Below, one piece after another: positions 1-64,000 of a DNA stretch of 64,000 nt. Numbering within the stretch: position 1 is the first letter of the stretch; each line of letters opens with the position of its first letter. A program made the translations under genes and the position numbers. The notes under the pieces are model-generated. The model searched no databases. It saw only the letters and a list, made by a program, of their open reading frames with translations, and was not told the DNA's origin. Source of the DNA: a bacterium (lineage in GTDB: Bacteria > Zixibacteria > MSB-5A5 > WJJR01). Location of the stretch: assembly GCA_021813505.1 (NCBI GenBank), contig JAKAKI010000006.1, forward strand, positions 1 through 64,000, read 5' to 3'.

Positions 1-65
1 ACGAAGAGGAACACTCAGGAACGCATGACGGACTGGGTGTTCCCCGGCTCGTCACGTTTACTCAA

Positions 66-149
66 CCTTCGGAACCGCCCGGTGCGGACCCGCATGCCGG
101 GTGGTGTGGGAGGGGTCCTCAGGGAAAAGCCTGAGGCCCCTATCCCGAT
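66..149 (+). mobile_element. 3' end of a group II intron (domains V and VI), left part outside window
   Basis: Positions 72-106 fold as a domain-V-like hairpin: ACCGCCCGG pairs with CCGGGTGGT, a two-base TG bulge follows on the 3' side, then TGCG pairs with CGCA around a short loop. It is followed by GTGTGGGAGGGG, a second hairpin (CCTCAGG...CCTGAGG, 117-136) and the pyrimidine-rich end CCCCTATCCCGAT, which resembles the domain VI branch-point arm and 3' boundary of bacterial group II introns. I place the 3' splice site after about 149. The intron-encoded reverse transcriptase and 5' domains would lie left of position 1, so completeness cannot be judged. The identification rests on recognised structure and sequence style, not on a covariance search. 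Confidence 0.65.
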
Positions 150-524
150 CCTTCGTGGATTCGCAGGTCGATTCACACGCGAGTCGATGCGGCGTGTCCG
201 CCTACCGGCCACAGAGTCGCGGACAAGGGGCTTTCAGCCCCTTGCACCGGTCGCGCGGCATCGCCGGTTCGCGATTGCTTCCACACGCTCGTTGGCACGG
301 TTGCGAAGAGAGAGTGGCGGCGGCGACACCGCGCTGAAGCGCAGTGTTAACAGAAGCGACCGCTGTCGATTAACTCCGCGCTTCTGGTCGTGTTGAAAGA
401 GGCCGGACAGGAGTGGGGCCCACCAGATTGAGGCGATCTCGGTGGGCCCCACTCCTGTCCGACCTCACGAATTCACGGGAGGCGTGGTTAAGCGCTCCGC
501 CCGATGCGACAGTGCCCCGACCCG
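150..524. other. Gene-poor stretch with palindromic repeats
   Basis: No convincing gene. It holds a hairpin around GGGGCTTTCAGCCCC (229-243), the same sequence that occurs near 42813. It also holds a long inverted repeat at 405-463 whose arms read GACAGGAGTGGGGCCCACC and its complement, separated by about 20 bases. The latter lies just beyond the stop codon of the minus-strand creatininase-family gene and could act as a terminator, though no T-run follows it. Confidence 0.6.
405..463. repeat. Long inverted repeat (GTGGGGCCCAC arms)
   Basis: Two arms of about 19 bases are near-perfect reverse complements around AGATTGAGGCGATCTCG. The core ACTCCTGTCCG also appears at 25158, 26946 and (reverse) 39968, so this is one member of a dispersed family rather than a unique regulatory site. 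Confidence 0.7.
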
Positions 525-1439
525 CTAAAGCGACATCAACACCATCGCCACGATCACCACAACCGTGAGCACCACCCACATCCGGAAATTGGTGCGCAAG
601 ATTGGCACCCAGTAGAGCGGCGATCGGAACTGCCGCATACGTCCAGAGCCATCCAGAAACATGCGGATGACTCGAGTTGCTTCTTCACGCAGAACCACCA
701 GGCTGGCTTCAGCGAATTCCCTATCGGCGCGCGCGGGGGCGCCGAGATATCCCTGCCCCGCCGGTGCTTTGAGCGGTGTACTGGGACGCAACCGCCAGCG
801 GGGGACCAGCGCGTCGGGCAGTTCCTTGTATTTCTGATCCACCAGCTCCGGACGCAGCCACAACATCATCGCCGTCTCCCACCACCCACCGTGGTAGTCC
901 ATGGAGAGGGCACTACGCTCCTCTTCGGTAAACTGCCGCCCCGCCGCCGCTTCGATGCGGCTGTGAAAATCGCCGGTGAGGAATCGGTAAATGATTGTTG
1001 AGGTGAGATTCGCTGTCCGAATGCGATGATGCCGAGTCAGTATTGTCGCCGCCTCATCCAGCGCCACCATGTGCCCCGGCCCACCATGAGCCGACACGAT
1101 CAGGAACCGCCGGAAGCCCGCTGTCGCCAGGGATTCCCCATAATCGATTACCAGATCGCGGATCACCCGCTGCCGGATGAAGATCGACCCCATAAATCGG
1201 TACACATGGGTCCCGACAGGAATCAGCGGGGCGAGGATGACTGGTGTGTCCGGCTCCAATTCCGCCACAACCTCGGCGGCCAATCCCGAGAAATGGGAGG
1301 CATGCATCGCGTCGGTCCCCAACGGCAGGTGGGGGCCATGCTCCTCGAGCGGACTAATCGGAAGTATCACGACCGCATTCGCAGCCGCCAGATCACTCAA
1401 TTGCGGAGAATTCAACTCTTCGAGTCGGTAAAGGCTCAT
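525..1439 (-). CDS. Creatininase-family amidohydrolase with C-terminal membrane anchor
   Basis: A 304-residue protein of the creatininase/creatinine amidohydrolase superfamily, whose members hydrolyse cyclic amides or formamides at a two-metal site. The N-terminal third shows the metal-binding signature EEHGPHLPLGTDAMHA (Glu, His, Asp ligands), and a second His-containing stretch SAHGGPGHM follows. The last 20 residues are strongly hydrophobic and predict a tail anchor, which is unusual for this normally soluble family. The ATG at 1439 is chosen. A TTG at 1475 would add 12 residues, but its TTGACA sequence looks like a -35 box. No neighbouring pathway gene points to a substrate, so the reaction is unassigned. 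Confidence 0.8.
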   Translation of the reverse strand: MSLYRLEELNSPQLSDLAAANAVVILPISPLEEHGPHLPLGTDAMHASHFSGLAAEVVAELEPDTPVILAPLIPVGTHVYRFMGSIFIRQRVIRDLVIDYGESLATAGFRRFLIVSAHGGPGHMVALDEAATILTRHHRIRTANLTSTIIYRFLTGDFHSRIEAAAGRQFTEEERSALSMDYHGGWWETAMMLWLRPELVDQKYKELPDALVPRWRLRPSTPLKAPAGQGYLGAPARADREFAEASLVVLREEATRVIRMFLDGSGRMRQFRSPLYWVPILRTNFRMWVVLTVVVIVAMVLMSL

Positions 1440-1503
1440 TGGGCGAAGGTACTGCCCGAGTCCGATGTGTGTCAAAGATAGAAGGGAGGTCGATTCGCTG
1501 CTG

Positions 1504-3144
1504 CTACTGCAGAATGATGTTCACCTGAGTACTGCTGCCTCCCGACGACTTTTTGGGAGCCTTCTTGAAGGTGCGATTCGTTCGGGAGGGATAGTCGATT
1601 CCCTTGCCTGCCAGAAGGTCTTCGATCGTGAGTATCTGCATCACCGGGTGCTTCGTACCCCAAGGTGAGCTATAAATCCCCGCGCCCGCCGCCTCTGTCC
1701 TCATCGGACGAGTCGGACTCTCCAACGAAATCAGCACGCCAATGACCGCGTGCTCTCGTTCGACTACGCCCCGCAGGTCGCGCACATCTTTTACCGTCAC
1801 CCCACCGCTCTTGACGGAAAGGATGATTTGCTTGGTCTGTCCCTTGGCACCTTCGTCATGAAAGTACAACCTTCCATCGATTCCCTGATCTGCACCCTTC
1901 TTCTGCTCCACCGGGCGGGCATTGACCAATCCAAGCGCCCACCATTGGAACTGAAATCGGTCGTTTTCGGCCAACGCCTGTGCCTCCGAGAGCGAGACAG
2001 GTTCACCGATAACGTTGTACTCAGCCCTTTCCTCGAATGAATCCCAGAGTCTTTTCTTGACTAGAGTAATAGCCAGGTGCGTGACATCAATTCCAATCCA
2101 GTGTCGTTTCAGTCGTTGCGCCGCCGCGATAGTTGTTCCACAGCCGCAAGAGGGATCGAGGATGGTGGCGCCCTCATTGCTGCTGGCACTTAAGAATCTT
2201 TCAAGCAGAGCTTCCGGTTTCTGAGTTGGATATCCCAGCCGTTCTCGTTTAGGTCCACCCATTGTCTGCAGCGCGTAGACGTCATCAATGATATCCTGCA
2301 ACGGGACGCCCTTTGCCTCGCTTATATAGCGTTTTATCTTCGGCCAGGCGGTGCCGGACTTGGGCCAATGAACGCGACCGTCAGCGTCGAGCTTATCTAG
2401 GTCGTCTGGCGGATACATCCAATGACGACCTTTCGGGGTTGGGTCAAATCCCTTCCACGGTAGCCCCGTTTCTCCGTGGCGAACGCCGTTTCCCGTCATA
2501 TCTCCGGTCCAGTACGAGCCGCGTCCGTCTCCATCATTGAACTTGAAGAACCGCTCAACATACTCATCAGTGTAAGGGAGACGAACGTCTGTCCAGACCA
2601 TCTGCTCCGATTTGGAGTAGAAGAGGATTACGTCGTGAATTGGCCCATATCGCTTGGCACTACTGTGTGCGTGACTGCGCTTCCAGATGATCTCATTCTG
2701 AAACAGGTCGAATCCAAAGATTGCATCCATGAGCATCTTCAGGTAGTGGCTCGCCGTCGGATCACAGTGTAAGTAGATCGTACCGGTCGGCTTCAGCACT
2801 CGCCGCAACTCAACCAACCGTGGTGCCATCATAGCGAGGTAGGCCAGCATATCGGTATCACCGAGAAACGCTCTGAACCCCTGCATTGCTAAGGAGACTC
2901 TCCCACCTCGTTCAACGAGCTCTTGATACGCCAATGCCGCAGCCTGATCCCAATGCCAAGTGTCCTCAAAGGCCATGATTTGGGCTGATGACTGCGAACC
3001 GTTCTGTTCTTGGAACAGTACGTTGTAGTTCTGATCGCTCTTGAAAGGCGGATCGAGATAGACCAAATCAACCGACTCATCCGGTATATAACGGCGGAGG
3101 ACATCCAGATTGTCACCGTAGTATAGCGTATTCCCTTTAGGCAT
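1504..3144 (-). CDS. Beta-class DNA methyltransferase fused to an Mrr-like nuclease domain
   Basis: This 546-residue protein has the amino-methyltransferase motif IV DPPF at residues 31-34 and the AdoMet motif I DPSCGCG at 330-336. That order is typical of beta-class N6-adenine or N4-cytosine enzymes. The target-recognition region lies between them (about 150-300). After about residue 395 a second module begins, with GADQGIDGRLYF (417-428) and ILSVKSGG (441-448), matching the D...(S/Q)xK spacing of Mrr-type PD-(D/E)xK restriction endonucleases. A single polypeptide therefore may both modify and cut DNA; no separate endonuclease or specificity gene is next to it. Start is the ATG at 3144. Recognition sequence and nuclease activity cannot be read from sequence. 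Confidence 0.85.
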   Translation of the reverse strand: MPKGNTLYYGDNLDVLRRYIPDESVDLVYLDPPFKSDQNYNVLFQEQNGSQSSAQIMAFEDTWHWDQAAALAYQELVERGGRVSLAMQGFRAFLGDTDMLAYLAMMAPRLVELRRVLKPTGTIYLHCDPTASHYLKMLMDAIFGFDLFQNEIIWKRSHAHSSAKRYGPIHDVILFYSKSEQMVWTDVRLPYTDEYVERFFKFNDGDGRGSYWTGDMTGNGVRHGETGLPWKGFDPTPKGRHWMYPPDDLDKLDADGRVHWPKSGTAWPKIKRYISEAKGVPLQDIIDDVYALQTMGGPKRERLGYPTQKPEALLERFLSASSNEGATILDPSCGCGTTIAAAQRLKRHWIGIDVTHLAITLVKKRLWDSFEERAEYNVIGEPVSLSEAQALAENDRFQFQWWALGLVNARPVEQKKGADQGIDGRLYFHDEGAKGQTKQIILSVKSGGVTVKDVRDLRGVVEREHAVIGVLISLESPTRPMRTEAAGAGIYSSPWGTKHPVMQILTIEDLLAGKGIDYPSRTNRTFKKAPKKSSGGSSTQVNIILQ

Positions 3145-3518
3145 GGCGTGAGTCCGAACGACCCTTGAACCGCAATTTGAACACGATACGTCCCACCGTC
3201 AAGTGGAGTTCCTCGGCTCGTACTGTAACTTCGCATCAAACGGTTGCCGAATCAACCGCTGCAGATTCATCCCCGACTTTACGGAAGAATCTTCCCAATC
3301 GAGCGCCAGAACCTCAGCGCTTCTTGACGCGCTGGAAAAAACCGGAATTTTCTCCTCCGGCCTAGGCCAGTCAACCAGATGTGTATCTAATTGCGTGCCA
3401 ATGCGATAAGGCGTTGCTCTCCCGCTGGTGGCTCATGGAGCGCTCTGTTTGCCGAACCCCGGCGCCAAGCGCCCCCATCTGGCACGCGCCTTGCCAATGC
3501 ACTCCAAGGAGGTCGTAC
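3145..3518. other. Divergent intergenic region between methyltransferase and flagellar operon
   Basis: I see no supported gene here. It contains the sigma-54 promoter match at 3479-3496 and the flgF ribosome-binding site at 3506-3512. The rest shows no repeat or hairpin that stands out. Confidence 0.6.
3479..3496 (+). promoter_or_regulatory. Sigma-54 promoter of the flagellar operon
   Basis: CTGGCACGCGCCTTGCC matches the -24/-12 consensus TGGCACG-N4-TTGC, with exactly ten bases between GG (3481-3482) and GC (3493-3494). The start of transcription would be near 3506, just ahead of the flgF Shine-Dalgarno, giving a very short leader. Sigma-54 control of rod and hook genes is established in many flagellated bacteria. 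No enhancer site was recognised. Confidence 0.65.
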
Positions 3519-4253
3519 GTGCTAAAAGGGATAGCCGCTGCCGCCTCGGGGATGATCCCCCGTGTGCGAAAACAAGAAGCCATCGCCAACAACCTGGCCA
3601 ACTCGGTCACGGCTGGGTTCAAACGCGATCGTGTCTTCTTTCAGGATTTGTCGAAAGCCCAGGCCAAACTCATGAAGGGCGAAGCCGATTGGCAACTGCC
3701 GCCTCAGGCGGTCGGCGCCATCGACTTCAAACAGGGGACTCTCGAACACACCGGCCACGCGCTCGATCTCGCCCTCGCCGGCGAGGGATTCTTCGCAGTT
3801 TCCACACCCGACGGCGAGCGTTACACGCGCAACGGCCATTTCGATATCTCGCCCACCGGCGTCCTGACCACCACCGACGGCAATCCCGTTCTCGGCACCA
3901 ATGGTCCGCTCCAGATGCCGCCGGGCGATATCTCGGTCTCGGGTGCCGGCGTCGTCTCGGTCAACGGACGCACCGTGGGCAATCTGCGCATCGTGAACTT
4001 TGCGGACACCAGCGTCCTCATCCGCGCCGGCTCCGCACTGCTCGGCGTGAACAACCCAAGCATCAAACCTGTGGAAGGCCCCACGCTGGCTGTCCGGCAG
4101 GGATATCTCGAAGGCTCCAACGTCAGCACCATCGAAGAGATGGTCGACATGATCACGACCTACCGCTTCTTCGAAACCGATCAGAAAGCCATCCAGATGC
4201 AGGATGAAACCCTGGGCAAGGCTGTCAATGAACTCGGGAGAGTCCCGGGCTGA
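3519..4253 (+). CDS. flgF: Flagellar basal-body rod protein FlgF
   Basis: A 244-residue proximal-rod protein of the periplasm-spanning flagellar rod. The N terminus has the flagellar rod signature AAASGMIPRVRKQEAIANNLANSVTAGFKRD. The middle has the GEGFFAVSTPDGERYTRNG segment, and the C terminus the EEMVDMITTYRFFETDQKAIQ helix that packs against neighbouring subunits. The start is the GTG at 3519, preceded at six bases by AAGGAGG (3506-3512); upstream in-frame ATGs lack a ribosome-binding site. It is first in the operon and is followed after 53 bases by flgG. FlgF and FlgG are paralogues; the shorter length and the first position support FlgF. Confidence 0.88.
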   Translation: MLKGIAAAASGMIPRVRKQEAIANNLANSVTAGFKRDRVFFQDLSKAQAKLMKGEADWQLPPQAVGAIDFKQGTLEHTGHALDLALAGEGFFAVSTPDGERYTRNGHFDISPTGVLTTTDGNPVLGTNGPLQMPPGDISVSGAGVVSVNGRTVGNLRIVNFADTSVLIRAGSALLGVNNPSIKPVEGPTLAVRQGYLEGSNVSTIEEMVDMITTYRFFETDQKAIQMQDETLGKAVNELGRVPG

Positions 4254-4306
4254 TGAGGCGGGGCTCTTGACCGTCTCTTTGGCATGAACATCAGAGGAGT
4301 AATACC

Positions 4307-5095
4307 ATGATCAAGGCACTGCGTACCGCGGCGTCGGGGATGATCGCCCAGCAGTTGAATATTGATACCATCGCCAACAACCTGGCGAACATCAATACGA
4401 CCGGATTCAAGAAGTCCAAAGTCGAGTTCCAGGATGTTCTCTACGACAAGGTCCGCACCGCCGGGACCAACGTGTCCACCGCGAACGTCGTGCCGGTCAA
4501 TCTGGAAATCGGATATGGCTCGAAGCCCATCGCCACTACGCGCATGTTCTCCGAGGGGGATCTGTCTCCGACCAACAATCCGCTCGATGTCGCAGTTCAG
4601 GGAGCCGGCTTCTTCCAGATTCAGCTCCCCGATGGGACCACCGCGTACACCCGCGATGGGTCGCTCAAAGTTTCCGGCGACGGACGCCTGGTCACCTCCG
4701 ATGGCTTCTTCCTGAACCCGGAAATCACCATCCCGCAGGATGCCCTTTCGGTATCGATCAGTATCGACGGTACGGTGCAGGTCACACTGCCCAAGCAGAC
4801 GGAACCTCAGGAAGTCGGGCAGATCCAGCTCGCCAAGTTTCTGAATCCCTCCGGCATGCAGGCCATCGGCCACAATCTGTATCTGGCCTCGGTCTCGTCC
4901 GGCGATCCGATCATCGGCAACCCGAGCGAAAACGGTTTCGGTGAACTGGCCCAGGGGTATCTCGAAATGTCCAACGTCGAGGTTGTGGATGAAATGGTCA
5001 ACATGATCATCGCCCAGCGTACCTATGAAATCAACGCCAAGGCCATTCAGACAACCGACGAAATGTCCAGCGTCGCCAACCAGTTGAAACGGTAG
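4307..5095 (+). CDS. flgG: Flagellar distal rod protein FlgG
   Basis: At 262 residues this is the usual FlgG length. It forms the distal rod that passes through the P- and L-rings. The N-terminal coiled segment ALRTAASGMIAQQLNIDTIANNLANINTTGFKKSK and the C-terminal NVEVVDEMVNMIIAQRTYEINAKAIQT are near-consensus. The middle contains the hook-basal-body FGAGFFQIQ-like stretch (QGAGFFQIQLPDG). Start ATG at 4307 follows AGAGGAG at a normal distance. It lies between flgF and flgA, consistent with assembly order. Confidence 0.95.
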   Translation: MIKALRTAASGMIAQQLNIDTIANNLANINTTGFKKSKVEFQDVLYDKVRTAGTNVSTANVVPVNLEIGYGSKPIATTRMFSEGDLSPTNNPLDVAVQGAGFFQIQLPDGTTAYTRDGSLKVSGDGRLVTSDGFFLNPEITIPQDALSVSISIDGTVQVTLPKQTEPQEVGQIQLAKFLNPSGMQAIGHNLYLASVSSGDPIIGNPSENGFGELAQGYLEMSNVEVVDEMVNMIIAQRTYEINAKAIQTTDEMSSVANQLKR

Positions 5096-5140
5096 TGATG
5101 AGTTAAAGCGGCAATCCTATGACTTCTGTGAATGACCAAC

Positions 5141-5167
5141 GAGGGAGGGCGAGGCTCCTGCCGAGCC
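5141..5167 (+). repeat. REP-like half-element (GAGGCTCCTGCCGAGCC family)
   Basis: The sequence GAGGGAGGGCGAGGCTCCTG and the following CCGAGCC match the left half of the doublets at 7938, 26643 and 40115. Here only one half is clear; a weak complement (GGTACGGCAGGCGTGCC) follows. It sits between flgG and the probable flgA start. Confidence 0.7.
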
Positions 5168-5244
5168 TCTTAATGCACGTGCGCCAAGGTACGGCAGGCG
5201 TGCCAACGTCACTCGAAACCTGTCGCCGCCTCTCCCGTCTGACC

Positions 5245-5970
5245 ATGAAGCTCGCCTGGATCGCCTGGAGTCTGATCTTCGCGGTCGCCGCACTCAAACC
5301 ATCGGCCGTGCGCTCGGCCGATGTGCCGGCCTGGCCCGCCGCACTCCAGGCGGCGTTGCAGGCCGCCGTGTGCGAACGCAATGGGTACACTCCGGGCGAC
5401 ATCGAAATCACCTATCACATGACGCGTGTGCCCGACCGCTGCAAACACGCGACCTCATACCATATCGAAATTCCGGAGTTCGATGACGCCATCGGTCCGT
5501 TGACCGCCCACGCCGACTGCGACAGTGCCAATGTCAGAATCGCCACCGTGGCCATTCCGGTACGCGTGTCAATCTACGCGCGCGCCCTCGTCACGACCCG
5601 GCTGTTGTCACGTTACGACGTCATTCGTCCCGAAGACATCAAGCGTGAACGCTTTGAGGTCACCAGGATTATGGATTGGGCGGTGACCGATGTTGACTCT
5701 GTTGTGGGACGCCGCGTGCTGCGCACGATCGGCGCCGGCCAGGTGCTCGACCGCCGCGCTCTCGCGGATGTGCCGTTGATCCGGCGTGGCGACCGCGTGA
5801 CCATGACCTATGCGCTTGGCACGGTCCGCGCCTCAACCCAGGCCGTCGCCGTGGAAGATGGTTATCCCGATCAAAAGATTCTCGTGAAGCTCGGTGAGAG
5901 ACAAAGGCTCGTTTCGGCGATGGTCGTCGATGCCGCCACTGTCCGCCCAATCTTAGCGCAGGCCAGGTAA
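5245..5970 (+). CDS. flgA: Flagellar P-ring assembly chaperone FlgA
   Basis: FlgA is a periplasmic protein that assists FlgI polymerisation around the rod. From the ATG at 5245 the protein is 241 residues, beginning with a signal peptide (KLAWIAWSLIFAVAALKPSAVRSA). A SAF-type domain follows (about 95-160: ALVTTRLLSRYDVIRPEDI...VVGRRVLRTIGAGQVL) and then the FlgA C-terminal beta domain with DRVTMTYALGTVRASTQAVA. An in-frame ATG at 5119 would run through the REP-like element and bury the signal peptide, so it is rejected. flgH follows after 41 bases. Confidence 0.88.
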   Translation: MKLAWIAWSLIFAVAALKPSAVRSADVPAWPAALQAALQAAVCERNGYTPGDIEITYHMTRVPDRCKHATSYHIEIPEFDDAIGPLTAHADCDSANVRIATVAIPVRVSIYARALVTTRLLSRYDVIRPEDIKRERFEVTRIMDWAVTDVDSVVGRRVLRTIGAGQVLDRRALADVPLIRRGDRVTMTYALGTVRASTQAVAVEDGYPDQKILVKLGERQRLVSAMVVDAATVRPILAQAR

Positions 5971-6011
5971 GGCAGCGCCGTAGACAACGATTTGTGCAAG
6001 GAGAAGCCGAT

Positions 6012-6644
6012 ATGAAACCGCACAGCGAAGTCCATCAGGCCAAACCGGAATCGTCCTCCGGGTTCTTCTGGTTCCTCCTGTTGCTCTTCTTCGTCCTCTC
6101 CACTGTGACCGCGAGCGCGGCCAATCTCAGCCAGTTGCGCGCTGCCTCCCTCTTTTCAGATACGAAGGCCCTGAATGTCGGCGACCTGCTGACCGTGCTG
6201 ATCGACGAAACCGCCGTGGCGCAGAACGCGGTCAAGACAGACATCAAGAAGAGCGGCAAGTTCGATTTGAACGCCGGACCGGGATTCGGTAACATTTTCA
6301 AACTGATTCCCAACTTCGGCGCCACCGGCACCTCCGCGAACGAGTCGCAAAATGAGGGAGGAACCTCCCGCGCCGGTTCGTTGCAGGCAACCATGACCGT
6401 CCACATCGCCGGCGTGCGCGAAAACGGCGATCTCGTCATCGAAGGCACCCGTGTCATCGGCATCAATACCGATAAGGAAATGCTGATCTTGACCGGCGTT
6501 GTGCGTCCCGAGGACATCGGCCCGAATAACACAATCAACTCGAGTCTGATCGGAGATGCCCAGGTCACCTACCGGGGCAAAGGCTCCGCAAACAATGGCG
6601 GGAAGCCCGGCTGGATCATGCGCTTCCTCAACTGGGTATTCTAA
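6012..6644 (+). CDS. flgH: Flagellar L-ring protein FlgH
   Basis: FlgH forms the outer-membrane L-ring bushing. The 210-residue product has a hydrophobic leader (GFFWFLLLLFFVLSTVTASA), the core LNVGDLLTVLIDETAVAQN, the Gly-rich middle, and the C-terminal VRENGDLVIEGTRVI...LTGVVRPEDIGPNNTINSSLIGDAQVTY region diagnostic of FlgH. FlgH is normally a lipoprotein, but there is no lipobox cysteine here; the leader instead ends ASA-AN, a signal peptidase I type site. Start ATG 6012 lies seven bases after AAGGAGA. An upstream GTG at 5994 overlaps that ribosome-binding site. Confidence 0.9.
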   Translation: MKPHSEVHQAKPESSSGFFWFLLLLFFVLSTVTASAANLSQLRAASLFSDTKALNVGDLLTVLIDETAVAQNAVKTDIKKSGKFDLNAGPGFGNIFKLIPNFGATGTSANESQNEGGTSRAGSLQATMTVHIAGVRENGDLVIEGTRVIGINTDKEMLILTGVVRPEDIGPNNTINSSLIGDAQVTYRGKGSANNGGKPGWIMRFLNWVF

Positions 6645-6689
6645 TCAGACGACCTGATGCACTTCGAGGATTGAAGTTTCCGAACCCGC

Positions 6690-6712
6690 AGGGGCGTATT
6701 GCATACGCCCCA
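6690..6712. repeat. Palindrome GCGTATTGCATACGCC, copy 1
   Basis: GGGGCGTATTGCATACGCCC lies between flgH and flgI; a near-identical copy is at 45735-45754. It is probably a dispersed palindrome rather than an operator. Confidence 0.6.
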
Positions 6713-6740
6713 ACCTCTCATGGACGAGAAGGGATACCAA

Positions 6741-7883
6741 GTGAAGCACAGACCCAAAGATGACTCCGGCTCCAACGGCGCGTTCATGGCCATCGCCCTC
6801 GCGGTGCTTCTGATCCTGCCGCTGAGCTGCGCCAAAGCCGGTGGCGCCCGCCTCAAGGACATCACCCACATCGCCGGCTCCAGCTCCGCATCGCTCTTCG
6901 GCTACGGGCTTGTGATTGGATTGTCCGGTACCGGCGATGGACAGGGGACCGCGTTTACCACCCAGTCGCTCGCGAACATGATGCGGCGGATGGGAATCAC
7001 GGTCGATCCCGCGCAAGTTAAAGTGAAAAACGTTGCGGCGGTCATGGTCAACGCGACATTGACCGAGGCCATGGTGCGCGGCGAACGCTTTGACGTAACT
7101 GTTTCTTCCGTTGGGGACGCCAAGAGTCTGCGGGGCGGCACACTGCTGCTGACCCCCCTCGCGTCGATGGATGGCGTTGTTCACGGTTACGCACAAGGCC
7201 CCGTTTCGACCGGTGGCTTTGCCGTCGAGTCGCAGGGGACCAGTGTCTCGAAGAACTACACTCTCGTGGGCCGTGTGCCCGATGGCGGCATGGTCGAGGC
7301 GCCGGTGTTCAAATTGCCCAATGATCTGACGCATCTTGATCTCGTGATTCAGGATCCCGACTGGACCACCGCCCGCCGCGTCGCGGACGCGATCACCATG
7401 CACTTTGGCGCATCGGCGGAAGCCGACCAACCCTCATTGGTCAAAGTCTCGATCCCGGCCGAATACGCCGAGCCGTCCCGCTACGCAGAATTCGTGTCCG
7501 AGCTGGAAGCCCTGACCATCGAACCGGACGCCGCGGCCAAAGTGGTCATCAACGAAAAAACAGGGACGATTGTTGCCGGCCAGTACGTCACCATCGCACC
7601 GGTGGCGGTGGCCCATGGTGACATCACGGTGCAGATTGAAACCGAACCGGTGATCAGTCAGCCCGCGCCGCTTTCACTGAAGGGTGAGACCGTCACCGAG
7701 AAGGTCAGCGATGTGAAGGTCACGGAGAAGGATGCCCGTGTAATCCTCCTCCCCGCGACCACGAACATTCAGGAGGTGGCGCAAAGCCTGAACGCCATCG
7801 GCGCCACCCCGCGTGACATCATTGCGATCTTCCAGGCGTTGAAACAGGCCGGAGCATTGCGCGCCGAGTTGATCATATTGTGA
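6741..7883 (+). CDS. flgI: Flagellar P-ring protein FlgI
   Basis: FlgI builds the periplasmic P-ring around the rod. Conserved stretches include RLKDITHIAGSSSASLFGYGLVIGLSGTGDG near the mature N terminus, the NVAAVMVNATL region, the LNDLT-like NDLTHLDLVIQDPDW segment, and the C-terminal LNAIGATPRDIIAIFQALKQAGALRAELIIL ending typical of the family. I place the start at GTG 6741 (380 residues, signal peptide through SCAKA), eight bases after AGAAGGG. Earlier in-frame codons fall in a GCGTATTGCATACGCC palindrome that also occurs near 45737. Confidence 0.93.
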   Translation: MKHRPKDDSGSNGAFMAIALAVLLILPLSCAKAGGARLKDITHIAGSSSASLFGYGLVIGLSGTGDGQGTAFTTQSLANMMRRMGITVDPAQVKVKNVAAVMVNATLTEAMVRGERFDVTVSSVGDAKSLRGGTLLLTPLASMDGVVHGYAQGPVSTGGFAVESQGTSVSKNYTLVGRVPDGGMVEAPVFKLPNDLTHLDLVIQDPDWTTARRVADAITMHFGASAEADQPSLVKVSIPAEYAEPSRYAEFVSELEALTIEPDAAAKVVINEKTGTIVAGQYVTIAPVAVAHGDITVQIETEPVISQPAPLSLKGETVTEKVSDVKVTEKDARVILLPATTNIQEVAQSLNAIGATPRDIIAIFQALKQAGALRAELIIL

Positions 7884-7937
7884 ATTCAGCATGTTGACAT
7901 GTGGAGAAGTTGACTGATCCAGGGGGGCATGTTTCAT

Positions 7938-8017
7938 GAGGGAGGGCGAGGCTCCTGCCGAGCCATGTTCCCTTGCGCGAGAAGGCTAGGCAGTCCGCCG
8001 CGGCGGATCGCCCTCCC
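7938..8017. repeat. REPIN-like doublet, right half degenerate
   Basis: The left half reads GAGGGAGGGCGAGGCTCCTG CCGAGCC. The right half (7985-8017) ends ATCGCCCTCCC, the complement of the left edge, but its middle is degraded. It occupies the flgI-flgJ gap. Confidence 0.65.
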
Positions 8018-8054
8018 ACTCCGTCAGCACTCATCTGAATCAGCGAGGATCGCC

Positions 8055-8480
8055 ATGCCGGACGCCACACTGCCCATCATCCCGAATTTCACGCTGACCC
8101 ACGCGACGCCGCGTCCCAATCAGCCGGGGCCGAGCGATCCCATCACGGCGCGCGATGCCAAACTTCGAAAGGCAGCCAGCGAATTCGAGTCGCTCTTCCT
8201 GACTCAGCTCTTAAAGACCATGCAATCGACCGTCAACAAGACCAAGGTCGGCAAATCCTTCGGGGGCGAAGTGATGCAGGATGTGGCCTCGGAGAAATTT
8301 GCGGAGAACCTCGCCAGGAAAGGCGGCGTCGGATTGGGCGACATGATCTACAACTCGCTGAAACGCCACCTCCCGTCCGACACGGCCGAACTCAACCCGG
8401 CCTCACGGCCGATTCCACGGCCGGCGGATATCGACTTTCATCCTTTAAGTGGCGCACCTGTGGGGGATAAGAAGCATTAG
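8055..8480 (+). CDS. flgJ: Rod-binding protein, FlgJ N-terminal type
   Basis: This 141-residue protein matches the rod-capping half of FlgJ: AASEFESLFLTQLLKTMQSTVNKTK followed by GGEVMQDVASEKFAENLARKGGVGLGDMIYNSL. The peptidoglycan-hydrolase half of enterobacterial FlgJ is absent, which is usual outside Beta- and Gammaproteobacteria. It caps the growing rod in the periplasm. Start is ATG 8055, six bases after GCGAGGAT; upstream in-frame codons run through the REPIN-like repeat. It is positioned between flgI and the flgN-like gene. Confidence 0.87.
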   Translation: MPDATLPIIPNFTLTHATPRPNQPGPSDPITARDAKLRKAASEFESLFLTQLLKTMQSTVNKTKVGKSFGGEVMQDVASEKFAENLARKGGVGLGDMIYNSLKRHLPSDTAELNPASRPIPRPADIDFHPLSGAPVGDKKH

Positions 8481-8558
8481 CGGCGGCCAGGATCGCGGTG
8501 CACTCCGGTCACGCCGCGTCCGATAATAGCAGCAGGGGAGGACCGGCGAAATCCCCCT

Positions 8559-9095
8559 GTGAAACACAAAAGAACGCGGATTGGAAACAACGCCTTGAAG
8601 GAACTGATTGAACAACTCGTCTCCGTGGTCGCTCAAGAGGCCGAGCACTGCGAACGAATCCTGGCGCTGCTGCGCAACCAGCAACGCCACCTCATCGAAG
8701 GCAATGTCGATGAGTTGCGCACCAGCGTGGCCGAGCAGGAAAAGGCCATGCGGCGCTCACGGGAACTCGAGCAGCGGCGGCAGTCGCTTCTGGACGATCT
8801 GTCCCATACGCCCCAGTTCGATGGCGAACGCCCCGGACTCGCGCGGCTCATTACCACGCTCTCCGATGATTACGCCCGGCGCCTCGAATCGTTGCGCACC
8901 TCCATGACACACTCGATTCAGCAGGTGATCAAAACCAAAGAACAGAATCGTATGCTGATCGAGCGTTCACTGTACAATATCAACGAGACAATCCACCTGC
9001 TGGCGTCGGCCAATGTGGCCGTGGCAGACTATGCGGCCTCGGGTGCCGAACGCGCGCCCGCGGCTGTGCCGCTTTCGGTGAATCGCCTTGGGTAG
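8559..9095 (+). CDS. flgN: FlgN-type flagellar export chaperone
   Basis: A 178-residue, highly charged and mostly helical protein with heptad-like leucines (LIEQLVSVVAQEAEHCERILALLRNQQRHLIEGNVDELRTSVAEQEKAMRRSRELEQRR), the pattern of the FlgN family. FlgN chaperones FlgK and FlgL before their export. It is immediately followed by flgK (18 bases), its expected client. The start is uncertain: GTG 8559 has no close Shine-Dalgarno, and TTG 8595 would remove 12 residues. Confidence 0.75.
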   Translation: MKHKRTRIGNNALKELIEQLVSVVAQEAEHCERILALLRNQQRHLIEGNVDELRTSVAEQEKAMRRSRELEQRRQSLLDDLSHTPQFDGERPGLARLITTLSDDYARRLESLRTSMTHSIQQVIKTKEQNRMLIERSLYNINETIHLLASANVAVADYAASGAERAPAAVPLSVNRLG

Positions 9096-9113
9096 GAGAA
9101 AGAAGCACAAGCG

Positions 9114-10505
9114 ATGGCGGGACTGTTTCAAGGACTGGAACTCGGCAAGCGCGCGCTGATCTCGCATCAGTACGAGCTGACGACCGCCGGCCATAATATG
9201 GCCAACGTCAACACGCCGGGGTACTCGCGCCAACGGGCCGTGCTCGCGGCCACCGATCCCATGATCAGTACCGTGGGCCGTTTCGGCAGCGGTGTCCGAA
9301 TCGCCTCGGTCAACCAGGCCCGCGATATGTTCCTCACCGCCCAATACCGGCAGGGAAGCGATCAGCTCAATCGCTGGGGTGCGCGCCAGAAGGCCATGAA
9401 CGAGGTCGAGAATATCTTCCAGGAACCCTCCAGTTCCGGGTTCAGCAAGACTCTCGATTCGTTTTTCTCCGCCTGGCAGACGTTGTCGCAGAATCCCGAA
9501 TCTTCCGCCGGTCGCGCCGCCGTGCGTGAACAGGCCTCACTGGTCGTCAACGCCTTTCACCAGATGTCCAACAGCCTCTCCGACCTGCAGAAATCCCTGG
9601 ACGATCAGGTTGGCGGGATGGTCACCAAGATCAACGGCCTCGCGGCGAATATCGCCGAAATCAACCGGCAGGTCGCCCGCGCCGAACTTGGCGGGGAGAA
9701 AGCCAACGACCTCCGTGACCGCCGTGATCAGGCCATCGATGAACTCAGCCAGTACGCCGACGTTCACGTGATCGAAATGAAGAACGGCGTGGCGCGCGTC
9801 TTCATCGGCTCCATGGAGTTGGTCGAGCAAAACTCCAGCAATCGGTTGGCCACGATGACGACCGGCAACGGCGATCAGACGCAGACGACGGTCGTTTGGC
9901 AGGGGGGCACATCTCCCGTTACCGTTGCCGGCGGTGAACTGGCCGGACTCATCGAATCGCGCGACCAACTGTTGCCCCAATACCGCGCCCAGCTCGACGA
10001 ACTGGCGGCAGGCATCGTGCAAGAAGTGAACACGCTTCATCGGACCGGCTACGGGATCGATGGCGCCACCGGCCGCGATTTCTTCACCGCAACCGGTATC
10101 ACCGCCGACACCATCTCGGTCTCCGCTGATGTCACCAACGACCTCAACAAGATTGGTGCTTCTCTATCGGGAGGGCCCGGAGACAACGCCGTCGCCCTGT
10201 CGATTGCCAATTTGCAGAAGACACTCACGATGGACGGCGCCTCGTCCACCTTCAACGACTTCTACGGCAAGATCGTCGGTGCTGTCGGCGTTCGCTCATC
10301 GGAGGCCAACGACGCCAAGACGAATGCCGACCTCGTGCTTCAGCAAATCGAATTCTCCCGCCAGTCAATCCAGGGCGTTTCGCTCGATGAAGAAATGGCC
10401 AATCTGATCGCGGCCCAGCACGCCTACGACGCAGCCGCGCGCATCATCACAACCATGGACAGCGCCATCAACACCGTCATCAACGACATGGGTGTTGGCC
10501 GATAG
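9114..10505 (+). CDS. flgK: Hook-associated protein 1 FlgK
   Basis: FlgK joins the hook to the filament. The 463-residue product has the N-terminal ELTTAGHNMANVNTPGYSRQRAVL motif, the long helix ENIFQEPSSSGFSKTLDSFFSAWQTLSQNPES typical of FlgK, and the C-terminal SIQGVSLDEEMANLIAAQHAYDAAARIITTMDSAINTVIN coiled region. The FlgL gene usually next in order is missing here; unrelated repeats and a minus-strand gene follow. Start ATG 9114 follows GTAGGAGAAAGAAGC. It ends the flagellar operon. Confidence 0.95.
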   Translation: MAGLFQGLELGKRALISHQYELTTAGHNMANVNTPGYSRQRAVLAATDPMISTVGRFGSGVRIASVNQARDMFLTAQYRQGSDQLNRWGARQKAMNEVENIFQEPSSSGFSKTLDSFFSAWQTLSQNPESSAGRAAVREQASLVVNAFHQMSNSLSDLQKSLDDQVGGMVTKINGLAANIAEINRQVARAELGGEKANDLRDRRDQAIDELSQYADVHVIEMKNGVARVFIGSMELVEQNSSNRLATMTTGNGDQTQTTVVWQGGTSPVTVAGGELAGLIESRDQLLPQYRAQLDELAAGIVQEVNTLHRTGYGIDGATGRDFFTATGITADTISVSADVTNDLNKIGASLSGGPGDNAVALSIANLQKTLTMDGASSTFNDFYGKIVGAVGVRSSEANDAKTNADLVLQQIEFSRQSIQGVSLDEEMANLIAAQHAYDAAARIITTMDSAINTVINDMGVGR

Positions 10506-10770
10506 GCTTTAGATAACCTCGGATTGATGTTCAGTGCAGGGTAGCACGGGCATCCTGCCTGTGCATTCTGCCCGAGTAGAAGTACCGCAATTGGATCGTT
10601 CCCGCGAGTACCGGTGGGCGGAGCCCACCCTTGTATGTGTCAGCGAGTAGGGTGGGCTCTGCCCACCTTTTCTCTGACGAAGCAATCTCACACTCTCCGG
10701 TACTGGCGCACTACGTGCGCGGAGGTTCTCAGCACGCCCATCTGCCACGTATCGGTGGGCGGAGCCTACC
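10506..10770. repeat. Palindromic repeat cluster (GTGGGCGGAGCCCACC family)
   Basis: GGTGGGCGGAGCCCACC at 10612-10628 and GGTGGGCTCTGCCCACC at 10653-10669 form a direct/inverted pair. A third copy (GGTGGGCGGAGCCTACC) at 10754-10770 supplies the minus-strand stop codon of the next gene. Convergent flgK and the hydrolase both end into this cluster, so it may act as a two-way terminator. No gene is seen. Confidence 0.7.
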
Positions 10771-11829
10771 CTACTGAATCGACCCCAGGAACTCCCCGAT
10801 CACCTTGTCCACTGTCTCCGGCTGGTCATACCACATACAAGCGCGCGTATTCGGAATCGTCTCATAATGCACGGCCGGGTTTTGTTTGTTGGGGCCTTCC
10901 CAGCTTCGCCCACAAAACGCATCCATATAGTTGTTTCCCGGATCGAATGACAGACCCTCAAGGCCCGGCTCGAGAATGAGAGTCGGCACTGTCAGATTTG
11001 TGAGCTCCAGCGTGATGTCCTGCGCGTGGTACTCGCACAGGTAGCGCACCCACGTATGCAATTCCGGACTCGCCGCTTCGCGCCACAGCCGCAGGCCGCG
11101 CACGGGATTCACCGCGTAATCGCCGGGCAGGAAGTTATTATCGTCCCAGGTCTCGCGCGTCACTGTCTTGAACCAGCGTGGCGCCATAAACCGGTCCACC
11201 CCCGCGATGCGCCTGGCGATTGGCATCTCGGCCGGAATTTTCGACGTGTCCATCGAGGCGAATCGCGCCGACCCGGAGATCACGACCACCGCCTTGATGT
11301 CATCCGGGTGCTTCAAGGCCAGACGCAGCGCCAATTGGGTGCCCGTCAGCCAATGCCCCACGATGATCGGCTGCTTGATGCCTTTCTCCGAGATCAGCTT
11401 CTCAATCGCTGCCAACTGTCCGCTGGTCCAGGGCTGCTCGCCGAAACTGATCCCCGAATCCGGGGAGGGCGGCGCCGGTGTTCCGCCGAAGCCCGCGAGC
11501 GTCACCGCGTACATGTGATACTGGCCGGCATGCGCGGCCATGTATTCCTTGAAGATGTCTCCGCCAAAGCCCAATCCCGGAATCAGGATCATTGCCTGCG
11601 CGCCTGTCCCAGCTTCGTCGACTTTTCCCAACGCATTCGCCGGTCCGGGTTTGTAACCAACCGGATCTGTGAAGTTGTTACGCGTGCTGTCCTGCACCAG
11701 GATTCGGGGGACCGTCGCCTGCGCCAGACCCGCGGCGGGGGAGAGGCCGAGGAATAACGAGCTTGACGCGATGGCGAACGACGGCCAGCGCTTCCACCAG
11801 TTGATTCGCGGTTTGATGTAGCCGAACAT
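10771..11829 (-). CDS. Secreted alpha/beta-hydrolase-fold protein lacking the catalytic triad
   Basis: From ATG 11829 (AAAGGA upstream) the protein is 352 residues with a signal peptide ending near AAGLAQA. The fold is clear: ILIPGLGFGGDIF oxyanion-side strand, MYAVTLAGFGGTPAP, then IIVGHWLTGTQLALRLALKHP at the nucleophile elbow. The serine normally found in GHSxGG is Trp160 here (codon TGG, one base from TCG). The usual aspartate strand reads LILEPGLEG, and the terminal GH motif is replaced by NTRACMWYDQPE. The protein may be a binding protein or use other chemistry. The TAG stop lies inside a palindromic repeat. Sequencing error cannot explain all three changes. Confidence 0.8.
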   Translation of the reverse strand: MFGYIKPRINWWKRWPSFAIASSSLFLGLSPAAGLAQATVPRILVQDSTRNNFTDPVGYKPGPANALGKVDEAGTGAQAMILIPGLGFGGDIFKEYMAAHAGQYHMYAVTLAGFGGTPAPPSPDSGISFGEQPWTSGQLAAIEKLISEKGIKQPIIVGHWLTGTQLALRLALKHPDDIKAVVVISGSARFASMDTSKIPAEMPIARRIAGVDRFMAPRWFKTVTRETWDDNNFLPGDYAVNPVRGLRLWREAASPELHTWVRYLCEYHAQDITLELTNLTVPTLILEPGLEGLSFDPGNNYMDAFCGRSWEGPNKQNPAVHYETIPNTRACMWYDQPETVDKVIGEFLGSIQ

Positions 11830-12026
11830 GTTCCGTGTCCTTTCGCAGCAGACGGATGGGCGATTCCTCCCGGAGCCCTCGGTGGCGGCCCCAGCAACTT
11901 TGTTTACTACGTGACAATTATGGTTGAGTTTCACCGGCGGTGTGCTTGCCGCTCCAAATCGAATCCTACGATTGGTCTTGACGGCGGCCTCAGATATCTT
12001 CATTAACAGAACGGAAGGATGCGACC

Positions 12027-12875
12027 ATGACGCCCAAATTTCGGAAACTCGGTTTGATGACCGCTGTGCTGATGGCACTCCTGCTCCTCTCCGGTTGCGC
12101 CACTACCGGCCCCGGCGGGCAGAAGTCGTTCATTCTGATTTCCGATCAGGAGGAAGTTGCGATTGGTGGCCAGGTGGATGCCGAGGTTCGGAAGACCAAC
12201 AAGGTCCTGCCCGACAGTGCCTGGCAATCGTACCTCGCCGAAGTCGGAGAGAAGATCGTCGAGGTTTGCGACCGTCCCGAGCTGCAATACCATTTCACGG
12301 TGATCGAATCCGACCAGATCAACGCCTTCGCCACCCCCGGCGGGTACGTGTTCTTCTACACCGGTATTCTGCGCCTGATGGACAATGAGGCGGAGATGGC
12401 CGCGGTGATGGCGCACGAAATCTCGCACGTCGTCGGCCGACACTCGGTTAAGCATCTTCAGATCGCCTACGGCGGCGCCATCGGCTTGCAGTTGATCTTA
12501 GGCGACCAATCCAGCAAGCTCGCCGGTGAACTTGCCTCAACTGTCGTGGGCCTTGCCCTGACCGGCTATGGCCGCAGCCACGAGCTTGAAGCCGACAAGT
12601 TCGGCGTGTATTACATGCAAAAGGCAGGGTTCAATCCCGGTGGCGCCCGGACCATGTTCGAGAAGCTGGCGCATCTATCAGGCGAAGCCAAACGCGGGTT
12701 TTTCGAAAACCTGACCGCGACCCACCCCGACACCCAGGAGCGCCTCTCCCGGATCGATTCGGAGATCGCCGCTATGTCCCGTACGGTAGACGCCCTGCCA
12801 CTGAACAAGTCCCGCTACCAAAAAATGAAATCTCGCCTCCCTCCACCCGCAGACACAACTTCAACGAAACCATAG
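12027..12875 (+). CDS. M48-family metalloprotease lipoprotein
   Basis: A 282-residue zinc protease of the HtpX/BepA/LoiP group. The lipobox LLSGC gives Cys24 as the lipidated residue, so the mature enzyme is probably anchored in a periplasm-facing membrane leaflet. The zinc motif HEISH is at 130-134 and the third ligand region ELEAD at 186-190. Members of this group degrade misfolded outer-membrane proteins or regulate their assembly. There is no TPR tail as in BepA, so it is closer to LoiP/YcaL. Start ATG 12027 follows an AGAACGGAAGG stretch. The divergent neighbour shares a 198-base promoter region. Confidence 0.9.
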   Translation: MTPKFRKLGLMTAVLMALLLLSGCATTGPGGQKSFILISDQEEVAIGGQVDAEVRKTNKVLPDSAWQSYLAEVGEKIVEVCDRPELQYHFTVIESDQINAFATPGGYVFFYTGILRLMDNEAEMAAVMAHEISHVVGRHSVKHLQIAYGGAIGLQLILGDQSSKLAGELASTVVGLALTGYGRSHELEADKFGVYYMQKAGFNPGGARTMFEKLAHLSGEAKRGFFENLTATHPDTQERLSRIDSEIAAMSRTVDALPLNKSRYQKMKSRLPPPADTTSTKP

Positions 12876-12891
12876 GCTTGTCTCGGCATAG

Positions 12892-12918
12892 GTCTTATCC
12901 GTCCTATAAGTCCTATCC
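12892..12918 (+). repeat. 9-bp tandem repeat (GTCCTATNN), three units
   Basis: Units GTCTTATCC, GTCCTATAA and GTCCTATCC follow one another directly after the M48 gene. Related arrays are at 56094 and 57471. Confidence 0.7.
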
Positions 12919-12975
12919 TCGCTTTTTCCGGGAATAATCTCCGAGCCCAGGTGTAGAGCCTTCGGGGGACGACCA

Positions 12976-13653
12976 ATGTCACATGTTGCCACAAAGGAAC
13001 GGTCATTCTTGGGTCTGCTAGTCTGGCTGGCGCTCGGGGCTATTGTTGCCATTCTGCACTCCTGCGGACCCGAACCGACAAAGTCCGTCCAGACCGCCGG
13101 CAACACGTTCTTTCCGCTCTCCGTCGGCAATAAGTGGATCTTCCTCTGCGAAAAGGCTTCAATCGGTGGGCGCTTGGTGGACACTTTGCGGATCGACGCG
13201 AAGACTTCACGGGGAGGCAGCGACTATTACCGGCTGCGCGGTTTGTGGCCGGGGTTTGAGCATGGCCTTTGGGTCCATCGTGACAACGGTGGAAACTTGT
13301 CCTGGGCAGCCGATGGCATGGGACCCGAGCACCAATTCCTCTTGTTTGATGCCCCCGTCGGCGCCGCCTGGCCCACAGGGCTGCCCGTCTGCGCCGATTC
13401 CTTGTCGATGCATGACGATTACGCTGTCGTGACGACCCCCTATGGTCGTTTCGATGGTGCTCGCGAAATCGGGGATGTCGGCCACTGCATGGACGCTGGA
13501 TGGGATATCCGGCTGGCGCGCGGCATCGGTCCGGTTGCGTACTCTGTGATGACCATCGCCGGTCCGAACGTCTACTTGCTGACTGGTGCTGTCGTTAAAG
13601 ACGACTCGACCACGGGTCCGACATTCGTGTTAGCTCACCCTTCCAGTCCCTAA
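12976..13653 (+). CDS. Putative lipoprotein of unknown function
   Basis: A 225-residue protein not assigned to a named family. It starts with a hydrophobic leader (LGLLVWLALGAIVAILHSC) whose end resembles a lipobox with Cys34. The mature region opens with NTFFPLSVGNKWIFL, a stretch common in secreted proteins of FCB-group genomes, and appears to be beta-rich with alternating polar and aromatic residues. Start ATG 12976 is likely but lacks a strong ribosome-binding site. It is separated from the protease by the 9-bp repeat and is probably transcribed on its own or by read-through. Confidence 0.65.
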   Translation: MSHVATKERSFLGLLVWLALGAIVAILHSCGPEPTKSVQTAGNTFFPLSVGNKWIFLCEKASIGGRLVDTLRIDAKTSRGGSDYYRLRGLWPGFEHGLWVHRDNGGNLSWAADGMGPEHQFLLFDAPVGAAWPTGLPVCADSLSMHDDYAVVTTPYGRFDGAREIGDVGHCMDAGWDIRLARGIGPVAYSVMTIAGPNVYLLTGAVVKDDSTTGPTFVLAHPSSP

Positions 13654-13993
13654 TAGTCCTCGGTATCTGCCGGATCTGTAAAGAAATTCAGCATAATGGA
13701 GTTCGGAGATCTTTCTGCCAGCATGATATCTCTTTGAGCTGAGGTTCCCGGAACATTTCCGAAGACTCGAAGTTTGTGATCGTAGATTCAACAGCACCGG
13801 CGCGCTCCGTCGAATGACGGGGGTGCGGTGAGGCGGTGACTGCCGAATCCAGAAGCTTTATCACCCTCCGTTGTGTGACTCCTCTGGCCTCTGAACCAGG
13901 GGGGTGGGGAAGCGAAAAATGGGCGGGTCTGCGCAAGCAGTCCCGCCCGTTCATCCTCAGCTAATCAGATGATGTGCCGAGTCGTCGCCTGGA
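13654..13993. other. Convergent intergenic region
   Basis: No gene is supported. It contains the terminator at 13915-13948 for the minus-strand gene and otherwise unremarkable sequence. A stretch with CCGGAACATTTCCGAAG near 13749 is weakly palindromic. Confidence 0.5.
13915..13948 (-). terminator. Intrinsic terminator
   Basis: Read on the minus strand, GGGCGGGACTGC and GCAGACCCGCCC form a GC-rich stem with a TTGC loop, followed by ATTTTTCG. It lies 46 bases beyond the stop of the dockerin-like protein gene. Confidence 0.8.
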
Positions 13994-14584
13994 TCAGTTG
14001 CAAGGGTTGACCGGCATTGGTCCACCACTGAACGCGGCGTCGATCAGATAGATCAAATCAAACACATCGGTCCCGGCATCAAAATTCACATCGCCTCTGG
14101 TTGCCGGACATCCGGTATCGCGCGGGTCAGGGTCGCCGCTAAAGGCGATTCCAATCACGGTGATGACATCGAATACATCAAGCGCCAGATCGCCGTTCAC
14201 ATCGCCTTGGAAAGGACAATTGCAGCTTTCGGCACCATGCCAAAAGCCGATACCCATTCGATAGGTCGCGGAGGCAGCCTCGCCCGCAGCCGGCTGTCCG
14301 ACCGAAAGCCCCATCTTGTAGCTCGCCGAGGATGCATCCATCGCACCACCGCCATTGACCGAGTACCAGTCAAGTTCGTAGAGCGGCGCGGTGGCGTTCG
14401 CGGCAATCCCGGGTGTGGCTGGTGCGATGACAGCTGGACTGGCAAGCTTCGCAGGCGTCACAGATGCAGTCGTCTGCGACGTCTTCGGTGAAATCTGGCG
14501 CGGCCGTTCCACAGACCAGGATGTTACAGCGAGCAAAAGCGACATTACCCCAAGCAGAGGCAGCGATCGATGGTGGCGGCTCAT
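13994..14584 (-). CDS. Secreted protein with C-terminal dockerin-like repeat
   Basis: A 196-residue exported protein. The start is ATG 14584, six bases after AGGAGG. A signal peptide (SLPLLGVMSLLLAVTSWS) is followed by a Thr/Ala-rich spacer, a short domain containing SASYKMGLSVGQPAAGEAASATYRMGIGFWH (two similar half repeats), and a terminal pair of calcium-binding loops: DVNGDLALDVFDVITVIG and DVNFDAGTDVFDLIYLID, ending VNPCN. Dockerin-type repeats of this form are common at the C termini of exported proteins in such lineages, where their partner is unknown. It is transcribed from a consensus promoter at 14606-14633 and ends at an intrinsic terminator. Confidence 0.8.
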   Translation of the reverse strand: MSRHHRSLPLLGVMSLLLAVTSWSVERPRQISPKTSQTTASVTPAKLASPAVIAPATPGIAANATAPLYELDWYSVNGGGAMDASSASYKMGLSVGQPAAGEAASATYRMGIGFWHGAESCNCPFQGDVNGDLALDVFDVITVIGIAFSGDPDPRDTGCPATRGDVNFDAGTDVFDLIYLIDAAFSGGPMPVNPCN

Positions 14585-14605
14585 AGCCAACCTCCTGTTG
14601 GCTGC

Positions 14606-14633
14606 AATATAGCACACTTCCCAAACCTGTCAA
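14606..14633 (-). promoter_or_regulatory. Sigma-70-type promoter
   Basis: TTGACA (14633-14628) and TATATT (14611-14606) with a 16-base spacer, 22 bases upstream of the start codon at 14584. One of the best promoter matches in the window. Confidence 0.8.
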
Positions 14634-14801
14634 TCATCGCCCGTTGCCTTGTCGGTGTGTCGTGTGCCTCGTGAGCCGAATTAATGGTCTGGTATCTCAC
14701 AATCTGGCTCCTATCTACTCATTATCGGATGCGAAATCGCCTCGCATTAAGAAACTCGGCGGCCCGATCGCGACAGTCTCGCTGCGCCTTCGGGCGGTCG
14801 T

Positions 14802-16055
14802 CTATTTCGCACTCACCGATCCGTACGACGTCGGATAATACACCGCGCGGATACTCGGATCCGACGCCGTAATCGTCCCCAAGCTCCCCGGCTCCGCCTT
14901 CATCCCCTCGAGTCGAAACGTGTATGTTCCCGCCGTCTTGAAGTAATTCCGCGTGGCCCGGACCGGGAACCAGTTGCTCCCCGTGCCGGCATAGGCCGTC
15001 TGCCCCGCGAAAATCGCGTATGGCGGCTCAGCGAACCCTCCCGTCGTCTCGTCGATCTGCAACTTCGCGTAGTTCGATCCCGTCGTGCCGGCGCAATCCA
15101 CGTACGTGTTCGCGTCCACAACTACGTACCCCGAATCGGGGATCGTAATGGTCACTGTGCCGATATCCGCCATGGCAACAGTGTCCAGTGCGACCGCCGC
15201 AATTCCGGTGCTCGCCGCAATCCCCGGTTCATTCGAAAGTTCTCTCGATGTAACGGAACTCGCCGGTAACTGTACCGCCGAATCACCCGCCATGCGCGTG
15301 TCGATGGTGACCGAACTCGCCGAACCCTGAACGGCAACAGTTGGGTCACCCGATCCACTGGCGTTTCCATCCACGGTGAAACCAGCCGTTGAGATTCCCC
15401 GGTTCACCATCAGAAAGCCTCCGCTTCCATCGGCGTCCGCTTGAATCTGTACTGCCTGGCCGGCCCCGGCGGCACTGTACCACGTGGTGCGCCCGCCACT
15501 CGTAACATTGTCAATCATGACCGTGTGGGTTGGCGATCCCGCGGCATACACATTAACGACCCCGTTGACCGAAGACGCCGTTCCGACCGCCAGACTCGGA
15601 ACCGTTGTCGCCGTGCTGATCTGGCCGCCTTGGGCGCCATCCACTGTGCCAGTTCGGAACGAATAAGGAGTAACATTCAGTTTGATCCGCGAGAGAATTT
15701 CCGGCGGATTCACTCCGTCATACACGGTCACCTGCAGCCAGCGGCTCGAATCGGCGAAGACGGTGTTGGGCAACGGCGTGATTTTCCCCAGTAGCGCGGT
15801 CCACACGCCATTCGCGTCCGTGGTCACCGACTGCGTTTCCCCCACCCCCACCGGCCAGATCTCGGTCCCGGCGGTTGCGGTGTTGAATATCTTGAACGTG
15901 AATGTCTTCGATCCCGCGGCCACCGGCGTCCCCATTGGATCGGTCAATCGCCCTTGGACTGTGATTTCTTCCGGCACAACGGCCCAGGCACCCACACTGA
16001 TGATACCAACCGCGAATACGGTCATGGCGAGTAAGAACGCATTTCGCTTTTCCAT
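14802..16055 (-). CDS. Secreted, Ser/Thr-rich beta-repeat protein of unknown function
   Basis: A 417-residue protein with a signal peptide (NAFLLAMTVFAVGIISVGAWA). The first domain reads PEEITVQGRLTDPMGTPVAAGSKTFTFKIFNTATAG...ANGVWTALLGKITPLPNTVF...WLQVTVYDG, a module often found at the start of tail-fibre-like and endosialidase-chaperone proteins in FCB-type genomes. The middle is Gly/Ala/Ser/Thr-rich and low in charge. The C-terminal 120 residues look like a globular beta domain (IGTVTITIPDSGYVVVDANTYVDC). No chaperone-of-endosialidase motif is visible. The start ATG 16055 follows AAAGGAG. Its role is probably surface or adhesive, by inference only. Confidence 0.7.
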   Translation of the reverse strand: MEKRNAFLLAMTVFAVGIISVGAWAVVPEEITVQGRLTDPMGTPVAAGSKTFTFKIFNTATAGTEIWPVGVGETQSVTTDANGVWTALLGKITPLPNTVFADSSRWLQVTVYDGVNPPEILSRIKLNVTPYSFRTGTVDGAQGGQISTATTVPSLAVGTASSVNGVVNVYAAGSPTHTVMIDNVTSGGRTTWYSAAGAGQAVQIQADADGSGGFLMVNRGISTAGFTVDGNASGSGDPTVAVQGSASSVTIDTRMAGDSAVQLPASSVTSRELSNEPGIAASTGIAAVALDTVAMADIGTVTITIPDSGYVVVDANTYVDCAGTTGSNYAKLQIDETTGGFAEPPYAIFAGQTAYAGTGSNWFPVRATRNYFKTAGTYTFRLEGMKAEPGSLGTITASDPSIRAVYYPTSYGSVSAK

Positions 16056-16279
16056 GGCGGCAAGACTCCTTTCGTGCCTGGTATAGGCCGGTCGCCTCGC
16101 TCATGGGCCAATCACACATGCCCCATCCCTGCGACCGTCACAAGTATGCGACACCTGCTCCCCGGTGTCAGCGTCGAAATTCAGGCCGCCCCCGCCACCC
16201 AGGGTAGCCCAAGGTCTGGCGGCGATAGAGAGTTAGCGGGATGGCGGGCATTCCCTTTACCCCCTTGGCGCAAAGAGGG

Positions 16280-16307
16280 TTGACTTCCCGCTAATCTCCC
16301 CTATATT
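16280..16307 (+). promoter_or_regulatory. Promoter of tRNA-Ala
   Basis: TTGACT (16280-16285), 16-base spacer, TATATT (16302-16307). The transcription start would be near 16314, six bases before the tRNA. It may also serve the NodB gene, which begins just after the tRNA. Confidence 0.75.
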
Positions 16308-16319
16308 CCACCCCATGCT

Positions 16320-16395
16320 GGGGCTGTAGTTCAGTTGGGAGAACGCTTGACTGGCAGTCAAGAGGTCACGGGTTCGACTCCCGTCAGCTCCACCA
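16320..16395 (+). tRNA. tRNA-Ala (GGC)
   Basis: A complete cloverleaf: acceptor GGGGCTG/CAGCTCC, anticodon stem CTTGA/TCAAG with loop CTGGCAG giving anticodon GGC, T-arm ACGGGTTCGACTCCCGT, discriminator A, and encoded CCA at 16393-16395. Confidence 0.95.
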
Positions 16396-16413
16396 GACTT
16401 GCGGCCTCGCTCG

Positions 16414-17274
16414 ATGAGCGGGGCCTTGCTTTTAGACCGACACGAGGCGCCGGTGCTGATCCTGAACTTTCATCGAGTCGAGCCGCCTACCGGACTGGAA
16501 ATCACGCGTCTGGCCCCAGCCCGGTTTCGCACCGTCCTGGATGCCATCAGTACGAGCGGCTTGCCGGTGGCGGGACGAGGAGCCGACCCCCTGGCGGCGG
16601 GGAGCCGTATCCTGTTGACCTTCGATGACGGATTCGAGTCAATTTCCCAACATGCACTCCCTGAGCTGTCAGGACGGGGATGGGGCGCGATTGTCTTTTT
16701 GATTGCTGGTTCTGTTGGCAAGAACGATGATTGGGACGTGCGCCTCCTGGGGCGCAAGCGACCGATGATGACTTGGAACGACATTAAATCCTGGGCCGCC
16801 GATGGCATGGAATTCGGCTCGCACACCCGGTCACACGCCGACTTGACCGCCCTGTCGCCGCGCGCTCTCCGCGCTGAGCTGGCGGATTCAAAATCCCAGC
16901 TTGAGCAGCAACTGGCTAGGCCGGTCAGGTTTCTCGCGTATCCCTACGGTCGCCACAACGCTCAGGTGCGTGACGCGGTGGCCGAGGCGGGTTACGCCGC
17001 TGCGTTTAGCACCGGCGGCAGACTTTGGGATGGCCACAGTCCCCTCGAAATACCGAGGGTCGGCATCAACGGTATGACAAGCTTGCTGGAATTGCGCTCT
17101 GTGATTCGAAGCGAATTCGCGCAGGGCAGGGGAGAAGGGATGGATTGGCGGAGGCGATGGCATGGGCGGATCTTCGAGTCCCTCAATGCCGGTAGCGCCG
17201 CCGTTGGAAATTGGCGCCGCGCTAATAGTCGCCAATCGCACGCCACGGTTCCGGCGTGCGCAACCAACAACTGA
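16414..17274 (+). CDS. NodB-type polysaccharide deacetylase
   Basis: A 286-residue carbohydrate esterase family 4 protein that removes N-acetyl groups from a polysaccharide or peptidoglycan. The catalytic motif 1 TFDDG lies at 69-73, with catalytic Asp71 and metal Asp72. Motif 2 SHTRSH at 136-141 gives the two zinc histidines, and LAYPYGRHN is motif 3. No signal peptide is apparent, so the location is uncertain. The start ATG 16414 lies only 18 bases after the tRNA-Ala CCA end, so the two are probably one transcript. asnS follows after 35 bases. Confidence 0.85.
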   Translation: MSGALLLDRHEAPVLILNFHRVEPPTGLEITRLAPARFRTVLDAISTSGLPVAGRGADPLAAGSRILLTFDDGFESISQHALPELSGRGWGAIVFLIAGSVGKNDDWDVRLLGRKRPMMTWNDIKSWAADGMEFGSHTRSHADLTALSPRALRAELADSKSQLEQQLARPVRFLAYPYGRHNAQVRDAVAEAGYAAAFSTGGRLWDGHSPLEIPRVGINGMTSLLELRSVIRSEFAQGRGEGMDWRRRWHGRIFESLNAGSAAVGNWRRANSRQSHATVPACATNN

Positions 17275-17309
17275 CCATACGCCGGCGCGGCCGGTTTGAG
17301 GTAAACACG

Positions 17310-18602
17310 ATGAAAGTGCACATCTCCGAATTGCAAGATCACGCCGGGCAGTCTGTCACCGTCAGCGGCTGGCTGTACCAGAAACGATCCAGCGGCAAAA
17401 TCAAGTTCGCCGTTCTCCGCGATGGCACGGGCTACCTGCAGGGTGTCATCGCCAAGGGCGAGGCTGCCGATTCGGCGCTCGATGACTTCGAACGACTCAC
17501 TCAGGAATCCTCGTTCACCATGACCGGCCCCGTCCGCGAAGACAAGCGCGCACCGGGTGGCTTCGAGATGACGGTCAAGGAGCTCACCGTGATTCAGGTC
17601 GCGGGGGAATACCCCATCGGCCCGAAAGAGCACGGTCCGGGTTTCCTGATGGACAACCGCCACCTTTGGCTGCGTTCCTCGCGCCAGCACGCGATCATGC
17701 GCGTGCGCAACGAAATCGTCATGGCCATCCGCCAGTTCTTCTATGAACGCGATTTCGTTCTGATCGATACCCCGATCCTCACCGGTGCGATCGGGGAGAC
17801 CGCCTCGACTCTGTTCGAAACACAGTACTTTGATCTCGGCAAGGCCTACCTCGCGCAAACCGGCCAGCTCTATGTCGAAGCCGGGGCCATGGCGCACGGT
17901 CGCGTCTACTGTTTCGGTCCGACATTCCGTGCCGAAAAATCCAAAACGCGCAAACATCTCAACGAATTCTGGATGCTCGAACCCGAAGTCGCGTTCAATG
18001 ACAGCAATGCCAACATGCAACTGCAGGAAGACCTGGTCTGCTACATCATGGACTGGGTTCTCCGCAAATGCCGCACCGAGCTGGCGGCACTGAACCGCGA
18101 TATCTCGAAACTCGAGGCCGTCAAGGCGCCGTTTCCGCGCATCTCCTACGATGAAGCGATCGCGCGCCTGCAGAAGGCCGGCATGACCATCACCTGGGGC
18201 AACGATTTCGGCGCTCCCGATGAAGAGAAACTGATGGAAGAATACGAGCGCCCGCTCTTTGTCTACAACTGGCCGACCGAGTGCAAAGCGTTCTACATGA
18301 AACGCAATCCGGAACGGCCCGACGTCGTCCTCTGCGATGATCTGCTCGGTCCCGAAGGATACGGCGAACTCATCGGTGGCTCGCAGCGCGAGGATGATCA
18401 TGATCTGCTTTTGGAGCGCATCCGGGCACAAAAGCTTCCGGAGGAGTCGTACGCCTGGTATCTCGATTTGCGCAAATACGGTTCGGTTCCTCACGCTGGT
18501 TTCGGCCTCGGACTCGAACGCGTCGTCGGCTGGGTCTGCGGCCTCGAACATGTTCGCGAGACAATTCCCTTTGCGAGAACAATAGGACGGTTGTATCCAT
18601 AG
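17310..18602 (+). CDS. asnS: Asparaginyl-tRNA synthetase
   Basis: A class IIb synthetase of 430 residues that charges tRNA-Asn. The N-terminal OB fold starts VHISELQDHAGQSVTVSGWLYQKRSSGKIKFAVLRDGTG. Motif 2 is CFGPTFRAEKSKTRKHLNEFWMLEPEVAF, and motif 3 is GFGLGLERVVGWVCGLEHVRETIPFAR, ending GRLYP as in the shorter AsnRS type. The context WMLEPE and the lack of the bacterial AspRS insertion favour AsnRS over AspRS. Start ATG 17310 is chosen over an upstream codon at 17256 that would overlap the deacetylase stop. Confidence 0.92.
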   Translation: MKVHISELQDHAGQSVTVSGWLYQKRSSGKIKFAVLRDGTGYLQGVIAKGEAADSALDDFERLTQESSFTMTGPVREDKRAPGGFEMTVKELTVIQVAGEYPIGPKEHGPGFLMDNRHLWLRSSRQHAIMRVRNEIVMAIRQFFYERDFVLIDTPILTGAIGETASTLFETQYFDLGKAYLAQTGQLYVEAGAMAHGRVYCFGPTFRAEKSKTRKHLNEFWMLEPEVAFNDSNANMQLQEDLVCYIMDWVLRKCRTELAALNRDISKLEAVKAPFPRISYDEAIARLQKAGMTITWGNDFGAPDEEKLMEEYERPLFVYNWPTECKAFYMKRNPERPDVVLCDDLLGPEGYGELIGGSQREDDHDLLLERIRAQKLPEESYAWYLDLRKYGSVPHAGFGLGLERVVGWVCGLEHVRETIPFARTIGRLYP

Positions 18603-18966
18603 AAAATGGAAAGCGAGGGAACAAATGAACGGCAAGGGCATTCGAATCGTCGGCCTCTTCTGCGTCCCAGTGATTGCGCTCCAGTTGATGCATGAGGCGC
18701 ATGCTGGCCTGGCGCCGCAGCCTCACGACCCCGAACTGCCGCAGAACTATCGATCTACCTGTGAAGTTGCGGCATACACTTCGGCGTCGGTGACTCACAG
18801 CATGCCGATTCGAGGACAGTTGTGAGGCGCTTCTACCGCAAGTAGCGGATAGGGCTGTTCCCGAACGCGTTTGTGCCGCAATCGTTCTTTCGGACCTGGC
18901 AACGATCGCACCGAAGTTCTCCTGCATCCGCAAGTAGGGTCGCTATCTAGAGGCGGCAGAAGCACG
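18603..18966. other. Gap between asnS and the RAYT gene
   Basis: Apart from the doubtful 66-residue frame, nothing is recognised. No promoter-like pair stands out ahead of the transposase gene. Confidence 0.4.
18625..18825 (+). CDS. Possible small exported peptide
   Basis: A 66-residue reading frame starts at an ATG eight bases after AGCGAGGG. The first 28 residues (GIRIVGLFCVPVIALQLMHEAHA) look like a signal peptide. The rest is Pro-rich and unlike any family I know. It could be a chance frame in the region invaded by the transposase gene. Confidence 0.3.
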   Translation: MNGKGIRIVGLFCVPVIALQLMHEAHAGLAPQPHDPELPQNYRSTCEVAAYTSASVTHSMPIRGQL

Positions 18967-19779
18967 ATGGCAACTAAGAACCAAAAGTCTGGTCACAGGC
19001 GTTCGATCCGGTTGAAAGGGTACGACTACTCTCAGCCCGGGGCGTATTTCTTCACTTCCTGTGCTCTGAGGCGGATGTGTCTGTTCGGCGATTTGCGCGA
19101 CAATCAGATGCAACTTAGCCGTTTTGGGGTTATTGTGCAAGAGTGCTGGAGGCAACTCCCCTATCATTATCAGGGCGTATCCCTAGATGCTTTCATCGTG
19201 ATGCCAAATCACGTCCACGGGATCATTCTATTGGGTGATTCAAGTAGGTCAGGCGCGGGTGAGAGCAGGGCGGGTCTTAGACCCGCCCCTACGGCTGCTC
19301 CTGATGAGTGTTCATCGCGTAGAGAGACGGACGCCGGACTCTCTGTCGCGGATGTCCCTGTTATGTTGACTTCGACTGTAGGGGCGGGTCTAGGACCCGC
19401 CCCCACGAGCCAGCATGTCGAGAACTCCTCGACCGTGAGGACAGATTGCGTGCATGCAGTTACAGCTGGATCTACCATTTCAGTTGAAACTGTAGGGGCG
19501 GGTCTAAGACCCGCCCTTCCCTCCACGGCAAACAACGGACCGCGCTTATTCGAGATCATCCGTGCATTCAAGTCCTTCTCGTCGCGTGCGATTAACGAAA
19601 TCCGCCGGACCCCTGGCCTCCCTGTCTGGCAGCGCAATTATTTCGAGCGCATCATCCGGGATGAAGATGGTCTCCGTCAAGCCCGTGGTTACATCCTTAA
19701 CAACCCTCAGCGTTGGTCCGTCGATCACGAAAATCCGGACTATCTCGTAACATCTAAGGCAGCAAACGCAATCCTATGA
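18967..19779 (+). CDS. REP-associated tyrosine transposase (RAYT) with internal palindromes
   Basis: A 270-residue Y1 transposase of the IS200-like RAYT group, single-stranded DNA nucleases thought to mobilise REP palindromes. The N terminus RRSIRLKGYDYSQPGAYFFTSCALRR is typical. The HUH metal motif is NHVHG (His82, His84). The probable catalytic tyrosine is Tyr242 in ARGYILNNPQRW. Between about residues 95 and 190 the fold is interrupted by an insertion that encodes three copies of a (V)GAGLxPAPT-like peptide, each coming from a palindrome GGGCGGGTC-ta-GACCCGCCC kept in frame. The stop overlaps the leuS start (ATGA). Start ATG 18967 has no strong ribosome-binding site. Confidence 0.88.
   Translation: MATKNQKSGHRRSIRLKGYDYSQPGAYFFTSCALRRMCLFGDLRDNQMQLSRFGVIVQECWRQLPYHYQGVSLDAFIVMPNHVHGIILLGDSSRSGAGESRAGLRPAPTAAPDECSSRRETDAGLSVADVPVMLTSTVGAGLGPAPTSQHVENSSTVRTDCVHAVTAGSTISVETVGAGLRPALPSTANNGPRLFEIIRAFKSFSSRAINEIRRTPGLPVWQRNYFERIIRDEDGLRQARGYILNNPQRWSVDHENPDYLVTSKAANAIL
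19268..19516. repeat. Three in-frame palindromes inside the RAYT gene
   Basis: Palindromes GGCGGGTCTTAGACCCGCC (19268-19288), GGCGGGTCTAGGACCCGCC (19381-19403) and GGCGGGTCTAAGACCCGCC (19495-19516) are spaced about 113 bases apart. Each is read in the same phase as part of the transposase. The middle and last are preceded by CTGTAG. Confidence 0.9.
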
Positions 19780-22286
19780 CCATGACCGATCACAAACCAC
19801 CCGCCGGTGCTCAACCTCTAGAGCCGCGCATCCCCGACCCGTCTGCCAAGTGGCAGAAGCGTTGGAACGACATGGCGCTCTTCAAGGCGCCCGAGTTCCC
19901 GCAGGGACGGAAATACTTCGTCATGCCGATGCTGCCGTATCCATCCGGCGACATCCACATGGGCCACTTCCGCAACTACTCCATGACCGATGCCATCGCG
20001 CGCAAGCGGATGATGGAAGGTTACGACGTACTGCACCCTTTAGGCTGGGACGCGTTCGGCCTTCCGGCGGAACAGGCCGCGATCAGCCGCAACCTGCATC
20101 CGGAAGAGTGGACGCTCGGAAACATTGCCCAATCGAAAGCGACACTCCAGAAGGTCGGCATTTCATTCGACTGGTCGCGCGAGGTCGCCTCGTGTCTGCC
20201 CGACTACTACAAGTGGACCCAGTGGATGTTTCTCCAGTTGTACAAACACGGGCTCGCCTATCGCAAGGAATCAGAAGTCAACTGGTGCGGCACCTGTAAC
20301 ACGGTTCTCGCGAATGAACAGGCCGCCGGAGGCGTCTGCTGGCGTTGTGGCAATGCAGTTGGTCGCAAAACGCTGACGCAGTGGTTCTTCAAAATCACTG
20401 AATACGCCGCGCGTTTGCTGGACGACATTGACCATCTCGACAACTGGCCGGATAACGTGCGCACGCTCCAGCGCAACTGGATCGGACGTTCCACCGGGGC
20501 CGAGGTCGAATTCCGGTTACCCGATGGTACAAAGATCCCGGTCTTCACAACCCGCCCGGATACGATCTATGGCGTAACGTTCATGGCCATTGCGCCGGAC
20601 GCGCCCTTGCTGGCCTCTCTTGCGATTCCCGACGCACGGCGAGCCGCCGTCGATGCCTTTGTCACGCGGACGCGCGGCAAACTCGCCGTCGAACGCATGG
20701 CCGACGAAGAGAAAGAAGGAGTCGATACCGGGATCGTCGTGATCAATCCGGTGAGTGGTGAGCAAGTTCCTCTGTGGGTGGCATCATATGTCCTTTCGGG
20801 TTATGGTACCGGCTGTCTCATGGGCGTTCCGGCCCACGACCAGCGTGACTTTGAATTCGCCCGAAAGTACGGACTCCCCATTCGCCAGGTGATCAGGAGT
20901 GCCAATGAGGCTACCTCCGAAAGTGGTATGACGGTGGCAACCGAAGACTACGGCACCATGATCAACTCCGGCCCATTCAATGATCAAGTTGGTCAGGCGG
21001 GAGTCGACGCGGTGATTGCACATTTGGAGAAGAATTGCATCGGCCGCGCCCAAATTCAGTACCGCCTGCGCGACTGGCTTGTCTCACGGCAGCGCTACTG
21101 GGGTGCTCCCATCCCGATGATCCACTGTGATGGCTGCGGCATCGTACCCGTACCGGAAAGCGACCTGCCGGTTCTTCTGCCCAAGGGCCACATCGACTTT
21201 CTCCCAAAAGGGCGTTCTCCTCTGGCGGATATTCCCGAGTACATAAACGTGAAATGTCCGAAATGCAATCGGCCCGCGCAGCGCGACCCCGACACCATGG
21301 ACACGTTTCTCTGTTCATCCTGGTACTTCCTGCGCTACATCGATCCGAAGAACGATCAGGCGCCATTCGACAAGAAGAAGGCCGCCGCCTGGCTCCCGAT
21401 CGATTATTACATGGGTGGAGTCGAGCATGCCACCGGGCATCTGATCTACTTCCGGTTCTTCACGAAGTTCCTGAAGGATATCGGCTGGCTGACTGTCGAT
21501 GAACCTGCCAGAATTCTCTTCAATCATGGCATGGTCATGGACTCCACCGGCCAGGTGATGTCCAAGTCGAAAGGCAACGTTGTCTCGCCGATCGACATGA
21601 TGCGTCTTCACGGTGTCGATCCCACGCGCGTCGCGATGTTCTTCTCGTCTCCCGGCGACAAGGAAGTCCTCTGGAGTGAGACCGGTGTCGTGGGGGCCGA
21701 GCGGTTCATCCACCGCGTCGATCAGTTTGTCCGCAGTGCCAAAGCCGCGATTGGAGGAAAGTTTGATCCCGATGCCAGGTTTGACACGGCGAAACTGTCG
21801 GCGGCGGAGCGGGACATCTATCGCAAGCTGCATCAGACGATTCTGAAAGTGGATCGTGATTTCGAGGTTATGCAACTCAACACGCACCTCTCCGCGGTCA
21901 TGGAACTCTCCGGCGCGCTGGGCTCAGGCGAGAATCTCCGGCCCGAGCTGCGGGCCGTCTGCGCCGCCACAATGGTGAAACTGCTCGCGCCCCTGACCCC
22001 GCACATGTCCGAAGAGTGGTGGGAGATCCTCGGCTTCGGTCCAACCATCTTTCGCGCCAAGTGGCCGTCTGTCGACGAGGCGGCACTACCCACCGACAGC
22101 GTGACGATCGCAGTGCAATTTAACGGAAAAGTCCGTGGACAACTGACAGTGCCCGCGGACGCTGACGAAAAGGCGGTGGTTGCCGCAGTCCAATCCGACG
22201 CGAAACTCGCCGCGCACCTGGCAGGGAAGAGCGTCGTGAAGACAATCCACGTCCCCGGCCGGCTGTTGAACATTGTTGTGAAGTAG
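19776..22286 (+). CDS. leuS: Leucyl-tRNA synthetase
   Basis: A class Ia synthetase of 836 residues, the usual bacterial size. The HIGH-type motif is in MPMLPYPSGDIHMGHFRNYSMTDA, and the KMSKS-type loop is DSTGQVMSKSKGNVVSP. The CP1 editing domain includes FTTRPDTIYGVTFM. A zinc-ribbon-like CDGCGIVPVPESDLPVLLP insertion and a CPKC pair are also seen. The C-terminal domain has QFNGKVRGQLTVP. The ATG at 19776 overlaps the RAYT stop; ATG 19782 is a close alternative, and no good Shine-Dalgarno precedes either. It leads into plsY and gpsA on the same strand. Confidence 0.95.
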   Translation: MTMTDHKPPAGAQPLEPRIPDPSAKWQKRWNDMALFKAPEFPQGRKYFVMPMLPYPSGDIHMGHFRNYSMTDAIARKRMMEGYDVLHPLGWDAFGLPAEQAAISRNLHPEEWTLGNIAQSKATLQKVGISFDWSREVASCLPDYYKWTQWMFLQLYKHGLAYRKESEVNWCGTCNTVLANEQAAGGVCWRCGNAVGRKTLTQWFFKITEYAARLLDDIDHLDNWPDNVRTLQRNWIGRSTGAEVEFRLPDGTKIPVFTTRPDTIYGVTFMAIAPDAPLLASLAIPDARRAAVDAFVTRTRGKLAVERMADEEKEGVDTGIVVINPVSGEQVPLWVASYVLSGYGTGCLMGVPAHDQRDFEFARKYGLPIRQVIRSANEATSESGMTVATEDYGTMINSGPFNDQVGQAGVDAVIAHLEKNCIGRAQIQYRLRDWLVSRQRYWGAPIPMIHCDGCGIVPVPESDLPVLLPKGHIDFLPKGRSPLADIPEYINVKCPKCNRPAQRDPDTMDTFLCSSWYFLRYIDPKNDQAPFDKKKAAAWLPIDYYMGGVEHATGHLIYFRFFTKFLKDIGWLTVDEPARILFNHGMVMDSTGQVMSKSKGNVVSPIDMMRLHGVDPTRVAMFFSSPGDKEVLWSETGVVGAERFIHRVDQFVRSAKAAIGGKFDPDARFDTAKLSAAERDIYRKLHQTILKVDRDFEVMQLNTHLSAVMELSGALGSGENLRPELRAVCAATMVKLLAPLTPHMSEEWWEILGFGPTIFRAKWPSVDEAALPTDSVTIAVQFNGKVRGQLTVPADADEKAVVAAVQSDAKLAAHLAGKSVVKTIHVPGRLLNIVVK

Positions 22287-22309
22287 AGGGAAGTCTCGTT
22301 CAAGCCGTC

Positions 22310-22363
22310 GTCCATGTAGTCCACTTGGTCCACCTCGTCCACTGGGTCCATATCGTCCACCCA
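22310..22363 (+). repeat. 9-bp tandem repeat (GTCCACNNN), six units, ending at plsY start codon
   Basis: Units GTCCATGTA, GTCCACTTG, GTCCACCTC, GTCCACTGG, GTCCATATC and GTCCACCCA run without gaps; the last base is the A of the plsY ATG. There is no purine-rich Shine-Dalgarno in the leader. Confidence 0.85.
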
Positions 22364-23022
22364 TGATCCTCGCCCTCTCCATTCTCCTCGCCTACTTCGC
22401 CGGTTCGATCCCCTCCGGTGTCTGGGTGGGGCGCATGGTGCGTGGCATCGACATCCGCCAGCAGGGCTCCGGCAACACCGGCGCCGCGAATGTGGCGCGG
22501 GTTATCGGCGTACCGTGGGGAATCCTGGTGGGATTGATCGACGTGTTCAAGGGATTCGCGCCGGTATTCTGGCTCGGACCGTTGGCGGCCAATTCTGTCG
22601 GTTCCACACTTGGCTTGACCGATGTCCGCCTGATACTTGGTGCGGTGGCGATTCTTGGCCATCTCTTTCCGATCTTCGCCGCCTTCAAGGGCGGCAAAGG
22701 CGTGCTGACCGGTATGGGCGTGATGATCGCCCTCATGCCGCTCGAGGTTGCAATCGCTGTCGGCGTCTGGGCCGCCGTCTTCGCCATCAGCCGCACTGTG
22801 TCTCTCGGCTCGCTGACTGCGGCGCTCGCGTTGGTCGTTGTGATCTTCGCGCGGCGATTCGTCTTCCATGTGCCGATCCCGAATTCGCTGGTCGTCGCAA
22901 CTCTGCTGCTTGTCCTCTTGATCTTCTGGACCCACCGTTCTAACATTCGCCGACTGGCCGAAGGCCGGGAAGCCCGTTTCGGAAAGAAGCTTCATGATCC
23001 AACCAATCCACAGGGTCAGTAG
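22363..23022 (+). CDS. plsY: Glycerol-3-phosphate acyltransferase PlsY
   Basis: An integral membrane enzyme (219 residues) that transfers acyl groups from acyl-phosphate to glycerol-3-phosphate, the first step of phospholipid synthesis. Three family motifs are visible: SIPSGVWVGR, GSGNTGAANVAR (an Ala replaces the usual Thr) and GHLFPIFAAFKGGKGV. Five to six hydrophobic segments span the sequence. Start ATG 22363 sits directly against a 9-bp tandem repeat with no ribosome-binding site. gpsA, which makes its substrate, follows after 64 bases behind a similar repeat. Confidence 0.93.
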   Translation: MILALSILLAYFAGSIPSGVWVGRMVRGIDIRQQGSGNTGAANVARVIGVPWGILVGLIDVFKGFAPVFWLGPLAANSVGSTLGLTDVRLILGAVAILGHLFPIFAAFKGGKGVLTGMGVMIALMPLEVAIAVGVWAAVFAISRTVSLGSLTAALALVVVIFARRFVFHVPIPNSLVVATLLLVLLIFWTHRSNIRRLAEGREARFGKKLHDPTNPQGQ

Positions 23023-23055
23023 CGGGAAAACACTAGAAGACACGCGCCCACCATC

Positions 23056-23091
23056 GTCCACTTAGTCCACTAGGTCCACTTAGTCCATGCC
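23056..23091 (+). repeat. 9-bp tandem repeat containing the gpsA start codon
   Basis: Units GTCCACTTA, GTCCACTAG, GTCCACTTA and GTCCATGCC; the ATG in the last unit is the gpsA initiation codon (23087). It is the same family as the array ahead of plsY. Confidence 0.85.
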
Positions 23092-24112
23092 CCCAACGCC
23101 GCCCGCCAAACAAGTAGTCGCTGTTCTCGGTGCTGGAAGCTGGGGCATCGCGATTGCCCGTCTGCTCGACAGCGCCGGAAACTCCGTGCGCTTGTGGGAG
23201 TTCGATCCCAAGGCCGCTGCCTCACTGGCCAGCTCCCGCACCCTGCCCGACAAATTGCCTGGCATAGACTTACAGCCGTCAATTGAAGTAACAAATGACA
23301 TCTCTTTGGCCGTCAACGACGCCAGCGCGATTCTCTTCGTAACCCCATCTTCCGCTATTCGTCCGACCGCTCACGCAATCAGCGCTTCGGTATCTCCAGA
23401 CGCGATTGTCGTCAGTCTTGCCAAGGGAATCGAGATCGACACCGGTCTCCGCATGACCCAGATCATCGCCTCCGAGATGCAAGGCCGTCCGGTGGTCGCG
23501 TTGGTTGGCCCGTCCCATGCCGAAGAAGTCGCGCGCGGAATCCCCACCGCGGTGGTCGCCGCCAGCGAGCATTTGGCATCGGCCACGCGGACTCAGGATC
23601 TCTTCTCAACCGAACGATTCCGTGTGTACACGAGTGAGGATACAATCGGCGTCGAACTGGCCGCAGCACTCAAGAACATCGTCGCCATCGCCGCCGGAAT
23701 CGTTGATGGACTCGGCTATGAGAGTGCGGATAACCTCAAGGGAGCCTTGATGACACGCGGGCTCGCCGAAATCACCCGTCTCGGGGTCAAGATGGGGGCG
23801 AAGGCCGAGACGTTTGCGGGCCTCTCTGGCGTCGGCGATCTGATCACGACCTGCCTATCGCGGCATTCTCGCAACCGCCACGTCGGCGAACAGGTCGGCC
23901 GCGGACGTCTGTTGAATGACGTGCTAGCGTCGATGACCATGGTCGCCGAAGGCGTCAACACAACCAAGGCCGCACTGCGTCTGGCCGAGATCCATCAAGT
24001 CGACATGCCGATTGCGCGCGCCGTCTCCACCGTTCTTTTCGAAGGCCGTCCCGCCGGCCAGGTCCTGCGCGACCTGATGACCCGCCCGCCCCAGCCCGAA
24101 ATCCGACGGTAA
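23087..24112 (+). CDS. gpsA: NAD(P)-dependent glycerol-3-phosphate dehydrogenase
   Basis: A cytosolic enzyme of 341 residues that reduces dihydroxyacetone phosphate to sn-glycerol-3-phosphate for lipid synthesis. The Rossmann motif VLGAGSWGIAIA is at the N terminus. The middle carries LAKGIEIDTGLRM and VGPSHAEEVARG, and the catalytic lysine is in AALKNIVAIAAGIVDGLGYESADNLKGALMTRGLAEI. GLSGVGDLITTCLSRHSRNRHVGEQVG is also diagnostic. The start ATG is part of the upstream 9-bp repeat. Together with plsY it forms a two-step glycerolipid module. Confidence 0.95.
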   Translation: MPPTPPAKQVVAVLGAGSWGIAIARLLDSAGNSVRLWEFDPKAAASLASSRTLPDKLPGIDLQPSIEVTNDISLAVNDASAILFVTPSSAIRPTAHAISASVSPDAIVVSLAKGIEIDTGLRMTQIIASEMQGRPVVALVGPSHAEEVARGIPTAVVAASEHLASATRTQDLFSTERFRVYTSEDTIGVELAAALKNIVAIAAGIVDGLGYESADNLKGALMTRGLAEITRLGVKMGAKAETFAGLSGVGDLITTCLSRHSRNRHVGEQVGRGRLLNDVLASMTMVAEGVNTTKAALRLAEIHQVDMPIARAVSTVLFEGRPAGQVLRDLMTRPPQPEIRR

Positions 24113-24598
24113 TTAAGACAGTCTGGGTGCCCCACAGCTTGCTGTGGGAATGACGGTTCGCGCCATACGGATTCGGTCGTGAAATCGATCCCCTCTACGG
24201 CGAACTGGGTTCCCCACAGCTTGCTGTGGGAATGATGGTTCGCGCTATACGAATTCAATCGTGAAATCCATCTGTCCCACCGCAAGCCGTGGGGCACCCG
24301 GCGGAGACGCTCCTCGCAACGACAACTGTGCCTTTGCATTGCCAACGAGCAGTGTGATGTCGTTGCGAGGCGCAGCTCTTTGCGCCGAAGCAACCTATCC
24401 CTTACACAACTGCCGCTACCCTTGGAGGGCTTCTTCAACACGCCCCTTGCTGTGGGAATGATGGCTCGCGACATACGAATTCGGTTGTGAAATCCATCTA
24501 CCCCACGGCAACCCGTGGGGCACCCCGTGATCCTCATGAAGTAAAATCGTTCCCCACTTCCATTTTGAGTTTTCCCCGGAATTGCATATCTTGGCCCC
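24113..24598. repeat. Composite repeat region
   Basis: Three direct copies of a unit of about 75 bases begin near 24130, 24211 and 24446. Each opens CAGCTTGCTGTGGGAATGA (the third lacks the first bases) and continues TTCGCG..ATACGAATTC..TCGTGAAATCCATC. Between copies two and three lies a different element (about 24300-24445) with TCGTTGCGAGG inverted arms, ending TTCAACACGCC. The third copy ends at GTGGGGCACC. It looks like one repeat inserted into another. No gene is supported. Confidence 0.75.
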
Positions 24599-24994
24599 AT
24601 GACTCAGGATGTCGCCGAAACCGAAACTCTGACCTCCGGTCTGCCCCGGCTCAAGCTCAAACGCCCGCCGGAACGGATGTACTACTCCATCGCGGAAGTG
24701 TCGGAGGAGACGCAACTCAAACCGTATGTCCTGCGTTTCTGGGAAAAAGAATTCCCGATGCTTCACCCCAAGAAGAATCGGGCCGGCAAACGTATTTACC
24801 AGCGCAAGGACATCGACGTGCTGTTGCGCATCAAGCATCTGCTGTACCAGGAAGGATTCACGATCGACGGCGCACGGACACGTTTGCGCGCGGAAATCGG
24901 CGGAGATGTCGAACAGCCCATCGAGGTCAAGGTCAAGCACGAGCTCGGCCTGATCCGTCGCGAATTGGAGGCCATCGCCGCCGTATTGCCATAG
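24599..24994 (+). CDS. MerR-family transcriptional regulator
   Basis: A 131-residue DNA-binding protein. The winged-helix motif YYSIAEVSEETQLKPYVLRFWEKEFPML is followed by the wing NRAGKRIYQRKDIDVLLRIKHLLYQEGFTIDGARTRL, matching the MerR/HTH-1 type, and then by a short coiled C terminus (VKHELGLIRRELEAIAAVLP) with no cysteine effector site. Such small MerR proteins without effector domains are common near tRNA genes in this type of genome, but their target is not known. The start is ATG 24599. tRNA-Pro follows 51 bases downstream. Confidence 0.85.
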   Translation: MTQDVAETETLTSGLPRLKLKRPPERMYYSIAEVSEETQLKPYVLRFWEKEFPMLHPKKNRAGKRIYQRKDIDVLLRIKHLLYQEGFTIDGARTRLRAEIGGDVEQPIEVKVKHELGLIRRELEAIAAVLP

Positions 24995-25045
24995 GTTTTG
25001 CATTTGTGCTGTGGCGGAGTGATTGCGTATCAAAGCCAGTTATGT

Positions 25046-25122
25046 CGGGGCGTGGCGCAGCCTGGTAGCGCACTCGCTTGGGGTGCGAGTGGTCGGCCGT
25101 TCAAATCGGCTCGCCCCGACCA
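25046..25122 (+). tRNA. tRNA-Pro (GGG)
   Basis: Acceptor CGGGGCG/CGCCCCG, D-arm GCGCAGCCTGGTAGCGC, anticodon stem CTCGC/GCGAG with loop TTGGGGT giving GGG, T-loop TTCAAAT, discriminator A and encoded CCA. Confidence 0.95.
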
Positions 25123-25497
25123 TGAATCGGAGCGGTACCTGAATTCCTGGTGGGGCGGACACTCCTGTCCGCCTTTTGATTTTGGGGATAAGAGCCATCC
25201 TTCACCTGTGCCCGGGACACCGTGGGCGTGGTGAAGAGGTCTTTCGTAAAGGTGTGGCGGTCGTGTTAGGGGGAGACTGCTTCGGCGCAAAGAGCCGCGC
25301 CTCGCAACGACATCACACTCGTCGTTGGCAACGAAAAGGCAGAATCGTCATTGCGAGGAGCGTCTCCGCCGAAGGCGGAGGGAGCGACGAAGCAACCTCC
25401 CCCTTACACAACTGCAGCGATGTTGGGGGCAGGTTTTTCAACACGCCCATCTTTCCCGTAACCCCTGCGGGAGGCTCCCGACTCAGAATTTGACCCC
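25123..25497. repeat. Intergenic repeats (GCGGACACTCCTGTCCGCC; TTGCGAGGAGCG element)
   Basis: GCGGACACTCCTGTCCGCC (25155-25173) is a short palindrome. From 25280 to 25450 lies an element with TCGGCGCAAAGAGC, CCTCGCAACGACATCACACT, ATTGCGAGGAGCG and TCCGCCGAAGGCGGA. It is partly the reverse complement of 24305-24400, but both copies end with GAAGCAACCT...TTCAACACGCCC in the same orientation. No gene is supported. Confidence 0.7.
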
Positions 25498-26166
25498 ATG
25501 CGATACCGCCTCATCATCCCCGTCTTCAACGCCGCCGCAACCCTCCCCGAGTTGATTGCCCGCATCCAGCGCACCGCACCGAGTATCGGCATCCTTGCCG
25601 TCAACGATGGCTCGACCGACCACTCAGCGTCCGTCCTTGAGGAACTGGGCATCGAAACAATCCGCCACCCCGTCAACCGCGGCAAGGGAGAGGCGCTCCG
25701 GACCGGTTTCGCCGCCGTCCTCAGGGATTCCGTCGATGCCATTGTCCATCTGGACGCCGACCTGCAACATGAGCCTGAGTTCTTGCCGGAATTCTTCCAC
25801 GCTTTCGAATCGGGGGACGGCGATCTGATCATCGGCACCCGCGACTTCCATTCCGGCGAAATGCCACTTCTGCGCCAGATGTCCAACCGCATGACCAGTT
25901 GGGCAGTGCGCCAGCTGACCGGAGCCGCCATCGCCGATTCGCAGTCCGGGTATCGCTTGATCGGCCGCCGCGTGCTCGAAACAATTCATCCAAAATCCCA
26001 CCGCTTCGACTTCGAATCCGAGTATCTTGTTCTGGCCGCGCGGGCGGGATTCAAAATCGGTGCAGTCCGCGTGTCAACCGTGTATCATGGCGAGCCATCC
26101 GCCATCCGGCCCTGGCGCGACACGATGCGATTTTTGAGACTGAGCAAATTCATCTGGAAATTATAG
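25498..26166 (+). CDS. Family 2 glycosyltransferase (dolichol-phosphate-mannose synthase-like)
   Basis: A 222-residue GT-A fold enzyme that probably transfers a sugar from a nucleotide or lipid donor. The first strand is YRLIIPVFNAAATLPELI, the nucleotide-binding region is VNDGSTDHS, and the metal DxD-type motif is HLDADLQHEPEFL. The segment GDLIIGTRDF and the acceptor-side DSQSGYRLIGRRVLE are characteristic of DPM1/DPG-synthase-like members. No transmembrane segments are present. Start ATG 25498 is preceded only by repeat DNA. An FKBP gene lies 22 bases downstream. Confidence 0.87.
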   Translation: MRYRLIIPVFNAAATLPELIARIQRTAPSIGILAVNDGSTDHSASVLEELGIETIRHPVNRGKGEALRTGFAAVLRDSVDAIVHLDADLQHEPEFLPEFFHAFESGDGDLIIGTRDFHSGEMPLLRQMSNRMTSWAVRQLTGAAIADSQSGYRLIGRRVLETIHPKSHRFDFESEYLVLAARAGFKIGAVRVSTVYHGEPSAIRPWRDTMRFLRLSKFIWKL

Positions 26167-26188
26167 CCAAGCCCAACGAGGAGGCCAC

Positions 26189-26617
26189 GTGCCCGAAGCA
26201 AAGAAAGGCGATCAAGTCAGCATTCATTACACCGGACGGCTTAACGACGGCACCGTGTTCGATTCCTCCGATGGCAGCGAGCCTCTGGTCTTTGTGCTCG
26301 GCACTGGCCAGGTCATTCCCGGCTTCGAGACCGCCGTCATGGGGATGAACGCCGGCGACAGCAAGACGGTCAAAATCCTCGCACGCGAAGCCTATGGCGC
26401 ACGCGCGGAGGACCTGGTCATGAATGTCGACCGCGGCCAGATCCCCGAGGAACTCGATATCGAAGTCGGCCAGCGCTTGCAGATGGAAAAACCCGACGGC
26501 GAAACCATGCGCGTCACGGTGACCAGCATCACCGACGAGATCGTCACCCTCGACGCCAACCACCCGTTAGCCGGCGAAGACCTCACCTTCGACATCACCC
26601 TGGTGAAAATCACGTGA
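26189..26617 (+). CDS. FKBP-type peptidyl-prolyl isomerase, SlyD-like
   Basis: A 142-residue cytoplasmic isomerase and folding helper. The FKBP strand pattern GDQVSIHYTGRLNDGTVFDSS and LGTGQVIPGFETAVMGMNAGDSKTV is followed by the IF (insert-in-flap) chaperone domain from about residue 75 and the closing VTLDANHPLAGEDLTFDITLV, diagnostic of the SlyD/FkpB group. The His-rich metal-binding tail of E. coli SlyD is absent. Start is GTG 26189, six bases after GAGGAGG. It is probably co-transcribed with the glycosyltransferase. Confidence 0.9.
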   Translation: MPEAKKGDQVSIHYTGRLNDGTVFDSSDGSEPLVFVLGTGQVIPGFETAVMGMNAGDSKTVKILAREAYGARAEDLVMNVDRGQIPEELDIEVGQRLQMEKPDGETMRVTVTSITDEIVTLDANHPLAGEDLTFDITLVKIT

Positions 26618-26976
26618 CCGACTTGGTTGATAGAAAACGGATGAGGGAGGGCGAGGCTCCCGCCGAGCCATTTTTCGGAGCGCGCAAAACTATGGGATTG
26701 GACGAGGATTTCCGCGCGGGAACGAAATCCGGCGCGAACAACAGCACGCGCGCGGATACATGGCTCGGCAGGAGCCTCGCCCTCCCTCCAAGCGCCTCGC
26801 TCGAAACACAGTATTGGATGCGGTTCAAAATTCAAGGTGAGCAAAGTCCAATGGGTGTGGCGCAGGCGCCCTCGCCTGCGTCTTTCCGCGGCCGCAACGC
26901 CAGGTTCGCAGATGCCGCCAAGAACCTCACATCGGTGGGCCGGACACTCCTGTCCGGCCGTTTCAACGACTGAACC
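26618..26976. other. Intergenic region filled with palindromic repeats
   Basis: It contains the REPIN-like doublet at 26643-26788, the hairpin GGCGCAGGCGCCCTCGCCTG (26860-26879), a family shared with 39852, and GCCGGACACTCCTGTCCGGC (26940-26959), shared with 25155. No gene is supported. Confidence 0.65.
26643..26788. repeat. REPIN-like doublet, complete
   Basis: The left half GAGGGAGGGCGAGGCTCCCG and CCGAGCCA is matched in inverted orientation by TGGCTCGGCAGGAGCCTCGC plus CCTCCC, 100 bases apart. The inner flanks (GGAGCGCGC... and GCGCGCGG) are also roughly complementary. This is the inverted-doublet layout of REPINs. Confidence 0.85.
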
Positions 26977-27729
26977 ATGTCCCTCCGCATTCTCGTATCC
27001 AACGACGACGGCGTCTACGCCCCCGGCATCAAAGCCCTCGCGCGTGAACTGCGCCGTGTCGGCGAACTGACCATGGTCGCGCCCAACTCCGACCAATCGG
27101 CGGTCAGCCACTCGCTGACCATCAATCGTCCCCTGCGAATCAAAAACCATGGCGATGGTGTCTACTCCGTCGACGGCACACCCACCGACTGCGTGACCCT
27201 CGCGTTTCACAAACTGCTGAAACGCCGTCCACCGCAGTTCGTGGTCTCCGGTTTGAATCATGGCGCAAACATGGGGGAGGACGTGACCTACTCCGGCACC
27301 GTTGCGGCCGCCATCGAAGGCACGATCATGGGTGTGCCGGCCATCGCCGCTTCGATGACCACGCCCGATCTCGAGGGCCGATCCTATCTTTCGGCGGCGC
27401 GCTTCATCCGGCGCCTGATCGCCCGCACCCACGGCCTGATGCCCCCGAATACTCTCCTGAATATCAATTTCCCGAAAATGCCCCGTGGCGGCTACAAGCA
27501 ATATCAGATCACGCGCCTGGGAAAGCGCGTCTACAAGGACATCATCTCCACCAACACCGACCCGCGCGGCAAAAGCTACTTCTGGATCGGCGGCGAACCC
27601 ACCTGGGAGCGCACCATCGAAACCGACGCCGGCGCGGTAGCCCGCGGCTTCGTCTCCATCACCCCCCTAAACATCGACATGACCGACGAAGCGCTGCTCG
27701 CGAAGATGCGGACCTGGCGGGTGGTGTAG
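26977..27729 (+). CDS. surE: 5'/3'-nucleotidase SurE
   Basis: A 250-residue metal-dependent phosphatase acting on nucleoside monophosphates. The metal-binding motif LVSNDDGVYAPGIKAL is at the N terminus, followed by VVAPNSDQSAVSHSLT (here MVAPNSDQSAVSHSLTI), VDGTPTDCV and VSGLNHGANMGEDVTYSGTVAAAIEG, all canonical. The TAG stop is the first codon of the palindrome around GTGCGTTATTAACGCAC. The 3' 135 bases are duplicated at 30668-30804 as part of a tandem duplication. Confidence 0.95.
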   Translation: MSLRILVSNDDGVYAPGIKALARELRRVGELTMVAPNSDQSAVSHSLTINRPLRIKNHGDGVYSVDGTPTDCVTLAFHKLLKRRPPQFVVSGLNHGANMGEDVTYSGTVAAAIEGTIMGVPAIAASMTTPDLEGRSYLSAARFIRRLIARTHGLMPPNTLLNINFPKMPRGGYKQYQITRLGKRVYKDIISTNTDPRGKSYFWIGGEPTWERTIETDAGAVARGFVSITPLNIDMTDEALLAKMRTWRVV

Positions 27730-27750
27730 GGTGCGTTATTAACGCACCCT
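27726..27750. repeat. Palindrome at the surE stop codon
   Basis: AGGGTGCGTTA and TAACGCACCCT are perfect 11-base arms around one T; the TAG stop overlaps the left arm. The second copy at 30801-30825 has one arm mismatch. Confidence 0.8.
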
Positions 27751-27772
27751 GTGCAGCGGAGAACCTATCCGT

Positions 27773-30349
27773 TCACAAACACGGATTCCGAGGCGCAGCC
27801 CCGTTCTTGAATGCGTAGTTGATCGCGGCCACAACGTCCGGCATATCGGTGGCACCGTCGGCGTTGAAATCACACCGTTCCACCGGGCAGACTGATTCCT
27901 GCACGCAGGGGACACCGCCCAACGCGCGGTCGATGATCGCGATCACGTCCATCACGTCGAACAGTCCGTCGGGCTTGGGGTCACCGTACCCGTCGCACGC
28001 ACACGATCCGTGCATGAAGTCCGCACGGACATACGAAGCGATTCGCTTCAGCTCGGCCACTGACGATGCCGAGTCGACCGGTGCGCAGATTCCCCATGGC
28101 GGCGGATGGTCAGACGATGGTAGGGGAGAGGTGAAAGTAAATTGGTCGGCGTCAGTGTTGTTAATGCTACGCGTGATTAGAAACTCGTCCCCGCTCAGAA
28201 ACCCTGAATCGTCTTTCCGGGCAAATGTCAGGAAATACATGATGGGCAGCGGACTGGTCATCGCATCGGCCTGGAACGCCGGATTGGGCGTCTCCGAGTA
28301 GTCGGCGTCGAATATCCACAGCCATTCCCTCGGACCTGACGCGGCCACATTACTGGCGACCGAGTAGATTGGTGGCCACCATCTCCCATCCACCATGCCG
28401 TCCGTGACATTGTTTTCCAGGTAGCCCACAGCGAGCCTACGTGGCGGATTCGCTTCCATATCCCATGCGGAAATCGGCGCACTCTTCGTGAAGTCCTGAT
28501 AAACATAACCACAGCTCGCGGAGTTGATAATGAAGGGTGCGAAACTGAACATCGCCGGCGGCTCGCAGAATCGCCGGCCATAGCGGTAAGCGTAAGACAC
28601 ATTCGGATCAGAGCCGTCAAAATTCCCCGATGGCGTTGTCGTGGCGAGTTTGATCACGACATCCTTGAGTCGTGCAGCCGGCACGCCCTGCTCTGGTTGC
28701 CGGCCTAACATATAGGCTGGGCTCATCCACCCGACCGAACCGCCGTACGCCTCGAATTGCAGGTCTCCGGATCCGCCCAACCAGGTGAATCGCTCGTGGC
28801 CGCAGAGGAGTGCAAAATCTCTCACGCCGGGATTCGCGTCTATCACTTTGACCATCAGCCCATCAATGATCGGATAGCTGTCGTCCCCGGACTGGTTTGC
28901 GAAATCGCTGAGCACATCCAGTCCGGTTGTCAGATCGCGTAGCGACCAAAGATAGCGAAGCCCGTCGTTGCTGATTCGGAATCCGATCCGATAATCGTGT
29001 CCGGTGGTCGCGCCGGACTGCATGATCAGTCCGAACGCCGAACCACTGGACCGGCCGAGTGTGTGCTCGGCATAGATCGTGTCCGCCCGCACAATCTCCG
29101 CATGCCCGGCGCCAACCGCCAGTGCCGCGATTACTTCCTGTGTATCCCCCGGGGCCATCGAGAAAGGACCCATATTGAGCATCATCCGCCGGTCGGCGGG
29201 ATGAGTATCGACCCAGCCGGTCCCCATCACCGGGTCGCCCGAAACCTGGTAATTTGTCGGCAGACCGGTGACAGGGTTAATTAGCGGTGCCCCATCCAGG
29301 CTAAGTCCCTTCATGTAATTGTACGTCTGGACCGCGAAGAGGGGGTCAGTGCCGTTAATGTACAGATTGAATGAAGTCATAGGCAGGTTGCGATGACGCG
29401 GGATCCACATTCCCCTTCGCTTATTCCACGCCGAACCCGTCTCCGACGGGACTATCGGCCCTTGGAGGACACTGAATCCCACTGTTGGTGGTTTGTCGCC
29501 ATAGACCTGGTCTGGCCCCGGGTTGTAGCAGTAACCCAGCGATAATGTTGTATCACAGCCGACCAGATCATCTGTGGCATCGCCCAAATCCGGATCTCCC
29601 CATAGCGCAAGGTAGGTACTGTCAAGCGAGTTGCCTCCTTTATTGATGACGGTGTACCAAAGATAGATCGTCTGCCCAAGCTCACATGGTTCCTTGCCGG
29701 CGAAAGCGTACAGTTGAATCTCGACACCGAGTGGCGCCGTGCTCCCACTGTTGTTCGTGTGGACCGCTGGGTCAGCGTCATTGAACACGGTCCAAACCGC
29801 CTGATCGCCAAGCAGGAACGGAATGCGAAATCCGTCGGCGCCGATAGAGTCGTTGCCAAGGAGGTCTTTCACCGCCGGTGCGCCCTGGTCAAACGGCCAC
29901 TGATCATAGTCGGGATTGCTCGCGCGGCTGTCGCCACGGTTGATCCTGTAAACGCGAAACTCTGCCCGGTCGGCCTGGAATGTTCCGTTCGCCATTGGGC
30001 CGGGCACAAATTCGTTGGAGTACTCGGCGACTGCCACCCGCGGTGCTCCGTCCACTTTCGCTCCAAGCCAGATTCCGGCAGCATACATCATTGTCTTGGC
30101 AGTCGGTCCCGGGAAGTGCAGACCATCGAATTTGCCCAACAGCGATGTCTTGTCGTGAGCAATCGATCCTGTGTTGTTGACGAACATCAGCAAAGTATTC
30201 GCGTCGAGATACGCCGTATTGTCCACGACCACGACATTGCTCGCCACCTGTCCATCGTTCCGCGCCATCCCAGAAGCGATCCCGCCACAAAGTATCACGG
30301 CGCCGGCGGCGACACCCAGCGCCCAACCGTTTCTCTTTACGAGCCTCAC
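27773..30349 (-). CDS. Very large secreted protein with dockerin-like C terminus, copy A
   Basis: An 858-residue exported protein of unknown function, starting at GTG 30349 (GGGGGTG upstream; homologous to the start of copy B). After a signal peptide (GWALGVAAGAVILCGGIASGMA) it has a repetitive-looking beta-rich body. Conserved pieces such as NTAYLDANTLLMFVNNTGSIA, YAAGIWLGAKVDGAPRVAVAEYSNEFVPGP and TVFNDADPAVHTNNSGSTAPLGVEIQLYAFA are shared with the tandem copy. The C terminus is a dockerin-like pair, CDGYGDPKPDGLFDVMDVIAII and CDFNADGATDMPDVVAAIN, ending RNPCL. Consensus promoter at 30434-30461. It lies convergent with surE, 43 bases away. Confidence 0.82.
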   Translation of the reverse strand: MRLVKRNGWALGVAAGAVILCGGIASGMARNDGQVASNVVVVDNTAYLDANTLLMFVNNTGSIAHDKTSLLGKFDGLHFPGPTAKTMMYAAGIWLGAKVDGAPRVAVAEYSNEFVPGPMANGTFQADRAEFRVYRINRGDSRASNPDYDQWPFDQGAPAVKDLLGNDSIGADGFRIPFLLGDQAVWTVFNDADPAVHTNNSGSTAPLGVEIQLYAFAGKEPCELGQTIYLWYTVINKGGNSLDSTYLALWGDPDLGDATDDLVGCDTTLSLGYCYNPGPDQVYGDKPPTVGFSVLQGPIVPSETGSAWNKRRGMWIPRHRNLPMTSFNLYINGTDPLFAVQTYNYMKGLSLDGAPLINPVTGLPTNYQVSGDPVMGTGWVDTHPADRRMMLNMGPFSMAPGDTQEVIAALAVGAGHAEIVRADTIYAEHTLGRSSGSAFGLIMQSGATTGHDYRIGFRISNDGLRYLWSLRDLTTGLDVLSDFANQSGDDSYPIIDGLMVKVIDANPGVRDFALLCGHERFTWLGGSGDLQFEAYGGSVGWMSPAYMLGRQPEQGVPAARLKDVVIKLATTTPSGNFDGSDPNVSYAYRYGRRFCEPPAMFSFAPFIINSASCGYVYQDFTKSAPISAWDMEANPPRRLAVGYLENNVTDGMVDGRWWPPIYSVASNVAASGPREWLWIFDADYSETPNPAFQADAMTSPLPIMYFLTFARKDDSGFLSGDEFLITRSINNTDADQFTFTSPLPSSDHPPPWGICAPVDSASSVAELKRIASYVRADFMHGSCACDGYGDPKPDGLFDVMDVIAIIDRALGGVPCVQESVCPVERCDFNADGATDMPDVVAAINYAFKNGAAPRNPCL

Positions 30350-30361
30350 GTTCACCCCCAA

Positions 30362-30667
30362 AGTGGGATGCCAGACTGGTAAGTTTCTAAGTCGGTATGC
30401 GCGGCCGCGGCTGCAAGGGCCAACGCTGTTTAGATGATACTCAAGGAATCCAAAAAGTCAACATGGAATGACGACACTCTTTCTGGCACATTCGCCAGAA
30501 TGCTACGCCCGCCGGGACGGGTTGCGGGTCAGTAATAGCGGAGAGTCAGACTTCCTAATCTGGCGCGGCAAGTGCATCGTTGGCGCGCCCATGTGTTAAC
30601 CGGTTGCACGCCAGAGCCATCCTGCACCCCTCTACGGCAGGCGGGCCTTCAGGCACCCGACGCGGTG
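30362..30667. other. Region between duplicated units
   Basis: It holds the leader and promoter of protein A and then about 200 bases of low-similarity sequence up to the start of the surE fragment at 30668. The duplication joint must lie near 30660. No gene is supported. Confidence 0.5.
30434..30461 (-). promoter_or_regulatory. Promoter of large secreted protein A
   Basis: TTGACT (30461-30456), 16-base spacer, TATCAT (30439-30434). The bases CCATG immediately before the -35 box are also present before the copy B promoter. Confidence 0.7.
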
Positions 30668-30804
30668 GCGAACCCACCTGGGAACGCACCATCGAAACCG
30701 ACGCCGGCGCGGTAGCCCGCGGCTTCGTCTCCATCACCCCATTGAATATCGACATGACCGACGAAGCGCTGCTCGCGAAAATGCGGACTTGGCGGGTGGT
30801 GTAG
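30668..30804 (+). pseudogene. surE: Truncated 3' fragment of surE
   Basis: The last 45 codons of surE (27593-27729) recur here at a constant offset of 3,075 bases with about 6 mismatches, ending at the same TAG in the same palindrome. The 5' four-fifths of the gene is missing. The fragment is a by-product of the duplication that created the second large secreted protein, and is not expected to be functional. Confidence 0.9.
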
Positions 30805-30847
30805 GGTGCGTTATTAACGCACCTTGTGCGGCGGTGAACTCAGCTGT

Positions 30848-33397
30848 TCACAAACACGGATTCCGAGGCGCAGCCCCGTTCTTGAATGCGTAGTTGATCG
30901 CGGCCACAACGTCCGGCATATCGGTGGCACCGTCGGCGTTGAAATCACACCGATCGATAGGACATGACGATTCCTGATCTACTGGCGCGCCACCTAGAGC
31001 TTGATCGATGATCGCAAGGACGTCCAGTACACTAAACTCGCCATCTTGAATGGGATCCGCGAAGTGGGGGCAGTCGCACGCTGCCTGCGTAAATTCATTG
31101 CCAACGATGCCGACAATTCTCTTCAATTCGCCTACGGCAGACGTGGCATCGATTGGATCGCATACGCGGACAGTGTCTCGGGGTGGGGGAGCGGGAGGAA
31201 TGTAAAATGTGTCGGCATCCGTATTGGGGTTGGATCGGAAGATCATGAATTCGTCACCCGCGGCAAAACTGACATTGCCGTCACGCGCGACGGTCAGGAA
31301 ATACATAGCAGGGATGCCCGTGTAGTAAATAGAATTCCACTTGAGAATTTCGTGATTGGGCATTGTCGAATAATCCACGTTTAAGACCCAAAGCCACTCG
31401 CGAGGGCCGTCGGATGCCACGTTGTCCACGTCGTGTCCATTAGGTGGCCACCACTTCCCATCGACTGAACCGTGAATGGCGTTATTCTCGCAAAATGCAA
31501 TGGCAAGCCGCCGCGGCGGAACTGATTCTACATCCCAAGCGGAAAGTGGCACTGATCGCGAGAAATCCTGATAACGATAATCAGGGTGCGATGAGTTTAC
31601 AATGAATGGTGCGAATTCAGGTCTGGCAGGTGGCCCTGGTGACTGTAGGTACCTGTAGGCGTAGGAAACGTTCGGGTCTAGGGAGTCGGAAAGGCCACTC
31701 GAGTCTGTTGCCGCAAACTTCAGGAGGACGTTACGGAGTCGATACCGGTTAATGAGATTCCGCCCCCCCAGCGTGCCGCCCGGATCCGCCCATTCTATCG
31801 CGCCGTTGAAACTCTCTAATTGTAGCCCGTTGGCTCCCACCCACGTCAAGCGAGGCAAACCGTTGGCGACGCCGCAGTCTCGTATTCCTTTGAGTGGGGC
31901 ATAGACGCGAACCAGCATGCCGTCCACGGTGGGGAAATAAAAAGACTGACCTCTCCCAGAGGTAACCAGCATGTTTGTGACCAGATCTTTGAGTGACCAT
32001 ACATAGAATGAATCAGGGTCCGGCTGGAAACTGACCTGGTAGTCATGGCCCGTTACAGACAAGGGTGATGTGATAAAGGCGTTACCGGATCCATCCGAGT
32101 TGCCAGAAGTATGCGCAGCGAGGATTGTGCCCTTATGGTACAGAGTGTCTGCCTCGCCTGCAGCGACGATCAGGGCAGCAACCACTTCCTGAGTATCGCC
32201 CGGATTCATCGTAAGAGGCCCGGAACTGATCACGAATCTCCGGTCCCCGGAACCCTGGTCGAGCCAGCCAGACCCTGCAACAGGATCGCCCGAATACATG
32301 AATCTAGTAGACTGTCCAGTTGATGGATCTACAATCTGCGCCCCTTGCTGGTCGAGGCCCCTCATCAGGTTGTACGATTCGAGATCTTCGTAAGGATCCG
32401 ACCCAATTAGGTATTCGGTGAACGCAGTCATGGGCAGTTGCTGATGTCTTGGAATCCATATCCTCTGCCGAAAGTCCCAAGCGGACCCAGAAACTGACGG
32501 CACGATCGGTCCCTGTAATACGGTGATGCCGACAGACGGAGGCTTGTTACCGTAAATTTCATCTGGTCCGAGGTCAAAGCAATAGCCCAGCGAGAGTGAT
32601 GTGTCGCACCCCACAAGATCGTTTTGGGGCATGCCTATGTCTGGATCGGCCCACAGCGAAAGATAGGCACTGTCAAGGGTGTTCCCTCCCTTGTTGATGA
32701 TCCGATACTGCAAGGATATCGTTTGCCCAACCCCGCATGAAGTGTTGTTCGCATACGCGTAGAGTTGCACTTCCACACCCAGCGGCAAGCCACCACCAGC
32801 GTTCTGGATGTGCCTCGACGGATCGGCGTCATTGAAGACGGTCCAGAGTGCCTGTTCGCCCAACAGAAGGGGGATCTTGAATCCTCCCGGATCGAGCGAG
32901 TCGATTCCCAAATGATTCTTTACTGCCGGGGCACCTTGATCGAAGGGCCATTGATCGAAATCCGGATTGCTCGCACGTGAGTCGCCGCGCCTGATCTTGT
33001 AAACGTGGAAGGCCGGATTGTCCGGCTGAAAGGTCCCTCCCAGCATGGGACCCGGAGTATACTCCTCGGAGTATGATGCCCTGGTTACGGATACTTCGCC
33101 ATCGACCTTTGCACCAATCCACAAACCAGCCGCGTACATGAGAGTTTTGCTGCTAAGACGCGGAAAGTATAGCCCGGGGGCAAGGTACATGCCTGACGAA
33201 GCGTTCGCCAATACCCCCGTGTTTTTCACAAACATCAGCAGAGTATTCGCATCGAGATAGGACGTGTCGTCGACGATGACCACATTGTTCAGTCCTTGCT
33301 GGTCGCTCGGAGCCATCCCGAATGCGAGTCCCGTCCCTATTATCGTCAGGCCAATGGCGACACCAACTGCGCAACCGATTCTCGTCTCGATCTTCAT
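30848..33397 (-). CDS. Very large secreted protein with dockerin-like C terminus, copy B
   Basis: An 849-residue tandem paralogue of copy A, starting at ATG 33397 five bases after GGGGG. The signal peptide (RIGCAVGVAIGLTIIGTGLAFGMA) and the body are diverged but collinear: TSYLDANTLLMFVKNTGVLA, YAAGLWIGAKVDGEVSVTRASYSEEYTPGP and TVFNDADPSRHIQNAGGGLPLGVEVQLYAYA. The C-terminal dockerin-like half CDFNADGATDMPDVVAAIN...RNPCL is identical to copy A in protein and nearly so in DNA, although the preceding 70 residues differ. Function is unknown; surface-exposed or extracellular by inference. Its own promoter is at 33480-33507. Confidence 0.82.
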   Translation of the reverse strand: MKIETRIGCAVGVAIGLTIIGTGLAFGMAPSDQQGLNNVVIVDDTSYLDANTLLMFVKNTGVLANASSGMYLAPGLYFPRLSSKTLMYAAGLWIGAKVDGEVSVTRASYSEEYTPGPMLGGTFQPDNPAFHVYKIRRGDSRASNPDFDQWPFDQGAPAVKNHLGIDSLDPGGFKIPLLLGEQALWTVFNDADPSRHIQNAGGGLPLGVEVQLYAYANNTSCGVGQTISLQYRIINKGGNTLDSAYLSLWADPDIGMPQNDLVGCDTSLSLGYCFDLGPDEIYGNKPPSVGITVLQGPIVPSVSGSAWDFRQRIWIPRHQQLPMTAFTEYLIGSDPYEDLESYNLMRGLDQQGAQIVDPSTGQSTRFMYSGDPVAGSGWLDQGSGDRRFVISSGPLTMNPGDTQEVVAALIVAAGEADTLYHKGTILAAHTSGNSDGSGNAFITSPLSVTGHDYQVSFQPDPDSFYVWSLKDLVTNMLVTSGRGQSFYFPTVDGMLVRVYAPLKGIRDCGVANGLPRLTWVGANGLQLESFNGAIEWADPGGTLGGRNLINRYRLRNVLLKFAATDSSGLSDSLDPNVSYAYRYLQSPGPPARPEFAPFIVNSSHPDYRYQDFSRSVPLSAWDVESVPPRRLAIAFCENNAIHGSVDGKWWPPNGHDVDNVASDGPREWLWVLNVDYSTMPNHEILKWNSIYYTGIPAMYFLTVARDGNVSFAAGDEFMIFRSNPNTDADTFYIPPAPPPRDTVRVCDPIDATSAVGELKRIVGIVGNEFTQAACDCPHFADPIQDGEFSVLDVLAIIDQALGGAPVDQESSCPIDRCDFNADGATDMPDVVAAINYAFKNGAAPRNPCL

Positions 33398-33479
33398 GTC
33401 CACCCCCGATGAGGGAATGCCAGTCTTCTGAATTCAGGTTTCGAGGTACATCGCGGTGGCTGCACACCGCGGTGCTCTA

Positions 33480-33507
33480 AATATAGGCGAGAACTCGAAT
33501 AATTCAA
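33480..33507 (-). promoter_or_regulatory. Promoter of large secreted protein B
   Basis: TTGAAT (33507-33502), 16-base spacer, TATATT (33485-33480). It is the same layout as copy A and the promoter at 14606. Confidence 0.7.
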
Positions 33508-33661
33508 CATGGTATGTTCTCTTTTTGCAGATGTGCAATTGACACCACACCAAGTCCGTTGCGCCAATTTCCCGTTGTTTTCCGCCGACGATGTTGTATG
33601 TTTCCAATTCTGCCGCCCGACGGGGGCCAAACCGCCGGTACGCAGAACCGAAAGACCAGTG

Positions 33662-33739
<78 letters not shown>

Positions 33740-34118
33740 TCAAAAAGACCCTGCGGCGGACATCAGTTCCGCCGTTTTCATTGGTGGGTTTTCCACGAGA
33801 CAAACCGATGAAGGCGTCCCTGCCGCCCCCCTCACCCCCGGCCCCTCTCCCAAAAACGGGAGAGGGGAGATCCCTCCCGACCGGCCAACCAGACGGCCGC
33901 ACGGCGTGTGTCCCCCGCCCGAGTGACGCCGAGGGATTGCATTCTGCTGATTTGGCGAGACTCGTGACGGGCGCAACTCGGCTCCCCTCTCCCTCTGGGA
34001 GAGGGGTTGGGGGTGAGGGCTCTCCGGCGCGCTGGGCCCCGTCCCCGCTCATATAACCAACCATTTCTGTCGAAATAACTTATGAGGCCCGCCCCGGCGG
34101 GACTCGCAGGGGAAACGT
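33740..34118. repeat. Inverted repeat pair (CCCCTCACCCCC...CTCTCCC family)
   Basis: CCCCCTCACCCCCGGCCCCT CTCCC (33827-33851) followed by GGGAGAGGGGA, and then CTCCCCTCTCCC...GGGAGAGGGGTTGGGGGTGA at 33982-34018, make two mirrored copies about 130 bases apart. This family is widespread in GC-rich genomes. No gene is supported between tRNA-Pro and pilT. Confidence 0.7.
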
Positions 34119-35198
34119 ATGCCTCAGATCGATGAAATCCTGCGCCACATGAAGGACTTGGACGCGTCCGACGTGCATCTTGTGACCGGCGCGCCTGTCA
34201 CATTTCGCATTCTGGGCGACCTGATCCCCGCGAATGAACATCCGTTGTCCCGGCAAGAAATCGAGCTGCTCCTATACGAGATTCTCACCTCGGCGCAGAT
34301 CGAGAATTTCGAACACAATTGGGACCTCGACACGGCCTACACCATCACCGGCTACGCCCGTTTCCGCGTTAGCTGCTTCCAGCACCATCGTGGACCCGGC
34401 GCGGTTATGCGCCTGATCCCCGAGGACCCGCCGACTCTGGCCAGTCTCGGTTTTCCCGAAATCGTCACGCGCCTCGCTGAGACACAGCGCGGTCTGATTC
34501 TGATGACCGGCCCGACCAACTCCGGCAAAACCACCACACTCGCCGCAATGGTCAATCATCTGAACGAAACCCAGAAGAAACACATCATCACGCTGGAAGA
34601 CCCGTTGGAGTTTGTGCACAAGAACAAACGGTGCCTCATCACCCAGCGCCAGGTGGGCGCGCATTCCCACGACTTCGCCACCGCCCTGCGCGCCGCATTG
34701 CGCCAGGACCCCAATGTGATCATGGTGGGGGAGATGCGCGACCTGGAAACGATCCATCTCGCGCTCACTGCCGCCGAGCTTGGCCTGTGTGTCTTCGGCA
34801 CGCTGCACACAAAGAGCGCCGCGCAGACGGTCAACCGCGTGATCGACGCGTTCCCCTACGAACAGCAATCGCAAATCCGCACCCTCCTCTCGGAATCGCT
34901 GCGCGGCATCATGTCGCAGCAATTGGTGAAACGTGCCGATGGACGGGGACGGGTGGCGGCCCTGGAGATTTTGATCAACACGCCGGCCGTGGGATTCATG
35001 ATCCGCGAGGGGAAGACGCACCAGATTCCTTCGACGCTCCAAACCGGCCGCAAGGAAGGCATGCAACTCATGGAACAACATCTCGCGCAATTGTTCGAGC
35101 AGGGCATCATTACGCGCGAGGCCGCAGTCTCCGCCTCCCCCAATCCAAACCTGATGGGCGCCGCCGCCACCGGCGCAGTGCCGGAGCCCGTCGCATGA
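34119..35198 (+). CDS. pilT: Twitching-motility ATPase PilT
   Basis: A 359-residue hexameric AAA+ motor that retracts type IV pili at the inner-membrane base. The N-terminal domain has DASDVHLVTGAPVTFRI. The Walker A is MTGPTNSGKTTTLAAMVNHLN, the Asp box HIITLEDPLEFVH, the Walker B region DPNVIMVGEMRDLETI, and the His box FGTLHTKSAAQTVNRVIDAFP. The AIRNLIRE-type C-terminal motif is present in variant form (FMIREGKTHQIPSTLQTGRKEGMQLMEQ). The stop overlaps the next start (ATGA), so both proteins are translationally coupled. No pilin genes lie in the window. Confidence 0.93.
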   Translation: MPQIDEILRHMKDLDASDVHLVTGAPVTFRILGDLIPANEHPLSRQEIELLLYEILTSAQIENFEHNWDLDTAYTITGYARFRVSCFQHHRGPGAVMRLIPEDPPTLASLGFPEIVTRLAETQRGLILMTGPTNSGKTTTLAAMVNHLNETQKKHIITLEDPLEFVHKNKRCLITQRQVGAHSHDFATALRAALRQDPNVIMVGEMRDLETIHLALTAAELGLCVFGTLHTKSAAQTVNRVIDAFPYEQQSQIRTLLSESLRGIMSQQLVKRADGRGRVAALEILINTPAVGFMIREGKTHQIPSTLQTGRKEGMQLMEQHLAQLFEQGIITREAAVSASPNPNLMGAAATGAVPEPVA

Positions 35199-37225
35199 GA
35201 AAGAAGGGGCGCCTCGATGCCATTCTCACGCGCCGCGGATGGGTCACCGAGGCCCAGATTGTCAGCGCACTCGAAGCGCAACGCCGCACCGGCGGCCGAT
35301 TCGGCTCGATCCTGGTCAATCTCGGTGTGATCACCGAAACGCAGCTCGCCGAGGCGCTGGCCGAGCAGTACAGCACGCCCCATTGGGATCCCCTGACTGC
35401 AGTGGTGGAAACCGCCGCGCTCAAACTCTTCCCCGAACAATGGGTGCGCCAGAAGAGGTTCCTGCCGCTGGCGTTCGATCCCACACGCAAGGCGTTGGAG
35501 ATTGCGGTGACCGATCCCGGCAACATGGCGCTCATTGATGAAATCCGTTTCCGCGCCAAGGCCAAGACCGTCATCGTCGCGGTCGCCCCGGATATTTCAT
35601 TGCGCCGCCTCTGGGATAAATTCTACAGTGCCGCAGGAACTGCCGAATCCGGCGGCGGCACGTCGCAACAGTCGCGGCCAACCGATCGTCTCGGAATCGA
35701 GTTTAGCTTCGCCATCGAATCCCAGCCTCAGCATGAGCACGAACTGCAGCCGGCGGCACGCGTGCTCTTGTGGCTGACGCAGCCGTTTGTCGCGAAACTG
35801 CTGAAGTCTCTCCTGGAAGTGGAGCGTTGCCTCGTCGCCCATTGGGACGGGGAGAGCATGCCGCAGAAGGAGTGGGACTATCTCATTTACGACGCCGACA
35901 GCGCCGCCGCTTCGCCCGAGGCGATGGCAAAGCTCAAGCGCGCCTGTCCCAAGATTCAATTCGTCCCCAAACCGGCGTGGACCACGTCGATTCTCCGTTC
36001 GCCGCTCTCGTATGAGCAACTGCGCGATGGGTACACCCATCTCGCCGGGTATGCCGGAAAGCTCGCCAAGCTCTCGACGCACGACCACCGTCTGCCGCGT
36101 TATGCTCACGCACTCGCGCGCCTTCTGCCAATGACCGCGTTTGAGATCGACACGCTGGTTGTTGCATGTGAACTCGTGCCGCTGGTATCGTTGTCGCCGC
36201 GCTCGGATGAAGAATGGGATGGCGTCGCGCAGGAACTCTGCTGTCCGTATCCGGTGATCGAAATCCTCCGCGTCGTCGGAAAACCATTTGATTCGCTCGG
36301 TGTGAAACCCGGCCAGTCTATGCCTGGCGCGCCGCTCGGAGCGCGCGCGTTGGCCGTGCTCCTGGCGTATCTCAGAATGCTCGAGGCCCAGCCGGTCAAT
36401 TCCATCGATGCGATGAACCAGCTCGCCTTAAACCTGCGCAGCGAATCGGGAAAACAACTTGATCCCCATGTCGTGGAGGCATTGCTCAGTCTGGTTCGCG
36501 AGGAAGTGTTGGAAGGGTACCTGCCTCCCGGCCCGTCCGAGGTCATGCTGGTGGCCGACCGTCCCATCGAGTGGAATCATCTAGTCATGCAACTAGAAAA
36601 CGAAGGCTGGCGCGTCGTTACCGCTGGCGGCCCTGCTGAGGCCCGCCGTCTCGCCGACCGCCGCCGCCCCGATGTCGTGGTCTGGGCCGCATCCGGAGCG
36701 CTCGAGTGGGTCCACTGGCAACGCAAGGCCCTTCCCGGAATCGCCAATTTCCTGATCCTCGATGACCCCGACACGCAATTATCGCGCACCGCTCTCGGCG
36801 CCGGGTTCGAAGATGTCTGGAGTGGCGACTGGGATGCCGGTATCGCCGCAGAAAAACTCCGCCGCGCTGCTGCGCGTCAGCCGAAGGCCCCCTCGAAGGA
36901 CGGCGTGGTCTCCGGCTCGCTCTCGCAGTTCAGCTTCATCGACCTCGTGCAAATCCTCTCGGCCGGGGCGCGTTCGGTGCGCATCGATGTCAGCAATGGC
37001 GTTCAGACCGGGCAGGTCGTTCTCTGGCAGGGCCTGATCAAGTTCGCGCACACCGACCAATGCGATGGCGAAAACGCCGTCTACGAAATCCTCAACTGGA
37101 CCGATGGCGCCTTCACGATGGTCCCCATCACCGCACCGCCCGAATCGAACTGCCGGCTGTCCAACAACGCCATGCTGCTCGAAGGCTGCCGCCTCATCGA
37201 CGAGCGCAGGCGCGTCACGGTCTGA
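35195..37225 (+). CDS. Multidomain pilus-associated regulator: GspE-N, degenerate HD-GYP, REC-like, PATAN/DUF4388
   Basis: A 676-residue protein whose ATG overlaps the pilT stop. Residues 1-145 match the GspE/PilB N-terminal domain (ILTRRGWVTEAQIVSALEAQRRTGGRFGSILVNLGVI). Residues 185-258 look like a receiver without phosphorylation site. Residues 270-440 resemble HD-GYP (PLGARALAVLLAYLRMLEAQPV...GKQLDPHVVEALL), but the HD dyad is replaced (VVACELVPLV) and the GYP loop reads VGKPFDSLGV. Residues 447-555 form a second receiver-like domain. Residues 572-676 are PATAN/DUF4388 (VSGSLSQFSFIDLVQILSAGARSVRIDV...GLIKFAHTD). By context it probably binds or regulates the pilus motor; it lacks any ATPase motif. 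Confidence 0.85.
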   Translation: MRKKGRLDAILTRRGWVTEAQIVSALEAQRRTGGRFGSILVNLGVITETQLAEALAEQYSTPHWDPLTAVVETAALKLFPEQWVRQKRFLPLAFDPTRKALEIAVTDPGNMALIDEIRFRAKAKTVIVAVAPDISLRRLWDKFYSAAGTAESGGGTSQQSRPTDRLGIEFSFAIESQPQHEHELQPAARVLLWLTQPFVAKLLKSLLEVERCLVAHWDGESMPQKEWDYLIYDADSAAASPEAMAKLKRACPKIQFVPKPAWTTSILRSPLSYEQLRDGYTHLAGYAGKLAKLSTHDHRLPRYAHALARLLPMTAFEIDTLVVACELVPLVSLSPRSDEEWDGVAQELCCPYPVIEILRVVGKPFDSLGVKPGQSMPGAPLGARALAVLLAYLRMLEAQPVNSIDAMNQLALNLRSESGKQLDPHVVEALLSLVREEVLEGYLPPGPSEVMLVADRPIEWNHLVMQLENEGWRVVTAGGPAEARRLADRRRPDVVVWAASGALEWVHWQRKALPGIANFLILDDPDTQLSRTALGAGFEDVWSGDWDAGIAAEKLRRAAARQPKAPSKDGVVSGSLSQFSFIDLVQILSAGARSVRIDVSNGVQTGQVVLWQGLIKFAHTDQCDGENAVYEILNWTDGAFTMVPITAPPESNCRLSNNAMLLEGCRLIDERRRVTV

Positions 37226-37265
37226 TGCGCATGCGGACGTACCGGATGCCGCCGAGTGCCGATAC

Positions 37266-38459
37266 TTACGCCCCGCACGGATTCACCGGCGGCGCCCCAT
37301 TCATGAATATCCCGTCGATCAGCGCAATCACGTCGAATACATCGAACACGCGATCGTTATTGTAATCAACCCGCGTGGTCGGACATCCCGGATCCTGATA
37401 GGGCGGCCCGTTCTCGAAGACGACATGGAGCATCTCGATCAAGTCGAAGACATCCAGGACGCCGTTGCCGTCAATGTCGCCCTGCGATAGACACAGGCAT
37501 GTATCGATCTCGATCGTGCCTTTGGTGAACGTGGGGAGTGTCAACCGCCATTGGTTGTTCACATACAGAAGGTGATTCGCAGGATCTGTGCAAGTCGTGT
37601 CGACTTCGAATATCCCCGGGGTGTTCGAGATATTCATGGTAAATTGGATCGACCCGCTCGAATCGGAGCCTGGGGAAAGGTGGTCCGCCGCTATCCACAC
37701 GCCGGCAACGAGCACGCCCCAGGTCGGTCCAGTCACCGGATAACTGGTAACCTGATCATTGAGTGCGGTAATGGTCGAGTATCCGGCTGGACCGCTCCCT
37801 CCACATTGTCCATCGGCCACCCCAAACTGATTAACGGAGAGGAACAGGAGCGGCGACGGGACAATTCGCTCACCGACGGATACCCGGAGGGCTGTCGGAA
37901 ATGCCCCGGGCGTCACTTCGCGGAATTGCAGCGGAACGACAACTCCCTGGAGAGAGTTGCTATTGCTAATTCTCACGGCAACCTTCTGCCCCGTGCCTCC
38001 CGCGAGCACTTTTTTTGATTCAACCACAACCGAGTTTCCTGCACCGCCAGGTGTTGGCAAAAGGGGAAGACAGTATCCCGAGCATGGCTGGCACGGTTCC
38101 ATATCGGAAGCCGTGGTCCAGTACAGGTAGATATCCAACGCATCAACTTGACCGTCCCCGTCAAAGTCTTCCCGGGAAACCGGGCAAAGGGGGTCCTGCG
38201 TCGCCGGTGTTCGATTGAAGGCTACGTCCTCAGCGATAAACAAATCATAGATATCCGGCCATCCATCCGCGTTGGGATCCCCCGGGTGCGGACAATCACA
38301 AGCGGCACCAGACAAACCGGAAGATGGCGCAGACGGGCCCGGCTGCCCGCCGGCTGGGATCCAACAGATGCCGAGGAAAACCGCCAGCACGATTCCGACC
38401 GCCATCTGCAAATTGGCCGGATGTCTTTCCTTGAGTCTCGGCTCAAATATGGTCCTCAT
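37266..38459 (-). CDS. Secreted protein with N- and C-terminal dockerin-like repeats
   Basis: A 397-residue exported protein (ATG 38459, GGAGG five bases upstream). A signal-anchor-like segment MAVGIVLAVFLGICWIPAGG is followed by one dockerin-like pair near residues 55-125 (GDPNADGWPDIYDLFIAEDVAF and DFDGDGQVDALDIYLYW). A central beta domain follows (NSVVVESKKVLAGGTGQKVAVRISNSNSLQGVVVPLQFREV), which resembles a cohesin-like fold. A second dockerin-like pair is at the end (DIDGNGVLDVFDLIEML and DYNNDRVFDVFDVIALID), ending VNPCGA. Having both a cohesin-like core and dockerin-like ends would allow self-assembly, but this is inference. It is convergent with the pilT operon. Confidence 0.75.
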   Translation of the reverse strand: MRTIFEPRLKERHPANLQMAVGIVLAVFLGICWIPAGGQPGPSAPSSGLSGAACDCPHPGDPNADGWPDIYDLFIAEDVAFNRTPATQDPLCPVSREDFDGDGQVDALDIYLYWTTASDMEPCQPCSGYCLPLLPTPGGAGNSVVVESKKVLAGGTGQKVAVRISNSNSLQGVVVPLQFREVTPGAFPTALRVSVGERIVPSPLLFLSVNQFGVADGQCGGSGPAGYSTITALNDQVTSYPVTGPTWGVLVAGVWIAADHLSPGSDSSGSIQFTMNISNTPGIFEVDTTCTDPANHLLYVNNQWRLTLPTFTKGTIEIDTCLCLSQGDIDGNGVLDVFDLIEMLHVVFENGPPYQDPGCPTTRVDYNNDRVFDVFDVIALIDGIFMNGAPPVNPCGA

Positions 38460-38465
38460 AGCCAC

Positions 38466-38767
38466 CTCCGATGAACTTTGCGGCTCGGTCGTCGGTTGCG
38501 GCGGTCAAGCGGGGAGTCAGTGACGGGCACTGACCTGGCTGCCTTGTCGAATATCGGGTCTGCCGGAATCCTCACCTCCAGCTAATCCCCACTCAGGAAA
38601 CCTAACCAGTACTCTCATCTTGTCAAGACGAGTTTGGAGAATATTCGGCGTGAGCCCTTTCTGCAGCGTGCCTGTTTGAATTGAGTTGGATTGTCATCGT
38701 CTCTCTTCAACCTCTTGCGGGATGACTTCGGTTAGAGCATCTTTCGGTGGAATAAGGGGAGTCATCC
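38466..38767. other. Divergent intergenic region
   Basis: It contains the promoter above and, toward the right, the unmarked leader of the GTPase gene (AAGGGGAGTC at 38756-38765 is its ribosome-binding site). No gene or repeat is recognised. Confidence 0.5.
38599..38626 (-). promoter_or_regulatory. Promoter of the dockerin-like protein gene
   Basis: TTGACA (38626-38621), 16-base spacer, TAGGTT (38604-38599). It predicts a leader of about 130 bases before the ATG at 38459. Confidence 0.6.
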
Positions 38768-39763
38768 ATGCCGGCCAATCTGCCGCCACAATACAACAAA
38801 CTGGAGCAGGAATACCGTCTCGAGAAAGACCCCAAGAAGCGTCTGGCGCTTCTGGAGCGGATGCTGGCCGAGATTCCCAAACACAAAGGCACCTCGCATA
38901 TGGTTGGGGAGCTCAAGCACAAGATCTCCAAGTTGAAATCCCAAATCGAGGCCCCCCAGCAACATGGCGCTTCCCGCCAGTCCTCGCTGGATCACATCCC
39001 CCGCGAAGGCGCCGGGCAGTTCGCGCTGGTCGGGCCGCCCAATTCGGGCAAGTCGAGCATTGTGGGTGCGGTGACCCGCGCCGCCGTCGAGATCGCCGAA
39101 TGGCCCTTCGCCACTCGCAAGCCGGTTCCCGGCATGGCGCAGTGGGAGAATGTACATCTTCAGTTGGTTGATCTGCCGCCGATCGCAGAGGAGCACCTCG
39201 AACCGTTCGTGTTCAACATCATCCGCACCGCCGATGTGGCTGTGCTGGTCATCTCGCTGGGTGACGACGATCTTCTGAGCGAATACGAATACGTCCTGAA
39301 ACGCCTTCACCAGGCGAAGATTCGGTTGCGCGGCCTTGTCGATCCTGATCCCGGTATTCCCAACGCGCTGGAAATCCCCACCATTCTGACCGTGACAGGA
39401 ATCGATCTCCCTGATGCCGCTACCCGGCTGATGTTGTTTCAGGATGTTGTTGGTGACCGCCTCCCGATCTGGCCGGTGTCTTCGCCGCAAAATCGCGGCA
39501 TCAAGGACCTGCTGGGCGCCTGCTTCGCGTCACTGGGGCTGATGCGTGCCTACACCAAGACTCCCGGCCATCCCGCCGACATGGAAGACCCGGTGCTCTT
39601 GCCGCACGGCGCCACCGTCGCCGATGCCGCGCGCTCGATCCACAAGGAGTTTGCCGAGAAGCTCCAGTTTGCCAAGATCTGGGGCAAGCACACTTTCGAT
39701 GGCCAGCGGGTCATGGCCGATCACATCGTCGAGGACGGCGACATCCTCGAATTCCATATGTAA
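38768..39763 (+). CDS. DRG/Obg-like TGS-domain GTPase with degenerate G motifs
   Basis: A 331-residue P-loop protein related to the DRG/Obg group of ribosome-associated GTPases. An N-terminal helical segment (YNKLEQEYRLEKDPKKRLALLERMLAEI) is followed by the G1 loop GPPNSGKSS (89-97) and switch-like WPFATRKPVPGM. The G3 motif reads DLPP (normally DxPG), and G4 reads TGID (normally NKxD). The C-terminal TGS domain ends VMADHIVEDGDILEFHM. Loss of the switch glycine and the guanine-specificity Asn-Lys suggests changed or lost GTP hydrolysis or nucleotide choice. The start ATG follows AAGGGGAG. No operon partner. Confidence 0.85.
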   Translation: MPANLPPQYNKLEQEYRLEKDPKKRLALLERMLAEIPKHKGTSHMVGELKHKISKLKSQIEAPQQHGASRQSSLDHIPREGAGQFALVGPPNSGKSSIVGAVTRAAVEIAEWPFATRKPVPGMAQWENVHLQLVDLPPIAEEHLEPFVFNIIRTADVAVLVISLGDDDLLSEYEYVLKRLHQAKIRLRGLVDPDPGIPNALEIPTILTVTGIDLPDAATRLMLFQDVVGDRLPIWPVSSPQNRGIKDLLGACFASLGLMRAYTKTPGHPADMEDPVLLPHGATVADAARSIHKEFAEKLQFAKIWGKHTFDGQRVMADHIVEDGDILEFHM

Positions 39764-40381
39764 GGCCGCCCCCGCGTGGGCGCCCGATGGCGCGCACACA
39801 TGAAACGGGTGGCCACTTGGGCCGCCACCACGAACTGTTGCCCGCGCAAATGTGGCGCGGCCGCCCTCGGCCGCGTTTCGCCTGCAGGATACCGGTGTTA
39901 CTTCTTCAGCCACGCCGGGTGCCCCACCCTCCGGGTGGGTTGAAAACCCCCAGCATCTGGTGACAGGAGCGCGGACAGGAGTGGGCGCCACTAAGAGAAG
40001 AGAACTTCCATGACCATGAGTGGGGCAGACATTCTTGTCTGCCCGGTTTTTCAACCCACCCTCCGCGTGGGGCGCCGAGGCTACCGAGTGGATCTGTTCA
40101 GGCAAGCGTGTCGTGGGAGGGCGAGGCTCCGGCCGAGCCATGTTTCGGCGCGCGGAATCGTTCGTTGGTGGGCGTGGAGATTCCGCGCGGAGCCATGGCT
40201 CGGCAGGAGCCTCGCCCTCCCGATGGAACCTCGGTGAACTCCAAGACATTGTGGCTCCTCGTACCCCGCCGCCACCATCTCATCGGCAATCCGCCAAAAT
40301 GAACACGAAATTCATCTTGCGATTTCCCCGGAACACACGTATAACGAAACTGTTTAGCAGGGGGAGGGGGCAACCAGTCAC
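39764..40381. other. Repeat-filled intergenic region
   Basis: Contains GGCGCGGCCGCCCTCGGCCG (39853-39872), and an inverted pair GCCCCACCCTCCGGGTGGGT...TTGAAAA (39919-39945) with TTTTTCAACCCACCCTCCGC (40047-40066). Also present are GCAGACATTCTTGTCTGC (40025-40042) and the REPIN-like doublet at 40115-40221. No gene is supported. Confidence 0.65.
40115..40221. repeat. REPIN-like doublet, complete
   Basis: GGGAGGGCGAGGCTCCGGCC GAGCCATG at the left is mirrored by CATGGCTCGGCAGGAGCCTC plus GCCCTCCC at the right. The inner arms GGCGCGCGGAAT and ATTCCGCGCGG extend the inverted repeat. It is the same family as 26643. Confidence 0.85.
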
Positions 40382-42661
40382 ATGGGAACGACAATGAACG
40401 AAACGACAACGAGTTCCAAAGACAGAGTTTACTCCGGGCCGCGCCGGGATTCCGGACGCGTCAGCGATATCTCAACGGGCACAGCCCCGGGCAACGGCGG
40501 CGCCGTCTCTGCACGGCCATCTGCGGGCATCGTCGGCTCCAAGCCGCAGCCGCATGCCGGCCTCACCCCGGATCAACTGCTGCTTCTCTATCGTTGGATC
40601 TACACCTCGCGCCGTGTCGATGACATGGAGCGCAAACTCAAAACGCAATCCAAGATCTACTTCCAGATATCCGGCGCCGGCCATGAAGCCGTGCTTGCCG
40701 CACTCGGTCTGGTGGTGCGCCCGCAGTCCGACTGGTTCTACTGCTACTACCGCGATCGCGCGCTGATGCTGTCGCTTGGGATGACGGCCCAGGAAATGCT
40801 CCTCGATGCCGTCGGCTCCGCCGATGGCCCGTCCTCTGGCGGACGGCAGATGCCGTCGCATTGGGGACTCAAGCGGGTCAACGTGGTCACCAAATCCTCC
40901 GTCACCGGCACCCAGTTTCTGCAGGCGACCGGCTGCGCGCAGGCCGGCCGTTATCTCAACAACGTGCCCGCGATCTCACCCGATCAGGTGGCGCATGATG
41001 CCGAGGAAATCACAATCGTGACCGGCGGCGACGGCACCACGTCCGAAGGCGAATTCTTCGAAGCGATCAACGCGTCATGTCTCGAAACCGCCAACGGGCA
41101 GCTTCCCGTTCTCTTCTTGATCGAAGACAACGGTTACGCCATCTCAGTTCCCAAATCACAACAGACCGCCGGCGGTTCGATCTCAAAGATCTTTGCCGGC
41201 CTGGTGGAGCAGGGATTGCTCGAGATCGTCGAAGTCGACGGCACCGATCCGGTGGCGAGTTACGCGGCGTTCCGCGGTGTCGAAGACCGTCTGCGCAAAC
41301 AGCGTCGCCCGGTGCTCCTTCATGCCCATGTCATCCGCCCGTACTCGCATTCCGAATCGGACGACGAAAAACTGTACAAGACTCCGGAGATGCGGGAGTC
41401 GGAACAGCAGCGCGACCCGCTCAAGACCTACCCCGAGTATCTCATCAAGCACGGGATCGCGACTGAATCGCAGCTCGAGGCACTCCGCGTGGAGATCAAC
41501 GCCGAGATCGAAGCCGGTGCGGCCCATGCGCTGGTTGCGCGCCGGCCCGCGAAGGAATCCGCCACCCAGTTCGTGCTGTCGCCCGATGTCGATGTGGCAT
41601 CGGATCGATTTGTTGCGGAGCCCGACTTCGACGGTCCGGATCTCACTATGATCCAGGGGATCAACAAGACGCTTTTCGACGAGATGGCACGCAATCCCCG
41701 CATCGTGATCTTCGGCGAGGACGTTGCGGATGTCGGCAATCCGGAATTGCTCGGAAAGGTCCCCGGTAAAGGCGGCGTGTTCAAAGCAACCATCGGCCTC
41801 CAAAAGGAGTACGGCTCGCTGCGCGTCTACGACTCCCAGCTTGCCGAGGCGACCATCGTCGGTACCGCGACCGGCATGGCGACACGCGGTTTGAAGCCCG
41901 TTCCGGAAATCCAGTTCGGCGATTATGTCTGGCCGGCGATGATGCAGTTGGTCGACGAGACATCCAAGATCCGTTGGCGCTCCAACAACGGCTTCTCCTG
42001 TCCCGCTGTGATCCGCATCGCGGTCGGAGGCTACCTCGGAGGCTCCGGGGCGGTCTACCATTCGCAGTCCATCGAAGGGACCTTCTCGCATTTTCCAGGT
42101 CTGCTGATTGCCATGCCGTCCAACTGCATCGATGCCGTTGGCTTGCTGCGCACCGCGTTGCGCGGCGAGGACCCCGTGCTCTATCTCGAACACAAGCGTC
42201 TCTACCGTCAGCCGATTCTGAAATCGCGTTATCCCGGTCCCGACTTTACAATCCCGTTCGGCAAGGCGCGTATGGTGCGCGAAGGCGACACACTCACCGT
42301 CGTGACCTGGGGTGCGACCGTCCTGAAAGCGAACGCCGTCGCCACCAAGCTGGCTCCCGAGGGCATCAGTGTCGAGGTGATCGATCTCCGGACAATTGTG
42401 CCGTGGGATCACGAAATGACCGCCGAATCTGTGGCCAAGACCGGCAAAGTGCTGGTCGTCCACGAGGACGTGCGTTTCATGGGCTTCGGTGCCGAAGTGG
42501 CTGCGTGGATCAGTGAAAATCTCTTCGACAGTCTCGATGCACCGGTACGCCGGGTCGGTGCGCTGGATACACCGGTCGGTTACGGCCCCGAACTGGAAGA
42601 CGCGATTCTGCCGCAAAACGACGACATCGAACGTGCCGTCCGCGAGCTCGCCGCGTATTGA
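40382..42661 (+). CDS. Fused alpha-beta E1 component of a 2-oxoacid dehydrogenase
   Basis: A 759-residue thiamine-diphosphate enzyme with both E1 subunits in one chain. After a low-complexity start, residues 60-400 are the alpha part (TSRRVDDMERKL, QISGAGHEAV, the ThDP motif VTGGDGTTSEGEFFEAINASCLETANGQLPVLFLIEDNGYAIS). Residues 420-759 are the beta part (GEDVADVGN, YDSQLAEATIVGTATGMATRGLKPVPEIQFGDYVWPAM, LYLEHKRLYRQ, LVVHEDVRFMGFGAE). Sequence style fits branched-chain or pyruvate dehydrogenase; no lipoyl E2 or E3 gene is adjacent. Start ATG 40382 with GGGGAGGGGG upstream; ATG 40394 is an alternative. Confidence 0.9.
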   Translation: MGTTMNETTTSSKDRVYSGPRRDSGRVSDISTGTAPGNGGAVSARPSAGIVGSKPQPHAGLTPDQLLLLYRWIYTSRRVDDMERKLKTQSKIYFQISGAGHEAVLAALGLVVRPQSDWFYCYYRDRALMLSLGMTAQEMLLDAVGSADGPSSGGRQMPSHWGLKRVNVVTKSSVTGTQFLQATGCAQAGRYLNNVPAISPDQVAHDAEEITIVTGGDGTTSEGEFFEAINASCLETANGQLPVLFLIEDNGYAISVPKSQQTAGGSISKIFAGLVEQGLLEIVEVDGTDPVASYAAFRGVEDRLRKQRRPVLLHAHVIRPYSHSESDDEKLYKTPEMRESEQQRDPLKTYPEYLIKHGIATESQLEALRVEINAEIEAGAAHALVARRPAKESATQFVLSPDVDVASDRFVAEPDFDGPDLTMIQGINKTLFDEMARNPRIVIFGEDVADVGNPELLGKVPGKGGVFKATIGLQKEYGSLRVYDSQLAEATIVGTATGMATRGLKPVPEIQFGDYVWPAMMQLVDETSKIRWRSNNGFSCPAVIRIAVGGYLGGSGAVYHSQSIEGTFSHFPGLLIAMPSNCIDAVGLLRTALRGEDPVLYLEHKRLYRQPILKSRYPGPDFTIPFGKARMVREGDTLTVVTWGATVLKANAVATKLAPEGISVEVIDLRTIVPWDHEMTAESVAKTGKVLVVHEDVRFMGFGAEVAAWISENLFDSLDAPVRRVGALDTPVGYGPELEDAILPQNDDIERAVRELAAY

Positions 42662-42957
42662 CTTCAACATCGAGTGCCTGGGCTGCACTCACCGTGTTTC
42701 CCGATCCACCGTCATCCCCGCGAAAGCGGGAATCCAGGTCCGCGGACGCTGGATTCCCGCCTTCGCGGGATTGATGTTATGAAGGAATCTATCGCCGTAT
42801 CGCGGGCAAGGGGCTTTCAGCCCCTTGGCGAATTACACAAGCGCTTGGTCAGTCATGAGCCGGGGACTAGCCGTTGATACGATTCGCTGAGCGCCTGAAA
42901 CCGGGGGATTATGTCCGTGCCATCTCTTCGAGCAACCGTGGAATCGCTAGGGCTCTC
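42662..42957. repeat. Repeats downstream of the E1 gene
   Basis: GTCATCCCCGCGAAAGCGGG AATCCAG (42711-42737) and CTGGATTCCCGCCTTCGCGG (42751-42770) form an inverted pair of a widespread family. GGGGCTTTCAGCCCC (42812-42826) repeats the palindrome at 229. No gene is supported. Confidence 0.7.
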
Positions 42958-43608
42958 TCACCGCAGCACAACCATCTTCCGCGTCAAGGCGGCCTGACCG
43001 GCGGCAAAATGATAGAAGTAGATGCCCGACGGCAGTTCGCGGCCCTTCTCGTCACGTCCATCCCAATTCACCATGTAGGACCCTTGCGGCTGCTGCTCAT
43101 CGACCAATGTCCGCACCTTCTGGCCGAGAATGTTCAATACCGCCAGGCTGACATGGCTCGCGTTTGCCAGTGAGTACGGGATAACCGTTTCGGCATTAAA
43201 CGGATTCGGCAGATTCTGTCCCAACATCTCGGAAGGGGAGAGGCTGGTTTGCGGATCATCCAGCACTCCGGTCAGCGTCGACACCGTGATCGTCCCCGAC
43301 ATGCCTGGATGGAAGTCACAGAAGTAGGGGAAGCTCCCATCCGAGTTGAACACTCGGGAATACGTCTGATTCGATGGATCGATCGGTTCGTTCCAGAGTG
43401 ATCCTGCCCCGGCCGTGCCTCGGATTCCCGATGTCGTCGTGTGAAACCCGGCTGACCACACCCACTTGACCGTGTCGCCGCGTTGAATGGTCGGAGAACT
43501 GGGGTTGAAAAAGAGATTCCCAACCTGAATGACCTGTGTTTTGGCAGCTTGCGCGCTAACCGCCGTGGCTAGCACTCCAACTGCGACGAATAAAACGACC
43601 TGTTTCAT
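42958..43608 (-). CDS. Secreted cupredoxin with C-terminal FlgD/T9SS-type sorting domain
   Basis: A 216-residue exported copper protein. A signal peptide ends near AQAA. The plastocyanin/azurin-like domain (25-110) has type 1 copper ligands His56, Cys97, His100 and Met103 in GFHTTTSG and YFCDFHPGM. The C-terminal 90 residues are a FlgD-like or T9SS type-A domain: LGQNLPNPFNAETVIPYSLANASHVSLAVLNILGQKVRTL...WDGRDEKGRELPSGIYFYHFAAG...RKMVVLR. It probably carries electrons outside the cell or on its surface. ATG start after GGAGGGGAGC. A divergent S9 peptidase gene lies upstream. Confidence 0.87.
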   Translation of the reverse strand: MKQVVLFVAVGVLATAVSAQAAKTQVIQVGNLFFNPSSPTIQRGDTVKWVWSAGFHTTTSGIRGTAGAGSLWNEPIDPSNQTYSRVFNSDGSFPYFCDFHPGMSGTITVSTLTGVLDDPQTSLSPSEMLGQNLPNPFNAETVIPYSLANASHVSLAVLNILGQKVRTLVDEQQPQGSYMVNWDGRDEKGRELPSGIYFYHFAAGQAALTRKMVVLR

Positions 43609-43711
43609 GCTCCCCTCCTGATGGCCTGGTCCCCTGCCAGGGTCACTACCTATAACCGAAACAGGACTAAACTCGTTCCCATTGATTTGTCCCTACGTCG
43701 CCCGACCGGCC

Positions 43712-43741
43712 TTGACTTAATGCCACCAATTGGGCTACCAT
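43712..43741 (+). promoter_or_regulatory. Probable promoter of the S9 peptidase gene
   Basis: TTGACT (43712-43717) and TACCAT (43736-43741) with an 18-base spacer, 35 bases before the start codon. Confidence 0.45.
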
Positions 43742-43776
43742 GCCCAGAAGCCGCTACAGGCGGCTTAGGAGGCGAA

Positions 43777-45678
43777 ATGCGACTGAGACAATGGGTTGCG
43801 GGAATGGTGCTGGGGACGCTCTTGGCCGGCACACAGGCATGGGGGCAGAAACCCGACTCGGCTTATGTTCCCGATGTCGAGATTTTCATGCAGATCGGGG
43901 GCAATGGCTCTCCGCAGGTGTCACGCGATGGCACCGTCCGCTGCTTCACATCGAACATGTCGGGCGTCAGCCAACTCTACCGCCGTGAGGCGACTGGCTG
44001 GCCCTCCCAGATAACCCTGTTCCCCGACGGCATCGATTTTTACGCATTGTCCCACGATGGCCGCTCGGCGATCGTCGGTGCTGCAGTGGGCGGTTCCGAG
44101 CAAACTAATCTATACCTCGTCGACATCCGCACCGGACGCTTCTCGCCGCTGACCGACCTGAAGGGCAAGCAGGTTGCCGATCCGTTGTGGTCCGACGACG
44201 ACAGCCGTTTCTTCTACCGCACCAACGAGGTCAACGGAAAGGATTTCCATGTCTACGAGATGGAAATCGCCACGCGCAAGACGCGCCCGGTTTTCGTGCA
44301 GGAGGGGTTCAACGGCCCGGCGTCCGTTAGCAAAGACGGCAAATGGCTGATCGCAGTGTTCTATCCTTCAAACGTCGACAACAACCTTTATCTCGTCAAT
44401 CTGGCCGATGGCAAATCCGAGATGCTGACCCCCCACCAGGGGAACGCCCAGTACGATTCGCCGAACTTCGCCGGTGACGGACAGTCTCTCTATCTGTTGT
44501 CGAACGCCAATCCCAGCGGGGTGATGAGGCGCGCGCGTTTGGATCTGAAGACCAAGGCGCTTCAATTCCTCGACACAACGTCGGTGCGTGAGGTCGAAGG
44601 CCTGACACTGTCCGACGACAAGTCCAAAATGGCATGGGTCATCAACGAAGACGGTTACGCCCGTATCAAGCTGCTCGACATCAAGACCAATACCGAACTG
44701 CCGACACCGCCGGTCGATGGACTGGCCGGGAGCGTGACGTTCGACGGACCCGACGCGATTGTCTTCGGATTCACCAGTCCGATCGACCCGTCCGACTGCT
44801 GGCGGTGGAATTTCCGCACGCAAAAGCTGGAGCAGTGGACCTTCGCCATCATGGCTGGCGTCGATAAAGCCACTCTGGTCAAGCCGCAGCTCGTCAAATT
44901 CCCCAGCTTCGACAGCCTGCAAATCAGTGGATTCCTCTACCTGCCGCCTGGGAAGAAGCAGGGTGACAAGATTCCCTTCATTATGGAAGCGCACGGGGGA
45001 CCGGAATCACAGTTCCGCCCGACTTTTATCCGCAATCTCCAATACCTCGTGCTTAACGGTTTCGGCATCCTCGCCCTCAATCCGCGTGGCTCCTCCGGGT
45101 ATGGCCGAGAGTTTGTCGATATGGACAACTACAAGAACCGCTGGAAATCGGTGAAGGATTATGAGTCTGCCGCTCGGTGGCTGATCAGCCAGGGGTACGC
45201 CGCCCCCGACAAGATCGCGATCAAGGGTGGTTCTTATGGCGGCTATATGACTTTGGCGGCATTGACGACCAACCCCGATCTCTACGCGGCTGGCATCGAC
45301 GAGGTCGGGATCGCGAATTTCGTGACCTTCCTCAAGAACACCGCAGCCTATCGCCGTGCCCTGCGCGAGTCGGAGTACGGTCCGCTTTCTGACAGCACGT
45401 TCCTGGCGGAGATCTCGCCGATCAACCACGTCGACAAGATCAAGGCTCCGCTGTTGATCATCCACGGCGCGAACGACCCCCGTGTGCCTGTTGGTGAGGC
45501 GCGCCAGATGGCCAAAGCCATCTCCGACCGTGGCGGTATCGTCGACACACTGATTTTCCCCGACGAGGGTCATGGCGTGGGAAAACGCTCGAGCATTCTC
45601 ATATCCTACCGCCGTATTGTAGATTTTCTGAACCAGCAGTTGATGGGCAAGACCGCGGCAAAGGAGACCAATCAGTAG
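43777..45678 (+). CDS. Secreted S9-family prolyl oligopeptidase
   Basis: A 633-residue serine peptidase. The start ATG 43777 lies six bases after AGGAGG; a signal peptide follows (WVAGMVLGTLLAGTQAWG). Residues 40-370 form a beta-propeller with TolB/PD40-like repeats (DGRSAIVGAAVGGSEQTNLYLVDIRTGRFSPLT, and further SKDGKWLIAVFYP and DSPNFAGDGQSLYLLSN). The alpha/beta-hydrolase domain (about 385-633) has catalytic Ser486 in GGSYGGY, Asp567 in HGANDPRVP and His599 in DEGHGV, all intact. It probably degrades peptides in the periplasm or outside the cell. An in-frame codon at 43621 would add an implausible leader. Confidence 0.92.
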   Translation: MRLRQWVAGMVLGTLLAGTQAWGQKPDSAYVPDVEIFMQIGGNGSPQVSRDGTVRCFTSNMSGVSQLYRREATGWPSQITLFPDGIDFYALSHDGRSAIVGAAVGGSEQTNLYLVDIRTGRFSPLTDLKGKQVADPLWSDDDSRFFYRTNEVNGKDFHVYEMEIATRKTRPVFVQEGFNGPASVSKDGKWLIAVFYPSNVDNNLYLVNLADGKSEMLTPHQGNAQYDSPNFAGDGQSLYLLSNANPSGVMRRARLDLKTKALQFLDTTSVREVEGLTLSDDKSKMAWVINEDGYARIKLLDIKTNTELPTPPVDGLAGSVTFDGPDAIVFGFTSPIDPSDCWRWNFRTQKLEQWTFAIMAGVDKATLVKPQLVKFPSFDSLQISGFLYLPPGKKQGDKIPFIMEAHGGPESQFRPTFIRNLQYLVLNGFGILALNPRGSSGYGREFVDMDNYKNRWKSVKDYESAARWLISQGYAAPDKIAIKGGSYGGYMTLAALTTNPDLYAAGIDEVGIANFVTFLKNTAAYRRALRESEYGPLSDSTFLAEISPINHVDKIKAPLLIIHGANDPRVPVGEARQMAKAISDRGGIVDTLIFPDEGHGVGKRSSILISYRRIVDFLNQQLMGKTAAKETNQ

Positions 45679-45732
45679 TCGCAATCTGATTCCGTTTGCC
45701 ACGGCAATTGAATTGGCAACAAATCGACCGTA

Positions 45733-45755
45733 GAGGCGTATTGCATACGCCCCAT
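45733..45755. repeat. Palindrome GCGTATTGCATACGCC, copy 2
   Basis: AGAGGCGTATTGCATACGCC matches the copy at 6690. It lies between the S9 gene and the tRNAs. Confidence 0.6.
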
Positions 45756-45786
45756 TCGCCGGTAGTGATTCAATGCTCTAGATGGA

Positions 45787-45815
45787 TTGAATGTCAGCCG
45801 GGCAGGGTCGATAAC
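45787..45815 (+). promoter_or_regulatory. Possible promoter of tRNA-Thr/tRNA-Tyr
   Basis: TTGAAT (45787-45792), 17-base spacer, GATAAC (45810-45815), 16 bases before tRNA-Thr. The -10 box is weak. Confidence 0.4.
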
Positions 45816-45830
45816 AATAGCGAAGACAAA

Positions 45831-45903
45831 GCCGGCGTAACTCAGTTGGTAGAGTAGCTGATTTGTAATCAGCCAGTCGGGGGTTCAAGTCCCTTCGCCG
45901 GCT
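45831..45903 (+). tRNA. tRNA-Thr (TGT)
   Basis: Acceptor GCCGGCG/CGCCGGC, anticodon stem GCTGA/TCAGC with loop TTTGTAA giving TGT, T-arm GGGGGTTCAAGTCCCTT, discriminator T. CCA is not encoded (CTA follows). Confidence 0.95.
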
Positions 45904-45982
45904 CTATGACCAACGCAGAAAAGAAGTTGACTAATCGCTCGTAACGTATAACTTTCGCAGTTCGCGGGTTCATCCCGCATCC

Positions 45983-46065
45983 GGAGAGGTACCCAAGCGG
46001 CCAAAGGGAGCAGACTGTAAATCTGCCGGCAGACGCCTTCGGAGGTTCGATCCCTCCCCTCTCCA
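45983..46065 (+). tRNA. tRNA-Tyr (GTA)
   Basis: Acceptor GGAGAGG/CCTCTCC, anticodon stem GCAGA/TCTGC with loop CTGTAAA giving GTA, a long variable arm (CGGCAGACGCCTTCG), T-loop TTCGATC, discriminator A. CCA is not encoded. Thr-Tyr pairs are common ahead of tuf, but no tuf gene follows here. Confidence 0.95.
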
Positions 46066-46199
46066 CTCTTCAACAAAACAACCCCAGCCGGATTTGGAGT
46101 GCGGCGACAAGCCGCCGCACAGCCGCACAAGCGTGGCCGCGATCTCCGGGGCACCCTGCACTCTGAGAGACATATGTAGGGTTGGCCCTCCCCACCATT

Positions 46200-47789
46200 C
46201 TACATCCGCGTCGGTACCACGATGCACCAATACCGCGTCAAGTCAACCGGCACGACTTTCTTCGACACTCGAAATCGGATGACACGCCCCGTCGTATCGC
46301 TGATCATCTGCCCACGTGAAAACCCCGCGGCGAACTTGGCCAACAGGACGTTCGTTCTGTAGTCGTAGAGTCCGGCTTCGTCCTTGTCGAAGACCACGCC
46401 GACAATCTCGCCATTGTATGGACGGCCAACGAACTGCCTCTCGAAGAGCCGGCTTCGATACGTGCCGAGACGGCCCGGCAGAGAATCCTCAAACAGAAAC
46501 GCTCCGCTGAGTGGTGTTGAATCACCTTCTATCCGAAATGTGTACTCGGCGTTCGTCTGCCATGCCTGCGCCTTAAAACGGGAGGCGCCGGCTATAATGA
46601 ACAACTGGCTGTCTGCTGGGAGAGCATCGATTGGGTCAAGCCCACTGGAGGCGAACCGCTCCATCTGCTCAGAACAATGCCGCGTGGTTCCTTCCCATGT
46701 CTTGCCACATGCCCTGGCGATATGCTCGTGCGTCTCCGCAAGGCTCATTGACTGAATCTGCGAATCTGTTCCTGAGACCTTGCGATACAGGCTCAGAAGC
46801 TGCTCTTCGCTAACTTGCGTCATCAGATACTGTACCAGAACGCCGCTGAGCGCATACGACATGTCCAATGTCCCGCTGCCATTATGGAATCCCTGATAAG
46901 TCAGCACATCATCGAAACTGGTCATTCCTGTGCTCATCAGGAAGGCGCCGAGTTGCATCAAGGTCGCAGGTGACTTCCCCCAACGCCCCCCCATCGCCAC
47001 GGCCAATCCCTCCTGCATCCATGGTGCGGTGTACAACGGGACATCACGGAGCGCAAAGTTCACGAGCACATGGACCAGTTCATGATAGTGGGGAAGGTAC
47101 CGTGAGATGACGGCATCCAGCGGAAGATAGTTCATGCCCTCGGTCGTGAATCCGGTCAGCCGCCTGACTTCGAGGCTGTCTCCGAGGAAGTAATCGATCT
47201 TCCACTTTTCAAGTTCAAGAACGCGTTCCTTGGGGACGGTGAAGACTCCAAGCACCGAATCAACAAAGCGGTCCAGCTCTCCCAGCGCGTAATCATTGAT
47301 CAAGCTCGTGTCGCGGAAGTGAATTCGCGCGAATCTGGTCTCGAGAATGCTCCACGCTCTTGTCGCGGCGCACACAGGTGATGCCAGCCTCCAGCGACTT
47401 CCATCGAGGATGAATTCATAGCGCATGCGCGCAATGCGCCCCTCGGAGCTTACTGCCACGATGGCCGCCGGTTCGGTATCGGCAACCGTGGTATCGGACA
47501 CACTTACGATCGCGCGACCCGATGCAATCGCTCCACGAAAGAGCACCAAAGGCGAGGAACAGTCATACTTCGCTGGGATGTTCTCGAAGTGTATTCCCAA
47601 TTGCTCGGAACGGAGCACTTCCGCCCGTGTCCAGAGAGTCTCCGCCGCCGCCCAGTTCTCTGATTTCAGAGCTGCGACATACTCCTGTAGCACGTCCCTC
47701 GGAGTGCCCGCGATCGCGAATCCGGGTATCGCTACTCCAACTAGGACAAACAGAGCGCGGACGTTGTGCGGAAAAGACCATCGCGACAT
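46200..47789 (-). CDS. Secreted gluzincin-type (peptidase MA-like) metalloprotease
   Basis: A 529-residue exported protein from ATG 47789, with a signal peptide (ALFVLVGVAIPGFAIAG). Residues 30-135 form an NTF2- or lumazine-like domain (DVLQEYVAALKSENWAAAETLW...YEFILDGSRWRLA). The zinc motif HELVH is at 236-240 with a probable third ligand Glu260 in WMQEGLAVAMGG, the arrangement of MA-like peptidases that have EGLA. The rest, with a beta-rich C terminus, is unassigned. No cognate substrate is evident. The upstream gap carries two strong hairpins. An earlier ATG at 47816 is possible but lacks a ribosome-binding site. Confidence 0.75.
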   Translation of the reverse strand: MSRWSFPHNVRALFVLVGVAIPGFAIAGTPRDVLQEYVAALKSENWAAAETLWTRAEVLRSEQLGIHFENIPAKYDCSSPLVLFRGAIASGRAIVSVSDTTVADTEPAAIVAVSSEGRIARMRYEFILDGSRWRLASPVCAATRAWSILETRFARIHFRDTSLINDYALGELDRFVDSVLGVFTVPKERVLELEKWKIDYFLGDSLEVRRLTGFTTEGMNYLPLDAVISRYLPHYHELVHVLVNFALRDVPLYTAPWMQEGLAVAMGGRWGKSPATLMQLGAFLMSTGMTSFDDVLTYQGFHNGSGTLDMSYALSGVLVQYLMTQVSEEQLLSLYRKVSGTDSQIQSMSLAETHEHIARACGKTWEGTTRHCSEQMERFASSGLDPIDALPADSQLFIIAGASRFKAQAWQTNAEYTFRIEGDSTPLSGAFLFEDSLPGRLGTYRSRLFERQFVGRPYNGEIVGVVFDKDEAGLYDYRTNVLLAKFAAGFSRGQMISDTTGRVIRFRVSKKVVPVDLTRYWCIVVPTRM

Positions 47790-47839
47790 ATGTTGACTTA
47801 TACACTGGGGGATCATGTGAGCTGATAGTTTTTGGGGTG

Positions 47840-47992
47840 CCACGGACAAGGAAGGCCGAGCGGTTCTTTGCTCGGTCTTCCTTGTCCGTGTCTTTTGGGG
47901 GATGATTGGCAAGACACGGACAAACTGATTCTCCAAAGAGCCGGAGATTCAGCTTGTCCGTGTCACCCTGCACCGGAACTGGCTAATTCAAC
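47840..47992. repeat. Two hairpins sharing CACGGACAA arms
   Basis: Hairpin 1 (47840-47889) pairs CACGGACAAGGAAG...CGAGC with its complement around GGTTCTTT, about 21 bases per arm with one mismatch. Hairpin 2 (47911-47967) pairs GACACGGACAA.CTGA.TCTCC with its complement around AAAGAGCC. Both begin and end with the same CACGGACAA / TTGTCCGTG. Confidence 0.8.
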
Positions 47993-48007
47993 ACACCCAC
48001 GAGCGCT

Positions 48008-50233
48008 TCATCCCCCCAACCCAATCTTCCCCAGCACCCCCGCAAACCGTTCATCCCCCCGCAGCGGATCAAACCACGGCCATACCTTCGTGTAGGCCAT
48101 CAGCGATTCGCGCGCTTCGATGGCCGCATCCAGTTGCGCGAACGCTTCGTCATTCCGGCCGAGTCCAATGTAGACCGATGCGAAGTGGAACGGCGAGACA
48201 TAACGTTTCTTGCTCCTCTCATGCAGCAAGCGAAGCATCTCCTCCGCCTGGCTGGTCTGCCCCGTCAGTCCATAGACCGTTCCCAGCGCGCCCGGTGCCA
48301 GCGGGTTGTCGGGAAAGAGGGCAGAAAGCTTGCGCAGTGCCGCGATGGAATCATCCCATCGTTGCAAGCAGATGTAGTTCCCGGCTTGAAACCAATACGC
48401 CAGCGCGAAACTGGGATCCATTTCAATCACCTTGTCTAGTTGATCGACCCCCTCGTCGTACCGCCGCGCCATGTAGAATACCACTCCCGCAACACTGTTG
48501 ATGACCAAAGACAGAGGATCGAGATCCTGAGCGCGTTTCGTCTCGGCGACTGCCTCATCGGAACGTCCGATGATCGTCAGATAAAGCGCGTACCATTCGT
48601 GACCACTCGCATACTGTGGATTGAGATCGAGGGCACGCCGAAACGACTTGGCGGCTCCCGGCCAGTCCCATTCGTAGACCGTCTTGATCCATGCCAGCGA
48701 AGCGTGCGCCTCAGCGAGGTTCTCATCAATTTCCAACGCTCGCTCAGCCGCGGCTTTGGCCTTCGGAAACACGTCGTGAGGAGGGAAATACCCGAAATAC
48801 CCCAGCGACATGTAACTATCCGCAATCCCGGTGTACGCCGTGGCGTAGAGCGGGTCGCGCGCAATCGCCTGCTGGCAGCACTCAATCGCCTTCGGCAAGG
48901 CTCCCTCAAACCGCCGGTTCCAGTAGTACCGCCCCTTGAGATAGAGGTGATACGCCTCCAGATCAGCGGTGTACCGCTTCACGACGTTCGCTTTCTCGCC
49001 GGCCAGCAACGTGACCTTCAGTTTATCGACGATGGCAAGGGTGATCTCGTCCTGAATCGCGAACACATCCTCAAGTTCCCGGTCATACCGTTCCGACCAG
49101 ATGTGATACCCGTCGGCCACATTCACCAATTGCGTCGTGATCCGAATCTTGTTGCCCGCCTTGCGCACGCTCCCCTCGACCACCGCGCCCACGTCCAACG
49201 CCCGGCCGATTGCGCGGATGTCATCCTGCTTGTTCTTGAAGGCGAAAGCCGATGTTCGCGCTACCACCCGCAGCCCGTCCACATGACTGAGCGCGTTGGT
49301 GATCTCTTCGGTGATCCCGTCGCAGAAATACTCCTGATCCTTGGCGGCACTCAGATCATTGAACGGCAGGATCGCGATTGACGGGATGGGCTCCCGCGTT
49401 TCGGAGGCCGATTGTGTGCCATCGGCCTGCTGCCCCAGTGACCGCAGTTCATTGGCCAACTCCTCGGCGGTCTGGAATCGTTCATCCGGTTTCTTCGCCA
49501 GGCACTTTTGGATGAGGGCAATCAGTTTGGCCGGCAGGTCCGGGCGATACCGTGTCAGCGGGGGAGGGGTTTCGTTGGCAATCGCGTACATGATCGCTGA
49601 CGAGTGCTCCCCGACAAACGGCGTCTGCCCGGCAAGCATTTCATACAACAGGATGCCCAGTGAAAAGATGTCGGCCCTATGATCCACCGCCATGCCCCGG
49701 ACTTGTTCCGGTGACATGTATGCCGCTGTCCCCCGGGGCGATTCAGATGGGGTCAGCCCCGCCGTACAACAGATTCGGGCGACACCGAAATCGAAGATCC
49801 GCACGCGGCCGTCGTCATCGACCATGATATTCGATGGCTTCAAATCCTGATGAATCACGTTCGCGCGATGGGCGGCTTTGAGGCCGGTCGCGATCTGAAT
49901 GCCCAGCTCCAGGACTCGGTCCACCGGTTGGTGTGTGCCAACCAGCTTGTCGAGGGACGTTCCCTTGATGTATTCCATCACGATGAATTCGCGGTTCCCG
50001 ACGTTTTCCACCGAGAAGACGGTGACGATGTTGGGATGGGCCAGCCGCGACAATGCCTTGGCCTCCTGCCGCAGCAACCGGCAGGCGCCGGCATCTTCGG
50101 AAAGCCGCTCCGGAAGAAACTTGAGGGCCACCTCGCGCTCCAGATTCTCATCCAAAGCGCGATAGACCGCCCCCATGCCCCCCTCGCCGAGCTTGGCGGT
50201 AATTCGGTAGTGCCCGACTGCCTGGCCAATCAC
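48008..50233 (-). CDS. Serine/threonine protein kinase with TolB-N-like domain and TPR repeats
   Basis: A 741-residue Hanks-type kinase that probably phosphorylates cytosolic targets. From GTG 50233 (AAGGA seven bases upstream) the kinase lobe starts HYRITAKLGEGGMGAVYRALDENLEREVALKFL. The catalytic loop is VIHQDLKPSNIMV (HQD, not HRD), followed by DFGVARI and GTAAYMSPEQVRG. A FlgO/TolB-N-like domain follows at about 275-400 (SIAILPFNDLSAAKDQEYFCDGITEEITNALS...GSVRKAGNKIRITTQLVNVADG). TPR repeats fill 430-741. No transmembrane segment is present. A TTGTGA-N17-TATCTT promoter precedes it. It belongs to a large family of kinase-TPR proteins common in Acidobacteria and similar phyla. Confidence 0.9.
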   Translation of the reverse strand: MIGQAVGHYRITAKLGEGGMGAVYRALDENLEREVALKFLPERLSEDAGACRLLRQEAKALSRLAHPNIVTVFSVENVGNREFIVMEYIKGTSLDKLVGTHQPVDRVLELGIQIATGLKAAHRANVIHQDLKPSNIMVDDDGRVRIFDFGVARICCTAGLTPSESPRGTAAYMSPEQVRGMAVDHRADIFSLGILLYEMLAGQTPFVGEHSSAIMYAIANETPPPLTRYRPDLPAKLIALIQKCLAKKPDERFQTAEELANELRSLGQQADGTQSASETREPIPSIAILPFNDLSAAKDQEYFCDGITEEITNALSHVDGLRVVARTSAFAFKNKQDDIRAIGRALDVGAVVEGSVRKAGNKIRITTQLVNVADGYHIWSERYDRELEDVFAIQDEITLAIVDKLKVTLLAGEKANVVKRYTADLEAYHLYLKGRYYWNRRFEGALPKAIECCQQAIARDPLYATAYTGIADSYMSLGYFGYFPPHDVFPKAKAAAERALEIDENLAEAHASLAWIKTVYEWDWPGAAKSFRRALDLNPQYASGHEWYALYLTIIGRSDEAVAETKRAQDLDPLSLVINSVAGVVFYMARRYDEGVDQLDKVIEMDPSFALAYWFQAGNYICLQRWDDSIAALRKLSALFPDNPLAPGALGTVYGLTGQTSQAEEMLRLLHERSKKRYVSPFHFASVYIGLGRNDEAFAQLDAAIEARESLMAYTKVWPWFDPLRGDERFAGVLGKIGLGG

Positions 50234-50265
50234 GATGGCATCCTTGATTGTGTGCTCCCAACCGC

Positions 50266-50294
50266 AAGATAGCCACTGGTGCCGCAATTCACAA
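50266..50294 (-). promoter_or_regulatory. Promoter of the kinase gene
   Basis: TTGTGA (50294-50289), 17-base spacer, TATCTT (50271-50266), 32 bases before the GTG start. Confidence 0.6.
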
Positions 50295-50402
50295 TCAGAC
50301 TTTGAACTAACGACTTCCTGAATGGATGAGTGGGAAGGGAAGGATGCCGGGCGGACCAGATACTTCCGATCGGCTGAAAAGACCGGCAGGGCGAACCTGA
50401 AA

Positions 50403-50425
50403 CGAGAAGGGCGGGTCTGCGTGGC
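50403..50425 (-). terminator. Possible terminator of the 98-residue protein gene
   Basis: On the minus strand GGGCGGG...CCCGCCC forms a stem followed by TTCTCGTTTC, 41 bases beyond the stop codon. The T-run is broken. Confidence 0.4.
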
Positions 50426-50465
50426 CCGCCCCGGCAATTCGGTTTCGTAGTAGCGCCTGGCGGTA

Positions 50466-50762
50466 CTACCCCTTCATAACTTTTTCCAGCCCGGCCTTGA
50501 GATCGTCGGCATTCATCACCGGCGTCACCTTGACCTCCGCGTGCAGGGCCTCAAAGAACGGCTCCACGATAACCGGAAGATGCGATGTGTCCTTCAAATC
50601 AAAGACGAACAGCGCCGACCGCCGTCCCTTATCCGGGAAGAAGTAGGCCGCTTCGGGTTTGAGCTGTTCCATCATCTTGCCCATCAGCTTGGGCAAGCTG
50701 CCGTCCTTGATCGCCTTGTTGGATTGTTCCACAGGAAAACTGACTCTGAGCATCGTGCGCAT
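50466..50762 (-). CDS. Small conserved protein of unknown function
   Basis: A 98-residue protein resembling a widespread family of about 95 residues seen next to unrelated genes. Its pattern is MLRVSFPVEQSNKAIKDGSLPKLMGKMMEQLKPEAAYFFPDKGRRSALFVFDLKDTSHLPVIVEPFF...VTPVMNADDLKAGL. The predicted fold is a ferredoxin-like alpha/beta sandwich (dimeric alpha-beta barrel style). No catalytic residue can be named. ATG start after AAGGAGC. It is probably monocistronic, ending at the hairpin near 50403. Confidence 0.75.
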   Translation of the reverse strand: MRTMLRVSFPVEQSNKAIKDGSLPKLMGKMMEQLKPEAAYFFPDKGRRSALFVFDLKDTSHLPVIVEPFFEALHAEVKVTPVMNADDLKAGLEKVMKG

Positions 50763-50968
50763 TTACTGCTCCTTCACCAAAGGTTCATGGTTACCGCTGA
50801 TAGCGGATTGTTTTACTCGCCTTTATACAGAGTCCGGCGCCGTTTCGATGGCTTTTTTCAATTTCTCTCCGCCGATGATGCCGGGCGGCCGAAAGAGCGG
50901 ATGACAGAAACCCGGCCGGTTTGTATACTCTCCACCGGTCAGTCGGGGCAGATGTTGAGGGCTGAAGC

Positions 50969-51760
50969 ATGGATCTGGGTATCAGAGGAAAAGTTGCCTT
51001 GGTAACGGCCGCGAGCCGGGGTCTCGGCCGGGCGGTTGCTCTGCAATTGGCGCGTGAAGGCGCCAGAGTGGCGATCTGCTCCCGCTCGGAAGAGGCGATC
51101 AGCGCCGCGGGCGATGACATTGCGGAACGGACCGGGGCGGATGTCGCGGCGTTTGCCGCGGATGTCACCAGCATTGCGGATATCGCCACGCTGGTGGACA
51201 GTGTGACTCACACTCTCGGCGGAATCGACATCCTCGTGACAAATGCCGGTGGCCCAAGGTCGGGCTTGGCTGCCGAATTCTCCATCGACGACTATCGGGC
51301 CGCCGTCGAATTGAACCTGATGAGCACAATCAGCCTCTGCAACGCGGTCATCCCGCTGATGAGGCAAAACCGGTGGGGCCGGATTGTGGCGATTACCTCA
51401 GTCGCCGCCCGCCAGCCGATCGGCAATCTCATCTTGTCCAATACCGCCCGCGCGGGTGTCCTGGGTTTCACCAAGACACTGTCGGCCCAGGTTGCCGCCG
51501 ACGGTATCACCGTCAACGCCGTCTGTCCCGGATACACAAAGACCGAGCGCATTGAGGAATTGGCGGCGATGTATGCTGCCTCCGGCAAAGGCACCGCTGC
51601 GGAATTCTATTCGAATATCGAGAAGGATGTCCCCATGAAACGCATGGGCACACCCGAGGAGTTCGCCAACGTGGTCGCCTTCCTGGCATCCGAGCGCGCC
51701 TCCTACGTCACCGGTGTCGCGCTCCAGATCGACGGTGGCTGGGTAAAATCATTGTTCTGA
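50969..51760 (+). CDS. SDR-family oxidoreductase, atypical active site
   Basis: A 263-residue Rossmann protein resembling 3-oxoacyl-ACP reductase. The NAD(P) motif is TAASRGLGRA, and NAG(G) is in VTNAGGPRSG. The catalytic Ser144 is present (AITSVAARQ), but the YxxxK pair is replaced by Ser157 and Arg161 in LILSNTARAGVLGFTK. The C-terminal SDR stretch PEEFANVVAFLASERASYVTGVALQIDGGW is intact. The enzyme may work differently or be a binding protein; a FabG-like subgroup with this change is known. ATG start with GAGGGCTGAAGC upstream. It is first of the same-strand metabolic cluster up to kbl. Confidence 0.87.
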   Translation: MDLGIRGKVALVTAASRGLGRAVALQLAREGARVAICSRSEEAISAAGDDIAERTGADVAAFAADVTSIADIATLVDSVTHTLGGIDILVTNAGGPRSGLAAEFSIDDYRAAVELNLMSTISLCNAVIPLMRQNRWGRIVAITSVAARQPIGNLILSNTARAGVLGFTKTLSAQVAADGITVNAVCPGYTKTERIEELAAMYAASGKGTAAEFYSNIEKDVPMKRMGTPEEFANVVAFLASERASYVTGVALQIDGGWVKSLF

Positions 51761-51789
51761 ATCATGGTGGAACGGGCCCCTCATGCCTC

Positions 51790-51817
51790 CCATTCTTCAC
51801 ATTCTTCCCATTACCTT
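51790..51817 (+). repeat. 9-bp tandem repeat (CATTCTTCC), three units
   Basis: CATTCTTCA, CATTCTTCC and CATTACCTT follow each other between the SDR and cupin genes. The period matches the GTCCACNNN and GTCCTATNN arrays but the motif differs. Confidence 0.6.
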
Positions 51818-51845
51818 TCCGCCAACTGAGCCATAGGAGCACCCA

Positions 51846-52211
51846 ATGCCCCCCACCGACACCAACACCTACCCCGACTTCATTCGCGCCCTGCCGGAAA
51901 TCGACACCTCGTTGAAGGGTGTTCGCGGCTGGCTGATCCAGGGCGCAACGAACCAGACGGTCTTCTTCGATATCGATCCTGTCGGTGAGGTTCCGCCGCA
52001 CTCACACTGCGCCCAGTGGGGGATCGTCCTGGAAGGCGAAATGCGGCTGACCATCGGCTCAGACACGCGTGTCTATCGCCGCGGCGATCGTTACTTCATA
52101 CCGGCGGGCGCTGTCCACTCAGCCACCTTTCTGACACGGTTCCAGGCGATCGATTACTTCGATGATCCCAAACGGTACACCGCCAGGACCGGGCCCAGCA
52201 GCGCGCCCTGA
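51846..52211 (+). CDS. Single-domain cupin protein
   Basis: A 121-residue beta-barrel protein. Cupin motif 1 is present as PPHSHCAQWGIVLEGEMRLT, with His-x-His and a downstream Glu in the metal-binding pattern. Motif 2 (YRRGDRYFIPAGAVHSATF) contains the His. It probably binds a metal and a small ligand; the reaction is not identifiable. ATG start after ATAGGAGCACCC. It is 85 bases after the SDR gene and 173 before tdh, and may be in the same transcript. Confidence 0.85.
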   Translation: MPPTDTNTYPDFIRALPEIDTSLKGVRGWLIQGATNQTVFFDIDPVGEVPPHSHCAQWGIVLEGEMRLTIGSDTRVYRRGDRYFIPAGAVHSATFLTRFQAIDYFDDPKRYTARTGPSSAP

Positions 52212-52384
52212 TTGCCATGGCAATTTATCGCGTTCGGCTGTCAGTCTTTCGGGGGTTTCTCTTGATTGCCATGCATCCAGACTGTTGGTTTTCCAGCCGC
52301 ATTGCCAATGATGTTGGCACCGGCGGGATGGTCAGCGGCAATTGACTGTTGTGGTTCGCACCTAATGGGCGGGAGACCTCAAGA

Positions 52385-53434
52385 ATGAAAATGAAGGCAA
52401 TCGTCAAGACCGTTCCGGGACTCGGGGCGGAGCTACGGGACGTCGAGGCGCCGCAACCGTCCCCGAACGAGGTCCTCGTCAAAGTCAAAGCAACGTCGAT
52501 CTGTGGCACCGACGTTCATATCTACCAGTGGGAACGTTGGGCGCAAAGCCGCATCGGCGCTCAACGCCTCCCGCAAATTCTCGGACATGAGATGGCGGGC
52601 GAGGTCGTCCAGTTGGGATCCGAGGTCCACGGAGTCAAGATCGGCGACAACGTTTCGGTCGAAACACACATCCCCTGCGGACACTGCCGCCAATGCCTTT
52701 CCGGCCAGGCGCACATCTGCCACAACCTCAAGATTTTCGGCGTCGATCGCGACGGATGTTTTGCTGAGTACGTGGCCGTCCCGGAAAAGGTGATCTGGAA
52801 GAACGATCCATCAATATCCTGGGAGTTCGCGTCGGTTCAGGAGCCGCTTGGCAATGCCGTCTACTGTACACTCGTTGAGCCGGTAGCGGGCAAGATCGTA
52901 GTGATCTTTGGCGACGGTCCAATTGCATTGTTCGCCGTGGGCGTCGCCCATGTCTCCGGCGCCAGTCGCGTGATTCTCGCCGGAATGGAACCCGCTCGCC
53001 TCGAGATCGCGCGCAAGATGGGTGCCGATCAGGTGATCAATGTGCTCAACGCCGATCCCGTGCAGGCGGTCCTCGACGCCACCTCCGGCTTTGGCGCCGA
53101 CGTGGTGCTCGAGATGGCCGGCGCACCGAAGGCGATAGTCCAGACGTTCAAATGTGTGCGCAAAGGCGGACGAGTTTCCGCATTCGGCATTCCCTCCGAA
53201 CCGGTCGAACTGGATTGGAACAATTCCGTGGTTTTCCGAGGAGTGACTGTCTATGGCATCAACGGCCGCCTGATGTTCGACACTTGGAACACGGTCCGCC
53301 AGCTCCTGGCAACAAAACGGCTCGATATTGCACCGGTCGTCACGCATGTATTGCCGTTGAGCGATTTCAAGAAGGGTTTCGACCTGATGATGACCTCACC
53401 GAAAACATCGGGAAAGGTTGTGCTAATTCCGTAG
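52385..53434 (+). CDS. tdh: L-threonine 3-dehydrogenase
   Basis: A 349-residue zinc-containing medium-chain dehydrogenase that oxidises L-threonine to 2-amino-3-oxobutanoate with NAD. The catalytic zinc site is SICGTDVHIYQW (Cys, Asp, His) with GHEMAGEVV. The structural zinc loop is CGHCRQCLSGQAHIC, and the NAD-binding turn is VIFGDGPIALFAVG. The pattern RVSAFGIPSEPVELDWNNSVVFRGVTVYGINGRLMFDTW is diagnostic of Tdh. ATG 52385 is preferred over an upstream codon at 52349. kbl, the next enzyme of the pathway, lies 2.7 kb downstream beyond acpS, the ligase and the ACP. Confidence 0.9.
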   Translation: MKMKAIVKTVPGLGAELRDVEAPQPSPNEVLVKVKATSICGTDVHIYQWERWAQSRIGAQRLPQILGHEMAGEVVQLGSEVHGVKIGDNVSVETHIPCGHCRQCLSGQAHICHNLKIFGVDRDGCFAEYVAVPEKVIWKNDPSISWEFASVQEPLGNAVYCTLVEPVAGKIVVIFGDGPIALFAVGVAHVSGASRVILAGMEPARLEIARKMGADQVINVLNADPVQAVLDATSGFGADVVLEMAGAPKAIVQTFKCVRKGGRVSAFGIPSEPVELDWNNSVVFRGVTVYGINGRLMFDTWNTVRQLLATKRLDIAPVVTHVLPLSDFKKGFDLMMTSPKTSGKVVLIP

Positions 53435-53704
53435 CCAGCGACAGAGTCTCTTTCATCATGCGAAATGCGCCACGATGTCATCCTGAGGAGCGGACCCAAC
53501 CGAACGCGTACACTTGCCTGATAAACAGCGACGAAGGATCTGCTGTCGTCGCCCAGAGTCAAAAGGTGGGCAAAGCCCACCCTACGTCCTCCGACTTTAC
53601 AGTAGGGTGGGCTCTGCACACCTCTTCACTCAGAAAATTCCGCCGCACGGGAATGACGGTCGGGCATTCGGTCGCGAGGTGAGCAGCTAAGGCAGGCACC
53701 ACTC
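53435..53704. repeat. Gap between tdh and acpS with GGTGGGCTCTGC-type repeats
   Basis: AGGTGGGCAAAGCCCACCCT (53566-53585) and AGGGTGGGCTCTGCACACCT (53603-53622) are inverted members of the same family seen at 10612 and 57390. No gene is seen. Confidence 0.65.
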
Positions 53705-54082
53705 ATGATCCTCGGCATGGGCAACGACATCCTCGAAATCGGCCGCATGGAGCGCGAACTGGCCCAGCCCGGCCCAGATTTGCGCGACGAACTGTTCACC
53801 GCCGAGGAGATCGCCTATTGTGAACGCCAGCGCTACCCGGCGCGCCATTACGCCGCGCGCTTTGCGGCCAAAGAGGCCTTCCTCAAGGCTCTCAACACCG
53901 GATTGCAGCACGGTATCTCATGGAAAGACGTCGGCGTGATGCACATTCCCGATGGTGCGCCGCAACTGGTCCTTTCGGGCGAAGCTGGCAGGATCGCCAA
54001 TGCGCGCGGTGTCCTGAATACGTTTCTCTCGATCTCCCATACTTCGACAGTCGCAATGGCAAGCGTGGTTCTAGAAGGATGA
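53705..54082 (+). CDS. acpS: Holo-ACP synthase AcpS
   Basis: A 125-residue phosphopantetheinyl transferase that attaches the CoA-derived arm to acyl carrier proteins. The metal-binding Asp is in GMGNDILEIGRME, and the second motif ARFAAKEAFLKAL gives the Glu. It is followed closely by the AMP-ligase, an ACP and kbl, so it may modify that ACP. The segment SISHTSTVAMASVVLE ends the fold as usual. Start ATG 53705 has no strong Shine-Dalgarno; the cluster from here to kbl has small gaps (41, 14, 57 bases). Confidence 0.9.
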   Translation: MILGMGNDILEIGRMERELAQPGPDLRDELFTAEEIAYCERQRYPARHYAARFAAKEAFLKALNTGLQHGISWKDVGVMHIPDGAPQLVLSGEAGRIANARGVLNTFLSISHTSTVAMASVVLEG

Positions 54083-54123
54083 CTCGGGTTTAAGGCCATC
54101 GAGCTGAGGGGGAAGACAAACGG

Positions 54124-55824
54124 ATGAGCAACATCGGCTCCTACACGGACAGGCTGAAGAATTTTGACTGGTCATTCGCCGAGAAGGAACTCGGCTACCG
54201 CTCCGGCGATCCCATCAACATCGGCTGGTACTGCTCTGACCGCATTTGCCAGATGGGATTGGCGGAAAAGAAAGCGCTGATTTGGGAGGACTTCCACGGT
54301 GCATCGAAGACCTACACATTTGATGATCTGCGTATCCTGAGCAACACGATTGCCGCCTACCTTCTGGAACTCGGACTGAAACCCGGTGATCGCATCTGTC
54401 TTTTCCTGGATCGGGTACCCGAGCTTTACATCGGGTTTCTCGGCATCCTAAAAATGGGCGGAATCGCCCAGCCATTGTTCTCCGCATTCGGCGAAGATTC
54501 GCTTCTGACGCGGCTCGACAACGCAAAGACGGCCGCGATCTTCACGCAGCGAAAGCACGTGGCGAAAGTCCGAAAGATCCTCGCGCAGCTTCCCGAAATG
54601 CGCCACATCATCGTCATCGATCCCGATGGCCCGCCGTTACGCGAGCGCGAAGTTGGCTTCCGGTTGGACCAGGCGAAACGTGTCGAGCATTTCACCGTGC
54701 ACCCAACCACGGCAGAAACACCCTCGGTGCTTCATTACACCTCCGGAACCACCGGCCAGCCCAAGGGCGCTCAACATGTGCACTACTCGCTCATCTCGCA
54801 ATACCTCACCGCGAAATGGGTCCTCGACTTGCAACCCGATGATCTGTATTGGTGCAACGCCGATCCTGGCTGGGTGACGGGCACGTCCTACGGAATCATC
54901 GGGCCATGGTCCAATGGCATTACTCAAGTTGTTCTCGATTCCGGATTCAACACCGAACGCTGGTACACGCTGATCCAGAAACACCGCGTCACCGTCTGGT
55001 ACTCAGCCCCCACCGCAATTCGCCTGCTGATGCGCGAAGGCACCGTCGTAGCCCGCCGTTTTGATCTCTCGTCCTTGCGGCATCTCTGCAGCGTCGGCGA
55101 ACCGCTCAACGCTGAGGCGGTTTTGTGGTCCAAGGAGGCGTACGGCCTGCAATTTCACGATTCCTACTGGCAGACCGAAACCGGCTCCATCGTCATCACA
55201 AATGTCCCGGAAATGCCGATCAAACCCGGTTCCATGGGAAAGCCGTTCCCCGGCATCACCGCGGCGATCGTCGATCCAAAGACATTTGAGCCAATCGACC
55301 AACCCGCGCGCGTCGGCCTGATCGCCCTGCGTCCCGGCTGGCCGGCGATGTTCCGGACCTACTGGAACAACCGCGCCACTTATGAGAGCAAATTCAAAAA
55401 CGGCTGGTACATCAGCGGAGACCGCGCCAGCATCGACGCCGACGGGTACTTCTGGTTCGTAGGCCGCGACGACGATGTCATCAATACCGGCGGCCATCTC
55501 GTCGGTCCGTTCGAGATTGAATCGGCATTGCTGGAGCACCCGGCGGTGGCGGAGTCCGCGGCGGTTGGCAAGCCCGATCACGTGAACATGGAGGTCGTGA
55601 AAGCATTCGTGGCGCTCAAGCCCGGATTCGAGCCCGACGGTGACCTCGAACTGGAGATCATGAACTTCATTCGCAAGAAACTGTCCCCATTGGCCATGCC
55701 CCAGGAAATCGAATTCGTCAAGTCCCTGCCCAAGACACGTAGCGGCAAGATCATGCGCCGTGTCCTCCGCGCCCAGGAATGGGGCGAACCGATCGGCGAT
55801 ATCTCAACGCTCGAAAACGATTGA
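54124..55824 (+). CDS. Acyl-activating AMP-ligase (acetyl-CoA synthetase-like)
   Basis: A 566-residue adenylate-forming enzyme. Motif A3 is LHYTSGTTGQPKGAQHVHYS, A5 YWQTETGSIVI, A7/A8 YISGDRASIDADGYFWFVGRDDDVINTGGHLVGPFEIESALLEHPAV, and the catalytic Lys is in LPKTRSGKIMRRVLRA. The whole is near the AcsA-type acetate-CoA ligase lineage. It lies 14 bases before an ACP gene, so the acyl-AMP may go to the ACP phosphopantetheine rather than to CoA. The true acyl substrate is unknown. ATG start after AGGGGGAAGACAAACGG. Confidence 0.88.
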   Translation: MSNIGSYTDRLKNFDWSFAEKELGYRSGDPINIGWYCSDRICQMGLAEKKALIWEDFHGASKTYTFDDLRILSNTIAAYLLELGLKPGDRICLFLDRVPELYIGFLGILKMGGIAQPLFSAFGEDSLLTRLDNAKTAAIFTQRKHVAKVRKILAQLPEMRHIIVIDPDGPPLREREVGFRLDQAKRVEHFTVHPTTAETPSVLHYTSGTTGQPKGAQHVHYSLISQYLTAKWVLDLQPDDLYWCNADPGWVTGTSYGIIGPWSNGITQVVLDSGFNTERWYTLIQKHRVTVWYSAPTAIRLLMREGTVVARRFDLSSLRHLCSVGEPLNAEAVLWSKEAYGLQFHDSYWQTETGSIVITNVPEMPIKPGSMGKPFPGITAAIVDPKTFEPIDQPARVGLIALRPGWPAMFRTYWNNRATYESKFKNGWYISGDRASIDADGYFWFVGRDDDVINTGGHLVGPFEIESALLEHPAVAESAAVGKPDHVNMEVVKAFVALKPGFEPDGDLELEIMNFIRKKLSPLAMPQEIEFVKSLPKTRSGKIMRRVLRAQEWGEPIGDISTLEND

Positions 55825-55838
55825 AAGAGGAGAACCCC

Positions 55839-56087
55839 ATGGACGATATCAAAACGACCGTTCTCGATTACATCCGCAAGGAATACCTCGAAGAAGACGA
55901 CGATCGCGAACTCACCGAGACGACGCCTCTGATCACCGGCGGCATTGTCGATTCGTTCTCGATGGTTTCACTCAAGCGTTTTCTCGAACGGAAATACGCG
56001 ATCCAAATCCCCGATGCCGACGCCTCCCCCGAGGCCTTCGACACGGCCCGCAGCATCGAGGCGTTGGTCAACCGCTTCAAAAAGTAG
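55839..56087 (+). CDS. Acyl carrier protein
   Basis: An 82-residue acidic four-helix protein. The attachment motif GGIVDSFSMVSLKRFLERKY places the phosphopantetheine Ser in DSF, a slight variant of the usual DSL. The helix IPDADASPEAFDTARSIEALVNRF completes the domain. It is distinct from the housekeeping AcpP type (longer loops, no DSLDTVE). Between the ligase and kbl, and preceded by acpS, it is probably a dedicated carrier. Start ATG 55839 follows AAAGAGGAG. Confidence 0.92.
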   Translation: MDDIKTTVLDYIRKEYLEEDDDRELTETTPLITGGIVDSFSMVSLKRFLERKYAIQIPDADASPEAFDTARSIEALVNRFKK

Positions 56088-56093
56088 GTTATA

Positions 56094-56120
56094 GGCCCTA
56101 AATGCCCGATCGGTCCTATT
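56094..56120 (+). repeat. Degenerate 9-bp repeat upstream of kbl
   Basis: GGCCCTAAA, TGCCCGATC and GGTCCTATT make three imperfect 9-base units ahead of kbl, related to the GTCCTATNN arrays at 12892 and 57471. Confidence 0.45.
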
Positions 56121-56144
56121 CTTTTCCAGAAAGGCAGCACTCCC

Positions 56145-57392
56145 ATGTCCTATAGCGAAGCACTCCGCGCCTCCTACCAGCAGGAACTCGACGCCATCCG
56201 CAGCGCAGGACTCTTCAAGGAGGAACGCTACATCCACGCCCCCCAGGGGGCCGAGATCGAGGTCGAATTTCCGTCTGGCGCATCGGTCAAGAAAGTCATC
56301 AACATGTGCGCGAACAATTACCTCGGACTCTCTAGCCATCCCGATGTCATTGACGCCGCGCGCAAGGGACTTGACCACCGTGGCTACGGCCTCTCCTCGG
56401 TCCGCTTTATATGCGGCACGCAGGATATCCATCGCGAACTTGAGAACAAGCTGACGGCGTTTCTCGGCACCGAAGACACGCTCCTGTTTCCCTCCTGCAT
56501 GGACGCCAACGCCGGCGTCTTCGAGGCGGTTCTCAATGACCAGGACGTAATGATCTCCGACCGCCTCGTCCATGCATCCTTAATCGACGGTATGCGGCTC
56601 TGCAAGGCGATGACCGACACGTACAAGCATTCCGACCTGGCCCACCTGGAGGAAAAACTCCAGGAACACCAGGACAAACGGATTCGCCTGATTATCACCG
56701 ATGGGGTCTTCTCCATGGATGGCGATCTCGCGAAGCTCGATGCCATTGTCGATCTCGCCGAGAAATACAATGCCATGGTGCTCGTCGACGACTCGCACGC
56801 CTCGGGGTTCATCGGCAAGACGGGGCGTGGCACCCACGAACACTGCGGCGTGATGGGGAAGATCGACATCATCACGACCACTCTCGGCAAAGCGCTCGGC
56901 GGGGCCTCCGGAGGCTGCGTCAGCGGCCGTCGTGAATTGGTCGAGATGTGCCGCCAGCGCGCACGGCCCTATCTGTTCTCCAATACGGTCGCCCCGGTGA
57001 TCGTCTCCGGTGCGCTCAAAGTTCTCGATCTGATCTCCCGCACCACGGAACGGCGCGACAAGTTGGAAGAGAACACGACCTACTGGCGCAAACTGCTGAC
57101 TGACGCCGGCCTGGATATCAAAGCAGGGGAGAGCCCGATCGTACCGGTCATGCTCTACAACGCGAAACTTGCTCAGGACTTTGCGCGCGATTTGTACGGC
57201 GAGGGAATCTACGCCATCGGATTCTTCCACCCGGTCGTCCCCAAAGGCGCAGCCCGTATCCGCACCCAACTCTCCGCCGCCCACGACAAACACCATCTCG
57301 ACAAGGCCGCCGCCGCCTTCACGAAAGTCGGCAAGAAGTACGAGATCCTCGGCCTCGGCAAAAAGGAGATCATCGCAAAATATGGCCAGTAG
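56145..57392 (+). CDS. kbl: 2-amino-3-ketobutyrate CoA ligase (glycine C-acetyltransferase)
   Basis: A 415-residue PLP enzyme of the alpha-oxoamine synthase family. It is very close to Kbl: INMCANNYLGLSSHPDVIDAARKGLDHRGYGLSSVRFICGTQDIHRELE, DGVFSMDGDLAKLDAIVDLAEKYNAMVLVDDSHASGFIGKTGRGTHEHC and the PLP Lys in TTTLGKALGGASGG. It cleaves aminoketobutyrate to glycine and acetyl-CoA after threonine oxidation by Tdh. The adjacent ACP and ligase raise the possibility that an acyl-ACP is used instead. The TAG stop is part of a GGTGGGCTCTGCCCACC palindrome. It ends the cluster. Confidence 0.9.
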   Translation: MSYSEALRASYQQELDAIRSAGLFKEERYIHAPQGAEIEVEFPSGASVKKVINMCANNYLGLSSHPDVIDAARKGLDHRGYGLSSVRFICGTQDIHRELENKLTAFLGTEDTLLFPSCMDANAGVFEAVLNDQDVMISDRLVHASLIDGMRLCKAMTDTYKHSDLAHLEEKLQEHQDKRIRLIITDGVFSMDGDLAKLDAIVDLAEKYNAMVLVDDSHASGFIGKTGRGTHEHCGVMGKIDIITTTLGKALGGASGGCVSGRRELVEMCRQRARPYLFSNTVAPVIVSGALKVLDLISRTTERRDKLEENTTYWRKLLTDAGLDIKAGESPIVPVMLYNAKLAQDFARDLYGEGIYAIGFFHPVVPKGAARIRTQLSAAHDKHHLDKAAAAFTKVGKKYEILGLGKKEIIAKYGQ

Positions 57393-57412
57393 GGTGGGCT
57401 CTGCCCACCCTC
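57390..57412. repeat. Palindrome at the kbl stop codon
   Basis: AGGGTGGGC-TCT-GCCCACCCT; the TAG stop overlaps the left arm. It may also terminate transcription, though no T-run follows. Confidence 0.75.
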
Positions 57413-57470
57413 TTGTCCGCCGAGAGGCCAGGAGTGGTGTCTACCAACATCGCTGTTACCTGATGGGCTC

Positions 57471-57506
57471 GCCTATTTGCCCTATCGGTCCTATTAGTCC
57501 TATCCA
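57471..57506 (+). repeat. 9-bp tandem repeat (GTCCTATNN), four units
   Basis: CGCCTATTT, GCCCTATCG, GTCCTATTA and GTCCTATCC in the gap between kbl and the kdpE end. It is the same family as 12892. Confidence 0.7.
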
Positions 57507-57517
57507 AACGGCGACGC

Positions 57518-58210
57518 TCACTCCACATCCCGCACCGCCAGCCGGTACCCCACTGCCGGTTCGGTCAGCACCAACTCCGGACGTGCCGGATCGCGCTCGA
57601 TCTTCTTGCGCAATTGTCCGATGTAGACGCGCAGGTATTGCGTCTGCTCCAGAGCATGCGGGCCCCAGATCTCCTTCAGCATTTGCCGCTGGGTGACCAC
57701 TCGTCCGGCGTGCTGAACCAGCAGGCGCAGAATCTCATACTCGGTTGCCGTGAGCTTGACCACCGCGTTCTTCACGCGAACGGTTCGCGTTGCCAGATCG
57801 ATCTCAAGCCATCCGCTGCGAAACACTGGTTCAGTTTGTGGCGAAGTCTTATGTCGCAGTGCTACACGGATTCGCGCTTGGAGCTCCAGTACGCTGAAAG
57901 GCTTTGTCACATAATCGTCAGCACCCGCGTCAAGCAACGCCACTTTGTCTGTCTCCGCGTCCTTGACCGTCAGGACAATCACTGGAATCGCCGACCACTC
58001 GCGCACACGCTTGAGGACCTCCAGACCATCGGTATCCGGCAATCCCAAGTCGAGAATGATCACTTCGGGCCGTTGCGTCGAGGCCGCCGCCAGTCCCTCA
58101 TGGCCCGTTGCTGCCTCGAGATATGTGTACCCGTCCGCCTCCAGGCTGATCTTGAGCAGACGGCGAATCGCCGCCTCGTCGTCGATGACAAGGATTCGCG
58201 CCCCGCTCAA
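57518..58210 (-). CDS. kdpE: KdpE response regulator
   Basis: A 230-residue OmpR-type regulator that activates kdp transcription under potassium limitation. The receiver has ILVIDDEAAIRR with phosphoacceptor Asp in VIILDLGLPDTDG and Lys in DDYVTKPF. The winged helix has TATEYEILRLLVQHAGRVVTQRQMLKEIWG and LRVYIGQLRKKIE. The start TTG at 58210 overlaps the kdpD stop (TTGA), a translational-coupling overlap. It is last in the kdp operon. Confidence 0.94.
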   Translation of the reverse strand: MSGARILVIDDEAAIRRLLKISLEADGYTYLEAATGHEGLAAASTQRPEVIILDLGLPDTDGLEVLKRVREWSAIPVIVLTVKDAETDKVALLDAGADDYVTKPFSVLELQARIRVALRHKTSPQTEPVFRSGWLEIDLATRTVRVKNAVVKLTATEYEILRLLVQHAGRVVTQRQMLKEIWGPHALEQTQYLRVYIGQLRKKIERDPARPELVLTEPAVGYRLAVRDVE

Positions 58211-59505
58211 TTGCCACCCCGGTCAGCCGGAACATGCGGTTGCGGTTCTATCGGCAATCGGATTGCAAATGACACACCCCCTCCGGGAACATTCTGGGCC
58301 GTGATCGAACCCCCGTGAGCATCGACGATCGCTTTGGCAATGGCCAACCCAGTCCCTGTCCCACCCGCACTGGTGCCGGGCACACGATAGAACTTCTCGA
58401 AGATGTGCGGCAGGGCATCGTCCGGAATACCCGGCCCGTTGTCGGAAATCGTCAGAACCAATTCTCTTTCTTCCACCGCGCAAGCAATCGTGATCGTGCT
58501 TTCTTCCGGAGTATGCGTAGCCGCATTCAAGAGCAGATTGGACAGCGCCTGTTCAAACAACTGAAAATCAACTCTGACCAAGGGCAGGTTCTGGACCAAC
58601 GACGTCTGTACTGTCCGTTTCTCAAGCGCCTTCCCCGCACCATCCAGAGCAACTGCCACGAGATCACCGACGTCATGCCAGTCTTTCTTCAATGTCAACG
58701 TGCCGGAACTCAGCCGTGACATGTCCAGCAGATTCGCCACGACACGGTCGAGCCGTTCGGCGTTCTCCATCAGCTCCTGTGCCAGCGCGGCACGGCTGTC
58801 CGGATTCACGGCGATCTGATCGTTTTGCAGCGCTGATGCCGCGCCGATAATCCCGGTCAATGGCGTCCGGATTTCATGTGATACAGAGTCAAGGATCGTC
58901 TGCTGCAACACTTCTGAGGACTTGAGCCGCTCTGTTTCAATCGTGCGCTCCTGATATATCTGCCGCTCCATCAGGATCGCGAGTTGCTGCGATACCGACT
59001 GCAGCAGATCGGCCTCCTCCTTGAGAAGGGCCACCCTGTGGTTGGGGCGATACGCCAGGACGCCAACCAGCTCGGTATTCCCCTTGAGTGGAACATACAT
59101 TGCTTCCGCCGACGGAAGTGTGTCAGTGGACCACCCGGCCGGTTGCCCCAAAAGGTAGGTCCACTGCGCCACCGCACGCTCTTTTTCGGGTTTGAACCAC
59201 TCACGCTTTGGGTAGGCGTTCTCGGCGAGCCACGACGTTGATCCGGCCGGCACGACGGTGCACTCACCGTTGAGGATGGTGCCGAGTCTCGCGGCGACGT
59301 CCGCGAGGACATCGGGCTTCTCGCCTCCTGAAGTCATTGTCTGGACAATGCCATAGAGTACTTGGGTGCGCTGCTCACGAATGCGAAGCAGGTCTTGCGC
59401 GCGGCGTGTCCGTCTCGTCAGCGATCCGGTGATCACCGCGGCCAATAAATATACCACGCCCATCGCCACGTCTTCAGGGACCGCGATATGAAATGTGCCA
59501 AGGGA
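58207..59505 (-). CDS. kdpD: KdpD sensor kinase, C-terminal part (downstream of a frameshift)
   Basis: About 433 residues from the frameshift point to the stop. They include the transmembrane helices, a GAF-like linker (MTSGGEKPDVLADVAARLGTILNGECTVV), the H-box HEIRTPLTGIIGAASAL with the phosphoacceptor His, and the ATPase motifs NLLLNAATH and DNGPGIPDDALPHIFEKFYRV. Reading resumes with the expected LGTFHIAVPEDVAMGVVYLLAAVITGSL. In the N-terminal frame the codons ATC CCT CCC are followed by TTG; re-reading one C gives CTT GGC and restores the family sequence. The shift lies at about 59500-59508. A sequencing or assembly error, a real mutation, or a -1 programmed shift are all possible. Confidence 0.85.
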   Translation of the reverse strand, partial: SLGTFHIAVPEDVAMGVVYLLAAVITGSLTRRTRRAQDLLRIREQRTQVLYGIVQTMTSGGEKPDVLADVAARLGTILNGECTVVPAGSTSWLAENAYPKREWFKPEKERAVAQWTYLLGQPAGWSTDTLPSAEAMYVPLKGNTELVGVLAYRPNHRVALLKEEADLLQSVSQQLAILMERQIYQERTIETERLKSSEVLQQTILDSVSHEIRTPLTGIIGAASALQNDQIAVNPDSRAALAQELMENAERLDRVVANLLDMSRLSSGTLTLKKDWHDVGDLVAVALDGAGKALEKRTVQTSLVQNLPLVRVDFQLFEQALSNLLLNAATHTPEESTITIACAVEERELVLTISDNGPGIPDDALPHIFEKFYRVPGTSAGGTGTGLAIAKAIVDAHGGSITAQNVPGGGVSFAIRLPIEPQPHVPADRGGN

Positions 59506-60899
59506 GGGATAAAGAAGAAATCCCAGATGAGTGCACTCACTACGGCTGCAAAGAGAACCGGCCCGAGGGATAAGAACATGCTGATCGATAGGACGGTCAG
59601 CAGGAAGAGAAATCCTACAGCCCGATATCCGAGTACTGGAGCGACTAGCCAGCTGATCAGGGCAATCGCCGCCACTGCAATGGCCGCAAGAGCATACTTG
59701 GGAATCCCCGCCTCGACACCGAAGGGCCACCGCTTGGGCGCCTTGGCCCCGGGCCCCCAGTCGGTGCGCAGGACGTGAACATCGAACGTCCCGCTCTCTC
59801 GTGCGAGTTGATCGAGAAGCGTGCCTCCATGCACCGTATCGCGCAGCCACCGCCGGGTCGGCCGTCCGATAATTAACTGAGTCACGCTTCGTTGATGGGC
59901 AATCCGCTTTAGCGCCGCTCCGGTGTCGGCCTCCGCCGTCGTGATCACCTCGCCGCCGAGTTCCCGCACCAGTGCCAGATTGCGTGCCAGCGTGGCGCGA
60001 TCCTCTTCGGACAACGGCTGGCCGGTATCGACGTTCACGCCAATCCAGGGCGCGTCAAGGCCGAACGCCAGCCGTCGGGTGGCGCGGATCAATTCGGCTG
60101 AATACGGGCTGTGGCTGACGGCAACCATTAGCCGTTCTGAGGGCTTCCAGGCTCGGTCGGAGCCTTTGCCCGCTGTCAGACTCTGCAATTCGTTATCAAC
60201 TTTCTCTGCGGTCAGTCGGAGGGCCATCTCGCGCAACGCGGTCAGACGGTCTTCCTTGAAGAAATTCTGGAGCGCCGTCTCCGCCCGTTCGCCCAGGTAG
60301 ATCTTTCCCTCTTCCAGTCTCTTGAGCAACTCCGCTGGCGTAATGTCAATTAGGATGATCTGTTCGGCACGTTCCAGAATCGAATCTGGGACCGACTCCC
60401 GTATCGCGATTCCGGTTATTGTCTCAACCGATTCCTTGCGGCTCTCGATATGCTGCACATTGACCGTTGTATAGACGTCGATGCCGGAATCGAGAATCTC
60501 GGCCACGTCGTGCCAGCGCTTGGGGTGTCGCACTCCCGGCGCATTCGTATGCGCCAACTCATCGACCAGCACGAGACTCGGCTTCCGCGCCAGTATCGCG
60601 TCGAGGTCCATTTCCTGCAGGGTAACGCCGCGATACTCCAGCGCCTTGCGCGCGATCACGGGCAATCCTGCGAGCAACGCATCGGTTTCGCTTCGGCCGT
60701 GCGTCTCAACGACACCCACAACCACATCGACGCCATCTTTGAGACGTTCCTGAGCCGCCTTCAGCATCGCGTAGGTCTTGCCCACGCCCGCCGCCATGCC
60801 GAAAAATATCCACAGCCGGCCGCCGTGCTGACTGGCTTCGGACCTCTTGATTGCGGCCAGTAAGGCGTCGGGATCAGGCCTGTTGGGCTCGGTGTTCAC
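59433..60899 (-). CDS. kdpD: KdpD sensor kinase, N-terminal part (upstream of a frameshift)
   Basis: The first 488 residues of KdpD before a premature stop. The KdpD domain has Walker A GMAAGVGKTYAML and DELAHTNAPG. The USP-like domain (LMVAVSHSPYSAELIRATRRLAFGLDAPWIGVNV) follows, then DUF4118 transmembrane helices ending SALIWDFFFIPPL, after which the frame is wrong (AHFISRSLKTW). The start ATG at 60899 overlaps the kdpC stop by four bases. It should be read together with the C-terminal part as one gene of about 895 residues. Confidence 0.9.
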   Translation of the reverse strand: MNTEPNRPDPDALLAAIKRSEASQHGGRLWIFFGMAAGVGKTYAMLKAAQERLKDGVDVVVGVVETHGRSETDALLAGLPVIARKALEYRGVTLQEMDLDAILARKPSLVLVDELAHTNAPGVRHPKRWHDVAEILDSGIDVYTTVNVQHIESRKESVETITGIAIRESVPDSILERAEQIILIDITPAELLKRLEEGKIYLGERAETALQNFFKEDRLTALREMALRLTAEKVDNELQSLTAGKGSDRAWKPSERLMVAVSHSPYSAELIRATRRLAFGLDAPWIGVNVDTGQPLSEEDRATLARNLALVRELGGEVITTAEADTGAALKRIAHQRSVTQLIIGRPTRRWLRDTVHGGTLLDQLARESGTFDVHVLRTDWGPGAKAPKRWPFGVEAGIPKYALAAIAVAAIALISWLVAPVLGYRAVGFLFLLTVLSISMFLSLGPVLFAAVVSALIWDFFFIPPLAHFISRSLKTWRWAWYIYWPR

Positions 60900-61477
60900 T
60901 TGCGCTCCGCTACGAGTGAATCCAGCGCCAGATTCAGTGCGAGAACGTTGACTCTCGGTTCACCCAGAACGCCGAATGTCGGCGCTGTCGTGTGAGTCCG
61001 GATCAGTTCCATCACCCCGCTGACTGCGAGAGAGTCGAAAGAGCGAGCCATTGCGATTCGGGCCACTTGGTATTGGGCGGCTTCGGGACTAATGTCGGGA
61101 TCCAGCCCGCTTCCCGAAGCACTGGCCATATCCCACGGCAGCGGCCGCCCGGGTTCGTGGGGCGACTGTTGCATGCGCGCACGCCGCGCGTCCGTCAGCG
61201 TTCGAAGTTGCTGGCTGGTCGGCCCAAGATTGCCGGCCCCGAAGGGCATGGCGCTGTAGTTGGTCGCTGAAGGCCGCGGCCAGAAATAGCGGGGACTCGA
61301 GAAATTCTGTCCCACCAGGGTAGAGCCGATTGCCTGATCACCCCGCAGTAGGAGGCTCCCATTGGCTTTGCCCGGAAAGAGCAGCTGTGCCACGCCAGTG
61401 ATCATCAGTGGATAAATGATCCCGGTGAGTACGGTCATCACCAACAGTACCTTCAATGCCGTCTTGAACGATTGCAT
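60896..61477 (-). CDS. kdpC: Potassium-transporting ATPase subunit KdpC
   Basis: A 193-residue single-pass membrane subunit that stabilises the KdpFABC complex and aids ATP binding. The N-terminal helix ALKVLLVMTVLTGIIYPLMITGVAQLLFP is followed by GSLLLRGDQAIGSTLVGQNFSSPRYFWPRPSATNYSAMPFGAGNLGP and the GSGLDPDISPEAAQYQVARIA stretch, all diagnostic. The start ATG shares one base with the kdpB stop (TGATG). An in-frame ATG at 61489 is less likely. The stop overlaps the kdpD start. Confidence 0.95.
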   Translation of the reverse strand: MQSFKTALKVLLVMTVLTGIIYPLMITGVAQLLFPGKANGSLLLRGDQAIGSTLVGQNFSSPRYFWPRPSATNYSAMPFGAGNLGPTSQQLRTLTDARRARMQQSPHEPGRPLPWDMASASGSGLDPDISPEAAQYQVARIAMARSFDSLAVSGVMELIRTHTTAPTFGVLGEPRVNVLALNLALDSLVAERK

Positions 61478-63573
61478 CAAAGCACCCACCCCATTGCCAC
61501 AATCACCAGATCAATCATCTTGATTCCCGCGAATGGCGCGATCAATCCGCCCAACCCGTAGATCAGCAGATTTCGCCGCAGCAACCGTGATGCTCCCTGC
61601 GCGCGATACGCAACGCCACGCAGGGCCAGGGGCACGAGCGCCACAATGATCAATGCATTGAAGATCACCGCGCTGAGAATCGCGCTGTACGGGGAATGCA
61701 GGTGCATGATATTGAGCGCGGCCAACGGGCCATCACCCCATCCGCCTGCCGCGTAAAGAGTCGCAAACAAGGCGGGAATGATGGCGAAGTACTTGGCCAC
61801 GTCATTGGCGATACTGAAAGTGGTTAGCGATCCGCGGGTCATGAGTAGCTGCTTGCCGATCTCCACGATCTGGATCAGCTTGGTCGGGTTACTGTCCAGA
61901 TCAACCATATTCCCAGCCTCGCGCGCTGCCTGCGTGCCGGTGTTCATCGCCACACCGACGTCGGCCTGCGCCAGCGCCGGCGCATCATTGGTACCGTCAC
62001 CAGTCATCGCCACCAGGTGCCCGCCGCTCTGCTCCAGGCGGATGCGCGCCAGCTTCGCTTCCGGTGTGGCTTGCGCCAGAAAATCATCGACCCCGGCTTC
62101 GGCTGCGATCGCAGCGGCCGTGAGCGGATTATCTCCCGTGATCATCACGGTGCGGATGCCCATCCGCCGCAGCTCGGCAAACCGCTCCTTGATTCCGCCT
62201 TTGACTACGTCTTTCAGATGAACGAGCCCCAGCACCGAGGTCTCGTCTGCCACGGCGAGTGGCGTTCCGCCTGATTCGGTGATGGCCAGAATGTCTGGCT
62301 CAAGTTCCTTGGGAAATGTGTTCCCCATGCTTTCGATGTAGGCCCGTACCGCGCTCACCGATCCTTTGCGCACACTGAGCGACACCGAGCCATCGGATTC
62401 GAGAATGTCCACACCGCTCATCTGCGTCTGCGCCGAAAACGCTACAAAACGCGCCTGGCTTGGTGTCAGACGTTGCGCGCGCAGATCGTACTTGTCCTTT
62501 GCGAGAACGACAATCGACCGTCCCTCCGGTGTTTCATCCGCGAGTGACGCAAGTTGGGCGGCCTCGGCCAGATGCTGCTCCATGTACATCGGCGCCGGTA
62601 CGAACCGCGTGGCCATCCGGTTGCCGAGTGTAATGGTGCCGGTCTTATCCAGCAGGAGGACGTCGATATCCCCGGCCGCCTCGACCGCTCGCCCGCTTTT
62701 GGCCAGAACGTTGCAGCGCACCAGCCGGTCGATTCCGGCGATGCCGATGGCACTCAACAATCCGCCGATCGTCGTTGGCGCCAGACACACGAGCAGGGCG
62801 ATGAACACAGGAACCGTCACAAAACGTGAAATATCCTGCTGTGCTGCTGCTCCGCTGTAGTCCGCGTAGAATTTCAAAGTGGCCACGGCCAGCAGGAAGA
62901 GAATCGTGAGTCCCGCCAAAACAATCCCCAGTGCAATCTCGTTGGGCGTCTTCTGCCGTGACGCCCCTTCGATCAGAGCGATCAGACGGTCGACAAACGC
63001 CGAACCCGGTTCCGAGGTGACACGAATGACGATCCGGTCACTCAGGACCTTGGTCCCGCCGGTCACGGCACAGCGGTCGCCGCCGCTCTCCCGGATGACC
63101 GGCGCCGATTCTCCCGTGATCGCCGATTCGTCGACACTGGCAATTCCATCGACCACGTCGCCATCCGCAGGAATCACATCGCCTGCGTCACAGACGACCA
63201 GATCGTCACGTTTCAGTTCGGTGGCCGGAATGCGAATCTCGGCGCCATCACGCAACAATCGCCCGAATACCTGTGTGCGCGCACGTTTCAGGCTGTCGGC
63301 CTGCGCCTTCCCGCGCCCCTCTGCCATCGCCTCGGCAAAATTCGCAAACAGAACAGTGAACCACAGCCAAAGCGCAATCTGGCAGGCAAATGTCCACGGA
63401 TCGTCGCGCATGAACGCGTTGATCACCGAAATCGTCGTCCAGATCGCCCCAATGTAGACGACAAACATGACCGGATTACGAATCTCCCGCCGCGGGGCGA
63501 GCTTGAGAAGAGCGTCGCGCGCCGCCGGGAGGAGAAGCGACCAGTTTGATGATGTGTATCGACGCCGTGCCAT
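61477..63573 (-). CDS. kdpB: Potassium-transporting ATPase subunit KdpB
   Basis: A 698-residue P-type ATPase that powers high-affinity K+ uptake at the inner membrane. The phosphorylation motif is [11 protein letters not shown], the actuator loop [13 protein letters not shown], and the nucleotide-domain hinge is [41 protein letters not shown]. Several transmembrane helices flank these. Start ATG 63573, nine bases from the kdpA stop; an in-frame codon at 63636 would overlap kdpA. It is followed directly by kdpC. Confidence 0.95.
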
Positions 63574-63581
63574 AGGTAACC

Positions 63582-64000
63582 CTAAAACGTTCGCCCCAAT
63601 CCCATCAGGAAATGTTCCACTACTGGACCGAGACAAAGCGCGGGGAAGAAGGTCAGCGCTCCGACAATCAGAATCGTCCCGATCAGCAAAACGGCAAACA
63701 ATGTCGTGTCTGTCTCGAAGGTCCCGGCAGTCTTTGCCGAGACTTTCTTAGCCGCCAGGCTCCCCGCGATCGCCAGGCAGGGGAGAATGACGACGAATCG
63801 GCCCAGGAGCATGCTCAGTGCCAGTGTGATGCTGAAAAACGGGGTATTGGCGTTCAATCCGGCAAACGCGCTACCGTTGTTTCCCGCCGCCGATGAGTAC
63901 GCGTACAGGAGTTCCGTGAGTCCATGCGGCCCAGCATTCGCGAGGCTCGCCAGTGCGACAGGGAGAACACACGCAACTCCCGAGCCCACCAGAATCACCG
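63582..64000 (-). CDS. kdpA: Potassium-transporting ATPase subunit KdpA (C-terminal part, cut by window edge)
   Basis: The last about 139 residues of the K+-translocating channel subunit. [28 protein letters not shown] is the fourth selectivity-filter-like loop, and [20 protein letters not shown] and [33 protein letters not shown] are the closing helices. The 5' part and the operon promoter lie beyond position 64000. Confidence 0.95.

Follow-up and report, generated by a model that had tools for sequence, protein, structure and literature searches.

The forward strand of the window (the whole 64,000-nucleotide stretch of Zixibacteria DNA analysed here) carries two translationally coupled genes, one encoding a divergent third PilT paralogue, PilT3, and the other a 676-aa protein that joins an MshEN domain, two degenerate receivers and a catalytically dead HD-GYP domain to a C-terminal PATAN/DUF4388 domain. 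We favour, at about even confidence, an explanation in which the pair forms a two-gene module made of a nucleotide-responsive PATAN adaptor and an accessory retraction ATPase. The prediction first made from the sequence of the window also held that the larger protein controls retraction; we likewise infer such control, with another domain as the candidate sensor and another kind of PilT as the partner.

The pilT3 locus and its distribution in the phylum

The two genes lie on the + strand at 34119..35198 (pilT3, 359 aa) and 35195..37225 (676 aa) and, as had been noticed originally, the second begins within the pilT stop codon: its ATG and the end of pilT overlap by four bases (gtcgcATGA) in the window sequence. 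A contig from a Candidatus Zixiibacteriota groundwater MAG, of a congener, encodes a homologue of the 676-aa protein with 91% identity, and the nucleotide differences number 48, 28 and 180 at codon positions 1, 2 and 3. Since the changes fall mostly at the third position, the frame at 35195-37225 is a real, selected gene, and it encodes a real, conserved protein. A promoter scan upstream of pilT3 gave no signal above shuffles.

The surroundings of the pair hold several other features. A tRNA-Pro (CGG) is found at 33663-33739 (+), between pilT3 and the genes of two large paralogous proteins (27773-30361 and 30848-33403, both on the - strand) with a common dockerin-like C-terminal tail, DFNADGATDMPDVVAAINYAFKNGAAPRNPCL. 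Two long imperfect palindromes, apparently intergenic, at 33829-34019 (24-nt arms, 92% complementary) and 40115-40221 (38-nt arms, 89% complementary), resemble dispersed repetitive elements.

PilT3 belongs to the PilT/PilU family (TIGR01420, 458.7 bits; cut-off 319.1), although it is not the usual member. In a tree of 64 PilTs, from which PilU sequences were left out, the 15 included PilTs that adjoin a gene of the 676-aa family form one clade (support 100/98), apart from the clade of pil-cluster PilTs (100/100) and from the remaining PilTs. All 15 carry Leu in place of the first HIS-box His (GLCVFGTLHT in the window), whereas both HIS-box histidines are present in 49/49 other PilTs, and Asn as the fourth Walker A residue (GPTNSGK), which is Gly in 48 of the 49. 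The two HIS-box histidines of PilB lie on either side of an inter-subunit Thr, and the second of them contacts the gamma-phosphate (PMC5424180). That second His, like the Walker A Lys and the Walker B Glu, is present in 15/15 of the adjacent PilTs. ATP hydrolysis by PilT3 is therefore probably retained, with an altered inter-subunit coupling. Some divergent PilTs outside the three main clades (L141 and L148 of G036 and G057, L151 of G007, L157 of G052) retain the first HIS-box histidine.

The main type IV pilus cluster of the genome is located on a different contig (G000:C66) and encodes MglA/MglB-like proteins, PilB, PilT and PilC (names assigned from reading the sequences of the neighbouring genes); pilT3 and its partner lie away from it. 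The PilT of the original prediction had been taken as the pilus retraction motor. The tree and the genome survey described below reject a housekeeping PilT at this locus: the main PilT accompanies pilB and pilC on the other contig, and the partner of the 676-aa protein is a divergent third PilT.

A contig search with the single 676-aa protein matched only one congener and was replaced by whole-genome profile searches (E <= 1e-40). Of 133 Zixibacteria genomes covered, with the search centred on the lineage of the window, 89 have the family. PilT hits were then counted in 35 genomes that we picked; as this sample is not random, the numbers are to be read as a strong association. Three or four PilTs are present in each of the 15 genomes in which one of them immediately precedes the family gene. 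Where the full-length family gene is unlinked, the number is two (13/13 genomes), and in genomes without the family gene it is one or two. Within these 35 genomes, no PilT of the adjacent clade was found away from a family gene. The predicted link to pilT extends to other genomes: in all 14 linked loci that allowed the pilT stop to be located (14/14), the two genes are separated by -4 to +1 nt.

At least 13 genomes keep the partner gene and have no PilT3, so that PilT3 cannot be the only target of the partner. Genes for a divIC-like protein, recO and glyS upstream, and a sigma-factor gene downstream, are common to one linked locus (L044) and two unlinked ones (L052, L063); the same flanking genes at linked and unlinked loci suggest that pilT3 was lost in some lineages. 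In G003, a genome of the same family as the window (L049, G003:C31), PilT3 and partner both fall in a distant subfamily, while the core PilT groups with its own family. PilT3 and its partner thus move together; the pair may have been replaced as a unit, may have been kept together or may reflect ancient paralogy.

Domain layout and the loss of catalytic sites

Profile matches and the AlphaFold model give the order MshEN, receiver-like, dead HD-GYP, receiver-like and PATAN/DUF4388. The full-length model (pLDDT 79.6, pTM 0.43) is confident inside the domains and not in their arrangement. From the single sequence, only the two ends exceed Pfam cut-offs: MshEN at residues 60-149 (1.9e-13) and DUF4388 at 573-671 (PF14332, 1.1e-19; 71.1 bits, cut-off 25), while the decay of the two receiver-like stretches and of the HD-GYP-like middle is too advanced for such detection. 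In an alignment of 31 relatives (A1), MshEN and DUF4388 are found in 31/31 members, Response_reg in 25/31 and HD in 17/31, and the family profile finds solved MshEN and HD-GYP structures and, over two stretches, receivers. The survey of other genomes and the profile searches thus bear out the proposed PATAN module, the two receiver-like regions and the HD-GYP similarity.

The N-terminal domain (residues 1-149, 35195..35641, +) had been described as of the GspE/PilB type without the ATPase. The ATPase is indeed absent and the domain present, but it is more exactly an MshEN domain, which had been missed. An NCBIfam c-di-GMP motif of 53 residues (NF053729) covers residues 9-58 (4.2e-17; 61.7 bits, cut-off 38), and the modelled fold matches 5htl_B (Foldseek E 3.4e-8, TMt 0.69). 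A low-confidence linker follows (residues 150-187, 35642..35755, +), with pLDDT under 50 over 148-184.

Both receiver-like domains keep the fold, by family profile and Foldseek, and have largely lost the phosphorylation site. In the first (residues 188-261, 35756..35977, +; receiver matches at profile positions 185-303), the acidic pair is lost (T195, Q196), although D233, at or next to the acceptor position, is conserved in 8/8 members of the subfamily of the window. The second (residues 448-562, 36536..36880, +) has no acceptor Asp and carries Ala498 at that site. The claim that both lack phosphorylation residues was therefore right for the second and for the acidic pair of the first, and slightly too strong in view of D233.

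Because Foldseek results for the whole model were dominated by MshEN and receiver matches, the middle domain (residues 262-446, 35978..36532, +) was also folded separately. The model of this fragment reached a pTM of 0.84 and its top matches were all HD-GYP proteins (PA4781, DvhD and PmGH) with probability 1.00, at E 2.7e-3 to 2e-2 and a modest TMq of 0.55-0.59. A profile of the middle domain alone (A2) matched the structures of DvhD, V-cGAP3, PmGH and PA4781 (entries matched by A2/A3: 9rbz, 5z7c, 4mcw and 4r8z). Chance similarity is an unlikely source of this assignment, since a profile of only the eight closest sequences, the subfamily of the window (A3), still ranks DvhD first (E 2.5e-4). 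The fold is thus present and, as originally proposed, the catalytic residues are not: the HD pair reads V328-P329, with Pro for the Asp in 8/8 subfamily members, the last Asp metal ligand is lost and GYP is absent. The distant relatives, on the other hand, keep the first His, the HD and the later Asp in 21-22 of 23 sequences, with GYP again absent.

The protein ends with the PATAN/DUF4388 domain (residues 573-671, 36911..37207, +). Another PATAN protein, of 408 aa, is encoded in the main pil cluster (L069:4129-5355, G000:C66), and a canonical tandem c-di-GMP motif with RLG, RLGQVLARKGLLTAEDLDKALKRH-KSSGK-RLGQVLIENGMLDRSVVLDALRAQ, is inserted in its DUF4388/PATAN domain and splits it. The 'alpha-helical insertion' of PATAN domains may be an MshEN-type c-di-GMP site, judging from this sequence.

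The candidate ligand and competing explanations

MshEN is a known c-di-GMP receptor fold. Its motif I, RLDAILTRRGWVTEAQIVSALEAQ, occupies residues 6-29 of the 676-aa protein and motif II, RFGSILVNLGVITETQLAEALAEQ, residues 35-58. Compared with the canonical arrangement (two 24-residue RLGxx...Q motifs with a 5-residue spacer and both Gly), the spacing and the R/L/L/Q residues are kept and the motif I Gly is lost. Across the 31 sequences, the ligand residues R6, L11, L26, Q29, L51 and L55 are invariant and L7, G37 and Q58 almost so; the third residue of motif I, where known binders carry Gly, is Asp (Asp8) in 31/31. In Vibrio MshE, mutation of this Gly abolishes c-di-GMP binding, and the XpsE MshEN domain lost binding through changes of this kind (PMC5013675); in a re-engineered PilF GSPII-A domain, replacing the motif-II Gly by Ala made binding weaker, by a factor of 10 to 30 according to which construct serves as the comparison (PMC12002112). 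The pattern of conservation suggests that the domain likely binds some ligand, while c-di-GMP is not assured and stays an unproven candidate, given the invariant Asp8 and the loss of binding in the Gly mutants of MshE.

Mechanistically, PilT3 would be a divergent ATPase of the retraction type with an accessory role, and the mRNA that encodes it would also yield a translationally coupled cytoplasmic adaptor. The MshEN domain of the adaptor would bind a cyclic dinucleotide, most likely c-di-GMP and, in view of Asp8, possibly another one. Binding would rearrange the MshEN, pseudo-receiver and pseudo-HD-GYP modules, the last two kinds serving, without catalysis or phosphate acceptance, as allosteric or dimerisation scaffolds, and would expose or hide the PATAN domain, which would dock on the pilus motor (PilT3 and, through PilT3, the PilT/PilC platform) and change retraction. 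We infer the ligand, the physical contact with the binding partner and the effect on retraction, with its direction. Counting for this explanation are the presence of MshEN and DUF4388 in all members, the invariant ligand residues, the strict pairing and joint movement of the two genes and, in the same genome, the PilB-PilT-PilC cluster with MglA/MglB-like genes as well as GGDEF domains; counting against it are Asp8 in 31/31, the genomes that have the partner and no PilT3, and the position of the pair outside the main pil cluster. Moreover, the known PATAN contacts are with PilB and not PilT: PATAN regulators bind PilB in Synechocystis (cited in PMC10519157, PMC7690835). In Xanthomonas, an RpfG-GGDEF-PilZ complex contacts PilT/PilU (PMC3749722). 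Both cases serve as functional precedents, not as proof.

As for which domain would sense the nucleotide, the original prediction assigned c-di-GMP sensing to the non-catalytic HD-GYP. This would resemble DvhD, the closest solved match by sequence and a non-catalytic HD-GYP that acts as a c-di-GMP receptor (PMC13090378), yet the nucleotide contacts of DvhD, R650, Y652 and R653 (RxYR; PMC13090378), have no counterpart in the profile alignments, be it of the family or of the subfamily of the window, which lacks even the H and D that distant relatives keep. We consider this version very improbable and rejected the HD-GYP as the main c-di-GMP sensor; the N-terminal MshEN domain is a more likely candidate than the HD-GYP, which has lost its metal ligands, GYP and RxYR. 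It is also conceivable, although doubtful in our judgement, that no nucleotide is sensed and that the protein is a structural adaptor linking PilT3 to the pilus base or the cell pole. The invariant Asp at a position essential in MshE, the loss of binding in XpsE and the dead HD-GYP and receiver sites of the subfamily, a trend towards loss of ligand sites, would all fit such a scaffold; a purely structural domain, however, would not obviously need invariant R6, Q29, L26, L51 and L55, and the motif II Gly is retained in 30/31 members. Finally, the pair could serve another PilT-like task, such as DNA uptake or the control of a pseudopilus or secretion ATPase, instead of twitching retraction. PilT3 is divergent, with a changed HIS box and a gene outside the pil cluster, and two core PilTs remain in these genomes that could carry out retraction; nevertheless, the literature often associates PATAN and MshEN domains with the control of type IV pili or of type II secretion, and PilT3 scores above the PilT/PilU cut-off, which leaves this task unlikely to our minds.

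A more speculative and improbable idea is that the acidic residue in motif I switches ligand specificity, its carboxylate accepting the adenine N6 amine, so that the family, with Asp in one half-site and Gly in the other, would read 3',3'-cGAMP and short MshEN-REC-PATAN paralogues, acidic in both motifs, c-di-AMP. If true, this would define a c-di-AMP/cGAMP branch of the MshEN family that controls pili. Shorter MshEN-REC-DUF4388 paralogues exist as open frames of 429-460 aa (L159, L160, L161, L162 and L165), in which both essential Gly are replaced, by Asp (motif I) and Glu (motif II), and the other motif residues are largely kept. A 592-aa paralogue in the genome of the window (L056:8776-10551:-, G000:C85) has an N-terminal MshEN, also with RLD, a C-terminal DUF4388 and no adjoining pilT. 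That genome encodes four GGDEF stretches that could make c-di-GMP, and a c-di-AMP synthase domain is found in 11/11 genomes checked, so both nucleotides may be available in the cell. A Ser signature marks Hypr-type (cGAMP) GGDEF domains; it is absent from the three GGDEF stretches, of the four, that were read (GHETGN, GHQAGD and a degenerate GYFYGD).

Relation to known pilus regulators

The regulation of retraction ATPases is much less clear than that of PilB, and PilT3 with its coupled putative nucleotide-sensor/PATAN protein would provide a compact system of two genes in which the control of pilus retraction by signals can be studied. The finding moreover delimits a PilT clade by its changed HIS box, together with an MshEN subfamily in which an acidic substitution is invariant and tests how this common domain chooses its ligand. 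Each part is known; what looks new is the pairing, along with the PilT clade and the acidic variant of MshEN. In the open-licence literature searched, we found no description of the pairing, nor of PATAN and MshEN in one protein, which is weak evidence for novelty.

The cyanobacterial PATAN-REC regulators (PixG, PixE, LsiR, TaxP2 and PilG) likewise combine PATAN with receiver-type domains and act, or are thought to act, on the pilus motor. Here, however, PATAN is C-terminal and accompanied by decayed receivers and by additional MshEN and HD-GYP modules, and the gene is translationally coupled to that of a PilT, whereas the cyanobacterial proteins bind PilB. With the MshEN domains of MshE, PilB, NfrB and PilF, the 676-aa protein has in common the fold and nearly all motif residues, but it lacks an ATPase or glycosyltransferase output and carries Asp for the essential Gly of motif I. 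DvhD of Desulfovibrio (9rbz), to which the middle domain is closest among solved structures in the profile comparisons, is also a catalytically dead HD-GYP, yet its RxYR contacts are missing here. In the Xanthomonas complex, REC, HD-GYP and c-di-GMP-type proteins act on retraction ATPases by protein contact, as would be the case in our proposal, although several proteins are involved there and only one here, whose gene is paired with that of a PilT of its own. Accessory retraction ATPases such as PilU and PilT2 are likewise extra PilT paralogues beside the main motor; PilT3 differs in forming a separate clade within these genomes (PilU not being in the tree), in its HIS-box Leu and in having a dedicated regulator gene.
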